64,000 nucleotides of DNA, taken from NCBI GenBank assembly GCA_029261815.1, contig JAJDAQ010000118.1, positions 1 to 64,000 on the forward strand, in the 5' to 3' direction. This document shows, piece after piece, positions 1 to 64,000 of this stretch. Position 1 is the first letter of the stretch; every line of letters starts with the position of its first letter. The translations under genes were made by a program, and so were the position numbers. Under the pieces are notes generated by a model, which was not told where the DNA came from, searched no databases, and saw only the letters and a program-made list of their open reading frames with translations. This DNA comes from Deltaproteobacteria bacterium. GTDB lineage: Bacteria; Myxococcota_A; UBA9160; UBA6930.

Positions 1-798
1 AACGTGGCGACAGAACGCGGGCAACTCGATTCCGGCACCTACACACGCCCCGTGAAGGTGCGGTCGGACGCGCCCGGCGCACCCGATGAGCAGGATTCCA
101 ACGTTTCGTGTCGCGCGGATCGCGTGGGCGGTCGCGGGGTCCGGGAACGAACCGAACTCGTCGAGGTCTCCGCCACTGCAGAACGCGGGACCGGCGCCCG
201 TCCAGATCACGCTCTCGATCTCGTCGTCTTCGTGCACCAACGCAAGGGCTTCGCATAACGCATCGCGGAGTTCGGCCGAGAACGCATTGCGTTTTTCAGG
301 TCGGTTAAACGTCATCAGGAGCCGCGGCCCTTCGCGGTCGAGGCGAACGGCTGGCTCGCGCGAAGGCATCGAGGCCTTTCGCGTGTACGTTTTCTGCCAG
401 GCGGAGAACTCGGGACCGGCCTGAAGCGTGCTGTACGCCTGCGACTCCGCCAGGATCGCGTGCTGCGGCGGCATCTCGCCCGTGCGCCGCAGGAGTTGCA
501 CGAGCGTCACACTCGCAAGCGGGTTCGCCTGAACCGCGGCCGCCACCGCTTCGGCTTGATCGCGGGTCTCCACCCGCACATCGACTGCGTCGGCCACCGC
601 CTCGGGGAGAGACGACGCCACGCCAATGGTCACGGCCGGGAGCCACGCCAACCCCTGGAGATCCGATGCGAGAACGTCGGCTGGCGCGCCGTCGAGGATG
701 ACTGCGGGCGAGCCCGCGAGCGGAGACCACCGTTCGGAAATGCGCGGACGCGCGAGCGCGACCGCCATCTCCTTCGCCGACACGACCGGGGTCTCCAT
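1..798 (-). CDS. enoyl-CoA hydratase/isomerase family protein (C-terminus truncated at left window edge)
   Basis: Minus-strand frame from ATG at 798 is open to position 1: METPVVSAKEMAVALARPRISERW...VRLDREGPRLLMTFNRPEKRNAFSAELRDAL...VIWTGAGPAFCSGGDLDEFG. Crotonase-fold motifs. Missing from the ORF track because it runs off the edge. Confidence 0.85.
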   Translation of the reverse strand, partial: METPVVSAKEMAVALARPRISERWSPLAGSPAVILDGAPADVLASDLQGLAWLPAVTIGVASSLPEAVADAVDVRVETRDQAEAVAAAVQANPLASVTLVQLLRRTGEMPPQHAILAESQAYSTLQAGPEFSAWQKTYTRKASMPSREPAVRLDREGPRLLMTFNRPEKRNAFSAELRDALCEALALVHEDDEIESVIWTGAGPAFCSGGDLDEFGSFPDPATAHAIRATRNVGILLIGCAGRVRPHLHGACVGAGIELPAFCRHV

Positions 799-820
799 GG
801 TCGCAAGGATACCGCGCGAC

Positions 821-1693
821 TCAGTCGGAGCGGCCGGCCACGAACGCACCCCCGAGGATCAGGAGCGCGCCAGCGCCGGAGGCAAGGTCCGGCTGCTCAC
901 CGAAGAACAGGAAGCCCCACGCCGCCGCGAACACCACCTGCAAGTATGAGAGCGCCGTCGCTCGGCCCGCCGGCTCGTGCTGCATCCCTCGCGTCAAGGC
1001 GACCTGGCCGATCTGGGCCGCGACGCCGACACCCAGAAGCGCCGCCCACTCGAAGCCTGCCGGCCACACCGCGCCCTCGGCCATGAGCGGGATCGTCGCC
1101 GGCGCGGTCAGCACCGTGACCAGTGGGAAGTAGAGAACGATCACCAGCGGGTGCTCTCGCCGTCCGAGTTTTCGCACGCAGACGTAGGCGCAGCCGGCGA
1201 AGAACGCGCCCGCGACCGCGGCCGCCACCGCGACACGATCCAGCGGCTCCCCACCGAGATCGCCGAACAAGAACGCTGGCTTCGCCACGAGGAGCATGCC
1301 CGCGAGCGACAGCGGAATGCCCCACCAGATCCCGCGTCCGACCCGTTCCCCCAGGAACAAGGACGCCAACAACGCCGTGAAGATGGGGTGGAGGTAGGTG
1401 AGTGTCGTCGCTTCCGCGAGCGGGAGGCGAGTCACGGCGAAGAAGACCGAGGACAGGCCGCAGAACCCGAAGATCCCTCGCAGCAACAGCAACGGCTTGT
1501 TCTCGCCCAACATCGGGACGCTCGCACGCCGAAGCAACCACACGCTGAGCCCCACGGAGATCAGCGCGCGCGCGAACACGATCTCCTGGCTCGGGATCCG
1601 GTCGCCGACGAGCTTCACTAGCGCGTTCATGACGCTGAAGGCCAGCGCGCTGGCGATCATGAAGCGGATGCCGGGACGGAGCGCGGTCAACAC
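821..1693 (-). CDS. DMT-superfamily EamA-type transporter
   Basis: ORF 821..1867 -, about 10 TM segments, EamA-like repeats (LPLAEATTLTYLHPIFTALLASLFLGERV). Likely start is GTG 1693 because the longer ORF overlaps the divergent gene. Confidence 0.8.
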   Translation of the reverse strand: MLTALRPGIRFMIASALAFSVMNALVKLVGDRIPSQEIVFARALISVGLSVWLLRRASVPMLGENKPLLLLRGIFGFCGLSSVFFAVTRLPLAEATTLTYLHPIFTALLASLFLGERVGRGIWWGIPLSLAGMLLVAKPAFLFGDLGGEPLDRVAVAAAVAGAFFAGCAYVCVRKLGRREHPLVIVLYFPLVTVLTAPATIPLMAEGAVWPAGFEWAALLGVGVAAQIGQVALTRGMQHEPAGRATALSYLQVVFAAAWGFLFFGEQPDLASGAGALLILGGAFVAGRSD

Positions 1694-1823
1694 GGTGGGT
1701 TCGAGCCGATCTGCGCCGGGGCGGCCACCTGGAGCTCCTTCATGGCGGAGCCCGAGCCCTGCGCCTTCACCGGAAGCGGCATGGTACCCTAGCCGACCCC
1801 CCTCTCTCCGACGGAGACCCAGA

Positions 1824-2720
1824 ATGATCCCGACGCTTCCCTTCGGACGAACCGGCCACGAAAGCACCCGCCTCCTGTTCGGTGCGGCCGCCCTGGCCTA
1901 CATGCAGCCCGACGAGGCCGCGCCGGTCCTCGAACTCCTGCTTGAGTCCGGAGTCAATCACATCGATGTCGCCGCCGGATACGGTCGCGCCGAACGCCGG
2001 GTGGGCGACTGGATGCCCGCCCACCGCGGCGACTTCTTCCTTGCGACCAAGACCGACCAGCGCACGGCCGAAGGCGCCCGAACGCAGCTCGACAAATCGC
2101 TCGAACGACTCCAGACCGATCACGTCGACTTGATCCAGCTCCACAACCTCACCGACGATGCGGGCTGGGAAACAGCGTTCTCTGACGAAGGAGCGGTCCG
2201 CTTCCTGATCGAAGCGCGCAACCAGGGGCTCGTGAAGCACATCGGCGTCACCGGGCACGGTACGCGGGTCGCGGCCATGCACCTTCGCAGTCTCGCCGAG
2301 TTCGACTTCGAATCGGTGTTGTTGCCGTACAACCATTCGATGATGGCGCAGCCCGACTACGCCGAGGACTTCGAACACCTCCTCGACGTTTGCCAAGAAC
2401 GGCAGGTCGCGGTCCAGACGATCAAGAGTGTCGCGCGCAAACGCTGGGAGGACGGCACCAAACCCTTCACGACGACCTGGTACGAACCGCTGACGAATGA
2501 AGATGACATCCGGCGCGCCGTCCACTGGGCCCTCGCCCGGCCCGGGATCTTCGTCAACTCTGCGAGCGACGCCGGCTTGTTCAAGATCATGATCGAGGCA
2601 GCGCAGTCGTTCGCGTCGAGTCTTCCGCCTGAGGATTCGGAAATGGCCGAAGCCGGCCAGAACCTCGCGATCGACCCCTTGTTCGTTCCCGGGATGGACG
2701 AAGTGCGGCTACCGCAATGA
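1824..2720 (+). CDS. aldo/keto reductase family protein
   Basis: ATG 1824: MIPTLPFGRTGHESTRLLFGAAAL...DVAAGYGRAERRVG...DKSLERLQTDHVDLIQLHN, AKR-type motifs. Confidence 0.85.
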   Translation: MIPTLPFGRTGHESTRLLFGAAALAYMQPDEAAPVLELLLESGVNHIDVAAGYGRAERRVGDWMPAHRGDFFLATKTDQRTAEGARTQLDKSLERLQTDHVDLIQLHNLTDDAGWETAFSDEGAVRFLIEARNQGLVKHIGVTGHGTRVAAMHLRSLAEFDFESVLLPYNHSMMAQPDYAEDFEHLLDVCQERQVAVQTIKSVARKRWEDGTKPFTTTWYEPLTNEDDIRRAVHWALARPGIFVNSASDAGLFKIMIEAAQSFASSLPPEDSEMAEAGQNLAIDPLFVPGMDEVRLPQ

Positions 2721-3553
2721 CCGAAGAGTCCTTTCTCGACGTCAGCTACGAAGACGGCGTGGCGTTCGCGACGATCCAGGCACCGCCCATCAACGTGATG
2801 CGCATGCCGGTCGCCGCCGAACTCTTCCGTTTCGCGCGCGAAGTCGCGGCCGATGACGCCGTTCGCGCGGTCGTTCTCCGAAGTGATGATCCGGACTTCT
2901 TCATCGCGCACTTCGATGTCGAGGCGATCCTCGATTTCCCCACCGAGGGACCGGCCCCCCGCGCCGACCGCATGGAGGACAACTTCTTCCATGCGATGTG
3001 CGAGACGTACCGAACCATGCCGAAGGCGACGATCGCCGAGATCGGCGGCCGGGTGGGCGGCGGGGGGAGCGAACTCGCGCTCTCGTGCGACATGCGGTTC
3101 GGGGCGCTGGGCAAGACCGTCATCAACCAGCCCGAGGTCGCGCTTGGCATCCTGCCCGGCGGCTCTGGCACGCAACGGCTCCCGCGGTTGCTCGGACGGG
3201 GACGCGCGCTCGAAGTCATCCTCGGCTGCGACGACCTCGACGCCGAGACCGCGGAACGCTGGGGCTACCTGAACCGCGCACTGCCGCAGGGAGAGCTGCG
3301 CCCGTTCGTCACGAAACTCGCGAAGCGCATCGCTTCGTTTCCGCCAGAAGCCGTCGCATTGGCCAAGGCCTCGGTACACGATGCGGAACCGTCGTTCGAC
3401 GCCGGCCTGATCGAAGAGGCGCACCGTTTCCAGCAGACGCTGCGGACCGAGGCCTCCCAGCGCCTGATGCGCCGCTTCCTCGATGCCGGCGGCCAGACGC
3501 GCGAAGCGGAGCTGCGCCTCGGCGAACTCTGCGAGGAGATCGCACGCGGATGA
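2717..3553 (+). CDS. enoyl-CoA hydratase/isomerase family protein
   Basis: MTEESFLDVSYEDGVAFATIQAPPINVM...IAEIGGRVGGGGSELALSCDMRFG...QPEVALGILPGGSGTQRLPRLLGRGRALEVIL. Crotonase signature. Confidence 0.88.
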   Translation: MTEESFLDVSYEDGVAFATIQAPPINVMRMPVAAELFRFAREVAADDAVRAVVLRSDDPDFFIAHFDVEAILDFPTEGPAPRADRMEDNFFHAMCETYRTMPKATIAEIGGRVGGGGSELALSCDMRFGALGKTVINQPEVALGILPGGSGTQRLPRLLGRGRALEVILGCDDLDAETAERWGYLNRALPQGELRPFVTKLAKRIASFPPEAVALAKASVHDAEPSFDAGLIEEAHRFQQTLRTEASQRLMRRFLDAGGQTREAELRLGELCEEIARG

Positions 3554-4332
3554 GCCAGATCACCTTCGACGAAGAGACTGCCCGGGGCCTCGTGCGCATG
3601 TACATGACGCCCGATGTCGTCGGACAACGGGCCCGGTTCGTGCAACTCACGGGCGTTCGCCCCGGCGAGCATGTCCTCGATGTGGGCATCGGGCCGGGTT
3701 TGCTCTGTGCCGACATGGCGCCGATCGTGGGGGAGCAGGGACGCATCGCCGGCGTCGATCAGAGCGCGGCCATGATCTCCGTCGCGCGCGAACGTTGCGC
3801 TGAGTTCGGTTGGACGGACTTCCGTGAGTCCGACGCCACCGAACTCCCGTTCGAGGACGCGTCTTTCGACCTCGTCACGTCGACCCAGGTCTACGAATAC
3901 GTGCCCGACATGGCTGCCGCGCTCTCCGAAGTGAGACGCGTGCTGAAGCCGGGCGGCCGGGTCTGGATCCTCGACACGGATTGGGACAGCGTCACCTGGG
4001 CCACCGACGATCGCGCCCGCATGCGCCAGGTCATGGATGCCTGGGACGGACACCTGTTCGACCCGCACCTTCCCTCGACCCTGGGCGCGAAGCTGGAAAC
4101 CGCGGGGCTTCGCGTGACCGGCGTCGAAGTGATCCCGCTCGTCAACACGTCCCTCCACGGCCACTGCTACAGCGGCGGGATCCTGGGCGCGATCCAGGGC
4201 TATGTCGCCAGCCAGACCGATCTTTCCACCGAGGTCGCGCAGGCCTGGGCGGACGAGCAGCGCGCACGGAGCGCGCGGGGCGAATACTTCTTCAGCATCA
4301 ACCGAACCTGCTTCGGTGCCGTACGTCTCTAG
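3550..4332 (+). CDS. class I SAM-dependent methyltransferase
   Basis: ATG 3550 overlapping the upstream stop; GEHVLDVGIGPGLLCADMAP motif I, EVRRVLKPGGRVWILD. Confidence 0.85.
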   Translation: MSQITFDEETARGLVRMYMTPDVVGQRARFVQLTGVRPGEHVLDVGIGPGLLCADMAPIVGEQGRIAGVDQSAAMISVARERCAEFGWTDFRESDATELPFEDASFDLVTSTQVYEYVPDMAAALSEVRRVLKPGGRVWILDTDWDSVTWATDDRARMRQVMDAWDGHLFDPHLPSTLGAKLETAGLRVTGVEVIPLVNTSLHGHCYSGGILGAIQGYVASQTDLSTEVAQAWADEQRARSARGEYFFSINRTCFGAVRL

Positions 4333-4341
4333 GGAGGGTCC

Positions 4342-5112
4342 ATGTCTCGCCTCGAAGGAAAGACCGCATTCATCACCGGAGCCGCCTCGGGCATTGGTGC
4401 CGCCTGCGCGCGCCGGTTCGCCGAGGAAGGCGCCCGGATCGCGGGCTGCGACCTGCAGAAGCCCCTCCCCGGCGCCGACTGGAGCGCGGCCGAGGCCGCG
4501 GCACCGGACCATTGGTTCCGTGACGGCCTCGATGTCCGCGACGAAGCCGCGATCCAGGACGCCGTCGCCTCGGTCGAAGACAAGGTCGGACCGATCGACA
4601 TCCTGGTGAACGCCGCCGGGGTCGCTGGCGTCGGACCCGCACACGATCTCGCAGCCGAGGACTGGGACCGGGTCATCGACATCAACCTCAAGGGCTCCTT
4701 CCTCTCTGCCAAGCACGTGCTGCCTTCGATGATGGCGCGCGGCACCGGGAGCATCATCCACGTGGCCAGTGTCGAGGGCATCGAGGGAATGGCGGGCTCG
4801 CTCTCGTACAACGCGTCGAAGGGCGGCGTGGTGCTCATGACGCGCAACATGGCGCTCGATTATGGTACCGCCGGAATCCGCGTGAACTGCCTCTGCCCTG
4901 GACTCATCGAGACGCCGCTGACCGAAATCGTCTGGCAAGCCGATGAAGTACTGCGTCAGATGGTGAGCTGGCACGCACTGAACCGCCCGGGCAAGCCGGA
5001 AGAAGTCGCGAATGCGGCGCTGTTCCTGGCGTCGGACGAAGCGTCCTTCGTGACCGGCCACGCGATGGTCGTGGACGGCGGCTGGACCGCGGGCCGCAGG
5101 TTCACGAGCTGA
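4342..5112 (+). CDS. SDR family oxidoreductase
   Basis: TAFITGAASGIGAACARRFAEEG, NAAGVAG, YNASK catalytic motif. Confidence 0.9.
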   Translation: MSRLEGKTAFITGAASGIGAACARRFAEEGARIAGCDLQKPLPGADWSAAEAAAPDHWFRDGLDVRDEAAIQDAVASVEDKVGPIDILVNAAGVAGVGPAHDLAAEDWDRVIDINLKGSFLSAKHVLPSMMARGTGSIIHVASVEGIEGMAGSLSYNASKGGVVLMTRNMALDYGTAGIRVNCLCPGLIETPLTEIVWQADEVLRQMVSWHALNRPGKPEEVANAALFLASDEASFVTGHAMVVDGGWTAGRRFTS

Positions 5113-6065
5113 TGCCCCGACGTCGCCACGCGGCGGCCGCAGCGCTTGCCTTCGCACTGCTGGCTTCTTCTGCAGTTTCCGCAGAAGAAGTACCCCCCGC
5201 GCCGCCGCCGGTTCCAACCTACGACGAGCGTGCGGCCGAACCGAATAGCAACCAACGTGCGCGCTTCGAAGAGCGCATGCGCAAGCTTCGCGAGCGCGAA
5301 GGCGACGGCGAGTTCACGGACTTCGAGGACGAAGCGTTGACCGAGGCGGAGCGCCAACGCCAGGAAGCATTGGCGGAGGGGCGTCGCCAGCAAGCCTCGG
5401 GTGAGATCGATCCAATTGAAGACGAGATGCGGCAGGAGCAGTTGAATGAGTCGGGCGCATTCGGCGGCACCGGCTGCTTCTCGCGCGTCCCCGATCTCTC
5501 CGAGCACCCGGATCTTCGGCTCGCCAAGACCCTCAGCCGCGACGACTTCCTGGAAAAACGGCCCGACCGGACGCGCCTCCCCGGCGACATCGCGAACGCC
5601 ATTGGCGCCACGGTTCACGCCACGATCAGTTGCGCCGTCGGGATCCGGCTGACACAGGAACGCGACGATCTTTGGATCGCCGAACCCAAAGGGGTCCGCT
5701 ACTTCGCCCTGATCTCTCGCACCCGTTCATGGTGGAACCGCGACAGCGACCGGAATGCGAAGGAGGTGCTCGCGCACGAACAACTCCATGTGCGAATGGC
5801 CGAGCTGCTCGCCGCCGAACTCCTGGAGCGTTTCGAGACCGGAACGTTTGCCCTCCGGACCGAAGGCCGGAGTGAAGCCACCGCCACTGCTCGCTTCCAG
5901 GGCCGCTGGGGCATGCATCTCCAGCAGGGCCGCGACGAACTGCGCCGGATGGAAAAGGACTATGACCGCGACACGCGCTACGGGGCCGATGCGGCTCGAC
6001 AAGCGGCGTGGGCCGAGCGCATAGCCGGTGGACTCGCAGAAATCCGGGCCGGAATGGATCTCTGA
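5112..6065 (+). CDS. secreted hypothetical protein with HExxH motif (DUF922-like metallopeptidase candidate)
   Basis: Signal peptide (AAAAALAFALLASSAVSAEE), charged N-terminal region, C-terminal domain with VLAHEQLHVRMAELLAAEL. Confidence 0.6.
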   Translation: MPRRRHAAAAALAFALLASSAVSAEEVPPAPPPVPTYDERAAEPNSNQRARFEERMRKLREREGDGEFTDFEDEALTEAERQRQEALAEGRRQQASGEIDPIEDEMRQEQLNESGAFGGTGCFSRVPDLSEHPDLRLAKTLSRDDFLEKRPDRTRLPGDIANAIGATVHATISCAVGIRLTQERDDLWIAEPKGVRYFALISRTRSWWNRDSDRNAKEVLAHEQLHVRMAELLAAELLERFETGTFALRTEGRSEATATARFQGRWGMHLQQGRDELRRMEKDYDRDTRYGADAARQAAWAERIAGGLAEIRAGMDL

Positions 6066-6118
6066 GGCTATTCGCCCCAGAGGCTTCGTCTGACTTGCGT
6101 TGTCGCTTCCGACACTGA

Positions 6119-7579
6119 ATGGTGTTTAGCGACTCTTCGCACGCGGCGACGTACACTTCAGTGATGGGTGGCCAAACGATTGCGTCCCGTCTTTTCGCCG
6201 TCGATGTGCGTGCACTCGCGGCGCTTCGGATCGCGCTCGGCGCGATCTTCGTCATTGACCTGATCAACCGCTTCGCGCTGATCCCCGAGCTCTACACCGA
6301 CACGGGCGTCCTGCCGCGGGATCTCGTGCCGTATGGCCCGTTCCCGGGCCCCGCGATGTGGGGCGGCTCCGTCGCCTTTGAACAGGCATTCTTCGCGGTC
6401 GCGATGCTGGCTGGCGTCGCCATGACGCTAGGCCGTTTCACCCGCGTCGCGACATTCATCTGCTGGCTGACGGGCGCATCGCTGTGGTGGCGGCACCCGG
6501 GCTTCCTGAACGGCGGCGACCTGGTCCTCGTGCAGCTCCTGTTCTGGAGCCTGTTCCTTCCGATGGACCGCGTCTGGAGTCTTCGCGCCGCCTCCTCGGA
6601 CGATCCGCCCGGCGGTCATGTCCTTTCGTTCGCGAGCGCTGGCCTCATCCTCCACATGCCACTCGTCTACCTTTTCTCGGTCTTTCACAAGATCGCCGGA
6701 AGCGGCTGGCTCGAGGGCACTGCCAGCCTCGTCGCGGCGAGCCACGACGCCTGGGCGCGTCCATTCGGGCACTTCCTGGTCGAGAACCTTCCGTGGTCGC
6801 TGAAGCTACTGACCTGGGCCACGCTCGGCCTGGAGGGACTCGGGCCGCTGTTGCTATTCGTCCCATGGGCCACGGGCCGGATCCGCATCCTCGTCTTCCT
6901 GGGTTTTGCGGCGCTCCAAACCGGCCTCGGCTTTTCCATCGTGCTCTGGATCTTCCCGTTCGTCTCCATGGCAGCACTCCTTCCCGTCCTCCCGAGCGAG
7001 GTGTTTGACCGGCTGACCGGGCGCGCAGAGGGGCCCACGATCGATGGGCTCCCTGTCGCCGATCGCTTCAAACCGGCACTCAGCGTGTTCTGCGCCGTCT
7101 GCCTCGGCTATGTCGTGTTCTCCAACATCCAACGCCAGACCGACTGGGTCCCACCCAAGCCCATCAACCGCGCGGGACGGCTCCTCGCCCTCAACCAGGG
7201 ATGGGTGATGTATTCGGAACAAGCGAACTGGGACCAGCGCCTACTGGTCCGCGGGCGCGGCCTGGACGGCCAGGTCCGCTGGCTCGACGACTGGGGCCAG
7301 ACCTCGAGCTGGCCCGCGTTCGAGAAGCTACGAGAGAGCTATCGCGGTCGGCACTACCTGCTCCGCCAGGCCGGCCACCGGATCCCGCCCGAGCTGAGGG
7401 GCTTCACGCGCTGGGTCTGCCGAACCTGGAACAACGGGCACCCGCCCGGCGCCCGACTGACCGAGATCGAACTCGTTGCCTGGACGCGGACGATCCCGCT
7501 CGACGGCAGTGAGCGCGAAACGCGGCAGAAGGTCATCGGCCGGCGAAACTGCGCCGGCCCGAACGCCGGGAACTCGTAG
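6119..7579 (+). CDS. HTTM domain (vitamin K-dependent gamma-carboxylase-like) membrane protein
   Basis: Multi-TM; RLFAVDVRALAALRIALGAIFVIDLINR...YTDTGVLPRD...KIAGSGWLEGTA, typical HTTM N-half. Start may be ATG 6164. Confidence 0.75.
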   Translation: MVFSDSSHAATYTSVMGGQTIASRLFAVDVRALAALRIALGAIFVIDLINRFALIPELYTDTGVLPRDLVPYGPFPGPAMWGGSVAFEQAFFAVAMLAGVAMTLGRFTRVATFICWLTGASLWWRHPGFLNGGDLVLVQLLFWSLFLPMDRVWSLRAASSDDPPGGHVLSFASAGLILHMPLVYLFSVFHKIAGSGWLEGTASLVAASHDAWARPFGHFLVENLPWSLKLLTWATLGLEGLGPLLLFVPWATGRIRILVFLGFAALQTGLGFSIVLWIFPFVSMAALLPVLPSEVFDRLTGRAEGPTIDGLPVADRFKPALSVFCAVCLGYVVFSNIQRQTDWVPPKPINRAGRLLALNQGWVMYSEQANWDQRLLVRGRGLDGQVRWLDDWGQTSSWPAFEKLRESYRGRHYLLRQAGHRIPPELRGFTRWVCRTWNNGHPPGARLTEIELVAWTRTIPLDGSERETRQKVIGRRNCAGPNAGNS

Positions 7580-7591
7580 AGCCAGGGGCCT

Positions 7592-9094
7592 TCAGGCCTC
7601 GGTGCCCAACGCCTCGCGAACCTTGCGACGGAGAAGCTTGCCGGTCTCGTTGTAGGGGAGCTCGTCCCAGAACTCGATGCGCTCCGGAACGCGTGACGAG
7701 CGTAGATGCTGCTTCACCCAAGCCTGGAGTTCTTCGGCAGTCACTTCACCTTTGAGTACGATCGCGGCCGCGACGGCTTCGCCCCATTGCTCGTCGGGCA
7801 CCCCGACGACGGCGCAGTCCGCGACCGCCGCGTGTTCGTGCAGGACGTCTTCGATCTCGCCGGGAGAGAGGTTCTCCCCTCCCCGGACGATCACATCGTC
7901 GATCCGGCCCAGCACGAAGAGATAGCCGTCTTCGTCGAGGAAGCCGCCGTCGTTCGTCGGGAACCAGCCGCCTTCGACCAGTTGGCTACCGCGTCCCAGG
8001 TACTCGCCCGAGACCTGCTCGCCGCGGACCCAGATCTCGCCGCGTTCACCGACGGACACCGGCTTTCCGTCGTCATCGCGAATCTCGACTTCGACGCCGG
8101 GCAGCGGCTTTCCGGCGGAACCGAGCCGACGCTTCACTTCCGGGTCGTCGTTGAATGCGGCGACGCGATGGTCATCGGGACCGAGCACGGCGATGGTCGA
8201 ACTCGTCTCGGTGAGCCCGTAGGCGTTGGTGAAGTCGACCGTCGGCGGGAACAGGCTCATCGCGCGGTCGATGACCGGGAGCGGCATCTTGCCGCCTCCG
8301 TAGGCCAGCGCGCGGATCGACGTCGGCGCAGCGCCGCCCGTCTCCTCCAGTTCGGCCACGATACGCTGAAGCATCGTCGGCACCACGAACGCGTTCGTGA
8401 TCCCGGCCTTGTGGGCAACGTCGAGCCAACCGTCAGCGGTGAAGTTCGGCAACTGCACGATGCGTCGGCCGGCGTAGATCGACGAGAGGACCGCGGCCAT
8501 GCCAGCCACGTGGTAGGGCGGCACGCAAACGAGCGCAGCGTCCTCTTCGGCCGCGGCCATGAACTCCACGGAGCCCAGGATGTACGACACCATGTGACGA
8601 TGACGCAGCACGGCCGCTTTCGGTGCGCCGGTCGTTCCGCTCGTGAAGAGCAGGATCGCAATGTCCTCGGGCTCCATCGACCAGTCGGACTCAGGTGTCG
8701 CAGCGTCGCCGCGTGCGATCGCCAGGAAGTCTTCGCGCGTGATCACCTCGAGCCCATCGCGGCCCGCCAGTTCCTTCGCGCGTTCTGCGTCGGTCACGAG
8801 AACCGCGGGCGTGATGCGCTCGATCAGGGCGTCGAGTTCAGCCCCGGTCAGACGATAATTGAGTGGAACGAACGGCATCCCGGCCCAGCCCGCGCCAAAG
8901 AGCGCCAACGGAACGGCCGGACTGGAGGTGTCGAGGATCGCCAGATGTTCGGCGGATGTTCCGCGCACGAACTCGGCGACGCGCCCGGCCCCGGCATAGA
9001 GGTCCGCATGGGAGAAATGGTCGTCGTCGCATTGGACGGCCACGCGGTCGCCCATCGCGCCCGACGCCATCTCGAGCAGCATCATCACGTTCAT
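7592..9094 (-). CDS. class I adenylate-forming acyl-CoA ligase
   Basis: ATG 9094 MNVMMLLEMASGAMGDRVAV...ILLFTSGTTGAPKAAVLRH...GLTETSS...GEIWVRGEQV...LPYNETGKLLRR. Confidence 0.92.
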   Translation of the reverse strand: MNVMMLLEMASGAMGDRVAVQCDDDHFSHADLYAGAGRVAEFVRGTSAEHLAILDTSSPAVPLALFGAGWAGMPFVPLNYRLTGAELDALIERITPAVLVTDAERAKELAGRDGLEVITREDFLAIARGDAATPESDWSMEPEDIAILLFTSGTTGAPKAAVLRHRHMVSYILGSVEFMAAAEEDAALVCVPPYHVAGMAAVLSSIYAGRRIVQLPNFTADGWLDVAHKAGITNAFVVPTMLQRIVAELEETGGAAPTSIRALAYGGGKMPLPVIDRAMSLFPPTVDFTNAYGLTETSSTIAVLGPDDHRVAAFNDDPEVKRRLGSAGKPLPGVEVEIRDDDGKPVSVGERGEIWVRGEQVSGEYLGRGSQLVEGGWFPTNDGGFLDEDGYLFVLGRIDDVIVRGGENLSPGEIEDVLHEHAAVADCAVVGVPDEQWGEAVAAAIVLKGEVTAEELQAWVKQHLRSSRVPERIEFWDELPYNETGKLLRRKVREALGTEA

Positions 9095-9138
9095 GATTCG
9101 ATCCTCGGGCGGGACCCGGGCCTTTCGTTGTCCGGATG

Positions 9139-9444
9139 TTAGTCCGAGGAGGGAAGCGCCTTGGCTTCCTTGAGCGTCAGTGCTGCACCGGCGACCGCCA
9201 GCGATCCTTCGCCCGGCTTCGTGCAGAGCAACTCGAGGTCGCCCGCTTCGTTCACATAGCGCTTGCCGATTTGCGTGCCGTTCTTGTGGTCCGCGGCCAC
9301 GTCGCCGCCAGGCGCATCTGCGGTCACATCGACCAGCGGGGCACCGCCGCATGTCAGCTCGAGGTCGCCATCCGGGGTCGCGATCACCATCACCTGGGTA
9401 TCGCATACGCCGCTCTTCAGTCGGGAGCCGGCCTTCAATTCCAT
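9139..9444 (-). CDS. small hypothetical protein with two GDLEL-x-C repeats
   Basis: ATG 9444 MELKAGSRLKSGVCDTQVMVIATPDGDLELTCGGAPL...NEAGDLELLCTKPGEGSL...; located inside the acyl-CoA cluster. Confidence 0.65.
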   Translation of the reverse strand: MELKAGSRLKSGVCDTQVMVIATPDGDLELTCGGAPLVDVTADAPGGDVAADHKNGTQIGKRYVNEAGDLELLCTKPGEGSLAVAGAALTLKEAKALPSSD

Positions 9445-9466
9445 CTGTGGAGTCTCCTGCGTCGGG

Positions 9467-10234
9467 TCAGTCGCGAGGCCATTCCGGCTCCCGCTTTTCG
9501 AGAAAGGCTCGCATCCCTTCAACCATCTCGGGGCTCAGGATCGAGCGTTTGAACAAGTTCGCATCCGGCTCCGGGAGGAGCCGCTTCATGTCGTCCTTCA
9601 CCATCGCACGGCTCTTCGGGCCACCGCGAAGGACGGCCTGTACGGTAGCGCGAACTTCGGCCTCGAAACGCTCGTGGGGCACGACCTTTCCGATCAGGCC
9701 GGCCCCCAGCGCTTCGGCGGCATCGAAGACCTCGGCGGTGTAGAGCCAGTACTTGGCCCGCCCCATCCCCACGAAGGAGGCCAGCCGGAGCCCCAGGTAG
9801 GGGTCTGGTGCGCCGCGCAGCAGTTCCGGCGCCCGGAACCGCGCCTGGTCCGAAGCGATCGAGAGATCGCTGAAGAGCAGGAGATTGAGGCCCCCGGCGT
9901 AGCAGAGGCCATTCACGGCCGAGATCACGGCCTTCGAACAGCGCTCTAGATGGCGGAACGGGAAATGGTCGGTGGGGTCGAATTCTTGTTCCAGGTGCTC
10001 GCCGTCGGCCGCCCCGCTCATGTCCCCGCCGACCGCAAAGACATCGGACGTCCCCGTAAGCAGCAGGACATCGACCTGGGGGTCGCCGTCCGCCAGGATC
10101 GCCGCGCGCTTCACGCCGCGATACATCGCCTGGGTCATCGCGTTGCGCCGATCGACCCGATCGATCCGGACCGTGAGGACATGGTCCGCAATTTCGGCCT
10201 TCAGGAACGGGCTCCCGAGATCGATCTGGCTCAT
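9467..10234 (-). CDS. enoyl-CoA hydratase/isomerase family protein
   Basis: ATG 10234 MSQIDLGSPFLKAEIADHVLTVRIDRVDRRNAMTQ...AVISAVNGLCYAGGLNLLLFSDLSIA. Confidence 0.88.
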   Translation of the reverse strand: MSQIDLGSPFLKAEIADHVLTVRIDRVDRRNAMTQAMYRGVKRAAILADGDPQVDVLLLTGTSDVFAVGGDMSGAADGEHLEQEFDPTDHFPFRHLERCSKAVISAVNGLCYAGGLNLLLFSDLSIASDQARFRAPELLRGAPDPYLGLRLASFVGMGRAKYWLYTAEVFDAAEALGAGLIGKVVPHERFEAEVRATVQAVLRGGPKSRAMVKDDMKRLLPEPDANLFKRSILSPEMVEGMRAFLEKREPEWPRD

Positions 10235-12612
10235 GCCCCGACCCTGGCCGGGCGGCTCCCGATGATCTGGTCCGTCGCCAGTTTCTCCAGATCTTCGTCG
10301 CTGCAGCCGACGGAGCGCAGGATCTCGTCGTTGTGTTCGCCCAGCGTCGGCGGCGGAAGATCCACCCAGTGGTCGCGCGACGCGAAACGGAAGGGAAGCG
10401 TCATCACGCGCTGTCGGCCGACGACGGCATGGTCGATCTCCTCGAAGAATCGGCGTGCCACGAACTGCGGGTGATCCCCGAGCGCACGGGCGTCGACCAA
10501 TGGCGCAGCCGGAACGCCCTTCGCGAGGAGTTCCTCGACGCAGCGATCGACCTCCAGGTCGGCCAAAGCCTTCCGCAGCGCTGCATCGATCTCGTCGTGC
10601 GCCGCCCGGCGTTCGGCCAGGCTCGCGTTCGTCAGAGGCGCACTCCATTCCGGATGATCTAGCCATTCGAGCAGGGCGGCCCACTGTGCATCGGTCTCGA
10701 TCGACAGCGCCAACCACTTCGGCGTGGCGCCCGCGTCGTGTCCGGCGCATGGATAGAGTCCCTGGGGCGCGGCCCACGGCGCGCGGTTGCCCTCACGTTC
10801 GAGCACGACCCCGTAGGCCGAAGACTCGATCACCTGCTCGGCAGCCGCATTCAATGCGCCCTCGACCATGGTGCATTCGACGTGCACGCCGTGACCGAGG
10901 TGTTCCCTTTCAAATAACGCGACGATCGTGGCGAAGACCGCGTGCATGCCCGAGATCGGATCACAGGGTCCACGCTGGATGCGCGGACGATCATCGGGAT
11001 GGCCCGTACACCAGGCCAGCCCCGTCATCTGCTCCATCGTCTGCGCGAAGCCGACATGGTCGCGCCACGGCCCATCGAGCCCGAACGCGGGCATTCTCGT
11101 CATGATGGAGTTCGGGTTGAGCGCGTGGATCGTCTCCCAGTCGAGACCGAAGCCCTCCATGACCCGAGGAGAGAAGTTCTCGATCACGATGTCACTTTCG
11201 GCAATGAGCTTCTTCGCTAGTTCACGGCCTTCGTCGCGCGTCAGATCGAGCGTCAGCCCGCGCTTGTTGGTGTTCGCGTTGAGGAAGAACATGCTGTACT
11301 CCCACCACGCGTCCTTCCCACCTGCGAACATGCCGCCGGTCGAACGCATTCCGTCGGGACGCTGGATCGACTCGACATGGATCACGTCAGCACCCAGACA
11401 CGCCAGCATGTGGCTTGCCGAGGGTCCGGCCCACCATGCTGTCGTGTCGAATACGCGCAGGCCTTCGAGGGGAAGCGTCCGTGCGTCCGTCGCCACAGGT
11501 CGCACCGCTTTGTGGGCTTCGACCTTCCCGGTGTGTTCGCCGAGCGCCGGCGCCGCCGTCGGCGTTCGGGGTTCCTGGCCGTCGACCTTGTATGGCGGGC
11601 GAGGACGGATGAATCCCCCTGAAGGGTCCTCGGAAAACACGCCCCGTGCCTCGAACTGCTCGTGAATGGGCACCGTCGCACCGCTCAAGACGGGCGCGAC
11701 CGGAATCCGGAGCAGCGCGGCCTCTTCCACGACCTCGGCCGTCGTTCGCTCGGTCGTATAGGCGTGGACGATCGCCTCCCACTCCTCAATCCGGGCCGAA
11801 CGCTGCCCTGCCAGATTGAACTCGCCGGTCTCTCGCAGATCGGGACGGCCTAGCATCAGCAGGAAATCCGAGATCTGCTGAGCGCTATTCGTATTGAAGC
11901 CGACGTAGCCGTCGCGCGTGGGTTCGATGGAAGGCGTTTCGGTGCTCTGCACGGACCCCTCGACCGGCGGGCGACCGAGCAACCCCCACATCGTGTCCAT
12001 GAAGTTCGTCGTGCCGTACGCCATGACTTCCTGGAGCGAAAAGTCGATGAACTCTCCGTGGCCCGTAGCGCGCGCCAGCCTCACGGCCGCGATCGCGGCG
12101 ACGGCCGAAAAGACGCCCCCGATCCACTCCGTGGTGCGCCCTCCGGCCTGGTAGGGCTCCTGGCCAGTCAGGCCGCGAACGCTGATCGAGCCGCACTCGG
12201 CCTGAATCGTGAACTCGCTCCAAGGGCGGTCGGCGTATGGGCCTTCCAGGCCATACGGCGAGATCGAGAGCCAGACGAGGCCCGGATGCTGCGCCACCAG
12301 CGTCGCTCGATCGAACGACGCGGCCGGACCCTCGGTATCGACGACCAGATCGGCAGACGCAAGCAGCGCGTCGACGTCGGGTTCTCCTACGGCTCCCACC
12401 ACCGAACGCTTGGAGCCCGACAGGAATCGGAAGAGTGCGCCGTCCCGGCCATCACGCTCATGCCCACTAGCGGTCCAACGTCGAAATGGATCGCCGCCTT
12501 CCGGCTCGACCTTGATGACGTCGGCACCAGCATCCGCGAAGAGCTTCGTCGCATAACCACCAGCGATTCCACTCGACAAGTCGACGACTCGGATTCCCTT
12601 GAGACCCTGCAT
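10231..12612 (-). CDS. tandem two-domain CaiB/BaiF (class III) CoA-transferase
   Basis: ATG 12612 MQGLKGIRVVDLSSGIAGGYATKLFADAGADVIKVEPEGGDPFRRW...; second copy LPLEGLRVFDTTAWWAGPSASHMLACLGADVIHVESIQRPDGMR... in the same 793-aa polypeptide. Confidence 0.9.
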   Translation of the reverse strand: MQGLKGIRVVDLSSGIAGGYATKLFADAGADVIKVEPEGGDPFRRWTASGHERDGRDGALFRFLSGSKRSVVGAVGEPDVDALLASADLVVDTEGPAASFDRATLVAQHPGLVWLSISPYGLEGPYADRPWSEFTIQAECGSISVRGLTGQEPYQAGGRTTEWIGGVFSAVAAIAAVRLARATGHGEFIDFSLQEVMAYGTTNFMDTMWGLLGRPPVEGSVQSTETPSIEPTRDGYVGFNTNSAQQISDFLLMLGRPDLRETGEFNLAGQRSARIEEWEAIVHAYTTERTTAEVVEEAALLRIPVAPVLSGATVPIHEQFEARGVFSEDPSGGFIRPRPPYKVDGQEPRTPTAAPALGEHTGKVEAHKAVRPVATDARTLPLEGLRVFDTTAWWAGPSASHMLACLGADVIHVESIQRPDGMRSTGGMFAGGKDAWWEYSMFFLNANTNKRGLTLDLTRDEGRELAKKLIAESDIVIENFSPRVMEGFGLDWETIHALNPNSIMTRMPAFGLDGPWRDHVGFAQTMEQMTGLAWCTGHPDDRPRIQRGPCDPISGMHAVFATIVALFEREHLGHGVHVECTMVEGALNAAAEQVIESSAYGVVLEREGNRAPWAAPQGLYPCAGHDAGATPKWLALSIETDAQWAALLEWLDHPEWSAPLTNASLAERRAAHDEIDAALRKALADLEVDRCVEELLAKGVPAAPLVDARALGDHPQFVARRFFEEIDHAVVGRQRVMTLPFRFASRDHWVDLPPPTLGEHNDEILRSVGCSDEDLEKLATDQIIGSRPARVGA

Positions 12613-12623
12613 GCGCGCGCTCC

Positions 12624-13790
12624 CTACTCGATGCCGTAGAGTGCTGCAGCGCTGGTGTGCATCACCTTTGCCACGACGTCTTCGCTGATCCCGGCCATCG
12701 CCTTCTCGGCGTAGAGCTGCGGACGCGTGCCCACGCTCGCGGGCCCCGGCGACTGGCATGTTGGATGCGGATAGTCGGTCTCGAAGAGCACATTGTCCGG
12801 ATAGAGATCGAGCGCCGGCGCGATGCCTTTCTCTTCGAACCAGAAGGAGGCGTAGATCTGTCGCCGGAAGTACTCACTCGGCAGCAGGTCGTACTCGGGG
12901 TGCTCGGTGATGACGCCGTTGTTCTGCCACTGCCAATCGAGCGCCTCGAGCACGAACGGAATCCAACCGACGCCGCTCTCGACCGAGACCATCTTCAGGT
13001 CAGGGAAACGGTGCGGAATGCCGCCCAGGATGATGTCGCCGAGCGAACGACCGTTGTCCAGGAATGCCATCGAGGAAACGCGAGCGAAATTCGCGCGCTC
13101 GCCGATGTTCGCCGGGTCCTGCATCTGCGCGGCGAGGTCGCCCCCACCTACGTGGAAGCTGATCGAAAGGCCCGCCTCCTCGGCCGCGGCCCAGATCGGA
13201 TCCCAGTGCTTGTCCCGCAGGGTCGGCTGGCCGTGCTCCTGGGGTTGGTTGCAGAAGAGGATGGCCCGGTAGCCCATCGCGGCCACACGTCCCACTTCCT
13301 TGACGGATTCGGCCACGTCCCAGAACGGCATCGCCGCGACCGGGATCAGGCGGTTCGCATCGGCGCTGCACCATTCGAGCAGCCAGTCGTTGTAGGCCTG
13401 GAGGCATTCGAGAATGAGCGCGGGCTCATTGATCCGCAAGAAGCCGCCGGCGCCGAAGCCGCCCACGTTCGGGTACAGCACGTTGGCAAATAGTTTCTCT
13501 TCATCCATCCACGCCAGGCGGGCCTTCGCGTCGTACATCGCCGCCGGGATGTCGTCGTAGGTCATCCGAAAGTTCGGATAGTAGTCGTCATGGCCGGCAG
13601 CCGAGTAGGCGCCAGGCATTCCGACCGGCTGGTCGCCGATGAACCACAGGTCACGCCCGCCCATCCGCTTGATATGCGGAACCTGGTCGCCCCACTTGCT
13701 CGCGACCCGGTCGGTCCAGACGTCGGCGGGTTCCGTGATATGCGTGTCGATGTCGATCACGCGGTGTCGGTCGAAGATGGCGTTGCTCAT
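12624..13790 (-). CDS. amidohydrolase family 2 (metal-dependent TIM-barrel hydrolase)
   Basis: RVIDIDTHITEPADVWTDR...LFETDYPHPTCQSPGP; characteristic amidohydrolase-2 N- and C-terminal motifs. Confidence 0.87.
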   Translation of the reverse strand: MSNAIFDRHRVIDIDTHITEPADVWTDRVASKWGDQVPHIKRMGGRDLWFIGDQPVGMPGAYSAAGHDDYYPNFRMTYDDIPAAMYDAKARLAWMDEEKLFANVLYPNVGGFGAGGFLRINEPALILECLQAYNDWLLEWCSADANRLIPVAAMPFWDVAESVKEVGRVAAMGYRAILFCNQPQEHGQPTLRDKHWDPIWAAAEEAGLSISFHVGGGDLAAQMQDPANIGERANFARVSSMAFLDNGRSLGDIILGGIPHRFPDLKMVSVESGVGWIPFVLEALDWQWQNNGVITEHPEYDLLPSEYFRRQIYASFWFEEKGIAPALDLYPDNVLFETDYPHPTCQSPGPASVGTRPQLYAEKAMAGISEDVVAKVMHTSAAALYGIE

Positions 13791-13817
13791 GGGGGTCCTC
13801 GGTTTCGAAGGATGGGA

Positions 13818-14456
13818 TCAATGGGTCGCGGGCGAGGACAGTCCTGCCAGCATGAGATCGATCGCGGCCACGATCTGGCGTTCCCGGTCGACGCCGGTCG
13901 CGGGGTCGGCCAACACCTGCTGTGTGACGCCGACTTGCAGGCCTCGGAGGGCCAGCGCCGCCGCCGCCGCATCGACGTCGGCGCGCAGTTCGCCCGTCGC
14001 GATGCCACGCTCGAGAAGCGACGACAACCGCGCCAGCCATTCGTCGCGAAGCTGAACGCGCCAATCCGTCCACGCGCCGGTGCCTTCCCCGCCTTCACTG
14101 ACGAAGACCGCGCGCGCGAGCGAATGACGGTCGCTGTCGGTCAGGCAGAAGCGGAGCCACGCGGCCAACGCATCGCGGACGCTCGCGGCATCGGAGATCA
14201 CGGCTTCATACGCGGCGAACCAATCGCTGAGCGCCGCTCGCTGCACCTCGGCCAGCAACTTCTTCTTGGAAGAGAAGTACTCGTACACCAGGGCACGAGA
14301 GACCCCGGCGCCGGCCGCGACATCCTCCATCCGGGTCCGGGCGAAGCCGTAGCGCGAGAAACAATCGGCCGCGGCCGCCAGGATGCGGCTTTGCGTTTCG
14401 GCCGCGCGCCCCTCCAGGGGAGGCGCCAGCGGTGCGTCCGGTGCGGAAAGGGTCAC
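13818..14456 (-). CDS. TetR/AcrR family transcriptional regulator
   Basis: TQSRILAAAADCFSRYGFARTRMEDVAAGAGVSRALVYEYFSSKKKLLAEV, TetR HTH. Start is GTG 14456. Confidence 0.9.
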   Translation of the reverse strand: MTLSAPDAPLAPPLEGRAAETQSRILAAAADCFSRYGFARTRMEDVAAGAGVSRALVYEYFSSKKKLLAEVQRAALSDWFAAYEAVISDAASVRDALAAWLRFCLTDSDRHSLARAVFVSEGGEGTGAWTDWRVQLRDEWLARLSSLLERGIATGELRADVDAAAAALALRGLQVGVTQQVLADPATGVDRERQIVAAIDLMLAGLSSPATH

Positions 14457-14468
14457 GATTCCGCACGT

Positions 14469-14493
14469 TGGACGAAACCGTCCAGTTTGTCAA
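14469..14493 (-). promoter_or_regulatory. candidate TetR operator overlapping a -35-like box
   Basis: Perfect inverted repeat TGGACG-AAAC-CGTCCA (14469-14484). On the minus strand it is preceded by TTGACA (14493-14488), immediately upstream of the TetR start at 14456. Confidence 0.5.
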
Positions 14494-14503
14494 ACGCCCG
14501 AAA

Positions 14504-15160
14504 TCAGCGATCCAAGGAGCGACCTCGCGTGATTCCGTAGAGCAGCGTCTGCGCCAGGCTGCGGGCTTCTTCTTCGGCCGCAAGCGGGTTCGCATCGTTC
14601 GCGCGCCACATCAATGCGCCGTAGATCAGCGAACCCAGGACGCGGGCGGCCTCGAGGACCGATGGCGCGTCGAGCACGCCCTCGCGCTGCCCCTCTTCCA
14701 GGAGGTCGGCCAGGATGGCCTGGACCTCGACCCGAATACTGTCGGCCTCCGGCGCCGCCCGATCCTCTTGCTGAAAGAAGGGATCGAGTCCCCGAACCTG
14801 CATGATCGCGGAGAAGAAGGACTTGTAGTCCCCGACATAGTCAAGAATGGCGCGCAGGAATGCGTGCAGGCCCGCTTCGAAGCCCGTCGCGGCCTCCACG
14901 GCTGAGCGAACGCGTTCGCTCAGTTCGACCCGGTTCTGGGCCAGACACTGGTTCACCAGGTCGTCCTTGCCGTCGAAATAGACGTAGACGGTGCTTCGGG
15001 CGACGCCTGCGGCTTCAGCGATCTTGTCGACCGAGGTCTCGGCGTAGCCGATCTCGCCGATCACGCCCCGCGCCGCAGCCAGGATCTGATCGGTGCGGAA
15101 TTCGCGGAGCGCCTCTTCGCGCGTGCGCGGCGGGCGGTCACGTCGAAAGGGCTCTGCCAT
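14504..15160 (-). CDS. TetR/AcrR family transcriptional regulator
   Basis: ATG 15160; TDQILAAARGVIGEIGYAETSVDKIAEAAGVARSTVYVYFDGKDDLVNQ. Confidence 0.9.
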   Translation of the reverse strand: MAEPFRRDRPPRTREEALREFRTDQILAAARGVIGEIGYAETSVDKIAEAAGVARSTVYVYFDGKDDLVNQCLAQNRVELSERVRSAVEAATGFEAGLHAFLRAILDYVGDYKSFFSAIMQVRGLDPFFQQEDRAAPEADSIRVEVQAILADLLEEGQREGVLDAPSVLEAARVLGSLIYGALMWRANDANPLAAEEEARSLAQTLLYGITRGRSLDR

Positions 15161-15309
15161 CGCGCGAAGATAGCGGTTGCGCGTCCGCTGTTTCGGACGC
15201 GTCGTCCGATCCGGAGGGATCTGGCGACCGGACACCTGATTCGCGGCCTGGAAATATGCCTGACTGGCCATTGCAGCCACGCGATGCTCGGGTATCGTCC
15301 CGTTCCTGA

Positions 15310-15330
15310 TGAAAATGAACACCATTTTCA
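15310..15330. promoter_or_regulatory. Fur-box-like palindrome upstream of the porin/FMN-binding/ApbE operon
   Basis: TGAAAATG-AACAC-CATTTTCA (8-bp perfect arms, 5-bp spacer). The 19-bp core GAAAATGAACACCATTTTC matches GATAATGATAATCATTATC at 14/19 by eye. Lies 43 bp upstream of the 15373 start in an AT-rich island. Confidence 0.55.
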
Positions 15331-15372
15331 ATTTCAACTCGACCCCGCCCAGCGCCTAGAACCACGATCCTG

Positions 15373-16740
15373 ATGCCCCTTCGACTCTCCTCCACCCTCC
15401 GCTTCGCCTGCCTGCTGACTTCGTTGGCAATCGTCAGCCCGACGGCTGCAGCTGCGAACGATGCGGACCAGATTGCGCGCGATGACCGCATCCAGCAGCT
15501 CGAGAAGCAGGTCCAGATCCTGGCCGACGAACTCAGCCGCGTTCGCACGCAGGTCGCCGTCCCGGACGAACCCGAACTGGCGACCGCCTATGGATTCGGC
15601 CCCGCAGCGTCCAAGATCTACGGCGTCGAGCGCGGCCTCTCGATCGGAGGCTACGGCGAGTACAACTACACGAACTTCGTCGGGGATGAAGACTCGGGCC
15701 CGGACCTCGACCGCGCCGATGCGCTCCGTACGGTCCTCTACTTCGGATACAAGTTCAGCGAGTCGATCGTGTTCAACTCGGAGATCGAGTTCGAGCATGG
15801 CTCGACCAGCAACGTCGCGAACGGAAATGGCGGCGGCAGCGCTTCGGTCGAACTCGCCTCGCTCGACTTCTTCTACAAGCCGGAGCTGAACTTCCGTGCC
15901 GGCCTCCTGCTCGCGCCGATGGGGTTCGTGAACGAAGTCCACGAGCCGCCCTTCTTCTACGGCGTGCAACGACCTGAAGTCGAGCAGCGCATCATCCCGA
16001 GCACGTGGCGCAACCTGGGTGCCGGCGTCTTCGGCCAGATCGGCGAGAACTTCGAGTACCGCGCCTATCTGATGACGGGCTTCAATGGGTCGCGCTTCAG
16101 CGACGCCGGCTTCAGGAGCGGCCGCCAGAAGGGCAACCGGGCGCTGGCCGAGGACCTCGCCATCGTCGTGCGCGGCGACTACCGGTGCGAATGCCTGCCC
16201 GGTCTCGAAGTCGGGGGCTCGATCTACCACGGCGATGTCGACCAGGACACCGGCAAGACCCTGATCAACACCGGGAACCCCACGGCCGACGGCATGTCGA
16301 TCACCGATGCCCGACTCACCATGGCCGAGGGACACCTCCAGTACCGCAACGGTCCACTCTCGACGCGCGTCCTGGCGGCGTGGACGAACCTGGACGAGGC
16401 CGCCGACTTCAATGCCTCGCTGGGTCGATCCTCGACGGCTCCGATCGCCGACAACATGTTCGGCGCCTACGCCGAGGTCGCCTACGACATCTGGCCGCAC
16501 TTCTTCAGCAACGAAGACAGGGCCCTCGAACCCTTCGTTCGCGTCGAATACGTGGACACGCAGTACAAGGTCCCGGCCGGGTACACGGCCAACCGGAACC
16601 GCGCGTACTGGGTGCACACCGGCGGTTTCAACTACTACCCGCACCCGAATGTGGTCCTCAAGCTCGAGTACCGGAACCTCAATGCACGGGGTGGAACGCG
16701 ACCCGACGAACTGGCGCTGGGAGTCGGATTTGCGTTCTAG
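15373..16740 (+). CDS. outer-membrane beta-barrel (porin-like) protein
   Basis: Signal peptide, coiled-coil segment (IQQLEKQVQILADELSRVRTQV), alternating beta-strand pattern, C-terminal aromatic (ELALGVGFAF). Confidence 0.75.
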   Translation: MPLRLSSTLRFACLLTSLAIVSPTAAAANDADQIARDDRIQQLEKQVQILADELSRVRTQVAVPDEPELATAYGFGPAASKIYGVERGLSIGGYGEYNYTNFVGDEDSGPDLDRADALRTVLYFGYKFSESIVFNSEIEFEHGSTSNVANGNGGGSASVELASLDFFYKPELNFRAGLLLAPMGFVNEVHEPPFFYGVQRPEVEQRIIPSTWRNLGAGVFGQIGENFEYRAYLMTGFNGSRFSDAGFRSGRQKGNRALAEDLAIVVRGDYRCECLPGLEVGGSIYHGDVDQDTGKTLINTGNPTADGMSITDARLTMAEGHLQYRNGPLSTRVLAAWTNLDEAADFNASLGRSSTAPIADNMFGAYAEVAYDIWPHFFSNEDRALEPFVRVEYVDTQYKVPAGYTANRNRAYWVHTGGFNYYPHPNVVLKLEYRNLNARGGTRPDELALGVGFAF

Positions 16741-17326
16741 CCTGCAAGGACTGGTGCTCGTGCTGGCCTTCGTCGCGGTTGCAAACGCGGCGGGGGCCGA
16801 GGTCTTTGCGTCGAAGCGCGAAGCCCTGGAGCAGGCCTTTCCGGGGGCCGACGCGATCGAGCACCACACCCTGGTTCTGGATGATGGGCAAGCCGCGCTC
16901 GTCGAGAAACGAGCGCACGCCAAACTCGAGAGCAGGCTTGCAACCATCCACACCGGCATGAAGAACGGCGAGGTCATGGGCTTCGCCATCATCGACATCC
17001 ACACCGTGCGCACACTTCCCGAAGCGTTCATGGTGGTCCTGGAACCGGATGGACGAGTGCGCTCGAGCCGGATCCTGGCGTTCTACGAACCTCGCGACTA
17101 CATGCCGCCGCAACGCTGGCTCGACCAGTTCGAGACCCGGCGCCTGGACCGTACCCTCAGTCTGGGCGGCGAGATCCACGGCATCTCAGGCGCCACGCTC
17201 TCTTCACGGGCAATCACCAATGGCGTCAGACGCGCGCTCGCATTGCACGAAGCCTTTCTGACCCATTCTGTCGCGGCAGCTCCCCCTGCCCGCTCGGTCG
17301 GCACCGTCGCCGCCGGCGGCGAATAG
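16682..17326 (+). CDS. FMN-binding domain protein (putative covalently flavinylated)
   Basis: In-frame ATG 16682; hydrophobic leader SLQGLVLVLAFVAVANAAGA; GEIHGISGATLSSRAITNGVRRAL matches the FMN_bind S/T-GAT flavinylation motif; ApbE encoded two genes downstream. Confidence 0.78.
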   Translation: MHGVERDPTNWRWESDLRSSLQGLVLVLAFVAVANAAGAEVFASKREALEQAFPGADAIEHHTLVLDDGQAALVEKRAHAKLESRLATIHTGMKNGEVMGFAIIDIHTVRTLPEAFMVVLEPDGRVRSSRILAFYEPRDYMPPQRWLDQFETRRLDRTLSLGGEIHGISGATLSSRAITNGVRRALALHEAFLTHSVAAAPPARSVGTVAAGGE

Positions 17327-17329
17327 CCT

Positions 17330-17842
17330 TTGCGCTTCGTCGTCACCGGAGAGTGGAGTCGCAACCGGCTCCTCCAGACCATCGTCGTCTTGTACTGCGT
17401 CTACGTCGCAGGACTCTGGATGACGAATACGCTGCTCTACTTCGACAAGATGTCGCTGACGCCCGAGTCCGTCACGACCTACTACCTCGGCGACGAAGAG
17501 ACCTTCCGGCCTGCCCGCACCTACCAGGGGCTGCTTGAGGTTTCGCACTTCCACCTCTTTGCGATGGGCATGCTGCTGCTCGTCCTGACGCATCTCGTGC
17601 TCTTCATTCCGCTCTCGAACAAGATCAAGGCATGGCTGATCGTGCTGCCATTCGTATCTGCATTGGCCGAAGAGGGCGCGAGTTGGCTGGTTCGCTTCGG
17701 CCACCCGGCCTTTGCATGGCTCAAGATCGCTGGCTTCCTGGCATTGCAGGGAAGCCTCGCAGCCCTGATCCTCCTCTCACTATGGTCGGTCTTCCGCGGC
17801 ACATCCAAGAACTACCGCAGCGGAGAACCGACCGACACGTGA
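17330..17842 (+). CDS. conserved multi-TM membrane protein of unknown function
   Basis: About 4 TM segments; His residues in a hydrophobic context (LEVSHFHLFAMGMLLLVLTHLVLF). Sits between FMN-binding and ApbE genes. Start codon TTG/uncertain. Confidence 0.65.
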   Translation: MRFVVTGEWSRNRLLQTIVVLYCVYVAGLWMTNTLLYFDKMSLTPESVTTYYLGDEETFRPARTYQGLLEVSHFHLFAMGMLLLVLTHLVLFIPLSNKIKAWLIVLPFVSALAEEGASWLVRFGHPAFAWLKIAGFLALQGSLAALILLSLWSVFRGTSKNYRSGEPTDT

Positions 17843-18822
17843 GGCATCGAGGCCTTGCACGGCTGGCAGCGATCCTGCTTGCCGGCGCCTGTTCCTGTTC
17901 CGCACTGCCGGACGTTCAGCCGGAGCTTCGGCACCGGACGCAGCGGGTCATGGGAACCGTGCTCGAGATCTCGGCCGTCACCACGGACCCTGAACTCCTC
18001 GACATGGGCATCGAACGGGTCAGTGCGCTCGAACGTGTGGTCAGTCGCTGGCGGCCGGAGAGCGAGACCAGCTCGCTCAACGCCGCGGGTGGACACTGGC
18101 GACCGGTGTCGGAGCCCATGCGCGACCTTCTCGACACCGCACTACGGCTCCACACGGATACGGCCGGTGCCTTCGATGTCACGGTCGGACCCGCCATCGC
18201 ACTCTGGACCCAGGCCGAACGAGCGGGCATGCCACCGACCGTGGATGAACTCGGTCGTGTCCAATCCCTGGTGGATGCCGCCCGGATCGAACAGCGGGCG
18301 GGGCAAGCGCGGATGCCCGCCGGAGCGCGCCTCGACTTCGGCGGGCTCGCCAAAGGGTGGGCCCTTGATCGCCTGGAAACGTGGCTTCGTTCGAACGGCG
18401 TCGAGCACGCCCTGCTCAACTTCGGCGGGTCGAGCCTGGCCGCGATCGGATCGCCGCCAAACGGACCCGCCTGGCGCGTACTCGTCGAAATGGGGGAAGG
18501 CGAAGCCGGCATCCTGACGTTCTCGGACCAACACATTTCCGTGTCGCATAGTCTTGGACAGGCTCGCAGCATCGGCGGCAAATCGTACGGTCACGTCATC
18601 GACCCGCGCACGGCCCGGACCTTGGACCACGCTGCCGTCGTCATTGCCGCTGCTGAATCCGGAGCGAACGCGGAGGCCTGGAGTACTGCGCTGCTGGTAC
18701 GCGGCCGCGAAGGGGTTGGCGCAGCAGAAGCCCATGACCTCTCGGTCTGGATGCGCGATTCCGACGGCGTGCGTTCGAGCCCGGCATTCCCGTCCTACCA
18801 GCCCCTCCCGGCCCGTCCGTGA
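17839..18822 (+). CDS. apbE: FAD:protein FMN transferase, ApbE family
   Basis: GTG 17839; QRVMGTVLEISAV...DVTVGPAIALW...GARLDFGGLAKGWALDR...GGSSLAAIGSPPNGPAWRV...YGHVIDPRTARTLDHAAVVIAA; lipoprotein-like leader (LLAGACSC). Confidence 0.88.
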   Translation: MRHRGLARLAAILLAGACSCSALPDVQPELRHRTQRVMGTVLEISAVTTDPELLDMGIERVSALERVVSRWRPESETSSLNAAGGHWRPVSEPMRDLLDTALRLHTDTAGAFDVTVGPAIALWTQAERAGMPPTVDELGRVQSLVDAARIEQRAGQARMPAGARLDFGGLAKGWALDRLETWLRSNGVEHALLNFGGSSLAAIGSPPNGPAWRVLVEMGEGEAGILTFSDQHISVSHSLGQARSIGGKSYGHVIDPRTARTLDHAAVVIAAAESGANAEAWSTALLVRGREGVGAAEAHDLSVWMRDSDGVRSSPAFPSYQPLPARP

Positions 18823-19283
18823 TCGACCTCCTCCTTCGCTTCGCCTTCCGGCTTGCCTCCTGGGCCTTCCGGGGCTTCGCATGGCTCGCCCATCCGGTGA
18901 TGACGGGTGCCGCGGTCCTGGTCTGGCGCGGCGACGAACTCTTGACCGTACAGCCGAGCTATCGGGCGTGGCGCACCGTCCCGGGCGGCCGCGTCGAACG
19001 TCGAGAAGATCCGCGATCCGCCGCTGCCCGCGAGCTCCAGGAGGAGACGGGGATCCAGGTTCCCGCGTCGGAGTTGACCGCACTCGGGGTCTGGCGCATC
19101 GGCCACTCGAACACCGAGGATCATGTGCACGTCTTCACCTGCGCGCTGCCTCCGGATCAACCGGTCCGCGTCGATCGCCGGGAGATCCTCGAAGCCAGCT
19201 TCGCGACACCTGAATCGCTCGCGGACCTCGTGTTGTGGCCCCCGCTGAAGCGGCTGCTCGAACAAGGACTCGCCAGACCGTGA
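18819..19283 (+). CDS. NUDIX hydrolase
   Basis: Exact NUDIX box G-RVERR-E-DPRSAAA-RELQEETGI; overlaps the ApbE stop. Confidence 0.9.
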   Translation: MIDLLLRFAFRLASWAFRGFAWLAHPVMTGAAVLVWRGDELLTVQPSYRAWRTVPGGRVERREDPRSAAARELQEETGIQVPASELTALGVWRIGHSNTEDHVHVFTCALPPDQPVRVDRREILEASFATPESLADLVLWPPLKRLLEQGLARP

Positions 19284-20293
19284 GGAACCGCGAAACGCGT
19301 GCGATCGAGGTCCTGGTGGCCGCCCTCGACGACCTCGGCGTCGAGGGTTCGATTCGGGTCGCCGGCATCGGAACCGCGGACGTCTGCCACGCCCTCGGCG
19401 AACAAGCCGATGCCGCCCTGGCCTGGGAGCGCGGTGCAGGGGGCACCCCGTGGCCTGGCGATGAACCGACCGACCATGCGGTCTTGCGCCTTCCGAAGGG
19501 ACGCGAAGCCTTTCGGATGGCGCTGCACGCACTCGCCGCGCGGGTCCGTCCCGGCGGGCGGATCTTCGTCTACGGCGCGAATGACGAAGGCGTGCGCTCC
19601 GCCGGAAAAACGCTCAGCGAAGTTTCGTCCGACGTGATCACCCTGGACGCGCGCAGACATTGTCGCGTCTGGGCCGGTCGGGTCGGTGGCTCGGAAGGCC
19701 TTCGCGGCGAACTCGCCGAATGGGCGGTCGCGTGCACTGCACCGACGGCGATGGGCCCGGTGGACTGGGTGTCCTATCCCGGCCTCTTCGCCCACGGTCA
19801 TCTCGATCCCGCCACCGAATTGCTGCTCGAGGCGTTGCACGGGGCCTCGCTAGGCCGCCATGTCCTCGACTATGGGTGCGGCTCCGGTGTCATTGCCGCC
19901 GCGCTTCGGACCGCCTCACCCGAACTCGAACTCCACGGGATCGACGTAGACCCCCTGGCGTTGGCCGCTACGAAAGAGAACGTCGACAACATCGAGACGA
20001 CGGCGGGCGAACGCCTCGACGTGCTGCAGGAAGGCGTGCGTTTCGACGCCATCGTCAGCAACCCCCCGATCCATATCGGCAAGGACCAGGATTACGACAT
20101 CGTCGAGGCGCTCTGCACCGATGCCGGAGCTCGACTCCGCGCGCACGGCTCCCTGTGGATCGTCACGCAGCGCCCGATCCCGGTGGGCCGCTGGCTCGAA
20201 GGCCGCTTCGCCGAGATCCATGTGCGCGCTGAAGATCGGAGCTTCATCGTGTGGTCGGCCCAGCACCCGGTCCAAACGCGGCGTCGACGCTGA
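19280..20293 (+). CDS. RsmC/RlmG-like class I SAM methyltransferase
   Basis: GTG 19280; two-half architecture, VLDYGCGSGVIAAAL, SNPPIHIGKDQDYDIVE (NPPx motif). Confidence 0.82.
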   Translation: MRNRETRAIEVLVAALDDLGVEGSIRVAGIGTADVCHALGEQADAALAWERGAGGTPWPGDEPTDHAVLRLPKGREAFRMALHALAARVRPGGRIFVYGANDEGVRSAGKTLSEVSSDVITLDARRHCRVWAGRVGGSEGLRGELAEWAVACTAPTAMGPVDWVSYPGLFAHGHLDPATELLLEALHGASLGRHVLDYGCGSGVIAAALRTASPELELHGIDVDPLALAATKENVDNIETTAGERLDVLQEGVRFDAIVSNPPIHIGKDQDYDIVEALCTDAGARLRAHGSLWIVTQRPIPVGRWLEGRFAEIHVRAEDRSFIVWSAQHPVQTRRRR

Positions 20294-20300
20294 CGACTCC

Positions 20301-21791
20301 CTAACGAACGGGAACGAAACGCTCCTGCGCGAGCTCGCGCAGACGTGCGATGTCCTCGGCGCGGGAGATCGACAGGGGAACGGTCGACGAAAGCTCATGG
20401 ACGAGCATGGCCGTATCCAGCGGCTGCTTCTCGTGCAGCGACCGATAGAGCCCGGCGATCACGGCCTGCTCGATCTCCGCCCCACTGAAGCCGTCAGAGG
20501 CGCCGACGAGCTGCGCCATGTCGAAGCTTCGTGGATCCTGCTTCCGTCTCTCCAGATGAATGTGGAAGATCATTCCCCGTTCTTGTGTGTCGGGGAGGTC
20601 CACAAAGAAGATCTCGTCGAATCGGCCCTTTCGCATCAACTCGGGCGGGAGCTTGAAGAGATCATTCGCGGTCGCCACGACGAAGACGGATTCCTTCTTC
20701 TCTTGCAGCCAGGAGAGCAGCGTCGCGAAGATCCGTTGGCCCGGACCGTCGCCGCCGTCCTGCGAACCGAAGCTGGCGAAGCCCTTCTCGATCTCGTCGA
20801 TCCAGAGAACCGCCGGCGCCATCGACTCCGACAGCTCGATCGCGCGCCGCAGATTCTTCTCGCTCTCTCCGTAGAACTTGTTGTAGAGACGACCGGCGTC
20901 GAGCTTCAGGAGCGGCATCGACCACTCGCGCGCAATGCATTTGGCCGCCAGCGACTTTCCACACCCCTGAACGCCCACGAGCAGGATGCCGCCCGGCGCC
21001 TTCAGGCCCAGATCCTGGGCCTCCGGGCTGAAGCCGATCCGCGCCCGCTCGAGCCACGCCTTCATGCGGTCGAAGCCGCCTAACGTGTACTCGTTGTCTT
21101 CGGCCGGAAAGTATTCGAGGAGACCGTCTTGTCCAAGTAGTTCCGCCTTCTTGTCCAGGACCTTCGGGACGTCTTCCGGCCCGAGCCGGCCATCATCCAG
21201 GATGACGCTGGCCACGACCTGTCGGACCTGATTGGCCGTCATGCCTGCAAGTGCCTGGAGCAGGTCGTCGAGCTGCGGCTTCGAGAGTTCGACCTTCGCG
21301 CCGATGCGCTCGCGCAGCGATCGCACCACCGTAGCCACGACCTCGCCCAGCTCTTTCTTGCCCGGCAACGACAACTCGAAGTGGACGATGTCGGATTCGA
21401 CGTCCGGGGGGAAGCGGTGCTCGGCGCCCGTGATCCACATCGAGGACGCGGTTCGCGAGAAGTTGAGCGCGGCGTCCCGGAACGCGCGACAGACAGCGGG
21501 GTCGCCCAGGAACTTGGCAAAGTCCTTGAGGATGAAGATGCCCTCGACCGACAGGCTGGCCAGGTGTTGAAGCACCAGGATCGGCTCGGACGTGCTTCGG
21601 TTGGCATGGGCCGTTGGCTTCTGGACGAGACCGCTATTCACCGTCCAGACGAAGATCGGCATCCCCAGCTCATCTGCGACGCGGTCGGCCAACTGCTCGA
21701 CGCGCTCCTCTTCCACCGTATCGAACGCCACCGCTGGGTGGAACGACATCACCAGGGTCTTCAGGTCGTGCAGAGTGCTCGGGTTCGCCAC
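20301..21791 (-). CDS. AAA+ ATPase, Ycf46-like
   Basis: Degenerate N-terminal domain, then LLVGVQGCGKSLAAKCIAREWSMPLLKLDAGRLYNKFYGESEKNLRRAI...VLWIDEIEKGF...MRKGRFDEIFFVDLP. Confidence 0.82.
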   Translation of the reverse strand: MANPSTLHDLKTLVMSFHPAVAFDTVEEERVEQLADRVADELGMPIFVWTVNSGLVQKPTAHANRSTSEPILVLQHLASLSVEGIFILKDFAKFLGDPAVCRAFRDAALNFSRTASSMWITGAEHRFPPDVESDIVHFELSLPGKKELGEVVATVVRSLRERIGAKVELSKPQLDDLLQALAGMTANQVRQVVASVILDDGRLGPEDVPKVLDKKAELLGQDGLLEYFPAEDNEYTLGGFDRMKAWLERARIGFSPEAQDLGLKAPGGILLVGVQGCGKSLAAKCIAREWSMPLLKLDAGRLYNKFYGESEKNLRRAIELSESMAPAVLWIDEIEKGFASFGSQDGGDGPGQRIFATLLSWLQEKKESVFVVATANDLFKLPPELMRKGRFDEIFFVDLPDTQERGMIFHIHLERRKQDPRSFDMAQLVGASDGFSGAEIEQAVIAGLYRSLHEKQPLDTAMLVHELSSTVPLSISRAEDIARLRELAQERFVPVR

Positions 21792-21846
21792 CCCGGCCGT
21801 ATCGGATCCTCGCGCGCCGGGCTTGATGGGCGTCCGGCGGCAGGAA

Positions 21847-23346
21847 TCAGTCGTCTAGCCGGCTGTCGAGGATGCGCTTCAGGCGCTCTGCGCTTCGTTT
21901 CAGCTGAATCGTCCGGCCCCGGTGCACATAGACGAGGCCCGGCTTCGCACCCGAGGGCTTCGTGATGTCCTTGCATTCAGCGACGTGCACGGGCGCTCGG
22001 CTGGCATTCTTGGCCTTGGAGAAGTTCACCGACAATTCGGCCGCTTCCAGCAGCGCTTCCGGGGGCGGGTCTCCCTTGCCCTCGGTCCTCAAGATCACAT
22101 GGCTCCCGGGGTTCCCCTCCAGATGGAAGAAGAGATCGTTGCCACGCGCCAGCCGCGTCGTCAGCATGTCGTTCCCTTCGTCGTTCTTTCCGACCCAGAC
22201 TTCGAGCCCTGCGCTCGTCACATAACGTTTCGGAACGAGTCGCGTCGGAAGTTCCCGCTTTCCGATCTTCCAGACCTTCTTCTTCGGTGCGGCTGCAGCG
22301 GCCTTGGGTTCCGGGAAGTACCGGTCGAGGAGCCGCTCGACTTCCGGATCGCTGGCGATCTCGGCCAGGCGATCCTCATCGGCACCCTCAGCGTCCTCCT
22401 GCAGACGAAGGGCCAGGGTCAGGCGTTCGCGTGCGGTGTCGATGTCACCCGCCGCTTTTCGCGCACGCTTCTCGGCCTTGCGCGCCTTCCGGAACAACTG
22501 GTCGAGGTTCTTCTGAGCCGACAACTTCGGTTCGAGCGGGACGTCAACCGGCTCGCCGGTCTCGAAGTCCGAGATCGAGATCGATGTCATGCCGGGCTTC
22601 ACATCGCGCAAACGCGACTTCAGAAGCTCACCGAGGCGCTCCCATCGCGGGGCCGCTTCGCCGGCGGCGAGATCCTCTTCGAGCAGACGCACCTTCTTCT
22701 CCAGCGCAGCCACACGCTTCTTCAGCGCCTTCCGAATCCGAGAGCGACGCTGGTCGTCCTGCGTGCCTGCTTCCCGGTCTGCATAGTGTGCTTCGACCGC
22801 CGCCAGGTAATCGCCATCGTCAAACTCCGCGAAGCGGTCATCGCCCGCCCGCGGCGGACTTCCGTCGGGGTCGGCCCAGGGCGCATTCATCGAGAGGTCG
22901 CGCCGGGTCTCGCCCAGTGGGCGCGCCGAGGCCACGACGTGGTCCTGCTCATCGAGGGCGTACAGGTTGCTACGAGGCCCGAGAAGCGAAACCAGGATCG
23001 ACCAGACGCCCTCCCTCGTTTCGACCCTCAAGCGGACCTGCCGGTCCGCGCCCTCGATCTTGACTTCGCGCAACCGCCCACCGTCAACATGGGCTTTCAG
23101 ATATTGGGCGAAGCCCGGTGGTTGGGCCGGCGCCTGACGCGGGCGCGGCAGTGCCGAGATCCGGCCGGTCTGCTTCCGACAGGACAACAGCAGCAGTAGG
23201 CGATCACTCGCCTCGAGGTCGGTGCCCCCCGACAGATGGAGGACGATGTCTTCGGGATCGCTCTGCACGATCTTGTCGATGCGGGCACCGATCCGCGTCG
23301 CACCGAGTACGGAGACGACACGTTGAAGTTCGGCGAAACTCAGCAT
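21847..23346 (-). CDS. rqcH: NFACT family protein (RqcH-like ribosome quality control factor)
   Basis: NFACT-N-like start, YLKAHVDGGRLREVKIEGADRQVRL (ADR motif), coiled-coil, C-terminal NFACT-R (GNDMLTTRLARGNDLFFHLEGNPGSHVILR). Confidence 0.78.
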   Translation of the reverse strand: MLSFAELQRVVSVLGATRIGARIDKIVQSDPEDIVLHLSGGTDLEASDRLLLLLSCRKQTGRISALPRPRQAPAQPPGFAQYLKAHVDGGRLREVKIEGADRQVRLRVETREGVWSILVSLLGPRSNLYALDEQDHVVASARPLGETRRDLSMNAPWADPDGSPPRAGDDRFAEFDDGDYLAAVEAHYADREAGTQDDQRRSRIRKALKKRVAALEKKVRLLEEDLAAGEAAPRWERLGELLKSRLRDVKPGMTSISISDFETGEPVDVPLEPKLSAQKNLDQLFRKARKAEKRARKAAGDIDTARERLTLALRLQEDAEGADEDRLAEIASDPEVERLLDRYFPEPKAAAAAPKKKVWKIGKRELPTRLVPKRYVTSAGLEVWVGKNDEGNDMLTTRLARGNDLFFHLEGNPGSHVILRTEGKGDPPPEALLEAAELSVNFSKAKNASRAPVHVAECKDITKPSGAKPGLVYVHRGRTIQLKRSAERLKRILDSRLDD

Positions 23347-23356
23347 CCACCACCCC

Positions 23357-24232
23357 TCAACGCTGGCACGCGGGGCAGTAATGGGCGCTGCGCTGGCCGA
23401 TCACGATCCGCTTGATGGCGGTTCCGCAGCTGTGACACGGTTCGTTCTTCCTCGCGTAGACCCGACGTTCGTCTTGATAGGCGCCGTCTGAGCCATCGGG
23501 GGCCACGTAGTCGCTGATGGACGATCCACCGGTTTCGATCGAACGTCGCATCACCTGCCGGATCGCATCCGCGATTCTGTGGCACTCCTGCCGACTGACG
23601 CGCGAGGCGCGGCGACGCGGCCGGACCCCTCCCAAGAAGAGTGCCTCGTCTGCGTAGATGTTCCCGGTTCCTGCAATCACGGCCTGGTCCAACAGCAGGT
23701 TCTTGATGGCCACGCTGCGCTTGCGCGTGGCCTCGAAGAGTTCATCCCCTCGAATCTCGAGGGCGTCGGTCCCGAGCCGATCCAGACGTTCAGAGGCCTG
23801 GCCCGGCGCGAGCAACTGGACCTTGCCGAACTTCCGCACATCCCGAAAGAAGACCTCCGGACCGCCATCCTCGAAGGCGATGCGGAGGTGCGTGTGGTCG
23901 TCGGGAGAGAATTCGGCCTGTGCCTCGGGCGCCAGGGATGCCCGGGCCGTCGCCGAGAGCAGCCGAACGCTGACCACTCCGGAAGAAAACAGCTGGCCCG
24001 TCATTCCCAGATGCAGCAGCAGCCTGTGATCGTCCTCCAGACCGGCAACCAGGTACTTCCCGAAGCGATCGAGCGAGAGCAGACGCTGGCCGACGAGCGC
24101 GGCCCGGAGCTCGTTCGGGGGCGTCAGGAAGAAGTAGCTCTGGGGCGTCGTGGCCAGTTCGGCGATCCGACGGCCCACGAGGACGGGCGCTATCCGCTGG
24201 CGGGTCACCTCGACTTCGGGCAATTCGGGCAC
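23357..24232 (-). CDS. mutM: formamidopyrimidine-DNA glycosylase
   Basis: MPELPEVEVTRQ; LGMTGQL; GTGNIYADEALF; C-terminal CHSCGTAIKRIVIGQRSAHYCPACQR zinc finger. Confidence 0.95.
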   Translation of the reverse strand: MPELPEVEVTRQRIAPVLVGRRIAELATTPQSYFFLTPPNELRAALVGQRLLSLDRFGKYLVAGLEDDHRLLLHLGMTGQLFSSGVVSVRLLSATARASLAPEAQAEFSPDDHTHLRIAFEDGGPEVFFRDVRKFGKVQLLAPGQASERLDRLGTDALEIRGDELFEATRKRSVAIKNLLLDQAVIAGTGNIYADEALFLGGVRPRRRASRVSRQECHRIADAIRQVMRRSIETGGSSISDYVAPDGSDGAYQDERRVYARKNEPCHSCGTAIKRIVIGQRSAHYCPACQR

Positions 24233-24364
24233 CGGGCCCTCCGGAGGCGGCGTACGGGTTCGGGGCAGCGACCTGGCTGCGGCCCGCCCGCTGCGGCAGA
24301 CACAGCATACCGACCCAGCCCGCCCGCCGGAAGTTCGCGGAATGGCTCGCTAAGTTCCTCGACC

Positions 24365-27300
24365 ATGACTTCGCCCGGCCAACCCTATCCCGACGTCCCT
24401 CCCCAGCCGAGCTTCCCCGAGATCGAGGAGCGCGTCGGGGCGCGTTGGCGCACCGATCGGACCTTCCAACGCTCGATCGAACAGCGGGATGCGGGCCCAG
24501 ACGGAGCGAACGAGTACGTCTTCTACGACGGCCCTCCGTTCGCGAACGGCCTGCCCCACTTCGGCCATCTGCTGACCGGGTACGTCAAGGATGTCGTGCC
24601 GCGGTACCAGACGATGCGCGGTCGTCGGGTCGAGCGCCGCTTCGGGTGGGACTGCCACGGGCTTCCGGCCGAAATGGCGGCCGAGAAGGAACTCGGCATC
24701 GCCGGGCGCCTCGCGATCATCGACTACGGCATCGAGAAGTTCAACGACCACTGCCGGCGGTCCGTTCTGCAATACACCGAACAGTGGCAGGAGACGATGG
24801 TCCGCGCTGGGCGCTGGGTCGACTTCAAGAACGACTACAAGACCATGGACGCGCCTTACATGGAAAGCGTCATGTGGGCATTCAAGCAACTCTGGGACAA
24901 GGAACTCCTCTACGAGGACTACAAGGTCATGCCCTACTCCTGGGCAGCACAATCTCCGGTCTCGAACTTCGAGACGCGGATGGATGATGCCTACCGGGAG
25001 CGACAGGACCCGGCGATCACGGTGCGCTTCGAACTGCACCCCGTCGGCGATGAGCCGCCGACCGATCTCATCGCATGGACCACCACGCCGTGGACGTTGC
25101 CGTCGAATCTGGCGCTCGCCGTGGGTCCCGACATCGACTACGCCATCGTCGAACACGACGGGCGCCGCACGATCCTGGCCGATGCGCTGCTGGACAAATT
25201 CGCGCCCGAGTTGGGCGACGCAGAACGCGTCGGCAGCGTGAAGGGCCGGGATCTTGCCGGGCGCACCTACACGCCGCTGTTCCCGTACTTCGCAGACCGT
25301 GAAGACGCCTTCCGAATCCTGGCCGCCGATTTCGTCGAAGTCGAGGAAGGCACCGGCGTCGTTCACATGGCTCCCGGGTTCGGCGAGGACGACATGGAAG
25401 TGTGCCGGGCCGCCGGCATCAGCGTCGTCGTGCCCGTGGACGAAGCCGGACTCTTCACCTCCGAAGTCAGCGACTACGCCGGCATCCAGGTCCACGCGGC
25501 CAACAAGCCGATCATCCGCGAACTCAAGGATCGCGGCCGCCTGGTCCGTCACGAGACGCTGCTGCACAGCTATCCGCATTGCTGGCGCACCGACGAGCCG
25601 CTGATCTATCGCGCGACGAACTCGTGGTACATGAAGGTCACCGCCCTGAAGGACCAGCTGCTCCGGAACAACCAGGAGATCAACTGGATCCCCGGGCACA
25701 TCAAGGATGGGCTCTTCGGGAAGTGGCTGGAGAACGCGCGGGACTGGTCGATCAGCCGGAACCGGTTCTGGGGCGCGCCCATTCCGGTATGGAAGAGCGA
25801 CGACCCCGCATACCCGCGGGTCGACGTGTACGGCAGCATCGCCGAACTCGAGCGGGACTTCGGCGTCCCGGTGACGGACCTCCATCGTCCGGCCATCGAC
25901 GAGCTGGTGCGGCCCAACCCGGACGACCCGACGGGCAAGAGCATGATGCGCCGGATCCCCGAAGTCCTCGACTGCTGGTTCGAGAGCGGGTCGATGCCCT
26001 ACGCCCAGGTGCACTACCCGTTCGAGAACCGCGAATGGTTCGACAACCACTTTCCGTCGGACTTCATCGTCGAATACGTCGCCCAGACGCGCGGTTGGTT
26101 CTACACGATGTTCGTGCTTGGCACGGCGCTCTTCGACAAGCCCCCGTTCAAGAACTGCATCTGCCACGGTGTCATCGTCGACGTCGAGGGGCAGAAGCTA
26201 TCGAAGCGACTGCGCAACTATCCCGAGCCCGAAGAAGTCTTCGCCAGCCATGGCTCGGACGCGATGCGCTGGTACCTCTGCGCATCGGCGGTCTTGAAGG
26301 GCGGCGAGTTCAAGGTCGAGAAGGACGGAAAGCCGATCGGCGAAGTCGTCCGCAACGTGCTGATGCCGATGTGGAACGCCTGGTACTTCTTCTCGCTCTA
26401 CGCGAACACCGACGAGATCACCGCGGGGACACCCGAGCAGGGGCTCACGGTGCTCGATCGTTATGCATTGGCCAAGACGCGCGAACTCGTCGAGGATGTC
26501 CAGCGGCAGTTGGACGACTACGAGATCGCGGCCGCGTGTCGGAGCATCGTGTCCTACCTCGATGCGCTCAACAACTGGTACATCCGCCGCAGCCGTCCGC
26601 GATTCTGGGCCAGCGATGCCTCGGCCGACAAGCAGGCCGCGTACGACACACTCGGGACCGCCTTGAAGACGCTCTGCCAGGTGTCAGCCCCGCTTCTGCC
26701 GTTCCTGACGGACGAAATCTATGCCGGCCTGACGAGCGGGCTGGAACTCCACCTCAGCGACTGGCCCACCCTCGATGCCTTCCCCGCCGAACCTGCGCTG
26801 GTCGCCGACATGGACACGGTTCGCGAGGTCTGCAGCGCGGGCCTCTCGATGCGCCGCACCGAGAACGTTCGTGTGCGCCAGCCGCTCAAGCGCCTGACGG
26901 TTGCCGGCCCCGGAGCGGAACGGCTCGCACCCTACATCGCGCTCATCGAAGACGAGATGAACGTCAAGGAAGTGACCCTCTCGTCCGAGATCGACGCCTT
27001 CGCAGACTTCCGCCTCCAAGTGAATGCCCGCGCGATCGGCCCGCGCCTGGGTGGCGAAACGAAGTCCGTGATCGCGGCCTCGAAGAAGGGCGACTGGCAG
27101 CGCGCCAACGACGGCACGGTGACCGTCGGTGGCGCCGTCCTCCAACCCGACGAGTTCGAGTTCCGACTCGACGCCAAGGAAGGTGTCGCGTGCCAGCCGT
27201 TGCCGTCAGGCGACATGATCGTCGTGGTCGACTTCGATCTGACGGACCAACTGGTGCAAGAAGGCTATGCACGCGACGTCGTCCGACTGGTCCAACAGGC

Positions 27301-27511
27301 GAGGCGGGAGGCCGGCCTACACGTCTCCGACCGGATCCACCTCTCGATGAACCTGCCTGCCGTCCATGCCGATGCGGTCGACGCGTTCGCCGAGTACGTG
27401 AAGGACAACACCCTGGCGACGGCCCTGACCCTGGGCGATGCCGACGACGGCGAAGAAGTCGCACTTGGCAGTGACACCGCACGCATTCGCGTCACGAAGG
27501 AATCCGCATGA
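24365..27511 (+). CDS. ileS: isoleucyl-tRNA synthetase, eukaryotic-like (type 2)
   Basis: ATG 24365; YDGPPFANGLPHFGHLL; GWDCHGLPAEMAAEKELGI; VEGQKLSKRLRNYPEPEEVF (KMSKS variant KLSKR); long C-terminus. Confidence 0.93.
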   Translation: MTSPGQPYPDVPPQPSFPEIEERVGARWRTDRTFQRSIEQRDAGPDGANEYVFYDGPPFANGLPHFGHLLTGYVKDVVPRYQTMRGRRVERRFGWDCHGLPAEMAAEKELGIAGRLAIIDYGIEKFNDHCRRSVLQYTEQWQETMVRAGRWVDFKNDYKTMDAPYMESVMWAFKQLWDKELLYEDYKVMPYSWAAQSPVSNFETRMDDAYRERQDPAITVRFELHPVGDEPPTDLIAWTTTPWTLPSNLALAVGPDIDYAIVEHDGRRTILADALLDKFAPELGDAERVGSVKGRDLAGRTYTPLFPYFADREDAFRILAADFVEVEEGTGVVHMAPGFGEDDMEVCRAAGISVVVPVDEAGLFTSEVSDYAGIQVHAANKPIIRELKDRGRLVRHETLLHSYPHCWRTDEPLIYRATNSWYMKVTALKDQLLRNNQEINWIPGHIKDGLFGKWLENARDWSISRNRFWGAPIPVWKSDDPAYPRVDVYGSIAELERDFGVPVTDLHRPAIDELVRPNPDDPTGKSMMRRIPEVLDCWFESGSMPYAQVHYPFENREWFDNHFPSDFIVEYVAQTRGWFYTMFVLGTALFDKPPFKNCICHGVIVDVEGQKLSKRLRNYPEPEEVFASHGSDAMRWYLCASAVLKGGEFKVEKDGKPIGEVVRNVLMPMWNAWYFFSLYANTDEITAGTPEQGLTVLDRYALAKTRELVEDVQRQLDDYEIAAACRSIVSYLDALNNWYIRRSRPRFWASDASADKQAAYDTLGTALKTLCQVSAPLLPFLTDEIYAGLTSGLELHLSDWPTLDAFPAEPALVADMDTVREVCSAGLSMRRTENVRVRQPLKRLTVAGPGAERLAPYIALIEDEMNVKEVTLSSEIDAFADFRLQVNARAIGPRLGGETKSVIAASKKGDWQRANDGTVTVGGAVLQPDEFEFRLDAKEGVACQPLPSGDMIVVVDFDLTDQLVQEGYARDVVRLVQQARREAGLHVSDRIHLSMNLPAVHADAVDAFAEYVKDNTLATALTLGDADDGEEVALGSDTARIRVTKESA

Positions 27512-28401
27512 AGGTCCACGTCCTGGGATCCGCCGCCGGTGGAGGGCTCCCGCAGTGGAACTGCGGCGGCGACAACTCGGTGCGCGCACGCGCGCAGGAT
27601 CCGAACGTCCCTCCCCGTTCACAGCCCTCGATCGCAATCGGCACGGGTGAGGGCCGCTGGTCGGTCATCAATACGAGCCCCGACATCCGCGACCAGTTCA
27701 TGCGCTTTGGCGGGCTCCATCCTCGGCCGGGGACGCGGGACGTTCCGATCGACAGCGTCGTCCTGACCAACGCCGACCTCGACCACGTCATGGGTCTACT
27801 TGTCTTGCGCGAGTCCCTGCCCTACCGCGTGGTGACCACTCCCTGGATCCGCGACGTGCTGCTCGAGAACAACGCCACCTTCCGCCTGATGGCACCGGCT
27901 TTCGGATGCGTCGGCCTCGACGAACCCTTCGACTTGGACCGCGACGGCCACCTGGAGGCCAAACTCTTCCCGGTGCCGGGAAAAGTCCCGACGTACTTGC
28001 AGGAACTCGCCTCCAACTCCCCCGAAGCGACGCTCGGATTGCGCGTGACAGACCGGCGCACGGGGAGTCGCCTGGTGTATGCCCCGGGCCTTCAGACGCT
28101 GGACGAAGCGACCCTGGCCGAGCTGCAGGCGGCTGACGTGCGTTTCGTAGACGGCACCTTCTGGACCGCGGACGAACTCCTCCGCATGCGCCCGGGCGCG
28201 CCCGACGCCTGGAAGATGGGCCATGTCCCGATCAGCGGAGACGACGGCAGTCTCGCGCGCCTTCGCCTGATGGGCGGCCGGACGTACTACATCCACATCA
28301 ACAACACGAACCCGATCCTGGACGATTCATCCGACGAAGCCGCCGCCGTGCGCGCCGCCGGCGTCGAGATCTCGAACGACGGGCTCGAGGTCGAGGTGTG
28401 A
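27508..28401 (+). CDS. pqqB: pyrroloquinoline quinone biosynthesis protein PqqB
   Basis: MKVHVLGSAAGGGLPQWNCGG...INTSPDIRDQF...NADLDHVMGLLVLRE...YIHINNTNPIL. Overlaps the ileS stop. Confidence 0.95.
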   Translation: MKVHVLGSAAGGGLPQWNCGGDNSVRARAQDPNVPPRSQPSIAIGTGEGRWSVINTSPDIRDQFMRFGGLHPRPGTRDVPIDSVVLTNADLDHVMGLLVLRESLPYRVVTTPWIRDVLLENNATFRLMAPAFGCVGLDEPFDLDRDGHLEAKLFPVPGKVPTYLQELASNSPEATLGLRVTDRRTGSRLVYAPGLQTLDEATLAELQAADVRFVDGTFWTADELLRMRPGAPDAWKMGHVPISGDDGSLARLRLMGGRTYYIHINNTNPILDDSSDEAAAVRAAGVEISNDGLEVEV

Positions 28402-29321
28402 GCGCCGGCCTGGAAGCCCGCCTTCGTGGCATCCTGGCCGAGCGGTACCACGACCGGCACCCGTTCAACTTGCGACTCCACGGCGGCGATTGCGAACCCG
28501 ACGAAGTCCGACGTTGGGTCCGCAACCGTTACTACTACCAGACCCGCATCCCGATCAAGGACGGCGTGATCCTCACGAAGTCCGAGGACCGGGCGTTTCG
28601 CCGCGGGTGGATCCGCCGAATCCACGACCATGATGGCGACGACCGGAACCAGGGCGGCCTCGAGCTGTGGTTGCAACTCGCGGTCGCGTGCGGCCTCGAC
28701 CGCGACGAGACGGCAAGCCTCCGGCAAGTGCTTCCGGGTGTGCGGCGGGCGTGCGACTCCTACGTCACGTTCGTTGAATCCCATGACCTGCTCGAGAGTG
28801 TCGCTTCGTCGCTCACCGAGCTCGCCGCCGGCGCCTACCTCGGTCACCGGGCCGAAGCCTTCCGCAAGTACTACGACTGGATCGCGGAGGACGGACTCGA
28901 CTACTTCCTGTCGAGAACGCACCAGGCCCCGCGCGATGCCGAAGAAGGCCTTGCGTTCGTTCTCGAGCATGCAGACACGACGGAACGAGAGGAGCGCTGC
29001 GTCGCTGCCCTCGAGAAGAAGTGCTCGATCCTGTGGCAGCTCCTCGACGGCGTCGAATGGGGCGGTCGACGACCGCAACTCGCGAACGGCGTACGACTCC
29101 GCACCGGAGACGAACCGATGGTTGTCTCGCCCGAACGCGCGATCCGGATCGGCGGTAGCGGCGCGTCGATCCTCGAAGCCTGTGACGGAAGCCGGTGCGT
29201 CGACGAAGTCGCGGTCTCCGTCCGCGAAGCCTTCCCGGACGCACCCAATGGCCTGGAGTCCGACGTGTACGCATTCATCGAAGAGATGGAGCGCGCACAC
29301 GTCCTCGAGCTCCCCGAATGA
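28398..29321 (+). CDS. pqqC/D: PqqC-PqqD fusion (pyrroloquinoline-quinone synthase plus PqqA-binding chaperone)
   Basis: RNRYYYQTRIPIKDGVILTKSEDRAFRRGWIRRIHDHDG (PqqC); C-terminal RPQLANGVRLRTGDEPMVVSPERAIRIGGSGASILEACDG (PqqD). Confidence 0.93.
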   Translation: MSAGLEARLRGILAERYHDRHPFNLRLHGGDCEPDEVRRWVRNRYYYQTRIPIKDGVILTKSEDRAFRRGWIRRIHDHDGDDRNQGGLELWLQLAVACGLDRDETASLRQVLPGVRRACDSYVTFVESHDLLESVASSLTELAAGAYLGHRAEAFRKYYDWIAEDGLDYFLSRTHQAPRDAEEGLAFVLEHADTTEREERCVAALEKKCSILWQLLDGVEWGGRRPQLANGVRLRTGDEPMVVSPERAIRIGGSGASILEACDGSRCVDEVAVSVREAFPDAPNGLESDVYAFIEEMERAHVLELPE

Positions 29322-30397
29322 ACGCACCCCGCCCGCTCAATCTCGTCGCCGAGCTGACCTACCGCTGTCCGCTTCAATGCCCGTACTGTTCCAATCCACT
29401 CCAGCTCGGCGCCGTCCGCGAGGCGCTGGATGCCGACGACTGGGCCCGCGTCTTCCGAGAGGCCGCAGCCCTCGGCGTCGTGCATGTCGGATTGACCGGG
29501 GGCGAGCCCTCTGCACGCAGTGACCTCCCCGAGATCGTGGCCGGGGCCGAAGCAGCGGGTCTCTACTCACACCTCGTCACCGCGGCCGTCCCCCTCGACC
29601 CGGACGGTCTCGCAGTTCTTGCGGAGCGCGGACTCTGCAGCGTCCAGATCTCCCTCCAGGACGCGGACGCCGAGCACTCGGATCGGATCGCGGGCACCCG
29701 GAGCTTCGATCGCAAGCAGGTCCTCGCTGCCGCCACGAAGAAGCTCGGGCTTCCGCTGACCCTGAATGTGGTCCTCCATCGACATAACCTCGACCGGACG
29801 CGCGAGATCATCCGTCTCGCCCGTGCTCTCGACGCCGACCGTCTTGAACTCGCGAACGCGCAGTACCAGGGTTGGGCGCTGTTGAATCGAGCCGCACTCC
29901 TCCCGACCCGCTCGCAACTCGACCACGCCGCCGGCGTCGTTCGCGAGGAATGTGCGGAAAGCGACCGGCCCGAAATCCTGTTCGTGCTCCCCGACTACTT
30001 TCGCGATCGCCCGAAGCCGTGCATGGCCGGGTGGGCCCAACAACACATCGTGGTGGCCCCGAACGGCCTCGCCCTGCCGTGCCACGGCGCCGCGGAGCTT
30101 CCGGGCCTCGAGTTCTGGAATGTCCAGGAGCACGCGCTCGCGGAATGCTGGTCCGATTCCCCCGGAATGAACGCCTACCGCGGCGAAGACTGGATGCCGG
30201 AACCGTGCAGGAGCTGCGACGCCCGCAAGCAGGATTTCGGCGGCTGTCGCTGCCAGGCGTTCGCGCTCACCGGCGATGCCTCGGCGACGGACCCTGCCTG
30301 TGGCCTGTCCCCGCATCACGCCGCAATCGAAGAGGCCGTTGCCGCGCCGAAGGAAGATGTTTTCCGCTTCCGGTTTCCCGGGAACGCCGCAGACTAA
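29318..30397 (+). CDS. pqqE: PQQ biosynthesis radical SAM/SPASM enzyme PqqE
   Basis: ATG 29318; LVAELTYRCPLQCPYCSNP (CxxxCxxC); SPASM C-terminal Cys cluster CRSCDARKQDFGGCRCQAF. Confidence 0.95.
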   Translation: MNAPRPLNLVAELTYRCPLQCPYCSNPLQLGAVREALDADDWARVFREAAALGVVHVGLTGGEPSARSDLPEIVAGAEAAGLYSHLVTAAVPLDPDGLAVLAERGLCSVQISLQDADAEHSDRIAGTRSFDRKQVLAAATKKLGLPLTLNVVLHRHNLDRTREIIRLARALDADRLELANAQYQGWALLNRAALLPTRSQLDHAAGVVREECAESDRPEILFVLPDYFRDRPKPCMAGWAQQHIVVAPNGLALPCHGAAELPGLEFWNVQEHALAECWSDSPGMNAYRGEDWMPEPCRSCDARKQDFGGCRCQAFALTGDASATDPACGLSPHHAAIEEAVAAPKEDVFRFRFPGNAAD

Positions 30398-31071
30398 CGA
30401 CCGTCACCCGAGAGATCGTTGCGCGGCGTGAACGTTCGCGAAATCTCTCGCCCGTGATCGAACTCCACGACCTTCTGGGTGCGGCCGTCTTCCCACCACG
30501 CTTGCCACGTCCCGTGGCGCGCGCCCTGGACGAACTCGCCGCGTGCCTGGAGTTGACCGTCCGAGAACCAGGTTCGCGCGGGGCCGTGTAGCTTTCCGCG
30601 GGAGAACGACATGTCGCCCATCGCCTGCCCGTTCCGGTGCCAGGACAGGGCGACGCCATGCTGCTCGCCAGCATCCCAGGCCTCTTCCCACTTCTTCTTG
30701 CCGTTCGGATAGAAGGCGATGAATCGGCCCTGCTTCTGGTCCTTGCGGTACACGCCCTCGAGTTTCAGCTGACCGTTCGCGTGCCACTCCCGGTATCGCC
30801 CGTCGAGCCGCCCGTGATCGAAGGTGGCCTCCGCCAGGCGCTCCCCAGACGGATAGAACGACAATGATGGCCCGTGTTGGCTCCGGTCCGCGAGCACGCA
30901 GGCGATGCGGGTTCCGTCGGGCGGTGCAGCACCTTCGACCGAGGCGCCTGCAGGACAGTCGAGCGTCTGGCTCGCAGCACCGGTCGCCCCGAGGACCATG
31001 GCGAACGCCCACGCGAGGCCAAGCCGCCACCCGTGGGCGGCACCCGTAGCCGGAGGGGTCCACCGAACCAT
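30394..31071 (-). CDS. secreted MORN-like repeat protein (YwqK-type)
   Basis: Repeated Y/W-x-NG-(Q/K)-x... units: FYPSGERLAEATFDHGRLDGRYREWHANGQLKLEGVYRKDQKQGRFIAFYPNGKKKWEE... Confidence 0.78.
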   Translation of the reverse strand: MVRWTPPATGAAHGWRLGLAWAFAMVLGATGAASQTLDCPAGASVEGAAPPDGTRIACVLADRSQHGPSLSFYPSGERLAEATFDHGRLDGRYREWHANGQLKLEGVYRKDQKQGRFIAFYPNGKKKWEEAWDAGEQHGVALSWHRNGQAMGDMSFSRGKLHGPARTWFSDGQLQARGEFVQGARHGTWQAWWEDGRTQKVVEFDHGREISRTFTPRNDLSGDGR

Positions 31072-31080
31072 CCGCAGACG

Positions 31081-31779
31081 TTAGGGGGAAAGCTCGGGGT
31101 AGAGCCAGCCCACCGCCAGGAGGTAGACGGGCCAGAAGATGCGACCCACGAGGAAGAAGGCACCCATGATGCCGAACATGGCCAGTGCCGGTTGTGCCAT
31201 CCACTCCTGGACCCGAAGCGCGTTCTCCTCGGAGAGGAACAGACCGATGGCACTACTGCCGTCGAGCGGCGGCAACGGAATCAGGTTCAGTACCACCATC
31301 AGCAGGTTCATCGAGAAGAGCAAGCTCAGGGTCAGCGCGATCGCCTCCCCGGCGCCCGCTTCGTCCGGGCTCCCGACCAGCGAGATGAAGCTCAAGTGCG
31401 TCGGCCACGTGAGGAACTCCATCGCGATCGCGCTCCGAATCAGCAGGGCGGCCACCACGACAAGCGCCAGATTGGCCGCCGGCCCCGCCAGCGCCATCTT
31501 CGCTGCCCGGTGCGGATGAGCCCTCGCCCAGACCGGGTCGTACGGCGCGCTGGCCCAGCCCATCATGAAGCCGTTCAACGCGAAGCTCAGCAGCGGAATC
31601 ACGACCATTCCGAACGGCGAACGCTGAATGTGCGGCATGGGATCGAGCGAAACCTGTCCACCTTCGTAGGCGGTGAGGTCGCCACCACGCATCGCGACCC
31701 AGGCATGCGCGGCTTCGTGAACCGTGGTCGACAAGAGGAAGACCACGTACCAGGCGATGCCCACGGCGAGTTGATCCAA
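31081..31779 (-). CDS. M50 family (site-2 protease-like) membrane metallopeptidase
   Basis: LSTTVHEAAHAWVAMRGGD (HExxH), MNLLMVVLNLIPLPPLDGSS (NxxPxPxLDG). Start uncertain (TTG 31779). Confidence 0.85.
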   Translation of the reverse strand: MDQLAVGIAWYVVFLLSTTVHEAAHAWVAMRGGDLTAYEGGQVSLDPMPHIQRSPFGMVVIPLLSFALNGFMMGWASAPYDPVWARAHPHRAAKMALAGPAANLALVVVAALLIRSAIAMEFLTWPTHLSFISLVGSPDEAGAGEAIALTLSLLFSMNLLMVVLNLIPLPPLDGSSAIGLFLSEENALRVQEWMAQPALAMFGIMGAFFLVGRIFWPVYLLAVGWLYPELSP

Positions 31780-31831
31780 CGGCGGCTCTCCGATTTCCGC
31801 GGCGGCGGAAGCGGGCGAACGATAGCGACCC

Positions 31832-33106
31832 TCAGAGCGCGCGGGGCGGGCCGACGTAGCGCGCACGGGGGCGCAGCAGCTGGCCGCTCTCGGACTGCTC
31901 GAGAATGTGCGCGACCCACCCAGCCGATCGTCCCACGGCAAAGATGCCGGCCACGGCGCCGGCCGGCATCCCCAGCGCGGCGCGAAGAGCGACCGCGGCC
32001 GCATCGACGTTGGGCCGGGGACGATGGGCGTCCGCCATTGCGTCGAAGAGCGCGAACATGCCGTGAAGCTCCTCCGCGTTCGTGCTACGTGCGTCGGGAC
32101 CGAAACCGCGCGCGATCTCGATCAGCGCGGTCGCACGCGGGTCGCCCAGACTGGCGGCGTAGAGCGGGTGCCCGAACCCCGGGATCGGCTCGCCGCGACG
32201 CGCCCGTTCGTTCACGACGCGCGTGGCATCGGACACCGATGCGATCTCGCGGAGTACGGCCTCGACCTGGTCCGACGCACCGCCGTGCAACGGACCCGAC
32301 AGCGTCGCCAGCCCCGCCTGGACGGCGGCATACACGTCGGCCTTGGCCGACGCCGCGACGCGAGCCGCGAAGGTCGACGCGTTGAGCTCGTGGTCGGCCA
32401 TCAGCACAAGCAATGCGTCGACGGCGCGGACGGCCGCATCCGACCGCTCGCATCCATACGCGATCAGGACGGCTTCAGCGATGGTGCGCGCCTCCCAGGC
32501 CTCCGCCGCGCGTTCTGGCGAAGCCGGCAATGCCAACGATGCCGCCAGCAGGCGCGAGACGGTTCGTGCGCGCGGCAGCACCGCTCCGACATGGCCATCG
32601 AAGCGGCCGGGATCGCGGGCTGCCCATGCCGCCAGCACCAATGGGCGAACGCTTGCGGGCGGTGCATCGGCCGGGAGGAGCCGGGCGAGTCCTGCCAGCC
32701 GTGGAGAAGCGGTCGGGACCGGCCAGACCAGGTCGGGCGCGACTTCCTCGCCGCGCCACAGCCATTCGGCCACGGTCTCGAACCGGGCGCCCGCGCTCGC
32801 GAGTTCGAGCGCGGGCTTCCCGCGATAGATCGGTCCTTCGGCCAACATCTCGGTGATGCCCGAGTCGAGCACGGGCTCGCCGAAGCGAAGCGCGGCCGCG
32901 GCCGCCGCGCTGCCACGGGTCCGGTCGCGCAGGGCTTCGATGTCAGCGCGCAGATACCGCCGCGCGCGGCTACTTCCCGTGCCCGGCAGGCTTCGCAGCA
33001 TCCCTCGGCTCACGTAGGCGTACAGCGTCGGGAGCTTGACCCCGAGCAACGCGGCCGCCTCTTTTGCGCTCAGTTCCTTGCCCGGCTTGCCGATATCTTG
33101 ATTCAT
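31832..33106 (-). CDS. citrate synthase-fold protein with N-terminal helix-turn-helix
   Basis: N-terminus ELSAKEAAALLGVKLPTLYAYVSRGMLRSLPGTGSSRARRYLRADIEAL (MerR/excisionase-like HTH); CS motifs LMADHELNASTFAARV, LHGGASDQV, PGFGHPLY, RPNVDAAAVAL. Confidence 0.88.
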   Translation of the reverse strand: MNQDIGKPGKELSAKEAAALLGVKLPTLYAYVSRGMLRSLPGTGSSRARRYLRADIEALRDRTRGSAAAAAALRFGEPVLDSGITEMLAEGPIYRGKPALELASAGARFETVAEWLWRGEEVAPDLVWPVPTASPRLAGLARLLPADAPPASVRPLVLAAWAARDPGRFDGHVGAVLPRARTVSRLLAASLALPASPERAAEAWEARTIAEAVLIAYGCERSDAAVRAVDALLVLMADHELNASTFAARVAASAKADVYAAVQAGLATLSGPLHGGASDQVEAVLREIASVSDATRVVNERARRGEPIPGFGHPLYAASLGDPRATALIEIARGFGPDARSTNAEELHGMFALFDAMADAHRPRPNVDAAAVALRAALGMPAGAVAGIFAVGRSAGWVAHILEQSESGQLLRPRARYVGPPRAL

Positions 33107-33128
33107 TGATCAACCTTGATTCATTGAT
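33097..33128. promoter_or_regulatory. direct repeats in the divergent citrate-synthase intergenic region (candidate operator)
   Basis: Two exact copies of CTTGATTCATTGAT (33097-33110 and 33115-33128), 18-bp periodicity, overlapping the start of the HTH-CS gene and upstream of the 33166 start. Confidence 0.5.
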
Positions 33129-33165
33129 TGATGAACGTATCCTACCTCGCCAAAGGAGAAAAGTG

Positions 33166-34299
33166 ATGGAGACTTCCACCTCGACCCCCGATTCCACCGT
33201 TTCCCCGGGCCTCGACGGCATCATCGTCGCGCAGACCGCCCTCTCACAGGTCGACGGCGAGCAGGGACGCCTCATCGTCCGCGGCCACGACATCGAACAA
33301 CTCGCTGGCTCCCACTCATTCGAGGCGATCTGCGGCTTGTTGTGGGACGGCGCGCTCCCGGACGCCGCTCGCCTGCGCACGCTCCAGCGTGGCCTGGCCG
33401 AGGGCCGCAGCCGCGCGTACAACCAGCGCTGGCGCCTCGGCGCAGCGCTCGAGGCCAGCAACGCCATGGACGCGATGCGGGCGGCCGCGGCCACACTGGA
33501 AGCCGGCCCGACGGCGACGGCGGAAACGCGATTGCGGCTCACCGGCGCCATGGCCGTGTTCGCCGCGAGCTGGGCACGCGGCCAGGCCGGCCAGGCAGCC
33601 CTGCCACCGGACCCCGCCCTGGGCCACGCCGCCGACCTGTTGCGCATGCTTCACGGCGAGCGCTCCACCTCGGCGCATGAGGCCGCGCTCGACAGCTACC
33701 TCGTCACGGTGGCCGAACACGGCATGAACGCCTCGACCTTCACGGCCCGCGTCGTCGCCTCGACCGAGAGTGATCCGGTTTCCGCCGTGGTCGCCGCCAT
33801 CGGCTCGCTGAAGGGGCCTCGCCACGGCGGCGCACCGGGGCCGGTTCTCGACATGCTCGACGCCATCGGCGCCCCCGAGCGCGCCGAAGCCTGGATCCGC
33901 GGCGAACTCGAAGCCGGCCGTCGCATCATGGGCCTGGGCCACCGGATCTATCGCGTCCGCGATCCGCGCGCTGCGGTGCTCGAGGTCGCAGTCAACACAC
34001 TCGAGAAGCACGGCGTGGAAAGTCCGTACCTGGAGCGCGCTCGCAGCGTCGAGCGCGTGGCGGTGCAGGTCCTGGCCGAGCGATACCCGGAGCGGTCGCT
34101 CGACACCAACGTCGAGTTCTACACGGCCGTCCTCCTCGACGTCCTCGGGATCCCTCGCAGCCTCTTCACGCCGATCTTTGGTTGTGCCCGCGTCGCAGGC
34201 TGGCTGGCGCACATCAGCGAGCAGGGCGAGAGTGGGCGAATCATGCGACCGCGTCAGCAGTACACGGGCACGGTCCCGCCGCGCCCGGCCCACGCTTGA
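33166..34299 (+). CDS. citrate/2-methylcitrate synthase family protein
   Basis: ATG 33166 after AAAGGAG SD; AEHGMNASTFTARVVAST, KGPRHGGAPGPV, MGLGHRIYRVRDPRA, TNVEFYTAVLLDVLGIPRSLFTPIFGCARVAGWLAH. Confidence 0.88.
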   Translation: METSTSTPDSTVSPGLDGIIVAQTALSQVDGEQGRLIVRGHDIEQLAGSHSFEAICGLLWDGALPDAARLRTLQRGLAEGRSRAYNQRWRLGAALEASNAMDAMRAAAATLEAGPTATAETRLRLTGAMAVFAASWARGQAGQAALPPDPALGHAADLLRMLHGERSTSAHEAALDSYLVTVAEHGMNASTFTARVVASTESDPVSAVVAAIGSLKGPRHGGAPGPVLDMLDAIGAPERAEAWIRGELEAGRRIMGLGHRIYRVRDPRAAVLEVAVNTLEKHGVESPYLERARSVERVAVQVLAERYPERSLDTNVEFYTAVLLDVLGIPRSLFTPIFGCARVAGWLAHISEQGESGRIMRPRQQYTGTVPPRPAHA

Positions 34300-34312
34300 G
34301 CAGAGCAGCGCC

Positions 34313-35056
34313 ATCGAACTCTTCGACCTAACGATTCTCTGGAGTGTCGCGTTCGCAGCCGCGATCCTGTCGGCCATCGTCGGGATGGCCGGCGGAATCA
34401 CGTTCCTGGCCGTGCTGCTTCTCTTCCTGCCGCCGCTCGTGGCGATCCCGGTCCACGGCGTCATCCAGCTCGCATCCAATGGATCGCGCGCGTGGATCCA
34501 ACGCGAGCACGCGCAGACTGACATCGTCTGGCGTTATGCGCTGCTGCTGCTGCCAATGGGCGTGCTGGGCCTCGGGGTCGCGCAATCCCTCCCGGAGGAC
34601 GCGATTCGCCTCGCGATCGGCGTCTTCGTACTGCTGGCAACCTGGGTGCCCCGGGTCCTGACGTTGGGCTACGAGGGCGGCGACCCGACCTCGCGCACCA
34701 AGTTCATCTGGCTCGGTGCCGTGACCGGATTCGTGAACGTGACGATCGGCGCGACGGGACCACTGATCGCTCCGTTCTTCCTTCGGATCGGACTCACGCG
34801 CCAGGCCCTGGTCGGGACCAAGGCAGCGTGCCAGGCGCTCGGCCACCTCGCCAAGATCGCGATCTTCGGGGGCGTCGGCTTCGCGTTCGGCGATCATCTC
34901 CCGCTCCTCGCAGGTGGGACCGTGGCGGTCGTGGCCGGAACCTGGGTCGGCAGCCAGCTACTCGAGCACGTTTCCGAACGCGCCTTCGTCATACTCTACA
35001 AGAGCGTCCTGACACTCATTGCGCTGCGACTCTGTCTCGCTGCCGCCGGGCTGTAG
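34313..35056 (+). CDS. sulfite exporter TauE/SafE-like membrane protein
   Basis: VGMAGGITFLAVLLLFLPPLVAIPVHGVIQLASNGSRAW; multi-TM TauE/SafE repeat pattern. Start codon not clear. Confidence 0.75.
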   Translation: MELFDLTILWSVAFAAAILSAIVGMAGGITFLAVLLLFLPPLVAIPVHGVIQLASNGSRAWIQREHAQTDIVWRYALLLLPMGVLGLGVAQSLPEDAIRLAIGVFVLLATWVPRVLTLGYEGGDPTSRTKFIWLGAVTGFVNVTIGATGPLIAPFFLRIGLTRQALVGTKAACQALGHLAKIAIFGGVGFAFGDHLPLLAGGTVAVVAGTWVGSQLLEHVSERAFVILYKSVLTLIALRLCLAAAGL

Positions 35057-35090
35057 GCCGACTCCCGCGACCATCCGGTAGGATCCCCGG

Positions 35091-35612
35091 ATGGATGCTG
35101 CGTGGCTCTGGGTGCTTGCCGCCGTACTGGTCATCCTCGGGATGGCCGGACTGATCCTGCCCGCGATGCCGGGCGCGCCCCTGGTCTTTGCCGGGCTCGT
35201 TGTCGCAGCCGCGGTCGATGACTTCACGATCGTGGGTCCGTGGGCGCTCGCGGGGCTCGGGGTGCTCGCTTTGTTGACCTACGCGGTCGATTTCATCGCA
35301 GGCGCGCTCGGAGCCCAGAAATTCGGCGCGTCGAGGCGCGCTGTCGTGGGCGCCGCCATCGGCGCCGTGGTCGGCGCGGTCGGTGTCCTCATCGGCTTCG
35401 TCGCGGGGTTGCCGGGCCTGATCCTCGGGCCCTTCGTCGGCGCCGTGGTCGGGGAACTCTCGGAGCACGGCGATCTTCGCAAGGCGGGATGGGCGGGCTT
35501 CGGAACCACGTTGGGCGTCGCTCTCGGTGCCGCTGCCAAGATCGCGCTGTGTTTCGCGATGGTGGCGATCTTCGTCACCCTGCGGTTCATCCTGCCGAGC
35601 TTCGGGAACTAA
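35091..35612 (+). CDS. DUF456-like small membrane protein
   Basis: LAAVLVILGMAGLILPAMPGAPLVFAGL...GPFVGAVVGEL; glycine-rich TM pattern of DUF456. Confidence 0.75.
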   Translation: MDAAWLWVLAAVLVILGMAGLILPAMPGAPLVFAGLVVAAAVDDFTIVGPWALAGLGVLALLTYAVDFIAGALGAQKFGASRRAVVGAAIGAVVGAVGVLIGFVAGLPGLILGPFVGAVVGELSEHGDLRKAGWAGFGTTLGVALGAAAKIALCFAMVAIFVTLRFILPSFGN

Positions 35613-35845
35613 CCTCCGGAATCAACCCCGGCGTCCCGCAACGCCAGGACGCTCGACACGGTGGAGACCAGATACGGGACCAATACCGTCAGGCCGATCT
35701 GGAACCAGCGCCCGCCTTGCACTTCGCCCGCCAGGAGCGCTGCCCCGTGGTTGATGGCCACCAGGATGGCGCCGACCACCACGGCAAAGCCCAGGGCTCG
35801 GACCACAACGGCTCGCGAGAACGCGACCTGGAGCGAAGCCATCAC
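35609..35845 (-). CDS. NrtS-like small nitrate/nitrite transporter family protein
   Basis: VGAILVAINHGAALLAGEVQGGRWFQIGLTVLVPYLVSTVSSVLA resembles the two-TM NrtS family. Confidence 0.6.
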   Translation of the reverse strand: MMASLQVAFSRAVVVRALGFAVVVGAILVAINHGAALLAGEVQGGRWFQIGLTVLVPYLVSTVSSVLALRDAGVDSGG

Positions 35846-36336
35846 GGCAGACAGTCCCTCGGGTTCGCTTCCGCCCGGCGAAGGCGGGACTCATACGCCA
35901 CCAGCGCGAGGCGTTCCCCGGTACTGCGGTACTGCGCGGTCGCACAGCCGGGCACCCGGTGCACCGTGCCTTCGTGTTCCACGATCAGGGTTTGCGCCGC
36001 GATGACACAGATTCCCGCGCCGGGCGACAGATGCTCGCAACGGTAGACGGCGGCGCGTTCGATCTGGATCTCCTGATAGTCCACAGATCCACCCGTAAGC
36101 GATGCAATGAACTCGGCCTTTGACTCTGCCCGCCCGTCGGAGTGCCGGTAGACCAACGCTGGGTGCAGGACCCTATCGAGCGCGACCGGATCGGCCGCGA
36201 CCTGGGCTGCGCGCCGATCAGCGTCCGCCTGCAGATATTGCGCGGCCTGGGGACCGATCCACAGGACCGGCTCGGGGGGGCCTGAAGCACAGGCGATGGC
36301 TCCGGCCAGGACGAACGCGAGACCCGCACGCATCAT
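35842..36336 (-). CDS. putative lipoprotein with NTF2-like (DUF4440-like) domain
   Basis: FVLAGAIACASG lipobox; QAADADRRAAQVAADPVALDRVLHPALVYRHSDGRAESKAEFIASL pattern. Confidence 0.6.
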   Translation of the reverse strand: MMRAGLAFVLAGAIACASGPPEPVLWIGPQAAQYLQADADRRAAQVAADPVALDRVLHPALVYRHSDGRAESKAEFIASLTGGSVDYQEIQIERAAVYRCEHLSPGAGICVIAAQTLIVEHEGTVHRVPGCATAQYRSTGERLALVAYESRLRRAEANPRDCLP

Positions 36337-37106
36337 TTGGTCGTGGCTGCGCCACCGTCCACCGGCAGGACGACGCCGGTGACATAGGCGCCCGCACGGG
36401 AGGCCAGGAAGATCGCGACCCCGGCCATGTCCTCGGGCGTTCCGATCCGGCCGCGCGGGTTCGACGACGCGATCTGCTCGCCGAAATCGCGCAGGGTCTG
36501 AGCCATCATCTTGCTCTCGAACGGTCCGGGAGCCACGCAGTTCACCGTGATCTGATCGGACGCGAGCCGGCCCGCCAGGACGCGTGTCATGTGGTGGACA
36601 CCCGCCTTACACGCGGAGTACGAGTACGTCTCGAGTGCCGGCACCTGGATGCCGTCGATCGATCCGATGTTGATCACGCGCGACGGGTCTTCGGCCGTTG
36701 CGTTCTTGCGCAGCGAGGGCAGGAATTTGACGGTCGTGTGGAAGACGCCCTTGAGATTCAGATCGAAGACCTTGTCCCACCCCGAGTCCGGAAACTCTTC
36801 GATCGGTGCACCCCAGTTCGCGCCCGCGTTGTTGACGAGGATGTCCACGGCCGACTCGTGCTCGGCCACTGCGGCCGCGAACGCCGCGGCACCTTCCTCG
36901 GTCGCCAGGTCGGCCGGGATTCCGATGCAGCTGCCGAGCTCGGACAGCTTGGCGGCCGCCTCGGCACACGCGGCCGCGCCGCGGGACGCCACGATCACGC
37001 GCGCGCCCGCCTCCACGAACCCCTGGGCGATCATGAAGCCGATGCCCCGGGTGCCGCCCGTCACCACGGCCACCTTGCCTTCAACGGAAAAAAGTCCCTC
37101 GATCAC
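36333..37106 (-). CDS. SDR family oxidoreductase
   Basis: GTG 37106; GKVAVVTGGTRGIGFMIAQGF, NNAGANWG, YSACKAGVHHM. Confidence 0.88.
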   Translation of the reverse strand: MIEGLFSVEGKVAVVTGGTRGIGFMIAQGFVEAGARVIVASRGAAACAEAAAKLSELGSCIGIPADLATEEGAAAFAAAVAEHESAVDILVNNAGANWGAPIEEFPDSGWDKVFDLNLKGVFHTTVKFLPSLRKNATAEDPSRVINIGSIDGIQVPALETYSYSACKAGVHHMTRVLAGRLASDQITVNCVAPGPFESKMMAQTLRDFGEQIASSNPRGRIGTPEDMAGVAIFLASRAGAYVTGVVLPVDGGAATTK

Positions 37107-37167
37107 GGCTTGCCCTCCTCGCGGCGGCCGAGCATAGCCTCCCTTGAGATCCGGGCGCCGTCGGCCG

Positions 37168-38064
37168 ATGAGACAAGCCATGGGCGACGGCAACGAAAGC
37201 ACGACCTGGGTGGTGGAACCCCTCCATGGATCGACCGAAGGCGACGAGCCGACCCTGGTGATGATCGCGGGCCCCGAAATCGGGCGACACATTCCGCTGG
37301 ACCAGCCTTCGATGACGGTCGGTCGAGACGCGGCGTGCGAACTGTCCATCCAGATGCCGGGCGTCTCGCGCAACCATTGCGAGTTCGTCACCAAGGACGG
37401 AAGCGTCGGCGTGCGCGACCTCGGATCCACGAATGGGACCTGGGTCAACGAGAAACGGCTCGCTGGAAACATGGTCACGGCTCTCGACCGCGGAGACCTG
37501 GTCCACGTGGGCGGCATCGCATTCAAGCTAGTCGGTGGCGGTGACCTGGAGCAGGAGTACCACGAAGCCGTCCATAACATGATGTTCCTGGACGGTCTGA
37601 CCGGCGCGCGCAACCGCCGCTTCCTGATGGACCTCCTGGGCCGCGAGATCCCGCGATGCCTCCGCCACCAACGGCCCCTCTCGGTGATGCTCGTCGACGT
37701 CGATCATTTCAAGGACGTCAACGACACGCACGGCCACCTGGCAGGCGACGATGTGCTCCGTGGCATCGTCGAGCGCATCCAGGAGATCACTCGCGAAGAG
37801 GACTCGATCACGCGCTATGGCGGCGACGAGTTCGTGGTCGTGATGCCCGAGTCCACACTCGAGGGTGCGATGGTCTATGCCCAGCGCGCCTGCGATGTCG
37901 TTGCAGAGCGCGGCTTCGAGTCGGCCGACATGCGCATCTCGGCCACCATCTCGATCGGCGTCGCTGAGTTGAAGCCGAATCTCACGACGCCAGAAGCCCT
38001 CCTCGCTGTGGCCGATCGTGCGCTCTATCGGGCGAAGGACGAGGGCCGCAACGGAATCGCCTGA
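37168..38064 (+). CDS. FHA-GGDEF diguanylate cyclase
   Basis: FHA: MTVGRDAACELSIQMPGVSRNHCEF...LGSTNGTWVN; GGDEF: DHFKDVNDTHGHLAGDDVLR...RYGGDEFVVVMPE. Confidence 0.92.
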   Translation: MRQAMGDGNESTTWVVEPLHGSTEGDEPTLVMIAGPEIGRHIPLDQPSMTVGRDAACELSIQMPGVSRNHCEFVTKDGSVGVRDLGSTNGTWVNEKRLAGNMVTALDRGDLVHVGGIAFKLVGGGDLEQEYHEAVHNMMFLDGLTGARNRRFLMDLLGREIPRCLRHQRPLSVMLVDVDHFKDVNDTHGHLAGDDVLRGIVERIQEITREEDSITRYGGDEFVVVMPESTLEGAMVYAQRACDVVAERGFESADMRISATISIGVAELKPNLTTPEALLAVADRALYRAKDEGRNGIA

Positions 38065-38072
38065 ACGCGACG

Positions 38073-38627
38073 CTAGTTGACGCCTTGTGCGGCGACCAGC
38101 GTTGCCGGTTCGATGCCCAGGATTCGCACGGCCTCGGCCCAGAGGTCATCCACGTCGGTGTCGAAGACCAGCGCCCGTTGGAGCGGAACCACAAGCCAGG
38201 AGCCCTGTGCGATCTCTTGCTCAAGCTGGCCCGCGCCCCAGCCCGCGTACCCCAGAAAGATGCGGTGCGTGAGTCCCGACCGCTCGACCACATGCTTGAG
38301 ACAGTCTTGAGACCGGCTCCAGTGCAGGTCCGCAGCCACCGGCACCGCGTCGGTCCCATCGGCCGCGGCATCATTCAGCAGGACCCAGCCGGTTTCCTCG
38401 CCCACGGGGCCGCCCCAGCGCACGCAGGAGGCGTCGTCGCCGCGCCACCGAAGCTCGAGCTGTTCGCAGAGGCTCGCAACCGGGTAGTCGGTTTCCCGGT
38501 TCACGATGAGGCCGAGGGCCCCCTCTTCCTCGTCGTGCTCGAGCATCAGGACGACGCTGCGGCGGAAGTTGGGGTCGATGATGGTGTCCATCGCCACAAG
38601 AAAGCTCGGCGCGAGATCCGTCTCCAC
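38073..38627 (-). CDS. YqgE/AlgH family (UPF0301) protein
   Basis: FLVAMDTIIDPNFRRSVVLMLEHDEEEGALGLIVNR...VRWGGPVGEETGWVLLN...GYAGWGAGQLEQEIAQGSWLV. Confidence 0.92.
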   Translation of the reverse strand: METDLAPSFLVAMDTIIDPNFRRSVVLMLEHDEEEGALGLIVNRETDYPVASLCEQLELRWRGDDASCVRWGGPVGEETGWVLLNDAAADGTDAVPVAADLHWSRSQDCLKHVVERSGLTHRIFLGYAGWGAGQLEQEIAQGSWLVVPLQRALVFDTDVDDLWAEAVRILGIEPATLVAAQGVN

Positions 38628-38680
38628 CTACGCATCCTAGCAGCCAGGCAGCGGACTCAACGCCCGCCTACCCTGCGGAA

Positions 38681-39487
38681 GTGGAACCCGCCCGTCGGAA
38701 TCTTGCGCTCGTGTGCATCGCGATCGGCACCCTACTGCCGCTGATCGCCGAGCAAGTGATGCCGACCGATCTCGCGCCGGGCGAGCGAGATCTCTGGGCA
38801 CTGCTCGGCCTTCAGGTCGTGATGATCTGTCTCGCATTCGGAACCGCCGCCTTCCTGCCGCATGCGGTCAGTGAGACGCTTGGCTGTCAGCGCGGACCGA
38901 TTTCGGGCCGCCTGGGCTGGGGCGCGCTGGCCCTGGCTGCGGTCGGCCTGCTCCTGGTCTCGCGCGGCCTGAGCGACTGGCTGGTCGAATTCCAGGTCCG
39001 CGACCAGGGCACTCTGGCCGAGATCGATACCCTGCTGCGCGGCGCCCGTGAGCGATCGGTCGTACTCGCCGTCGTCGCGGTGGGCATCGGACCCGGCATC
39101 GCGGAAGAGCTGCTCTTTCGTGGCCTGGTACAGCGCTCGCTCGCGCGCCATCTGCCAGCCGGCGTGGCCATCGGACTTGCAGCGGCCGCGTTCGGAGCCG
39201 TCCACTTCGACCCGCTCCATAGCCCCGTGGCGCTCGTTCTCGGGCTCTACCTCGGCACCGTCGGATGGCTAGCAGGGAACGTCTGGGCGCCGATGGCGTG
39301 TCACGTCCTGAACAACACCCTCGCGGCGAGTCCCCTGCTGGGGAACATCCCGCCGGAGGCGGGCGCCGGGGCGGTACCCGCCTGGGCCCTGGTGACGAGC
39401 GGCGGAATCGTGCTCTGGGGGGCCTCGCGGTGGGCAGCGCACCGGCAAGCCGGGGTTCAGTCGGCGGAGCGCACTGCCGATCCCTAG
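38681..39487 (+). CDS. CPBP family intramembrane metalloprotease
   Basis: GPGIAEELLFRGLVQRSLARH (EExxxR) and FGAVHFDPLHS motif; multi-TM. Confidence 0.88.
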   Translation: MEPARRNLALVCIAIGTLLPLIAEQVMPTDLAPGERDLWALLGLQVVMICLAFGTAAFLPHAVSETLGCQRGPISGRLGWGALALAAVGLLLVSRGLSDWLVEFQVRDQGTLAEIDTLLRGARERSVVLAVVAVGIGPGIAEELLFRGLVQRSLARHLPAGVAIGLAAAAFGAVHFDPLHSPVALVLGLYLGTVGWLAGNVWAPMACHVLNNTLAASPLLGNIPPEAGAGAVPAWALVTSGGIVLWGASRWAAHRQAGVQSAERTADP

Positions 39488-39533
39488 GAGGTCCTTTTAG
39501 GGCCTGGCGCCGCCCGCGCGCCGAGGAGAGGCA

Positions 39534-40706
39534 ATGTCCACGTCCGCACCGGTGGTAATGGTTGACGACGGCGAGCTCGACGACGTTCGAGCCGTCCTCG
39601 AGGAACTCGGTGCCGAGTTTGCCCACCTGCGCGGCGGAGCCATTCCGGGCGAACTCGATCCGCCGAACCAGCTCTTCATCGCGACGCCGCGACGCGCGAT
39701 GCTGGCCAAGGACTGGCCGTCCGGACCCCTGCCGATCAAGGTCGGCGTCGTGACCGAGGACTCGAACACGCTGCGTGGCATGTTGAAGCGCATCGGCTTC
39801 GACCTGCTGATCCGCCGGCCCGTGCACCCCTACGCGCTGCGCCTCGTACTGCTCCGCGCGCTTTATTCCGGCAGCGAGCGGCGGCGCGATCCGCGCTTCC
39901 CGCTCGGCGTGGAAGTGTCGTTCCGCGGCGGCTTCCGCCGCAAGACGGCGACGCTGGCCGACCTATCCGTGCGCGGCGCCCGTCTACTCGTCGACCAACC
40001 CGTGAGCCTGGGAAGTCGCGTCACACTGCAACTCGACCGCGAGCTCAGCGGCGACAAGGCCATGGCACTTCGGTGCAAGGTGGTTCGGGTCTCCGACGAC
40101 CCGGAGCGAGACGGGAAGTTCGTGATCGGCCTGCAGTTCGAGAAGCTGACGAAGGCCGCCGTCTTGCAGCTTCGGGCGACGCTGCGCAAGGCCGAGGAAG
40201 GCCCGTCCGTTCTCGCCGGGCCCAAGAACGGCGAAGCCGCAGCCGAGACGCCGAACGAACTCCCGGCAGCTGCGCCGGCCACTCCCGAGAACCGTCGGAA
40301 GCATGACCGAGCAGTCTTCCGCCGGGAAGTGGTTCAACTCGACGAAGAAGCCAGCTCTGTCCTGCTGGGCCGTGACATCTCGCTAGGCGGCATGCGGATC
40401 GAATCTGAAGCCAACCTGGGCCTCGGCGACCAACTCCGCCTCGCCATCTACGGCGGACCGCGCGAGGATCCCTTCATCTTGCGCGCGCGAATCGTGCGTC
40501 AGGAAACCGCAACAACCTACGGTCTGAGCTTCGACGACTTGAAGCCCGCGGTCGCCAACCAACTCGAATCGCTCGTTGCCAAACTGCCGGCCGTCGAATC
40601 GCTCAACGGCGGCGAATCCGATGCGCTCGGTAGCGTCGTTTCGCGCATTCTCGAGCGCGATGCCTGCCCGGACGACGATGGGGATGAAGAAGCGGCCGCG
40701 GACTGA
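39534..40706 (+). CDS. protein with pseudo-receiver-like N-terminus and two PilZ domains
   Basis: Two PilZ-type starts: SERRRDPRFPLGVEVSFR...LSVRGARLLVD and ENRRKHDRAVFRREVVQLD...ISLGGMRIES. Confidence 0.75.
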   Translation: MSTSAPVVMVDDGELDDVRAVLEELGAEFAHLRGGAIPGELDPPNQLFIATPRRAMLAKDWPSGPLPIKVGVVTEDSNTLRGMLKRIGFDLLIRRPVHPYALRLVLLRALYSGSERRRDPRFPLGVEVSFRGGFRRKTATLADLSVRGARLLVDQPVSLGSRVTLQLDRELSGDKAMALRCKVVRVSDDPERDGKFVIGLQFEKLTKAAVLQLRATLRKAEEGPSVLAGPKNGEAAAETPNELPAAAPATPENRRKHDRAVFRREVVQLDEEASSVLLGRDISLGGMRIESEANLGLGDQLRLAIYGGPREDPFILRARIVRQETATTYGLSFDDLKPAVANQLESLVAKLPAVESLNGGESDALGSVVSRILERDACPDDDGDEEAAAD

Positions 40707-40722
40707 AGCGACTGCCGTGCCC

Positions 40723-41508
40723 TCAGAGCCGGACGCTCCCGAGACGAGCCGCCACGTAATCGCCGATCGCGCGCTCGTCTCCGTCGTCGAGCTGATCGAA
40801 TGTGACCCCTACACCGGCCTCACGGCCCGGTGTCGCTCGGCGCGACTGATGCGTCACGATCGCGCGTAGCATCATCGTTCGGGCACCCAGGGTCATCTCG
40901 ACCATCAACGGCGTCCCGAGCGGCGGCGGATCGGTCAGCTCCAGGAACATGCCGCCGGCACTGACGTCGCAGACGCGCGCCGGAACGATTCCGCCAGGAC
41001 GGGCGACGTCGATCCGCAGCGAAACGGGCACCCGCGGCACCTTCCGTGCATCGGCCCACGTCGAGGCGCCCAGGGCGGCCGCGACGCCGAGGTGCAGTTC
41101 CTCGGGGGTAAAGGGAGATCGCACGAGCCAGGGGAAACCCTGATCGGAGAGCTGCCGGGCTTCGGAACGCCCGAGCACCTCGCCAACCAATACCATCGCC
41201 CGCGTGCCGCCCTCGATCATGGGCCCCAGCGCATCGACGACGGCGACGAAGTCGTCGCCTCCGAGAGCGGCCGGCAACAAGACGACTCCGGCGCGACCTT
41301 CCTGCATCGTCAGCCACTGCTGGGCCGTCACCAGGGACGCCACCACCTCGACTTCGAAGCCGTGTTCGGTGAGGACGAATGCTTCCCGACCCAGACCGGA
41401 GGCGGTCGGATCGAAGATCAGGGCATACGGGTCGAAACGCGGAATCGGCGGCCTCGAGTCGCAGGAAAAGGGTGGAATCGAACCACGGCCACACCCAGGT
41501 GCGGCCAT
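40723..41508 (-). CDS. pseudo-receiver plus PilZ domain protein
   Basis: YALIFDPTASGLGREAFVLTEHGFEVEVVASLVTAQQWL... then RKVPRVPVSLRIDVARPG...VCDVSAGGMFLEL. Confidence 0.7.
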   Translation of the reverse strand: MAAPGCGRGSIPPFSCDSRPPIPRFDPYALIFDPTASGLGREAFVLTEHGFEVEVVASLVTAQQWLTMQEGRAGVVLLPAALGGDDFVAVVDALGPMIEGGTRAMVLVGEVLGRSEARQLSDQGFPWLVRSPFTPEELHLGVAAALGASTWADARKVPRVPVSLRIDVARPGGIVPARVCDVSAGGMFLELTDPPPLGTPLMVEMTLGARTMMLRAIVTHQSRRATPGREAGVGVTFDQLDDGDERAIGDYVAARLGSVRL

Positions 41509-41625
41509 CGCTCCGCTTCAATCGGCCGGCCGGCGCTGCCGCTTGATCGGGCGATCCCCTTCCTTTCACCGGCAGGTCCCGCGGCAAGTGCCGAACTGTG
41601 CGACCCTGCGGGCCCAGGGGGAAAC

Positions 41626-42219
41626 GTGAAGTACCAGGAATTTCTCGATCGGGATCACTTCGACGACGAAGAGATCCTGGCATTGAGCCACGGGGCGCTC
41701 GTCGAGGACGCGCCTTCGGACGGGCTCCCAAGACTCCCGGCGCCCCCGATGCTCATGATCGACCGCGTCACCGACATCGTCCGAAACGGCCGGAGAGGCC
41801 GAATCGTCGCGGAGCGCGATGTCAACCTCGACGACTGGTTCTTCCAGTGTCACTTCCGCGGAGACCCGGTGCAGCCGGGTTGCCTCGGCGTCGATGCCAT
41901 CTGGCAGCTCGTCGGCTTCTACTGCGGTTGTTCGGGCGCCCTCGGCGCCGGCCGCGCCCTCGGAATCGGCGAGGTCGAGTTCCTCGGGCAGATCCGGCCC
42001 CATAACAAACGGGTCACCTACGAAGTCGACATCGTGCGTTTCTCCCAGCTCAAGGAGAGTGGCGTCTCGATCGCGATTGCAGACGGTACGGTGAGCGTCG
42101 ACGGCGAGCTCATCTACAACCTCAGGCGCGCCAAGGTCGGTGTCTTTCGCGGCATCGAATACCCGGACTATCCGCTGCGGAGCGAGAAGTCCGTTGGCGG
42201 CATCATGGACAGGGGATGA
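41626..42219 (+). CDS. fabA: FabA-type beta-hydroxyacyl-ACP dehydratase
   Basis: GTG 41626; PAPPMLMIDRV...FFQCHFRGDPVQPGCLGVDAIWQLVGFY...GEVEFLGQIRPHNKRVTYEVDI. Confidence 0.88.
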   Translation: MKYQEFLDRDHFDDEEILALSHGALVEDAPSDGLPRLPAPPMLMIDRVTDIVRNGRRGRIVAERDVNLDDWFFQCHFRGDPVQPGCLGVDAIWQLVGFYCGCSGALGAGRALGIGEVEFLGQIRPHNKRVTYEVDIVRFSQLKESGVSIAIADGTVSVDGELIYNLRRAKVGVFRGIEYPDYPLRSEKSVGGIMDRG

Positions 42220-43028
42220 ACGTGAACTCGGAACCTCTCATCGCAGTCTTCATCGACTTCGAGAACCTCGCGCTTGGAACCAAGGATGGCTCCTCCGCCG
42301 GAACCAGTTTCGACTGCGGAATCGTCCTGCAACGCCTGCTCGAGAAGGGTCGGATCGTCTACAAGCGCGCCTACTGTGACTGGAACCGCTTTCGCGGATC
42401 GACCAAGAGTCTCCACGAAAACGGCGTCGAACTGGTCGAAATTCCCCAGACCCGGCAGAGCGGAAAGAACAGCGCCGACATCCGCATGGTCGTCGACGCA
42501 ATCGACCTTTGTTATGCCAAGCAACACATCGACATCTTCGCGCTGGTGACCGGAGACAGCGACTTCTCGCCGCTCGCTTCGAAGCTCAAGGAGAACGACA
42601 AGCGCGTTCTCGGCTGCGGCGTGCGCCAATCGACCTCGGGTCTCCTGATCGGAAGTTGTGACGAGTTCATCTACTACGACGACCTGGCCCAGAAGAAGCA
42701 AGCACGAAAGCCACGCAAGAAGACCAGCGCCAAGTCCAGCAGCGGTGCCGCGAACGACACCGGCAGCGACGCCATCACGAAGGTCGTCGAGATTGTCGAA
42801 TCCCTCGAATCGGACTACGAAGTCATGTGGGGTTCGATGTTGAAGCAGGCGATTCGCCGGGTGGACCCGGGCTTCAACGAGAAGGCGCACGGCTACGACA
42901 GCTTTGCCGCCCTGCTCGAAGCCGCAGATGACGAAGGCGTCCTGGAAATCGACTTCGACGAATCACGCGGGAACTACGCCGTCAGCCTTCCCACCCAGCG
43001 TCGCAGCAAGGGATCGCGCAAAGGCTGA
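42216..43028 (+). CDS. NYN domain protein with C-terminal OST-HTH/LOTUS-like domain
   Basis: IAVFIDFENLALG...KNSADIRMVVDAIDLCYAKQHIDIFALVTGDSDFSPLASKLKENDKRVLG (NYN/LabA); ...VEIVESLESDYEVMWGSMLKQAIRRVDPGFNEKAHGYDSFAALLEAADDEGVLEI (OST-HTH). Confidence 0.85.
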   Translation: MNVNSEPLIAVFIDFENLALGTKDGSSAGTSFDCGIVLQRLLEKGRIVYKRAYCDWNRFRGSTKSLHENGVELVEIPQTRQSGKNSADIRMVVDAIDLCYAKQHIDIFALVTGDSDFSPLASKLKENDKRVLGCGVRQSTSGLLIGSCDEFIYYDDLAQKKQARKPRKKTSAKSSSGAANDTGSDAITKVVEIVESLESDYEVMWGSMLKQAIRRVDPGFNEKAHGYDSFAALLEAADDEGVLEIDFDESRGNYAVSLPTQRRSKGSRKG

Positions 43029-43040
43029 AACGCCGGTGCC

Positions 43041-44042
43041 TCAGACCCGGACCAGCAGTTTCCCGGTGTGCCCCCCGTTGAAGAGCATCAAGAGGGCCTC
43101 GGGGAAGCGGTCGATGCCGTCGACCACATGTTCGCGCAGCTGCACCTTGCCGTCGGAGAGCAGGCTGGCCAACGCGGCCTCGGCCTTCGGGAAGTCTGCC
43201 TGGAAGTGGGTCACCGCGAAGCCCTCCATGCGCGCATGGCGTTCGGCCAGACGCAGGTAGAGCGACGGGCCCTGAACGCGGTCCATGTTCTGGTACTGCG
43301 AGATCGCACCGCAGATCACGACCCGAGCGCGTTCACGGATCTGGTCGAGCACGACATCGAGGAGTTCGCCGCCAACGTTGTCGAAGAACACATCGACGCC
43401 ATCGGGCGCCACTTCGCGCAGCCGGGCGGCGACATCTTCTCCCTTGTAGTCGATCGCCGCATCGAAGCCGAGTTCATCGGTGAGGTAGGCGCACTTCGCA
43501 GCGCCGCCCGCGAGACCCACGACCCTGGCGCCAGCGAGCTTCGCGAGCTGACCGGCCACTGAACCGACGGCGCCGGCCGCCGCGGAAACCACGACGGTCT
43601 CGCCGTCCTGAACAGCACCCACCTCGTGGATGCCGAACCAAGCGGTCAGCCCCGTGGTCATTCCGAGCACCCCGAGTCGCGCGGTCGCCGGGGCAACCGT
43701 TTCGTCGATCGGCTGCACCATCCCGGCGGGAAGACGTGCATGGCTTTGGGCGCCGAGAGGCGCAAAGACCGCCTGACCCACGTCGTAACCGGCCGCTTCG
43801 CTCGCCACGATGCGTCCGACCCCGAGCGCCGGGATCGTTCCGCCGATCGGGACCGACCCGTGGTAGGCCTCGTCTTCGAGGGTGGTGCGGATGAACGCAT
43901 CGATCGAGAGCGCCTCCGTCGCGACGCAGACCTCTCCGTCCCCCAGAGGCTCGACCGCGTCCTCTTGTAGACGGAAATCCGAAAGCTTCGGCATTCCCTC
44001 CGGTCGATGGGCCAGCACGATATGGCGATTGATCTCGGACAC
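43041..44042 (-). CDS. NADP-dependent medium-chain reductase (curcumin/leukotriene B4 reductase-like)
   Basis: INRHIVLAHRPEGMPKLSDFRL; VVSAAAGAVGSVAGQLAKLAGARVVGLAGG; FFDNVGGELLDVVLDQI. Confidence 0.9.
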   Translation of the reverse strand: MSEINRHIVLAHRPEGMPKLSDFRLQEDAVEPLGDGEVCVATEALSIDAFIRTTLEDEAYHGSVPIGGTIPALGVGRIVASEAAGYDVGQAVFAPLGAQSHARLPAGMVQPIDETVAPATARLGVLGMTTGLTAWFGIHEVGAVQDGETVVVSAAAGAVGSVAGQLAKLAGARVVGLAGGAAKCAYLTDELGFDAAIDYKGEDVAARLREVAPDGVDVFFDNVGGELLDVVLDQIRERARVVICGAISQYQNMDRVQGPSLYLRLAERHARMEGFAVTHFQADFPKAEAALASLLSDGKVQLREHVVDGIDRFPEALLMLFNGGHTGKLLVRV

Positions 44043-44161
44043 GGGTGATCCTCCTCAGGAACCGACGCTACCATGGGTTTTCCCCACTGCCCGGTCGAAC
44101 TGCTGTGCCGCGGCCAGTGTCTTGACTTGACGCGTCCCCATCTCGTGCGGAGCCTCACCGA

Positions 44162-44872
44162 ATGTTCTTCGACCCCCTGTATCTCGCCGTCATGGGCCTG
44201 GGCGCCCTCCTTTCGTTTGGTGCCAGCTGGCTGACCAAACGGCGCTTCAAGAAGTACTCGCAGATGCCGACCCGCTCCGGCATGACGGGGGCCGACATCG
44301 CCCGCTCGATCCTGCGTGACAAGGGCATCTTCGACGTTGAGGTGGAACCCGTCGCCGGCACCCTGTCCGACCACTACGACCCGCGCAGCAAGACGCTGAG
44401 GCTCAGCGAGCCGGTCTTCGGCGGCCGCAGCATGGCCGCGTTCGGAGTCGCTGCCCACGAGGTGGGACACGCCATCCAGCACGCCGAGGGTTACCTGCCG
44501 CTGCGCTTCCGCTCGGCCTGGGTTCCGGTGGCCAGCACCGGCGGCAACATCTCGCTCTTCGTCATCATCGCGGCCGCGGTGATGGGTGGCGTCACCACGA
44601 CGTGGGGCGCTGGGCTCGCATGGATCGGCGTCGCCCTGTTCGCGACGACCACACTATTCACGCTCGTCACCTTGCCCGTCGAGTTCGATGCCAGCCGGCG
44701 CGCGCTCGCATGCCTCGACGGTCGCTACGTCAGCGAGGAAGAGGCGGACGGGGCTCGGAAGGTGCTGGGAGCGGCCGCCATGACCTACGTGGCCGCTTTC
44801 GCCGCGTCCCTCATGACCCTGATCTATTGGGCCATGCGGCTGGGCTTGCTTGGCGGTCGATCGAACAACTAG
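44162..44872 (+). CDS. zinc membrane metallopeptidase, YugP family
   Basis: LSDHYDPRSKTLRLSEPVFGGRSMAAFGVAAHEVGHAIQHAEGYLPLRFRSAWVPVASTGGN. Confidence 0.93.
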   Translation: MFFDPLYLAVMGLGALLSFGASWLTKRRFKKYSQMPTRSGMTGADIARSILRDKGIFDVEVEPVAGTLSDHYDPRSKTLRLSEPVFGGRSMAAFGVAAHEVGHAIQHAEGYLPLRFRSAWVPVASTGGNISLFVIIAAAVMGGVTTTWGAGLAWIGVALFATTTLFTLVTLPVEFDASRRALACLDGRYVSEEEADGARKVLGAAAMTYVAAFAASLMTLIYWAMRLGLLGGRSNN

Positions 44873-46020
44873 CGGTCCGAGACGCGCGCGTAGAACCGTG
44901 CGATCTCGTCAGAGACGCGATCCACCTGGGCTTCCGTCAGACCCGGAAACATCGGGAGCCGCAACAGACAAGCGGCGGCAGCGTCGGTCACCGGAAGCTC
45001 CCCAAACGGGCGCCCCACCTTTTCGCCCATCACGGACGAATGCAACGGGACGTAGTGCGAGACGCTGCTGATCTTCGCGGCACGGAGCCACGCCATCAGT
45101 GCGTCGCGCTCGTCGCCACTGCGGGCGCGGACGAAGAAGGCATGCGCATTGTCCCGCGCTGCCGGGGGCGCGAAAGGCAGCCGCAGCAGTCCTGCCGCCT
45201 CGAGGGGCGCGAGGCGCTCGCGGTAACCGTGGGCGCGCGCTCGGCGGTCCCGGGTCAGGTTCGCGGCGGCTTCCAATTGCGCGAACAAGAACGCGCACGG
45301 AATTTCGCCTGCACCAAACGACGATCCCAGGTCGACCCAGCTGTACTTGTCGACTTCCCCGCGCAGGAACTTCTGACGGTTGGTGCCCTTGTCCCGGAGG
45401 ATCTCGGCACGCTCAACCAGGGCCGGGTCGTTGATGCACAGCGCGCCACCTTCCCCACAAATGACATTCTTGGTCTCGTGGAAGCTGTAGATGCCGAGAT
45501 CGCCCAGGCTTCCGAGTTCGCGACCTCGATAGGTCGCGTCGATCCCATGGGCGGCATCCTCGATCAGCCGGATGTGTGCGTTGCTAGCGGCCTCCGCGAG
45601 CGCGTCCATCTCGCACGCCACGCCGGCGTAGTGCACGGCCACGATCGCCCGCGTGTTCGGCGTGACCGCTTCGGCCACGAGGCGTTCGTCGAGATTGAGC
45701 GTGTCATCGCGAACGTCTACGAAGACTGGCGTTGCGCCATTCCGAACGAACGCGCTGGCGGTCGAAACAAAGGTGAATGACGGCATGATCACTTCGTCGC
45801 CAGGTCCGACATCACATAGCAACGCAGCCATCTCGAGCGCGGCGGTCCCCGATGCCGTCATCAGGACCCGCGGGATCCCGCCTCTCTCCTGCAGCAGGGC
45901 TTCGCACCGCCGCGTGAATGCACCATCCGCCGACAACTGACCGAGGGCGATCGCCTCTTCGATGTAGCCGAGTTCGTTGCCGCTAATGGCGGGGCGATTG
46001 AACGGGATCGGGTCGCTCAC
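44869..46020 (-). CDS. DegT/DnrJ/EryC1 sugar aminotransferase, WecE/RffA-like
   Basis: GTG 46020; IPFNRPAISGNELGYIEEAI...TASGTAALEMAALL...SFHETKNVICGEGGALCIN (PLP Lys context). Confidence 0.9.
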   Translation of the reverse strand: MSDPIPFNRPAISGNELGYIEEAIALGQLSADGAFTRRCEALLQERGGIPRVLMTASGTAALEMAALLCDVGPGDEVIMPSFTFVSTASAFVRNGATPVFVDVRDDTLNLDERLVAEAVTPNTRAIVAVHYAGVACEMDALAEAASNAHIRLIEDAAHGIDATYRGRELGSLGDLGIYSFHETKNVICGEGGALCINDPALVERAEILRDKGTNRQKFLRGEVDKYSWVDLGSSFGAGEIPCAFLFAQLEAAANLTRDRRARAHGYRERLAPLEAAGLLRLPFAPPAARDNAHAFFVRARSGDERDALMAWLRAAKISSVSHYVPLHSSVMGEKVGRPFGELPVTDAAAACLLRLPMFPGLTEAQVDRVSDEIARFYARVSDR

Positions 46021-47108
46021 GACTCGGCCCGCCCGGCAGCAGCCGCGATCTCGCGGGCAAGTCGGATCGCGTCGCGACGGATGCCGCGAAGCATCCGACT
46101 CGTGAAGTCGGTCTGGCCGTCCAACCCGAGGAAGTAGAGACCGCGTGCCGCCTGGCACTCAGCACCGTCGAGCGCCGGCAGGCCGTTCACCGGGTTGAGT
46201 GGAACGTTCGCGGGCAGATGGCCGAGAGCGGGGCGATAGCCGGTGGCCCAGAGCACCGCGTCGGCCGTCTCCACCTCGCCTCCAGCGAGATGGATCTTGT
46301 CCGCATCGAAATGGTCGATGGGACCGACGGTCCGGATCGTGCCCTTGCGCAGGAGCCGCGCGATCCGGCCACCCGCCATGTTGAGCCCAGAGCTGCGTTG
46401 TGCGAAGCGTCCGAGGCGCAGACGGATCGCCTCGTAGGGGTAGTAGGCGAGGAACCCGAGCTGTTGGAGAACGATCGGCGACGCGAACTCGATCGGGGAG
46501 CGATGCGAGATCCAGACGTCGAACCCAGCGTCGCAGAGTTCCAGGGCAAGCTGGCCCGCCGTGATCCGCTTCCCCACGATCCCGATCGTCCGGCGCCCCG
46601 GTCCCACGCGCTCTCGGACGGCGTCGACCGAGCCGTAGTCGGGCACCGAAAGCTGCAGAATCGAGCTTTCCTCGCGGCCAGGCGGCATCGGGACCACGGG
46701 GTTGGAGAAGTACCCGGTGGCGTTCACGACACGTCGTGCGAGAAGGGTCCCGCGTGGTGAATCCAGCCGAAATCCGTCAGCACCACTTGGTGCGATCGCA
46801 ACGACGGGCCAATCCGTTCGAAGCTCGATCCCGTCCGCACGCGCGCCTTGCTCCAGGTGAACGTGGAAATCTGCCCGTCGAAGACGCTTCGCATAGCGCC
46901 AGAGCGGAACCCGCGTTCCAGGAAGGCAACTCGCGCCCCACGCGGAGTTCAGCCGCATGTCTCTGGGCATTCGACGCCATGAGTCGCCCGCGGTCGGCCC
47001 CGCTTCGAGGACGACGACACGTCGGCCCAGCCGCGCCCATTCGCGCGCGAAGGAGATCCCAGCGGGGCCCGCGCCTACGACGACGAGATCGACACTTTCG
47101 GCACTCAC
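46017..47108 (-). CDS. FAD-dependent NAD(P)-binding monooxygenase-like oxidoreductase
   Basis: LVVVGAGPAGISFAREWARLGRRVVVLEAG; second dinucleotide fold TIGIVGKRITAGQLALEL; ATGYRP. Confidence 0.82.
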   Translation of the reverse strand: MSAESVDLVVVGAGPAGISFAREWARLGRRVVVLEAGPTAGDSWRRMPRDMRLNSAWGASCLPGTRVPLWRYAKRLRRADFHVHLEQGARADGIELRTDWPVVAIAPSGADGFRLDSPRGTLLARRVVNATGYFSNPVVPMPPGREESSILQLSVPDYGSVDAVRERVGPGRRTIGIVGKRITAGQLALELCDAGFDVWISHRSPIEFASPIVLQQLGFLAYYPYEAIRLRLGRFAQRSSGLNMAGGRIARLLRKGTIRTVGPIDHFDADKIHLAGGEVETADAVLWATGYRPALGHLPANVPLNPVNGLPALDGAECQAARGLYFLGLDGQTDFTSRMLRGIRRDAIRLAREIAAAAGRAES

Positions 47109-49273
47109 GGCATCACCCCTTCGCTGAAGAGGGCATCGAGCGCGGCCCCGAGAGTGGCCGAGTCGCCACCCCGGGTCAGGGCCCGACCCACCTGATCCCT
47201 GCTGTCATGGAATGTCCGCACCGTGTCGCCGACGGCAACATCAAACTCGACCGAAATCACATCGGGAAGGACGCGTTGGATGTCTCCGAGCTCGGGAATG
47301 CGCATGACCGTCCCGGCGTGGGTCGCGCCGAGCGTGTGCGCGGCGGCCGGCGTCGTCACCCCGTCGATCCGCACGGATTCCGGGGCCTCTCCAAGTGCCG
47401 CCTGGATCGCGAAGTGCGCCAGATCGAAACCGGTCGATTCGCGCACCAGGTCACGAATTCCATTCCCGCCGAGACGTGGCGACATTTCCAGCACCACCGG
47501 CATGCCATCCGGACCCAGCCGAACGTCCGCGTTCAGGACGCCGCATTCGAAGTCGGCCGCCTGGACATGGGCCTGCAGCTCTCCCGCGATGCGGGCCTCG
47601 AGCGCCGGCGACAGGCCCGACGGCAGGAGGTGTCCGCGCACTCCGCAACCGTCGAGGCGCTTTCGGGTCACGAAGAAGTGAACGAGCTGCCCGGCGAGGA
47701 CAACGCCGTCTCCGCCGAACTCATCTCCCTCGACAAAGCGCTCGACGCGCGCGCGACCGGAAAAACTCACGTCGATGGCTTCCGCGACCGCGCGTGCCAT
47801 GCCCTCGCTGTCACCGCCGTCCACGACTCGCACGGCGCGCGAACCCGAACGGTCGACCGGCTTCACGACGTAGCGACCCTGCCCCATCGACTTGTCATCG
47901 AGTTCTTCGGTCGAGGCACAAACGAAACCGTCGGGGGCGCGCAGGCCCGCGCGCGCCTGGAAGGCGCGGAAGCGCTCCTTGTCGAGCCAGTCTCGCGATG
48001 CGAGCCCGGTCGCATCCCGCAGACCCAGCGCTTGCGCCACGGCGGCCACACCCGGGACCGCAACATCGGAGGCCGCGGTCATGACCGCATGAACGGGGGA
48101 ATCGGTCGCCGCACGAACGAGTGCCGCGGTGTCGCGGGTACTGACGTTCCATTGCTCATGGGACCATTCGTGGGCCGGATTCGAGGGCACATTGTCGGCC
48201 GTGACCACGTGGAGACCCATCTCGACGGCGCGCTGAACGAATGGAAGCTGGAGCGCACTGGCACCGAGAACGAGCAGTCGCGAGCGTTCCCGAGGCGCCT
48301 GTTCCCGCGCCGCGGTCGCTGGGTTGCCCCGCTCTTCGCGGATCACATGACGCGGTTGGCCGGTGACTTCGGCGACAACGCGCTGCACGTACTCGCCGAC
48401 GATGCCGATCGACAACAACATCGTGCCGGCAATGAACGTGAGCAGCAGGACCAGCGTCGCGAACCCGGGCTCCTGGATATAGCCAAGCGCCCACCGTCCC
48501 AGGTAGAAGAGCGAGAGGACGAAGGAGCCCAACGCGACGCCGAACCCCGCGACGGTCATCACACGCAGGGGCGCGAGCGAGGCCTGGAAGACGTTGTCGA
48601 GTCCGAGCTCGATGAGTCCACCCCAGGTGTAGCCAGACTCCCCATGGACTCGGTCGTGGTGGTCCACCTCGACGTTCATCCGGTGCTGCGGCTGTGTGCT
48701 TTGCAGGATCAGCGCGCCGAGTTGCGGGCGCCGCGTGTCGTACGAACAAAGCACCTGCGCCACCGAGCGACGGATCAGACGAAAGCTCGTCGTCTGGAAG
48801 TCCTCGGGTTTGCCGTAGAAACGCTTGTAGAGCGCGGAGACGATTCGACTTCCGACGTTGCGCAACAGGCTGTGCCGCTTCCGCGCGTACGCACCAATGA
48901 TGACGTCCATCTCCGGGTTCTCGGCAGCCGCGCGCAGGAGCTTCGGAATTTCTTCCGGCGGGGTTTGGAGATCGTCATCCAGCGTCGCCACCCAATCGCC
49001 GGTGGCGTGCTCCATTCCAGCCAATGTCGCCCGGAACTGGCCCACGTTGAACTGGAGCCGCATCGCGCGCACCCAGCCACGGTCTTGTGCGGCCTCTTCC
49101 AGGGCCGGCCAGGTCACCGAATCGGGTGAGGCGTCGTCCACCAGGATCAGTTCACGGCGGCCCTTCAAGTCGCGCGTCGCGTGATCGATGCGATTCACGA
49201 GATCGGCCGTCCACGCTCCGCTACGGAAGCACGGCACCACGATCGTCAGCGATTCGCGAAAACACGCCTGCAC
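47105..49273 (-). CDS. fusion: ArnC/GtrB-like GT2 glycosyltransferase with TM helices plus ATP-grasp ligase domain
   Basis: GT2: LTIVVPCFRSGAW...ILVDDASPD...TLDDDLQTPPEEIPKLL, two TM helices (AGFGVALGSFVLSLFYLG; LVLLLTFIAGTMLLSIGIVGEYV). ATP-grasp: LLVLGASALQLPFVQRAVEMGLHVVTADNVPSNPA...RYVVKPVDRSGSRAV...VVLEMSPRLGGNGI. One uninterrupted 722-aa ORF. Confidence 0.88.
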   Translation of the reverse strand: MQACFRESLTIVVPCFRSGAWTADLVNRIDHATRDLKGRRELILVDDASPDSVTWPALEEAAQDRGWVRAMRLQFNVGQFRATLAGMEHATGDWVATLDDDLQTPPEEIPKLLRAAAENPEMDVIIGAYARKRHSLLRNVGSRIVSALYKRFYGKPEDFQTTSFRLIRRSVAQVLCSYDTRRPQLGALILQSTQPQHRMNVEVDHHDRVHGESGYTWGGLIELGLDNVFQASLAPLRVMTVAGFGVALGSFVLSLFYLGRWALGYIQEPGFATLVLLLTFIAGTMLLSIGIVGEYVQRVVAEVTGQPRHVIREERGNPATAAREQAPRERSRLLVLGASALQLPFVQRAVEMGLHVVTADNVPSNPAHEWSHEQWNVSTRDTAALVRAATDSPVHAVMTAASDVAVPGVAAVAQALGLRDATGLASRDWLDKERFRAFQARAGLRAPDGFVCASTEELDDKSMGQGRYVVKPVDRSGSRAVRVVDGGDSEGMARAVAEAIDVSFSGRARVERFVEGDEFGGDGVVLAGQLVHFFVTRKRLDGCGVRGHLLPSGLSPALEARIAGELQAHVQAADFECGVLNADVRLGPDGMPVVLEMSPRLGGNGIRDLVRESTGFDLAHFAIQAALGEAPESVRIDGVTTPAAAHTLGATHAGTVMRIPELGDIQRVLPDVISVEFDVAVGDTVRTFHDSRDQVGRALTRGGDSATLGAALDALFSEGVMP

Positions 49274-49403
49274 CAGGAACTCCCAGTTCGACCTGTCGGA
49301 CGGCGATGCCCGACATCAGGTGGGTGGGAAGCGGAACGCGGAAGGGTCCGGTTTTCTGGGCGACGCGCGGCGGAATCGTCGTCATCCTTCACTGCAGACG
49401 CCA

Positions 49404-50966
49404 ATGATTGACCCTGAGAAGCTCCAGACCTGGCTCAGCCGCCCCCTCCGGGGACTAATTGCGGCCGCTCTGCTGGTTTCCGCTTCTGGATTTTGGGGCT
49501 TTACCTTGGGCGCTGATGAAGGGTGGAACCTCGTCAGTGTAGCCGCCGTGATCGGCCAGCCGGAGATTGCGTACGAAAACGCCCCCGTACTATCGAGTAC
49601 CGGCCTCTACGCGGCCCTTCACGGTGCCGCCTTTCGTCTCGGGATCGAACAGCTGGCCGTGCATCGCGCGCTGTCACTTGGCGCGGCCCTGGTTGCCTGG
49701 TGGTTGGCGCTGCAGCTCCTACCCCGCGAATCTCGCGGGCCCGATGCCGGATGGCTCGTCGCAGCCGGAATCGCGGCCGCTCCCGGAGCGATCACATTCG
49801 CCAGCCTCGCCTTCGCGGAATGGCTGGCCGCCGCTCTCGTGGTGGGATTCGTCGTGGCCCTCGAACGCGACGGGAGCCGCGGGTGGGGTCGCAGCCTCAT
49901 TTGCGCAGGACTCCTCGGGCTGGCGATGGCCACACGATCGACCGCGATCGCGGTGGTTCCCGGGTTCCTGATCTGGTCGTGGATCGGGCCTGCGGGCCGC
50001 TTCGAACGGGTTCGCGACGCCGTCATCATCGCCGCACTGGCCGGGGCCCTGTTCATGGGCTTTACGGCCGCATACTCGTCGATGGCGCCAACGACGACGG
50101 TCGCCACAGAGACGCTGACAACGATGGGCTTGCAGGGCCTGGTTCCCGACTACCCACGGCTGATGAATCGGTGGCTCGTCGGCGAGCGGCTCCTCCCCAT
50201 CGCCTCCCTGGTAGCCGCGAGCGTCCTGCTGATCGGCTGGGGCGTGCGTCGAGCGGGCCGCCTCCCCCCTTGGAGTCTGCTGCTCGCCATGGCATGGAGT
50301 GGCTGGGCCTTGTGGATGTTGCGTGCTCCGATCGCGCATCTCCGCTACCTCTGGCCCGCCGTCGCATTGCTAGGCGTTGGCGTGGGGCTCGGCCTCGCGA
50401 TGCTGGCACGCCGCGAAGGGCGTCACTCGCGAACCATCGCACTCGCGCTGGCGATTGGCATCACCATCGGTCCGGTCATGAGCGCGACACGTCACCTGGT
50501 CAACGGGAATAGCGACATCATCGCCTGGGAGTGGTCGGGCGAGGCCGCGCTCTCGTACACGCGCCGTTTCCAGCAAGTGCGCGACCAACGCGACATCGCA
50601 GCGTGGATGCAGGCAAACGTGCCCGCAAGCGAAGAGATCGCGATCTTCTCCCAGCCCTACGCGATGCGCTTCCTGTCTCGCCGGAATCTCGTCTCCATGT
50701 GGAACTACGCGGACGCATCCGAGGTGCGCTGGAAGAGTGAGAGGCGGCCTGTCTGGATTCTCCTTCAACCCACCAATCATGCCTTTCGCTACCTCCCGGC
50801 CGCCGCGATGAACTGGATCGCAGCGGCATGCACGCTCGAAGCCCAGTTCGGCGCCTACGTGCTCTACCGCGTTGACGGCCCCTGGCCCGAATCCGCGACA
50901 CCGTTCCGGCTGGAAGGTCGTCCCTACGAGACCTACCCACTCGCGGCGCCTCGATTCGGCGGATGA
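49404..50966 (+). CDS. GT39/ArnT-like multi-TM glycosyltransferase
   Basis: ATG 49404; N-terminal FTLGADEGWNLVSVAAVIGQPEI acidic loop after TM1, about 10 TM segments. Confidence 0.72.
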   Translation: MIDPEKLQTWLSRPLRGLIAAALLVSASGFWGFTLGADEGWNLVSVAAVIGQPEIAYENAPVLSSTGLYAALHGAAFRLGIEQLAVHRALSLGAALVAWWLALQLLPRESRGPDAGWLVAAGIAAAPGAITFASLAFAEWLAAALVVGFVVALERDGSRGWGRSLICAGLLGLAMATRSTAIAVVPGFLIWSWIGPAGRFERVRDAVIIAALAGALFMGFTAAYSSMAPTTTVATETLTTMGLQGLVPDYPRLMNRWLVGERLLPIASLVAASVLLIGWGVRRAGRLPPWSLLLAMAWSGWALWMLRAPIAHLRYLWPAVALLGVGVGLGLAMLARREGRHSRTIALALAIGITIGPVMSATRHLVNGNSDIIAWEWSGEAALSYTRRFQQVRDQRDIAAWMQANVPASEEIAIFSQPYAMRFLSRRNLVSMWNYADASEVRWKSERRPVWILLQPTNHAFRYLPAAAMNWIAAACTLEAQFGAYVLYRVDGPWPESATPFRLEGRPYETYPLAAPRFGG

Positions 50967-52027
50967 CCTCCCAGCAAGTCCAGTCAGGGTCGACGGGCCG
51001 GCGATCGAAATGGTTGGGCGTGGGCATGGGTGCCCTACTGCTGGCATTCGCGCTCTGGAACGTGCCACTGGATGCTGTGCGCAGCGCCCTCGCCGAGGTG
51101 TCGATCTTCACACTCGTTGCGATCGCAGCGCTGACACTGCTCCAGCAGGCGTTTCGAACCGCTCGCCAACGCGTCCTCCTCGAACCACTCGCACCCGGGA
51201 TCGGCTGGCGGCGTCAGCTCACCATCTTCTTTGCGGGCTTTCTCGCGATTGCGGTATTCCCCGCGCGCCTCGGAGAGTTTGCACGCCCGGTGCTGCTCGA
51301 GCGTGGCCACGGACTCCCCGTCGCTCGCGGTCTCGCATTCGTCGTCGCCGAGCGGACCCTCGACATGCTGGCCGTGCTGATCGGCCTGGTTTGGGCACTC
51401 GGGGAAGCCGACGCCGGGCACCCCGCCGGTGCAGTGGCCCTCGGGCTGCGGCCGTATCTGGGGGGTGCGGTCGTGCTGCTCGGTTGCGGCTTCGCGGTCG
51501 CCACCTTCTGGGGCCAAGCATGGGTCGCCCGCCTTCCCCGCCCCACGTCGTCCTTCGGTCGCCGGCTCTACGAGGCCGTCACCTCGTTCGTCGCCGCACT
51601 GGCCCAGTTCCGTGGGCCACGCGCGATCGTCGGAGCGGGACTCCTCACCGTTCTTCACTTCGCCTGCATGGTCGGCAGCGCCTGGCTGCTCGCAACCCAG
51701 CTCGAGCTAGGCGACATCCTGACACCGCTGGCCTGCCTCGGGATCCTCGGCATCACCATGATCGGTCTCGCGCTTCCGGCGCCGCCGGCCCAGGTCGGCG
51801 TCTTCGAGGGGTCCGTGGTCGCGGCAACCCTTGTCTTTGGCGTTCCAGAGACGCTCGGCGCCCAGGCGGTGGCCTTCGCCCTCGTCCTGCATTGGTGGCC
51901 CCTTTCGGTGCACGCGATTGCAACGTGGCCACTGCTTGCAGGAGACCGGATGCTTTGGAGAGAGCTGCGGAGTGGCGTTCGACGTGCGGCGTCCGAGACA
52001 CCGCCGCCACCCGAGCAACCCGCCTAG
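50963..52027 (+). CDS. UPF0104/lysylphosphatidylglycerol synthetase TM-region (AglD-like) membrane protein
   Basis: LGVGMGALLLAFALWNVPLDAVRSALAEV...FFAGFLAIAVFPARLGEFARPVLL...FVVAERTLDMLAVL; typical UPF0104 motifs. Confidence 0.82.
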   Translation: MTSQQVQSGSTGRRSKWLGVGMGALLLAFALWNVPLDAVRSALAEVSIFTLVAIAALTLLQQAFRTARQRVLLEPLAPGIGWRRQLTIFFAGFLAIAVFPARLGEFARPVLLERGHGLPVARGLAFVVAERTLDMLAVLIGLVWALGEADAGHPAGAVALGLRPYLGGAVVLLGCGFAVATFWGQAWVARLPRPTSSFGRRLYEAVTSFVAALAQFRGPRAIVGAGLLTVLHFACMVGSAWLLATQLELGDILTPLACLGILGITMIGLALPAPPAQVGVFEGSVVAATLVFGVPETLGAQAVAFALVLHWWPLSVHAIATWPLLAGDRMLWRELRSGVRRAASETPPPPEQPA

Positions 52028-52890
52028 CCCCGTTCGGCCGCGGTCGGTACGCGCGCGACCGCGCAACGCTCGACCGACCATGCGCCCGCCCCTGCGTTCG
52101 AACGTCCGCGGTAACGCCTGGCGATCTCGTCCGCGCCAACGTCTTCCACGAGCGCCAGCCCGTGCGGCTCCAGGAGTCCGGGCAGCGCCTGTGGCGATAC
52201 TGCGAACTGCCACGGCTCGCCCGCCCGCTCCGCCGCTGCCGCGCTCTGCGAGGCCAGGCCGTCGGGCGTGATGTAGGTGAACGCGACCTGACTCCCCGGC
52301 ACAGAGGCTCCGATAAACGCCAACGTCGCCGACACTGCCGGCGGAGAGAGGTACTGACTGACCCCCTCCCACAGAAACGCCGTCGGGCTGTCCGGTGCCA
52401 TCCCGGCGCGCGCCAACGCGTCGCTGAGTGACTCGGTCTCAAAGTCGATGGGCGCAGACACGATCGCGCGCGGCCTGGGTGCGCGGCCAAGGCGCTCGGC
52501 CCGCCATCGCAAATTGACGGCACGGTCGAGTTCGAAAACGGGAGTCGCTGCGTCCTCGGCGATTCGGAACGCGCGACTGTCGAGACCCACCCCCAGGATC
52601 ACGCCCTGTTCGCACGCCGCGAGGCCCTGGCGGAACGCATCGTCGAGGTAGCGCGTGCGCAAGACCAACCCCTCGAGAACACTCGGAAAGCGCCACTCGA
52701 AGATCGCTTCGAGCGCCCACCGGACCGGCGGAAGCCCGCAGGCTCGCGCGGCGAAACGTGCGGCGGGGCTCAGCAAGAGCCCGGCTGCGAACGGATCCTC
52801 GAAGAGGCGTTCGTGCGGGGACCGACTCGACTCGATGGCCCGACTCATCGCGACCGACTGCGCGGTTCGGCTCGGACCCGGTTCCGTCAC
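52024..52890 (-). CDS. SAM-dependent methyltransferase, LCMT/TIGR00027-like
   Basis: GTG 52890; PSRTAQSVAMSRAIESSRSPHERLFEDPFA...GVILGVGLDSRAFR...VFELDRAVN...FLWEGVSQYL. Confidence 0.88.
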   Translation of the reverse strand: MTEPGPSRTAQSVAMSRAIESSRSPHERLFEDPFAAGLLLSPAARFAARACGLPPVRWALEAIFEWRFPSVLEGLVLRTRYLDDAFRQGLAACEQGVILGVGLDSRAFRIAEDAATPVFELDRAVNLRWRAERLGRAPRPRAIVSAPIDFETESLSDALARAGMAPDSPTAFLWEGVSQYLSPPAVSATLAFIGASVPGSQVAFTYITPDGLASQSAAAAERAGEPWQFAVSPQALPGLLEPHGLALVEDVGADEIARRYRGRSNAGAGAWSVERCAVARVPTAAERG

Positions 52891-53069
52891 GCGTTTACTC
52901 CATTCCGGCCATCGCGCGAAGCGCGGCCGCCGTCGGATCTTGGCATCGGCGCGGGTGGAATGCGATGCCGATCCACGATTCCTTTCCCTCGGTCGCCCGG
53001 TCGAGGATCCGATACCCTCGGCCCGGAACACACCGGACTCGCCCGTGCGATTCCGACGGAGGGACCTCG

Positions 53070-53819
53070 ATGAGCAGTGAACTGCTGGCCTTTGTCGCCT
53101 TGGCTGTCACAGGAACGGCAACGCTCCTCTGGTTTCGGGCGATGCAACGGGTCGCCATCCCACACGACCGGAGTCGATTCGTCGCGGCCTGGGTCGGCGG
53201 CGCGTTGCTGGGCGCGCTGGCACTCTGGAGCGGTGACGGCGCGCTGACGGCCATTCCCGCAGGACTGGCGCTCTTCATGGGCACCATGTTTACGATGCTC
53301 TTCGCCATCAGCCGACAGGTCGCGGCCCCCGACGTCATCTCGGTCGGCGATCGGCTGCCGACCTTTGTGGCGCTCGACGAGCACGGAAATCGCGTCGACC
53401 AGACCGCCCTCGCCGGGCACCCGACATTGATCAAGTTCTTCCGTGGGCACTGGTGACCCTACTGTGTCGCCGAGTTACGGCGATGGGAAGAACTTCGACC
53501 CGAGTTCGACGCGCGCGGAATCGAGATCGTCACGATCAGCACGGACCTCCCCGGCGAGATTGCCTCCGGACGGAAGAAGCACGGTCTGAAGGCGCTGATG
53601 TTGTCGGACCGGGAACTCGAAGCCACGGACCAATTTGGCCTGCGGAACCAGGGCATCCATTCCGGGCTGCCGGTTGGCGGTGCAAAGGCACTGCCCGTGC
53701 CGACCTCGATCCTTGCCGATGCCGACGGCCGCGTCCTGTGGATCGACCAAAGCGAGAACTATCAACAGCGCTCGGACCCCGAAGTCGTCCGCGCGGCCCT
53801 GAACACCCACTTCGCCTGA
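53070..53819 (+). CDS. probable membrane-anchored selenocysteine-containing AhpC/TSA-type redoxin (UGA at 53454-53456 = Sec)
   Basis: ORF track has 52758..53456 (ending HPTLIKFFRGHW*) and 53598..53819. They share one frame, with an in-frame TGA directly followed by CCC TAC TGT: FFRGHW-U-PYCVAELRRWEELRPEFDARGIEIVTISTD...NTHFA*. Family members normally carry Cys at this position (RGxWCPYC). About three N-terminal TM helices. Confidence 0.85.
53465..53485 (+). promoter_or_regulatory. bacterial SECIS-like hairpin
   Basis: TCGCCG-AGTTA-CGGCGA: 6 perfect base pairs (53467-53472/53478-53483) plus G-U extensions; 5-nt loop with G in the first two positions; loop begins 17 nt downstream of the UGA. 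Confidence 0.75.
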
Positions 53820-53843
53820 ACCGGCGAGGCTGAAGGAGCGAAC

Positions 53844-54599
53844 ATGGATCTTGGACTGGCCGGCCACGGGGTCGTGATTACTGGCGGGAGCAAGGGCATC
53901 GGCCGCGCCACGGCACTCGCCTTCGCGGACGAGGGTGCCAACGTCGCGATCTGCGCCCGGTCGGCGGACGCACTCGAAGACACCCGGAAGGCGATCGAGA
54001 GCCGCGGCGTGAAGGCATTCGCAGCCTCGTGCGACGTTTCCGACGGCCCGGCTCTCGAGGCTTTCCTCGATGACGCCAAGGCCGCACTCGGCAACATCCG
54101 GGTCCTGGTCAACAACGCGTCGGGCTTCGGCGTGTCGGACGATGAAGCGGGTTGGCAGCGCGGTTTCGAGATCGACATGATGGCGTCCGTACGCGCGACC
54201 TGGAAGGTCACGCCTTGGCTGGCCGAAGCCGGCGGCGGGGCGATCATCCACATCGCCTCGACATCGGGACTCGAAGCCGGTTCGCCGCCGCCCTACGCCG
54301 CAGTAAAAGCGGCCCTGATCAGCCACTCCAAGACGTTGGCGATCAATCTCGCACCCCAGAACATCCGCGTGAATACGATCGCGCCGGGGTCGATCGAGTT
54401 TCCAGGCGGAATGTGGGAGACGATCCAGAAGGTGAACGCACCCGCTTACGAATCGATCCGTGACTCGATTCCCTTCGGCCGACTGGGAACCGCTGAAGAA
54501 GTCGCCGCCGCCGTGGTCTTCGTCGCGTCTGCACCGGCGAGCTGGATCACGGGTGTGACGCTTTCGGTCGACGGCGGCCAACACAAGGGCAATCTATAG
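53844..54599 (+). CDS. SDR family oxidoreductase (3-oxoacyl-ACP reductase-like)
   Basis: GVVITGGSKGIGRATALAFADEG, NNASGFG, YAAVKAALISHSK. Confidence 0.9.
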   Translation: MDLGLAGHGVVITGGSKGIGRATALAFADEGANVAICARSADALEDTRKAIESRGVKAFAASCDVSDGPALEAFLDDAKAALGNIRVLVNNASGFGVSDDEAGWQRGFEIDMMASVRATWKVTPWLAEAGGGAIIHIASTSGLEAGSPPPYAAVKAALISHSKTLAINLAPQNIRVNTIAPGSIEFPGGMWETIQKVNAPAYESIRDSIPFGRLGTAEEVAAAVVFVASAPASWITGVTLSVDGGQHKGNL

Positions 54600-54619
54600 A
54601 CGGCAAAGCCGCTCGGTCG

Positions 54620-55498
54620 TCAGAACTCGTAGCCGCCGATTCCGTAGAAGCCGCTCGACGCCGTGAACTCGCCCGTATAGTGCGGCCAGGGCGCTACGCC
54701 CTCGGGCGCCTCCGGATGGTCGCCTAGCACGGTGACACGGTGCAGGAGACGGCGCTCCGCCGTGTCGTCCACGACCGCATGGAGCGTCACCCGCTCGTCC
54801 CACAGGGCCACATCGCCCGATGTCCAGCGGTGGCGGCAGCTGAATTTGATCTGCTCCTGCCAACGGAAGAGATAGGCCAACAAGGCCTGGCTCTCGGGTC
54901 GCGAGAGCTGCGGAATGCGACGGCTGAACTGTTTGTTCACGTAGAGGCTTCGACGACCCGTGTCCGGGTGCACGCGCACGACGGGGTGTTCGGCTTTTCG
55001 ATCCCCAGGACCGGCGGCCTCGTGGATACATGTCAGCCGCGACAGGAACTCCTGCATGGGAACCGACAGCGAGTCGAACACGTCCTGGCAGCTGATCCAC
55101 ATGGTGTCTCCGCCGTGCGGCGGGCTGTCGACCATGTGGAGGAGCGCGGCCACCGGCGGCGCTTCCGAGAACGTCACATCCGTGTGCCAGAGATCGGCTT
55201 TGGGCGTCGCCGAGGTGTCCAGCTCGCATACTTCGGGCACGCGGTCATCGGCCTTCGGGATGTAGGGGTGGACTTCCAGGGGGCCAAATAGCATTCCGAT
55301 GTCTCGGAGTCCTTCGAGGGTCGGCGCCAACCCCGGAAGGAACAGCACCTGGTGATCGACCAGCGCCGCCTGCAGCGCCGCGGCCGTATCCGGCCCCATC
55401 GTGCCCGGATCGAGACCAAGCACTTCCGCACCCAGCCTTCCGCCAACAGGCTTGATCTCCAGCGGACTGGACGCGTTCATCGGGCTCCTCGCAGACAA
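54620..55498 (-). CDS. TauD/TfdA family Fe(II)/2-oxoglutarate-dependent dioxygenase
   Basis: LWHTDVTFSEAPPVAALLHMVDSPPHGGDTMW (HxD) ... GDVALWDERVTLHAVVDD (distal His); VHPDTGRRSLYVN. Confidence 0.92.
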   Translation of the reverse strand: MSARSPMNASSPLEIKPVGGRLGAEVLGLDPGTMGPDTAAALQAALVDHQVLFLPGLAPTLEGLRDIGMLFGPLEVHPYIPKADDRVPEVCELDTSATPKADLWHTDVTFSEAPPVAALLHMVDSPPHGGDTMWISCQDVFDSLSVPMQEFLSRLTCIHEAAGPGDRKAEHPVVRVHPDTGRRSLYVNKQFSRRIPQLSRPESQALLAYLFRWQEQIKFSCRHRWTSGDVALWDERVTLHAVVDDTAERRLLHRVTVLGDHPEAPEGVAPWPHYTGEFTASSGFYGIGGYEF

Positions 55499-55503
55499 TT
55501 GAG

Positions 55504-56724
55504 TCAGGACCCGTGCTTGGCGCAGCGGTCTGCCGCGCGCACGGCCGCGCCTCCAATTCGAACGATCCGCGAATCGCCGAAAGGCGTTCCCACACCGCTG
55601 TTCACGGTGAGCGCAACAGCGAGATCGCGCGTCGGATCGGCCCAGGCCCCCGATCCACCGAAACCGAAATGTCCGAACGCATGCGGCGCGCGCGCAAACA
55701 GGGCGAAGACGCGGTGGTAGCCAAGCCGCCAGCGCATGGAGACCGGAATCACGCGACCGGCTCCGCGATTCTGTTCCTTCGATGCCGTCTTTATGGTCTC
55801 AGGCGATAGCAGTGCCTTGCCGTCCAGCGTCCCGCCTGCCGCGAGGCATGCGTACATCCGAGCCAGGGATCGCGCGGTGAACATCCCATTCGCAGCTGGA
55901 ATGGATGCGGCCCGAAAGGCCGCGGTATCGAAGTCGAGCTCGTCCATGCCCTTCGGCATGAGCGCGGCAATGCTGTCACGCGGGTCCCATTTCACACCGA
56001 CCCGTGACAGGAAGCGCTGCGTCTTCGCCGCCTTGCCGTGCATGCTCTCGGTGCGTGCCCGCCGCTCCGCCGGGGTCCCGTCCATTCCCACGGCCAGCAA
56101 CTCCGCGCAACGATGTTGCTGCTCTTCCGGCACGCCGCAGTACAACCCCTCGAGGCCCAACGGCTGTGCGATCTCGCGCTCGATCAGTTCGGCGAAGGGC
56201 TTCTCTCCGGCGACCCGACGAACGATCTCACCCGCCAACCAGCCATAGGTCAGCGCGTGGTAACCGTGGGCGGCGCCGGGAGCGTGTCGCGGCGTCGCTG
56301 CCGCAAGGCGCGCGACCATCTGCTCCCATTCGAGCATCTCCGAGGCGTGCTCGACCATGTCGTCGAGGGCATAGAGCCCAGCTTCATGGCACATCACCTG
56401 TCGAACGGTGATGCGCTCCTTCCCTTCGGCTGCGAACTCGGGCCAGTACTGGGCGACCGGTGCGTCATAGTCGATCAGGCCCCGGTCGGCGTAGATATGG
56501 AGCAGGGTCGAGGCAACGCCCTTCGTCGTCGAGAACGAGACGCTGAGGGTGTCCGCCTCCCAAGGGCTTCCCGCGGCGTCGCGCGAACCGCCCCAGATGT
56601 CGACAACCTTCTCCCCGCGGTGGTACACGCAGGCCGCGGCGCCACCGGGGCCCCGCTTCGGGAGGATCCGACGCAACTCGTCGGCGACGGCTGCGAAATC
56701 GGGATGGAGATGACCGTCAAGCAT
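55504..56724 (-). CDS. class C beta-lactamase-like serine hydrolase (esterase)
   Basis: SVSFSTTKGVASTLLH (SxxK), YHALTYGWLAGEIVRR, HFGFGGSGAWADPTRDLAVALT. Confidence 0.9.
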   Translation of the reverse strand: MLDGHLHPDFAAVADELRRILPKRGPGGAAACVYHRGEKVVDIWGGSRDAAGSPWEADTLSVSFSTTKGVASTLLHIYADRGLIDYDAPVAQYWPEFAAEGKERITVRQVMCHEAGLYALDDMVEHASEMLEWEQMVARLAAATPRHAPGAAHGYHALTYGWLAGEIVRRVAGEKPFAELIEREIAQPLGLEGLYCGVPEEQQHRCAELLAVGMDGTPAERRARTESMHGKAAKTQRFLSRVGVKWDPRDSIAALMPKGMDELDFDTAAFRAASIPAANGMFTARSLARMYACLAAGGTLDGKALLSPETIKTASKEQNRGAGRVIPVSMRWRLGYHRVFALFARAPHAFGHFGFGGSGAWADPTRDLAVALTVNSGVGTPFGDSRIVRIGGAAVRAADRCAKHGS

Positions 56725-56767
56725 GGGTGTCCTCGCCGCTGGGCCCCGAGCTTACCGCGCGGCGCGC

Positions 56768-59053
56768 CTAGAAGCGCCAGGTCACGCGCAAGAAGCCGCC
56801 TACGCCGGGGCCGGGAAGGCGCGCATCCGGATCCAAACCCGCAAACGCGTTGGAGCGGAACACCGGCACATCGCTCCCGACGACCCGGTTGTAACCCGAG
56901 AGCGCGTCCCGGTACCTGTGATCGAGCACGTTCTCGATGCCGCCGGTCAGAACGACGTCGTCGCGCGGTGCCCACTGTGCGTAGAGGTTCACGACACCGT
57001 GACCAGCCGCTTCGACCTCCCCATTCGTCCTTGAGACGTGGTCCTGCCGATCGACCAGGACCCCTTCGACCGTCAGGCTCCAATCTTCCGTGCCGTAGGT
57101 GAGCGCGACGACGCTGCGGAGCGGCGTAATGCGGTAGAGGTCGTCGCCAATGTCGCGACGCTTGCCGCGGACGTAGGTCAGGACTCCGTCGAGTTCCAAC
57201 CGATCGTTCCCAAGCCACAAATCCTCGGCCAGGATCCAATGGAGCGACGCATCGAAGCCGTAGAGCTCCGCATCGACATTGCGACTCATCAGCGGTGTGG
57301 CGTCCCCGTTGACGAGACTCACGATCTCGACCGGACCGCTGGGTGCAACGCCGCCAGGACCCATGAACTGGGCCATGAACGCCGCCGGGCCCGCCGGCGT
57401 CAGCGGACTGGTCAGTGCGGTCGCCGGGTTCACGCCAGCCGCCAGCGTCGTGGGCGTCGCATCGAACGGCGTGCTCTGGATGAAGTCGTCGATCCGGTGA
57501 TAGAAACCCCGAAGAGTGAACGTCACGTCGTCGCTGCGCCAATCGAAACCGAGGTCGAAGAGCAGGCCCTCCTCCGGTTCCAGATCGATGTTTCCGATCG
57601 TGTTGTTCCCATCGGCCAACCCTGCCGTCACTTCTACAGGAAGGAACGCATAACGTTCGACGTAGAACGGGCTCCGCACCTTTCGAGCGATACCCGCATG
57701 CAGGGTCAGCGATGGATCGACTTCGAACCGCAGCTTGAGCACGGCGTGGAGGTTGTCGTCTTCTCGCGCTCGGTCCTGGGCGTTGAAGCCATTGACGAGC
57801 GCGACAACGGGCGGCGGCACCGGCGGCGACGTTCCGAGGAAGACGTCCTCGGTGTCCATCTCGACCCGCTCGTAGCGGATGCCGGCCTCCACCGACCAAC
57901 GCTCGCGGAACGTAGTCGTCCACTCCGCATACACGCCGGTGTGGTCTGCCTCGGCTTCGTTGAAGATGCCGATCTCGAAGCCCGGAGTGTCCGGACGCGT
58001 GATGGTCGCGCTGTGCTCCGACCGCAGGCCATCGGTCCCTACCTCGAGCCGTCCTCCCAGCAACGGCGCCTCGACCGAGACCTTCCAGGTGAATGTCTCG
58101 CTCTCTGCAGGAACTTCGACGCGCGGGACCCCCGCCGGGCGCGGCCGCGTCAGGTAGTTGGCCATCTCGTGGTCGATCCCGACCCAGCCGACTTCCAGCG
58201 CAACCCCGACTTCGCCGAATGTGCCGGCGTAGCGCGCCCGCGCGAAGTCGCTCTCGAACAGTGCGATATCGAGCGGAAAGACCGGGTTTCCAGTCGGGTC
58301 GGTTTCATGCCGCCGGTAGTCGAGCGAAATCTCGTGTCCGTCGGCGATCCGGAAGGCGTACCCGACGCCTAACGTCAGGCGCTCGTACGAACTCCCGACG
58401 ATGTCCCCGCCAGGAAATTCGGCATCGTCGCCCTGCTCGAAGTGTCCAAGGACCTGAACCCGATGGCGGTCGTTCGCAAGCGCCAGCCACGCGCCCGCGT
58501 CATAGCCTTCGTCCACGGTACTGCCGGCGGCCGTGATGCGGCCGGTCGGGCGGAAGGTCGCGTCGGCGCCAAACGGTGCGTCGACCAGGTGCGCGTTCAC
58601 GTGGCCGCCGATCCCGGACCCGGTACTCACCGACGCGATTCCACGATGGACTTCGACAGTCTCGAGCAAGGCCTTCGGCGCGTAGTGAAGCGGCGGGTCC
58701 ATCAAGTTCGGGCCGCCCGGGGCCACGCGCTGGCCATCGACCCGTGTGTTCACGCGCAGACCGGACAGGCCGCGAAGCTGTACCTGCGAAGAAACCGGCC
58801 CGTTCCCCAACACGGCACCACCGGGCGTCCGGGACAACAACGCCGCCGCATCAGCCTCGTGACTCCCGGGCAGTGCCGGATCTACCCGCAATACGCCTTC
58901 TGGGGCGAGCGGTGAGCCGAAGACCCGAATCTCTTCGATTCCTTCCGGCGGGCCCCCTGCGGCCGCATCCTGGCCGAAGGCACCCGACGTCGACAGCACC
59001 ATCATGGAGACGCCAACGGAGCCTCGCAGCATGACCCGGACCCACTTCCGCAT
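56768..59053 (-). CDS. TonB-dependent outer membrane receptor
   Basis: Signal peptide; plug (LLSRTPGGAVLGNGPVSSQVQLRGLSGLRVNTRVDGQRVAPGGPNLMDPP...LETVEVHRGIASVSTGSG); beta-barrel ending in FLRVTWRF. Confidence 0.92.
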   Translation of the reverse strand: MRKWVRVMLRGSVGVSMMVLSTSGAFGQDAAAGGPPEGIEEIRVFGSPLAPEGVLRVDPALPGSHEADAAALLSRTPGGAVLGNGPVSSQVQLRGLSGLRVNTRVDGQRVAPGGPNLMDPPLHYAPKALLETVEVHRGIASVSTGSGIGGHVNAHLVDAPFGADATFRPTGRITAAGSTVDEGYDAGAWLALANDRHRVQVLGHFEQGDDAEFPGGDIVGSSYERLTLGVGYAFRIADGHEISLDYRRHETDPTGNPVFPLDIALFESDFARARYAGTFGEVGVALEVGWVGIDHEMANYLTRPRPAGVPRVEVPAESETFTWKVSVEAPLLGGRLEVGTDGLRSEHSATITRPDTPGFEIGIFNEAEADHTGVYAEWTTTFRERWSVEAGIRYERVEMDTEDVFLGTSPPVPPPVVALVNGFNAQDRAREDDNLHAVLKLRFEVDPSLTLHAGIARKVRSPFYVERYAFLPVEVTAGLADGNNTIGNIDLEPEEGLLFDLGFDWRSDDVTFTLRGFYHRIDDFIQSTPFDATPTTLAAGVNPATALTSPLTPAGPAAFMAQFMGPGGVAPSGPVEIVSLVNGDATPLMSRNVDAELYGFDASLHWILAEDLWLGNDRLELDGVLTYVRGKRRDIGDDLYRITPLRSVVALTYGTEDWSLTVEGVLVDRQDHVSRTNGEVEAAGHGVVNLYAQWAPRDDVVLTGGIENVLDHRYRDALSGYNRVVGSDVPVFRSNAFAGLDPDARLPGPGVGGFLRVTWRF

Positions 59054-59325
59054 TCGTCTCCCCTTGATATCGAGTCCCCTCGGAATGAGTTCCCAGGGCG
59101 GGTACGCGGCCGCGAAGAGTAGGCGTCCTCCGTCGCTGGGTCATGGGAAGTGCGCCGCGGTGTTTTCCCTTCCGTCGCCGAGTTGCCGCCGGATTGCGAC
59201 CTTCTTGCGGTCCAATGAATTCTGTTCGGCCATCAGGACGTCCCGGCCGGAACCGAGGGGTTTCCGCTTCGGCGGTCCGCTTCGGCGGCCGATACACCTA
59301 CCCACCCCTCGCGAGAGCCCCCAAC

Positions 59326-61020
59326 TTGTCGATCCGCTCGCTGCTTCCGTTCCTCCAAGGCCTGCGCCCGTTCGGTCGCGCCGAATGGCTGCTGTTTTTC
59401 GGCGCGCTGGCGCTTCACGGCCTCGGGATCGCGTGGGGCCTGCCCCCGGGCACAGGACCCGACTTCACCCACGGCTGGGCGCCGGACGAAATCGCGCCGC
59501 TGGGTCCCCTGACCGAGATCTTCCAGTTGGTCTTTGGCGCAAACGAAGACCGCTTTGTCGCGTACCCGCTTGCCCAGTACCTCATCAACGGCGCGCTCTA
59601 CGCGCCCTACATGGCGTGGCTGTTGCTGACGGGCCAGTGGGCGCAACCGACGGGGGCCTACCCGTTCGGCTTCGCGGACCCGGCGGCCGCGCTCGGCGGG
59701 CTCACCCTCATCGCACGGTCCGCTTCGCTCCTGATGAGCGCCGGCATCGTGGTCGCCACTTCTCGTTTGGCACGAGCCCTGTTCCCGCAGCACGAGGGCA
59801 TCGGCGGCATCGCGGGCCTGTTCGCGCTGGCGATCCACCCGCTCGCCTACTTTGGCAGTACCGCGACGCTCGACGTTCCGACGTTGTTCTGGTGCGCCCT
59901 CGGGCTGGTGCTGGTGGCGCGAATGCTTCGCGAGGCCCCGTCGATCGAGCAGATCGTGGCGCTCGGCATCGTGGCCGCCTTCGCCGCGGGCACGAAAGAC
60001 CAAAGTGTCGCCGTCTTCGTCGGAATCGGCGTCACGCTGCTGGCCGCACTCTGGCGCTGCAACGACCGCGCCTTCGCCACGCGTGCCATCCTCGTCCTGG
60101 CGGGCACCGGACTCGGCGCCTACGCCGTAACGAGTGGTTTCGTGCTGAGCCCGAGTCGATGGTTTGCCCACTTCGACTTTCTTTTCGGCGGCAACGTGTC
60201 CTACCCGGCAATCGCGGGCAACGGCGCGTTGGCAGCTGCCACATTGGACACCTGGGTGGCCTCGCTCTCGTGGCCCCTGCTGCTGGTCGGTGTCGCCGGG
60301 ATCGTGGCCTGTTCCGTGCGGGACAGGCACGCGCTCTGGATCCTGGCGCCGGCCGTGATGCTCTTCGCCATGATCGTCATCCCCACACGCTATGTCACCA
60401 CGCGTTTCCTGCTCCCGACCGACCTGCTCATCGTCACGTTTGGCGCGGCCGCGGTCGTGATGAGCACGCGTCGCCTCCCGGCCGCTGCAACGTGGATCCT
60501 CGCCGCACTACTCGCGGCCTGGCCGCTCGCATGGGCTGTTGAACTCGGGTGGCAGCAGCAGAATGACGCGCGCATGGCCGTCGCTCCGTGGTTCGAGGCC
60601 GAGACCTCGGGGCCGCAGCGCGTCGCGTATTTCGGGCCGGAGACCAAGCTCCCGGCCCTACCCGAGCGCCTCTCGCTCGTTCGGCCGGTCTCGTTCCAGG
60701 GCACCAACCACCTCGTGGACTACGAAGCCGCGGAGATCGCCGAAATGGCGGCAGCCATTCGCGCCACGAACCCGGACCTCATCCTGGTGATCCCGGACCA
60801 CTCGTCCTCACCGCGGTATCCATGGGGAACGACGCTTCCGCCGGCGCTCTTCGCGCAGCTCGAAGATGGCTCCCTCGGCTATCAGCAGGCTGTCCAATTC
60901 CTGCCCCCGAGCTGGCTCCCGACCGGTCGCCCCGCGCTCGACTACCGCGTGGTCAATCCCGAAGTCAGGGTCTTCGAACGCATCGGAGCAGACGATGCGG
61001 CGCCCGTCACGGACGAGTGA
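59326..61020 (+). CDS. GT39/ArnT-like multi-TM glycosyltransferase
   Basis: FTHGWAPDEIAPLGPLTEIFQL acidic loop after TM1; many TM helices; start (TTG 59326) uncertain. Confidence 0.7.
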   Translation: MSIRSLLPFLQGLRPFGRAEWLLFFGALALHGLGIAWGLPPGTGPDFTHGWAPDEIAPLGPLTEIFQLVFGANEDRFVAYPLAQYLINGALYAPYMAWLLLTGQWAQPTGAYPFGFADPAAALGGLTLIARSASLLMSAGIVVATSRLARALFPQHEGIGGIAGLFALAIHPLAYFGSTATLDVPTLFWCALGLVLVARMLREAPSIEQIVALGIVAAFAAGTKDQSVAVFVGIGVTLLAALWRCNDRAFATRAILVLAGTGLGAYAVTSGFVLSPSRWFAHFDFLFGGNVSYPAIAGNGALAAATLDTWVASLSWPLLLVGVAGIVACSVRDRHALWILAPAVMLFAMIVIPTRYVTTRFLLPTDLLIVTFGAAAVVMSTRRLPAAATWILAALLAAWPLAWAVELGWQQQNDARMAVAPWFEAETSGPQRVAYFGPETKLPALPERLSLVRPVSFQGTNHLVDYEAAEIAEMAAAIRATNPDLILVIPDHSSSPRYPWGTTLPPALFAQLEDGSLGYQQAVQFLPPSWLPTGRPALDYRVVNPEVRVFERIGADDAAPVTDE

Positions 61021-61278
61021 CCCCGCCCCAAGTATCTGGGCGCGTGCATTTGACTAGGCCATCTGAGGGCCGAGGTTCGCCTTGGAGTCAGGCGACGATT
61101 GTCGACGGCAAATCGACACGTCACGTGATCGGTTCGCCCTCAAGCAATCCAGCGGAAGGCCCCCGGCAACTAGCATGAAATCTCGCCCCCATCAGGAATC
61201 GCCAGGTCACGCGTCGCCGTGTCATCGCCACTCATCCAGGGCGCCGAACAACCACCCGGCGCCTTCCTGGGGACGAGG

Positions 61279-62580
61279 ATGATGATGGACTTTGGCGTAC
61301 TCGGCGGCGGGATCAGCGGGCTCGCGACAGCGCGACGCCTACTGGACCGCGGACACAAGGTGACGATCCACGAGGCCGGCGACCAGGTTGGCGGCCTCGC
61401 GGGCAGCTTCTCGGCCGGCGACTTCGAGATCGAGAAGTTCTACCACTGTCTACTGCCGGCGGACGGTGCGCTCCTCACGCATATCGACGAACTCGGCATG
61501 ACGGGTGATCTCGCCTGGCGCGAAACCAAGATGGGCTTCCGTGTCGGCGACAGGACCTGGCCGCTCAACACCCCGGTGGACCTGCTTCGCTTCGGCCCGC
61601 TGCGCTGGATCGATCGGATCCGACTCGGGTTGCTTGCCGTGCGCGCGCGCATCGCGGGCACCGCGCCTGAGCTTGACGATGTGACGGCGGCCGACTTCGT
61701 GCGCGGCATCGTCGGGGAACAAGCTTTCGAGCTGATCTGGAAGCCGCTACTCGCGGCCAAGATCGGCGACCACTACCCCGCGCTTCCCGCACTCTGGCTG
61801 ACCAGCCGGCTGCATCGCGAGAAGAATGTCTCGAAGGAAGAGAAGGGGTGCCTCCGTTCCGGCTATCGCGGACTGATCAACGCATTCGAGCACGACCTCG
61901 TGACCCGCGGCGCCAGGGTCCTCACCAAGAGCGCGGTCGGGCAGCTCGTGAACACGGAAGACGGCATGCAGGTCGTCGGGACGGATGGGAGCACGTATGA
62001 CTACGACGCTGTCGTTTCGACACTCCCGCTGACGTCGTTCCAGCGGGTCGCACCAGAGGGTCCCGTGAGGGACGCGGTCTCCGACCTCGGGCTCGACTAT
62101 CAAGGCGTTGTCAGCGGCGTGTTCGTAACGGACCGAGAACTCACGACCGACTACTGGGCGCCGTGGGTTGATTGCGGAACCACGTCGCAGGGACTGATCG
62201 CCATGTCGAACGTGGTTCCCCGTGAACTCACGGGCGGACTGCACGTCCACTACCTCGTAAACTACGCCCACCGTGATTCGGAGCTCTACGGCCTCGACGA
62301 CGAAGCGATGCTCGATCGCTACCAGGCGGATCTGCTCCGCGTCCACCCGGAAGCCGAAGGCGCCATCCAAAGTCGCCACGTGTTTCGTGCACCGTTCGTC
62401 GAGCCCATGTGGACCACGGGCTACGCCAGCCGAAAGCCCGCTTTTTCGCTCGACCCACGGCGCCTCTACATGGGATGCACGGCCCAGCTCTACCCTCGCG
62501 TGAACAGCTGGAACGCGTGTTGCGAAATGGTCGAAGACCTGGTCATCGCCATCGACGCCGACCTGGAGGGCCCCGCATGA
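61279..62580 (+). CDS. FAD-dependent amine oxidase/protoporphyrinogen oxidase-like oxidoreductase of a glycan locus
   Basis: DFGVLGGGISGLATARRLLDRGHKVTIHEAGDQVGGLAGSF, VVSTLPLTSF, coupled to downstream GT2. Confidence 0.85.
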   Translation: MMMDFGVLGGGISGLATARRLLDRGHKVTIHEAGDQVGGLAGSFSAGDFEIEKFYHCLLPADGALLTHIDELGMTGDLAWRETKMGFRVGDRTWPLNTPVDLLRFGPLRWIDRIRLGLLAVRARIAGTAPELDDVTAADFVRGIVGEQAFELIWKPLLAAKIGDHYPALPALWLTSRLHREKNVSKEEKGCLRSGYRGLINAFEHDLVTRGARVLTKSAVGQLVNTEDGMQVVGTDGSTYDYDAVVSTLPLTSFQRVAPEGPVRDAVSDLGLDYQGVVSGVFVTDRELTTDYWAPWVDCGTTSQGLIAMSNVVPRELTGGLHVHYLVNYAHRDSELYGLDDEAMLDRYQADLLRVHPEAEGAIQSRHVFRAPFVEPMWTTGYASRKPAFSLDPRRLYMGCTAQLYPRVNSWNACCEMVEDLVIAIDADLEGPA

Positions 62581-63353
62581 TCCACGTGATGCTCTGTGCC
62601 TACAACGAAGAGCCCGACATCCATCGGCTGCTGGTGGACATCGGAAACGTGCTCGTTGCCGGCGAGGCTCCGTGGGATGTGCTGCTCGTCGACGACGGCA
62701 GTCAGGACGCGACGGTGGCGGAGGCGCGACGCGCCGCCGCCGGGTTCAACGGTGCGATGAACCTCGACGTCTTGTCGAAGCCAAACGGTGGTCTCGGCTC
62801 AGCACTCTCGGCGGGCTTTCAGCGACTGCTGGCTTCCGTCCCCGATGACGACATCATCGTGACGCTCGACGCCGACAATACCCACCCGCCGCGGCTGATC
62901 CCTGAGCTGGTCGCAGCGCTGGAGGACGACGTGGACGTCACGATCGCGTCCCGTTTCCAGCCCGGCGCCATCGTCCACGGTGTTCCCCGACATCGCGTTT
63001 TCATCTCCGAGATCGCGCGTTTCCTCCTGCGCGCACTGCTTCCAACGTCGGGAGTGCGCGACTACACCTGCTGCTTTCGCGCCTACCGCGCACGGATCCT
63101 GCGGAGCGGCTTCGACGCGCATGGTGAGAACTTCATCGTGGCCAATGGCTTCGAAGCCGTCGCAGACATCCTGCTGCGGCTCCGCCCGCTCGGACTTCGC
63201 GCGAAGGAAATCCCGCTCGACCTCGACTACTCGGGGCGTGTCGGCAACAGCAAGATGCGCTGGGTCCCGGCTGGACTCGGACTTCTGCGCCTGGCCCTTC
63301 GTCGGCGCTTCGAAGGCCCCCCCCGCATCGTTCGAGCGGGGTCGGTCGCATGA
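62577..63353 (+). CDS. GT2 family glycosyltransferase
   Basis: ATG 62577; MLCAYNEEPDIHRLLVDIG...VLLVDDGSQDATV...IIVTLDADNTHPP. Confidence 0.9.
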   Translation: MIHVMLCAYNEEPDIHRLLVDIGNVLVAGEAPWDVLLVDDGSQDATVAEARRAAAGFNGAMNLDVLSKPNGGLGSALSAGFQRLLASVPDDDIIVTLDADNTHPPRLIPELVAALEDDVDVTIASRFQPGAIVHGVPRHRVFISEIARFLLRALLPTSGVRDYTCCFRAYRARILRSGFDAHGENFIVANGFEAVADILLRLRPLGLRAKEIPLDLDYSGRVGNSKMRWVPAGLGLLRLALRRRFEGPPRIVRAGSVA

Positions 63354-64000
63354 TCACGATCATGGTCGGCACACGTCCCGAGATCGTAAAGATGGCGCCC
63401 GTCATCCGCGCCTGTGAAGCGCGCGGGGTGGCGTTCGAGTTGGTGCATTCGGGCCAGCACTACGACTACGAATTGGACGGTCTCTTCTTCGACCAGTTGG
63501 CGCTGAAGCGCCCCGACGTCCGGCTTGCGGTCGGATCCGGCAGCCGAGCGGAACAGGTCGGCCGCACACGCGAAGGGGTCGCCGCGCACATCCGAAAGAG
63601 TCACAGCGAGATGGTGCTCGTGCAGGGCGACACCAACACCGTGATCGGCGCCGCCCTCGCCGCCCACGATGTCGGGATCCCCATCGGGCACGTCGAAGCC
63701 GGGCTCCGCTGCGGCGATCTTTCGATGGTCGAAGAAATGAACCGCCGCGAATGCGACGCCATCGCCGACCTGTTGTTCGCCCCCACGGAAGAAGCCCTGG
63801 AGCATCTTCGGGACGAGGATGCGCCCGGCAATGCGTTCCTGACCGGAAACACCGTCGTGGACGAGTTGAAGCGGCAGCTCGCGCATGCGGATGACGCCGT
63901 GCTGCGTGCCCACGGCCTCGCGCCGGGAGGCTACCTGCTTGCAACGGTTCACCGCGCAGAAGGTGTCCGGGATGCCGCGACGCTGCGTGCCTTGTTCACT
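63350..64000 (+). CDS. wecB: UDP-N-acetylglucosamine 2-epimerase (non-hydrolysing), truncated at right edge
   Basis: Open frame from ATG 63350: MITIMVGTRPEIVKMAPVIRAC...HSGQHYDYELDGLFFDQL...VQGDTNTVIGAALAA...GHVEAGLRCGDLSMVEEMNRRECDAIADLLFAPT. Not in the ORF track because it has no stop inside the window. Confidence 0.9.
   Translation, partial: MITIMVGTRPEIVKMAPVIRACEARGVAFELVHSGQHYDYELDGLFFDQLALKRPDVRLAVGSGSRAEQVGRTREGVAAHIRKSHSEMVLVQGDTNTVIGAALAAHDVGIPIGHVEAGLRCGDLSMVEEMNRRECDAIADLLFAPTEEALEHLRDEDAPGNAFLTGNTVVDELKRQLAHADDAVLRAHGLAPGGYLLATVHRAEGVRDAATLRALFT

Follow-up and report, generated by a model that had tools for sequence, protein, structure and literature searches.

The locus and the fused gene

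The stretch of DNA analysed here, hereafter the window, comprises 64,000 nucleotides of contig JAJDAQ010000118.1 from a Deltaproteobacteria bacterium. On its minus strand lies an operon of overlapping genes, the first of which encodes a GT2 glycosyltransferase fused to an ATP-grasp ligase, followed by genes for a flavin oxidoreductase and a WecE aminotransferase. Genes for a GT-C protein and a flippase-like protein are divergent to this operon.

44869..46020, minus strand: WecE-type dTDP-4-keto-6-deoxyglucose aminotransferase (dTDP-Fuc4N); 4-base overlap with the flavin gene
46017..47108, minus strand: flavin monooxygenase-like oxidoreductase; 4-base overlap with the fused gene
47105..49273, minus strand: fused GT2/ATP-grasp protein; 722 aa, GTG start
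47123..48280, minus strand: ATP-grasp ligase domain with LAL_C2, residues 332-717; Pfam, PDB match, motifs
48281..48334, minus strand: interdomain linker, residues 314-331; low-pLDDT core 321-326, without alternative start codon
48335..49252, minus strand: GT2 domain, ArnC/GtrB-like, residues 8-313; Pfam, PDB match, motif, transmembrane helices
49404..50966, plus strand: polytopic membrane protein, probable GT-C (ArnT-like) glycosyltransferase; LGxDExW motif, low-confidence model
50963..52027, plus strand: LPG_synthase_TM/flippase-like membrane protein; overlaps the GT-C gene

The initial annotation had proposed that a GT2 and an ATP-grasp domain run in a single frame, and this is borne out by the minus-strand frame at 47105-49273, in whose 722 codons Glycos_transf_2 and LAL_C2 both exceed their Pfam cut-offs, with weaker ATP-grasp models between the two matches. 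The window protein is confirmed to consist of an ArnC/GtrB-type GT2 domain, a short flexible linker, and an ATP-grasp domain of the L-amino-acid-ligase type. As an open frame of 797 aa also runs antisense to the fused gene (window 46736-49129, plus strand) in DNA with a GC content of 66%, the length of an open frame is by itself no proof of coding. This antisense frame was rejected as a gene, being best explained by the high GC, and the ranking of candidates by open-frame length was likewise discarded because long chance frames are common in GC-rich DNA; at L043, for example, a separate ATP-grasp gene sits inside an open frame of 845 aa.

Coding is supported by homology, codon-position GC and third-position divergence. 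Codon-position GC is gene-like all through the junction of the two halves, and codons 311-345 hold no in-frame ATG, GTG or TTG, so that the ATP-grasp half lacks a start of its own near the junction. The same fusion is present in a second species (G001, the only other genome found for the genus) at 58% identity over residues 7-717 and with no stop codons, where it is followed by the flavin gene and the aminotransferase and accompanied by the divergent membrane genes, as in the window. Between the two genomes (G000 and G001), divergence is highest at third codon positions in every part of the gene, including the linker.

A frameshift or an assembly error might be suspected, as the fusion is known from two genomes only, both of them drafts in many contigs, and as the two halves are separate genes in G077, a member of another family of the same order. 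However, the occurrence of the same stop-free fusion in two species at this level of identity, the coding signal across the junction and the third-position divergence rule out the lost stop or frameshift near 48.2 kb against which the initial annotation had cautioned, and make an artefact extremely improbable. No further fusion beyond the two species was found in a sweep of the class or among 379 genomes sampled from across the phylum's members. A contig scan, made with two peptide patterns only and thus no proof of absence elsewhere, recovered no third fused member.

Domains, topology and neighbouring genes

In the GT2 half, Glycos_transf_2 (PF00535) matches residues 10-173 (2e-23, 83.5 bits; cut-off 23.3), and residues 8-313 match ArnC (PDB 9bhc) at 3e-38 over nearly the full length of ArnC. 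The acidic nucleotide-sugar motif TLDDDLQTPPEE (residues 97-108) is conserved in three genomes. The two C-terminal transmembrane helices that had been read from the sequence were recovered both as hydropathy peaks (about 238-256 and 274-292) and as helices of the AlphaFold model (234-262 and 270-303). The domain lies below the ArnC equivalog cut-off (NF007986, 153.3 bits vs 529) and is predicted to transfer a sugar to polyprenyl phosphate.

In the ATP-grasp half, LAL_C2 (PF18603) matches residues 650-717 with 33.2 bits (cut-off 29.4). The core model PF13535 stays under its cut-off (17.8 bits vs 27) and is passed by an unfused homologue from a related cassette (40.7 bits). Residues 342-664 match the L-amino acid ligase 3vot (PDB) at 5e-15, and the sequence profile of this half prefers amino-acid ligases and 4dim over PurT. 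The KP, VE, D and LEMSPRLGGN motifs are conserved and can be aligned with 3vot, the positions of the ATP and metal ligands being intact, and K471, E511, D583, E596 and R600 are the candidate catalytic residues. The predicted activity is most likely ATP-dependent amide formation with an amino acid. The sequence does not tell which acid or amine is used, and our literature search found no activity described for this ATP-grasp subfamily.

An AlphaFold2 model of the fused protein, built from 39 window and locus sequences, has a mean pLDDT of 90.9 and a pTM of 0.82, with a weak linker at 321-326. Foldseek matched it at probability 1.00 to 4dim, the L-amino acid ligases (3vot, RizA and BacD), PurT and ArnC/GtrB; the match to 3vot reached 5e-27 for the ATP-grasp half. 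The placement of the protein in the membrane is borrowed from ArnC. As the ATP-grasp half contains no transmembrane segments, both active sites should face the cytoplasm.

The neighbouring aminotransferase exceeds both curated WecE cut-offs (NF008687 and TIGR02379), scoring 523.7 bits with PRK11706 (cut-off 375) and 476.5 with TIGR02379 (cut-off 434.85), and it matches PDB 4piw at 9e-121. As RmlB is also found above cut-off in the genome, dTDP-4-amino-4,6-dideoxygalactose (dTDP-Fuc4N) is a reasonable substrate. The flavin enzyme is similar to small flavin monooxygenases, and its gene occurs in four of the 379 genomes of the phylum, each time between a fusion-type ATP-grasp gene and WecE. Its second nucleotide-binding motif is unusual, reading GxRITAGQ in G000, G001 and G077.

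The first divergent protein (49404-50966) has a conserved LGxDExW motif. Sequence searches with this protein gave no match, and the best Foldseek matches of its poor model (pLDDT 54) are ArnT (5f15 and 5ezm) and other GT-C enzymes. The LPG_synthase_TM family, to which the second divergent protein belongs, also follows the GT2-ATP-grasp genes in G290, while a small EamA-family protein lies near the cluster in G077 and a protein matching EamA just under cut-off lies near that in G125. None of the operon genes looked like an ArnD-type deformylase, and no Rfam elements were found around the operon. Together, the neighbours resemble an Arn-like route of amino-sugar formation, N-acylation, carrier loading, flipping and transfer.

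Unfused relatives and the N-acyltransferase slot

In G077, the GT2 and ATP-grasp genes are separate and overlap by four bases (ATGA), and after them come the same flavin gene and WecE. The corresponding contig of G079 stops inside the ATP-grasp gene, of which the last codons are present together with the flavin gene and WecE. The trees of the two halves agree, each giving ((G000, G001), G077), as is expected under joint inheritance. The simplest reading is that the fusion arose by the joining of two translationally coupled neighbouring genes.

For the wider survey, a profile of three ATP-grasp sequences was used, which 41 of the 379 genomes match at 1e-25 or better, and the surroundings of most of these matches were examined, with gene calls from a simple open-reading-frame script and domain assignments from HMMER. 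Besides G077, an ArnC-like GT2 gene directly adjoins the ATP-grasp gene in thirteen loci (L067, L075, L076, L078, L079, L080, L081, L083, L085, L086, L099, L101 and L102), most of which have a DegT-family sugar aminotransferase close by. The two genes overlap by four bases in all five of these loci that were checked. In the ATP-grasp tree, ten of the thirteen form one clade separate from that of the fusion, so that the association of GT2 with ATP-grasp exists in at least two groups of the phylum. The architecture survey thus upholds the association: adjacency recurs across the phylum, and the unfused homologues are direct neighbours rather than always separate and distant, the observation that the initial annotation had named as speaking against a functional link. 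Many of the phylum's ATP-grasp homologues lack a GT2 gene beside them. Likewise, relatives from Bacteroidetes (L050) and Verrucomicrobium (L051) have no adjoining ArnC-like GT2; in L051, an aminotransferase, another type of GT2 and the ATP-grasp gene are consecutive.

In other families of the phylum, a recurrent cassette (L079, L080, L083, L085, L086 and related loci) consists of an epimerase/dehydratase, a DegT aminotransferase, an ArnC-like GT2 and the ATP-grasp protein, often with a SAM methyltransferase, and shows 4-base overlaps where checked. The aminotransferases scanned from the second cassette of the phylum fall under the WecE cut-offs, so the sugar may differ in that cassette. In G306 (L096 and L097), one short contig carries a GT2 gene beside genes for an RmlA-like nucleotidyltransferase, an RmlB-like protein and an NDP-hexose 2,3-dehydratase, and another contig carries the ATP-grasp gene and a WecE-like gene; the two are possibly one broken cluster.

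The nearest GT2 relatives within the order that have no ATP-grasp partner are usually encoded in one operon together with WecE and a GNAT protein. In 12 related loci (L032, L046, L130, L131, L134, L137, L139, L140, L142, L143, L144 and L145), a WecD-like GNAT gene lies beside the GT2 gene, mostly also with WecE, which was not seen in the stretches of L131, L137 and L140. The two GNAT proteins scanned fit best the model for the dTDP-4-amino-4,6-dideoxy-D-galactose acyltransferase WecD, with scores under the equivalog cut-off. When a profile was built from the GNAT proteins, it found full-length matches in all four GNAT genomes tested. In G000, G001, G077, G079, G290 and G306, it gave no full-length WecD-like match, returning a generic partial GNAT or nothing.

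Other occupants are seen as well. In G037, a formyltransferase (L133:5711-6613, PF00551 at 3e-23) lies between WecE and the ArnC-like GT2, and at some related GT2 loci an acyltransferase is missing altogether. In G213, the gene directly after a related GT2 encodes an AMP-binding adenylating enzyme (L111:2871-4439), possibly representing further acyl-activating chemistry at the same slot, and in G059 the start of the GT2 gene is overlapped by the gene for a divergent ATP-grasp-like protein with only a weak match (L113:4794-6107). Gene context thus suggests that the ATP-grasp protein occupies the slot which in the relatives belongs to the N-acyltransferase of the 4-amino group, and this replacement of the WecD-like GNAT is the main argument for its N-acylating role.

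Proposed function and relation to known systems

We propose, with a probability of about 0.7, that the fused protein is a membrane enzyme with two functions in the biosynthesis of amino-sugar envelope glycans, in which an ATP-dependent N-acylation is coupled to the loading of a lipid carrier, the acyl donor probably being an amino acid. The initial annotation had suggested that the synthesis of a lipid-linked sugar is coupled in this way to an ATP-dependent ligation, such as the formation of an amide on an amino sugar, and this idea finds support in the WecE scores, the replaced WecD-like slot and the recurrent adjacency of GT2 and ATP-grasp genes, the reaction itself being predicted from these. 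For the route as a whole, we infer which substrates are used, in what order the steps run, what finally accepts the sugar and what the flavin enzyme does. WecE would make dTDP-Fuc4N, and the ATP-grasp domain would form the acyl phosphate of a carboxylic acid, an amino acid being the likeliest, and link the acyl group to the 4-amino group of this nucleotide sugar or of its lipid-linked form. The N-acylated sugar would then be transferred to polyprenyl phosphate by the fused ArnC/GtrB-like domain at the cytoplasmic face, flipped by the flippase-like protein and passed to an extracytoplasmic acceptor by the ArnT-like GT-C protein, while the flavin enzyme may modify the sugar or its acyl group. 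That these steps make up an undescribed envelope pathway, in which an amino-acyl-Fuc4N produced by the ATP-grasp domain is altered by the flavin enzyme, loaded onto the carrier by the same polypeptide, flipped, and transferred to a surface acceptor by the ArnT-like protein, is a tentative proposal, for which we consider the odds to be somewhat short of even.

One form of this reading reverses its two reactions. The ligase may act after the transferase, acylating polyprenyl-phosphate-Fuc4N at the membrane; a cytoplasmic C-terminal fusion to a membrane GT2 would place the ligase at the lipid-linked product, and the predicted topology fits either order. However, WecD (PMC12212991) and ArnA (PMC12650200) acylate the nucleotide sugar, which is transferred later, and the ATP-grasp domain sits in a WecD-like slot, so that we consider the ligase-last order possible, at roughly one chance in three or a little less. 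The ATP-grasp domain might also be a formate-dependent N-formyltransferase of the PurT kind that protects the amino sugar ahead of the ArnC-like transfer, using formate and ATP for a step in which ArnA relies on formyl-tetrahydrofolate. PurT appears among the Foldseek matches and among the weak sequence matches, the substrate of ArnC itself is N-formylated (PMC12650200), and G037 has a formyltransferase in the slot. Nevertheless, LAL_C2 is the sole ATP-grasp-related Pfam model above cut-off, the sequence profile favours amino-acid ligases and 4dim, and a deformylase of the ArnD type is not visible in the operon, all of which make formylation unlikely. Slightly less likely still is the formation of an unrelated amide, such as a dipeptide, with an incidental GT2 fusion. 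The many homologues without a GT2 neighbour would be consistent with such a role, but in two separate groups the ATP-grasp gene repeatedly lies beside GT2 and aminotransferase genes, and this and the pattern of WecD replacement argue against it. N-acylation of an amino sugar coupled to carrier loading is our preferred reading.

Each part is known on its own, and the literature searched contained no example of their combination. The view that GT2/ATP-grasp is not an established enzyme architecture stands in that our search, which lay outside most subscription papers, met no description of the fusion. Amino acids in amide linkage are known on bacterial 4-amino-4,6-dideoxyglucose, whose acyl groups include N-acetyl-D-alanyl, N-acetylglycyl and hydroxybutyryl-alanyl (PMC3210612), and the predicted product is thus chemically plausible. 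An ATP-grasp amino acyl ligase, listed as a separate gene, has been reported in a sugar cluster of Clostridium acetobutylicum (PMC4000134). The fusion, its unfused forms and the replacement of WecD provide testable candidates for the ATP-dependent attachment of amino acids to 4-amino-4,6-dideoxy sugars, and the fusion would offer a handle for putting chosen acyl groups on lipid-linked amino sugars.

The window GT2 shares with ArnC and GtrB (PDB 9bhc, 8vxh, 9hwj and 9nyc) the GT2 fold, the TLDDDLQ acidic motif, two C-terminal transmembrane helices and the association with a 4-amino-sugar aminotransferase, but differs in its fused ATP-grasp domain. It also lies far under the ArnC equivalog cut-off (153 vs 529 bits), and its neighbouring aminotransferase is of the WecE type, not ArnB. 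With the L-amino acid ligases (BL00235/3vot, BacD/YwfE and RizA), the ATP-grasp half has in common the fold, LAL_C2 and the catalytic signature, including the E and R of LEMSPRLGGN. However, it is tethered to the membrane through the glycosyltransferase, and its predicted acceptor is an amino sugar instead of an amino acid.

The systems closest in logic are ArnA, of the L-Ara4N pathway, and WecD, the N-acyltransferase of the enterobacterial common antigen pathway (PMC12212991). ArnA combines a formyltransferase domain with the enzyme of a neighbouring pathway step (PMC12650200), and it would thus share with the window protein the joining of an amino-sugar N-acylating domain to an adjacent step. 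In contrast to the window protein, ArnA uses formyl-tetrahydrofolate, has a different fold and carries a dehydrogenase as the partner domain, whereas the partner in the window protein is a lipid-carrier transferase; the fusion would be an analogue of ArnA that joins the N-acylating step to the lipid-carrier step. The WecE-WecD-WecF route likewise proceeds from the formation of dTDP-Fuc4N by WecE through N-acylation to transfer onto a lipid-linked acceptor. In the window, however, N-acylation would be performed by a predicted ATP-dependent ligase in place of WecD, and the ArnC-like GT2 is predicted to act on the carrier itself, whereas WecF acts on a lipid-linked disaccharide.
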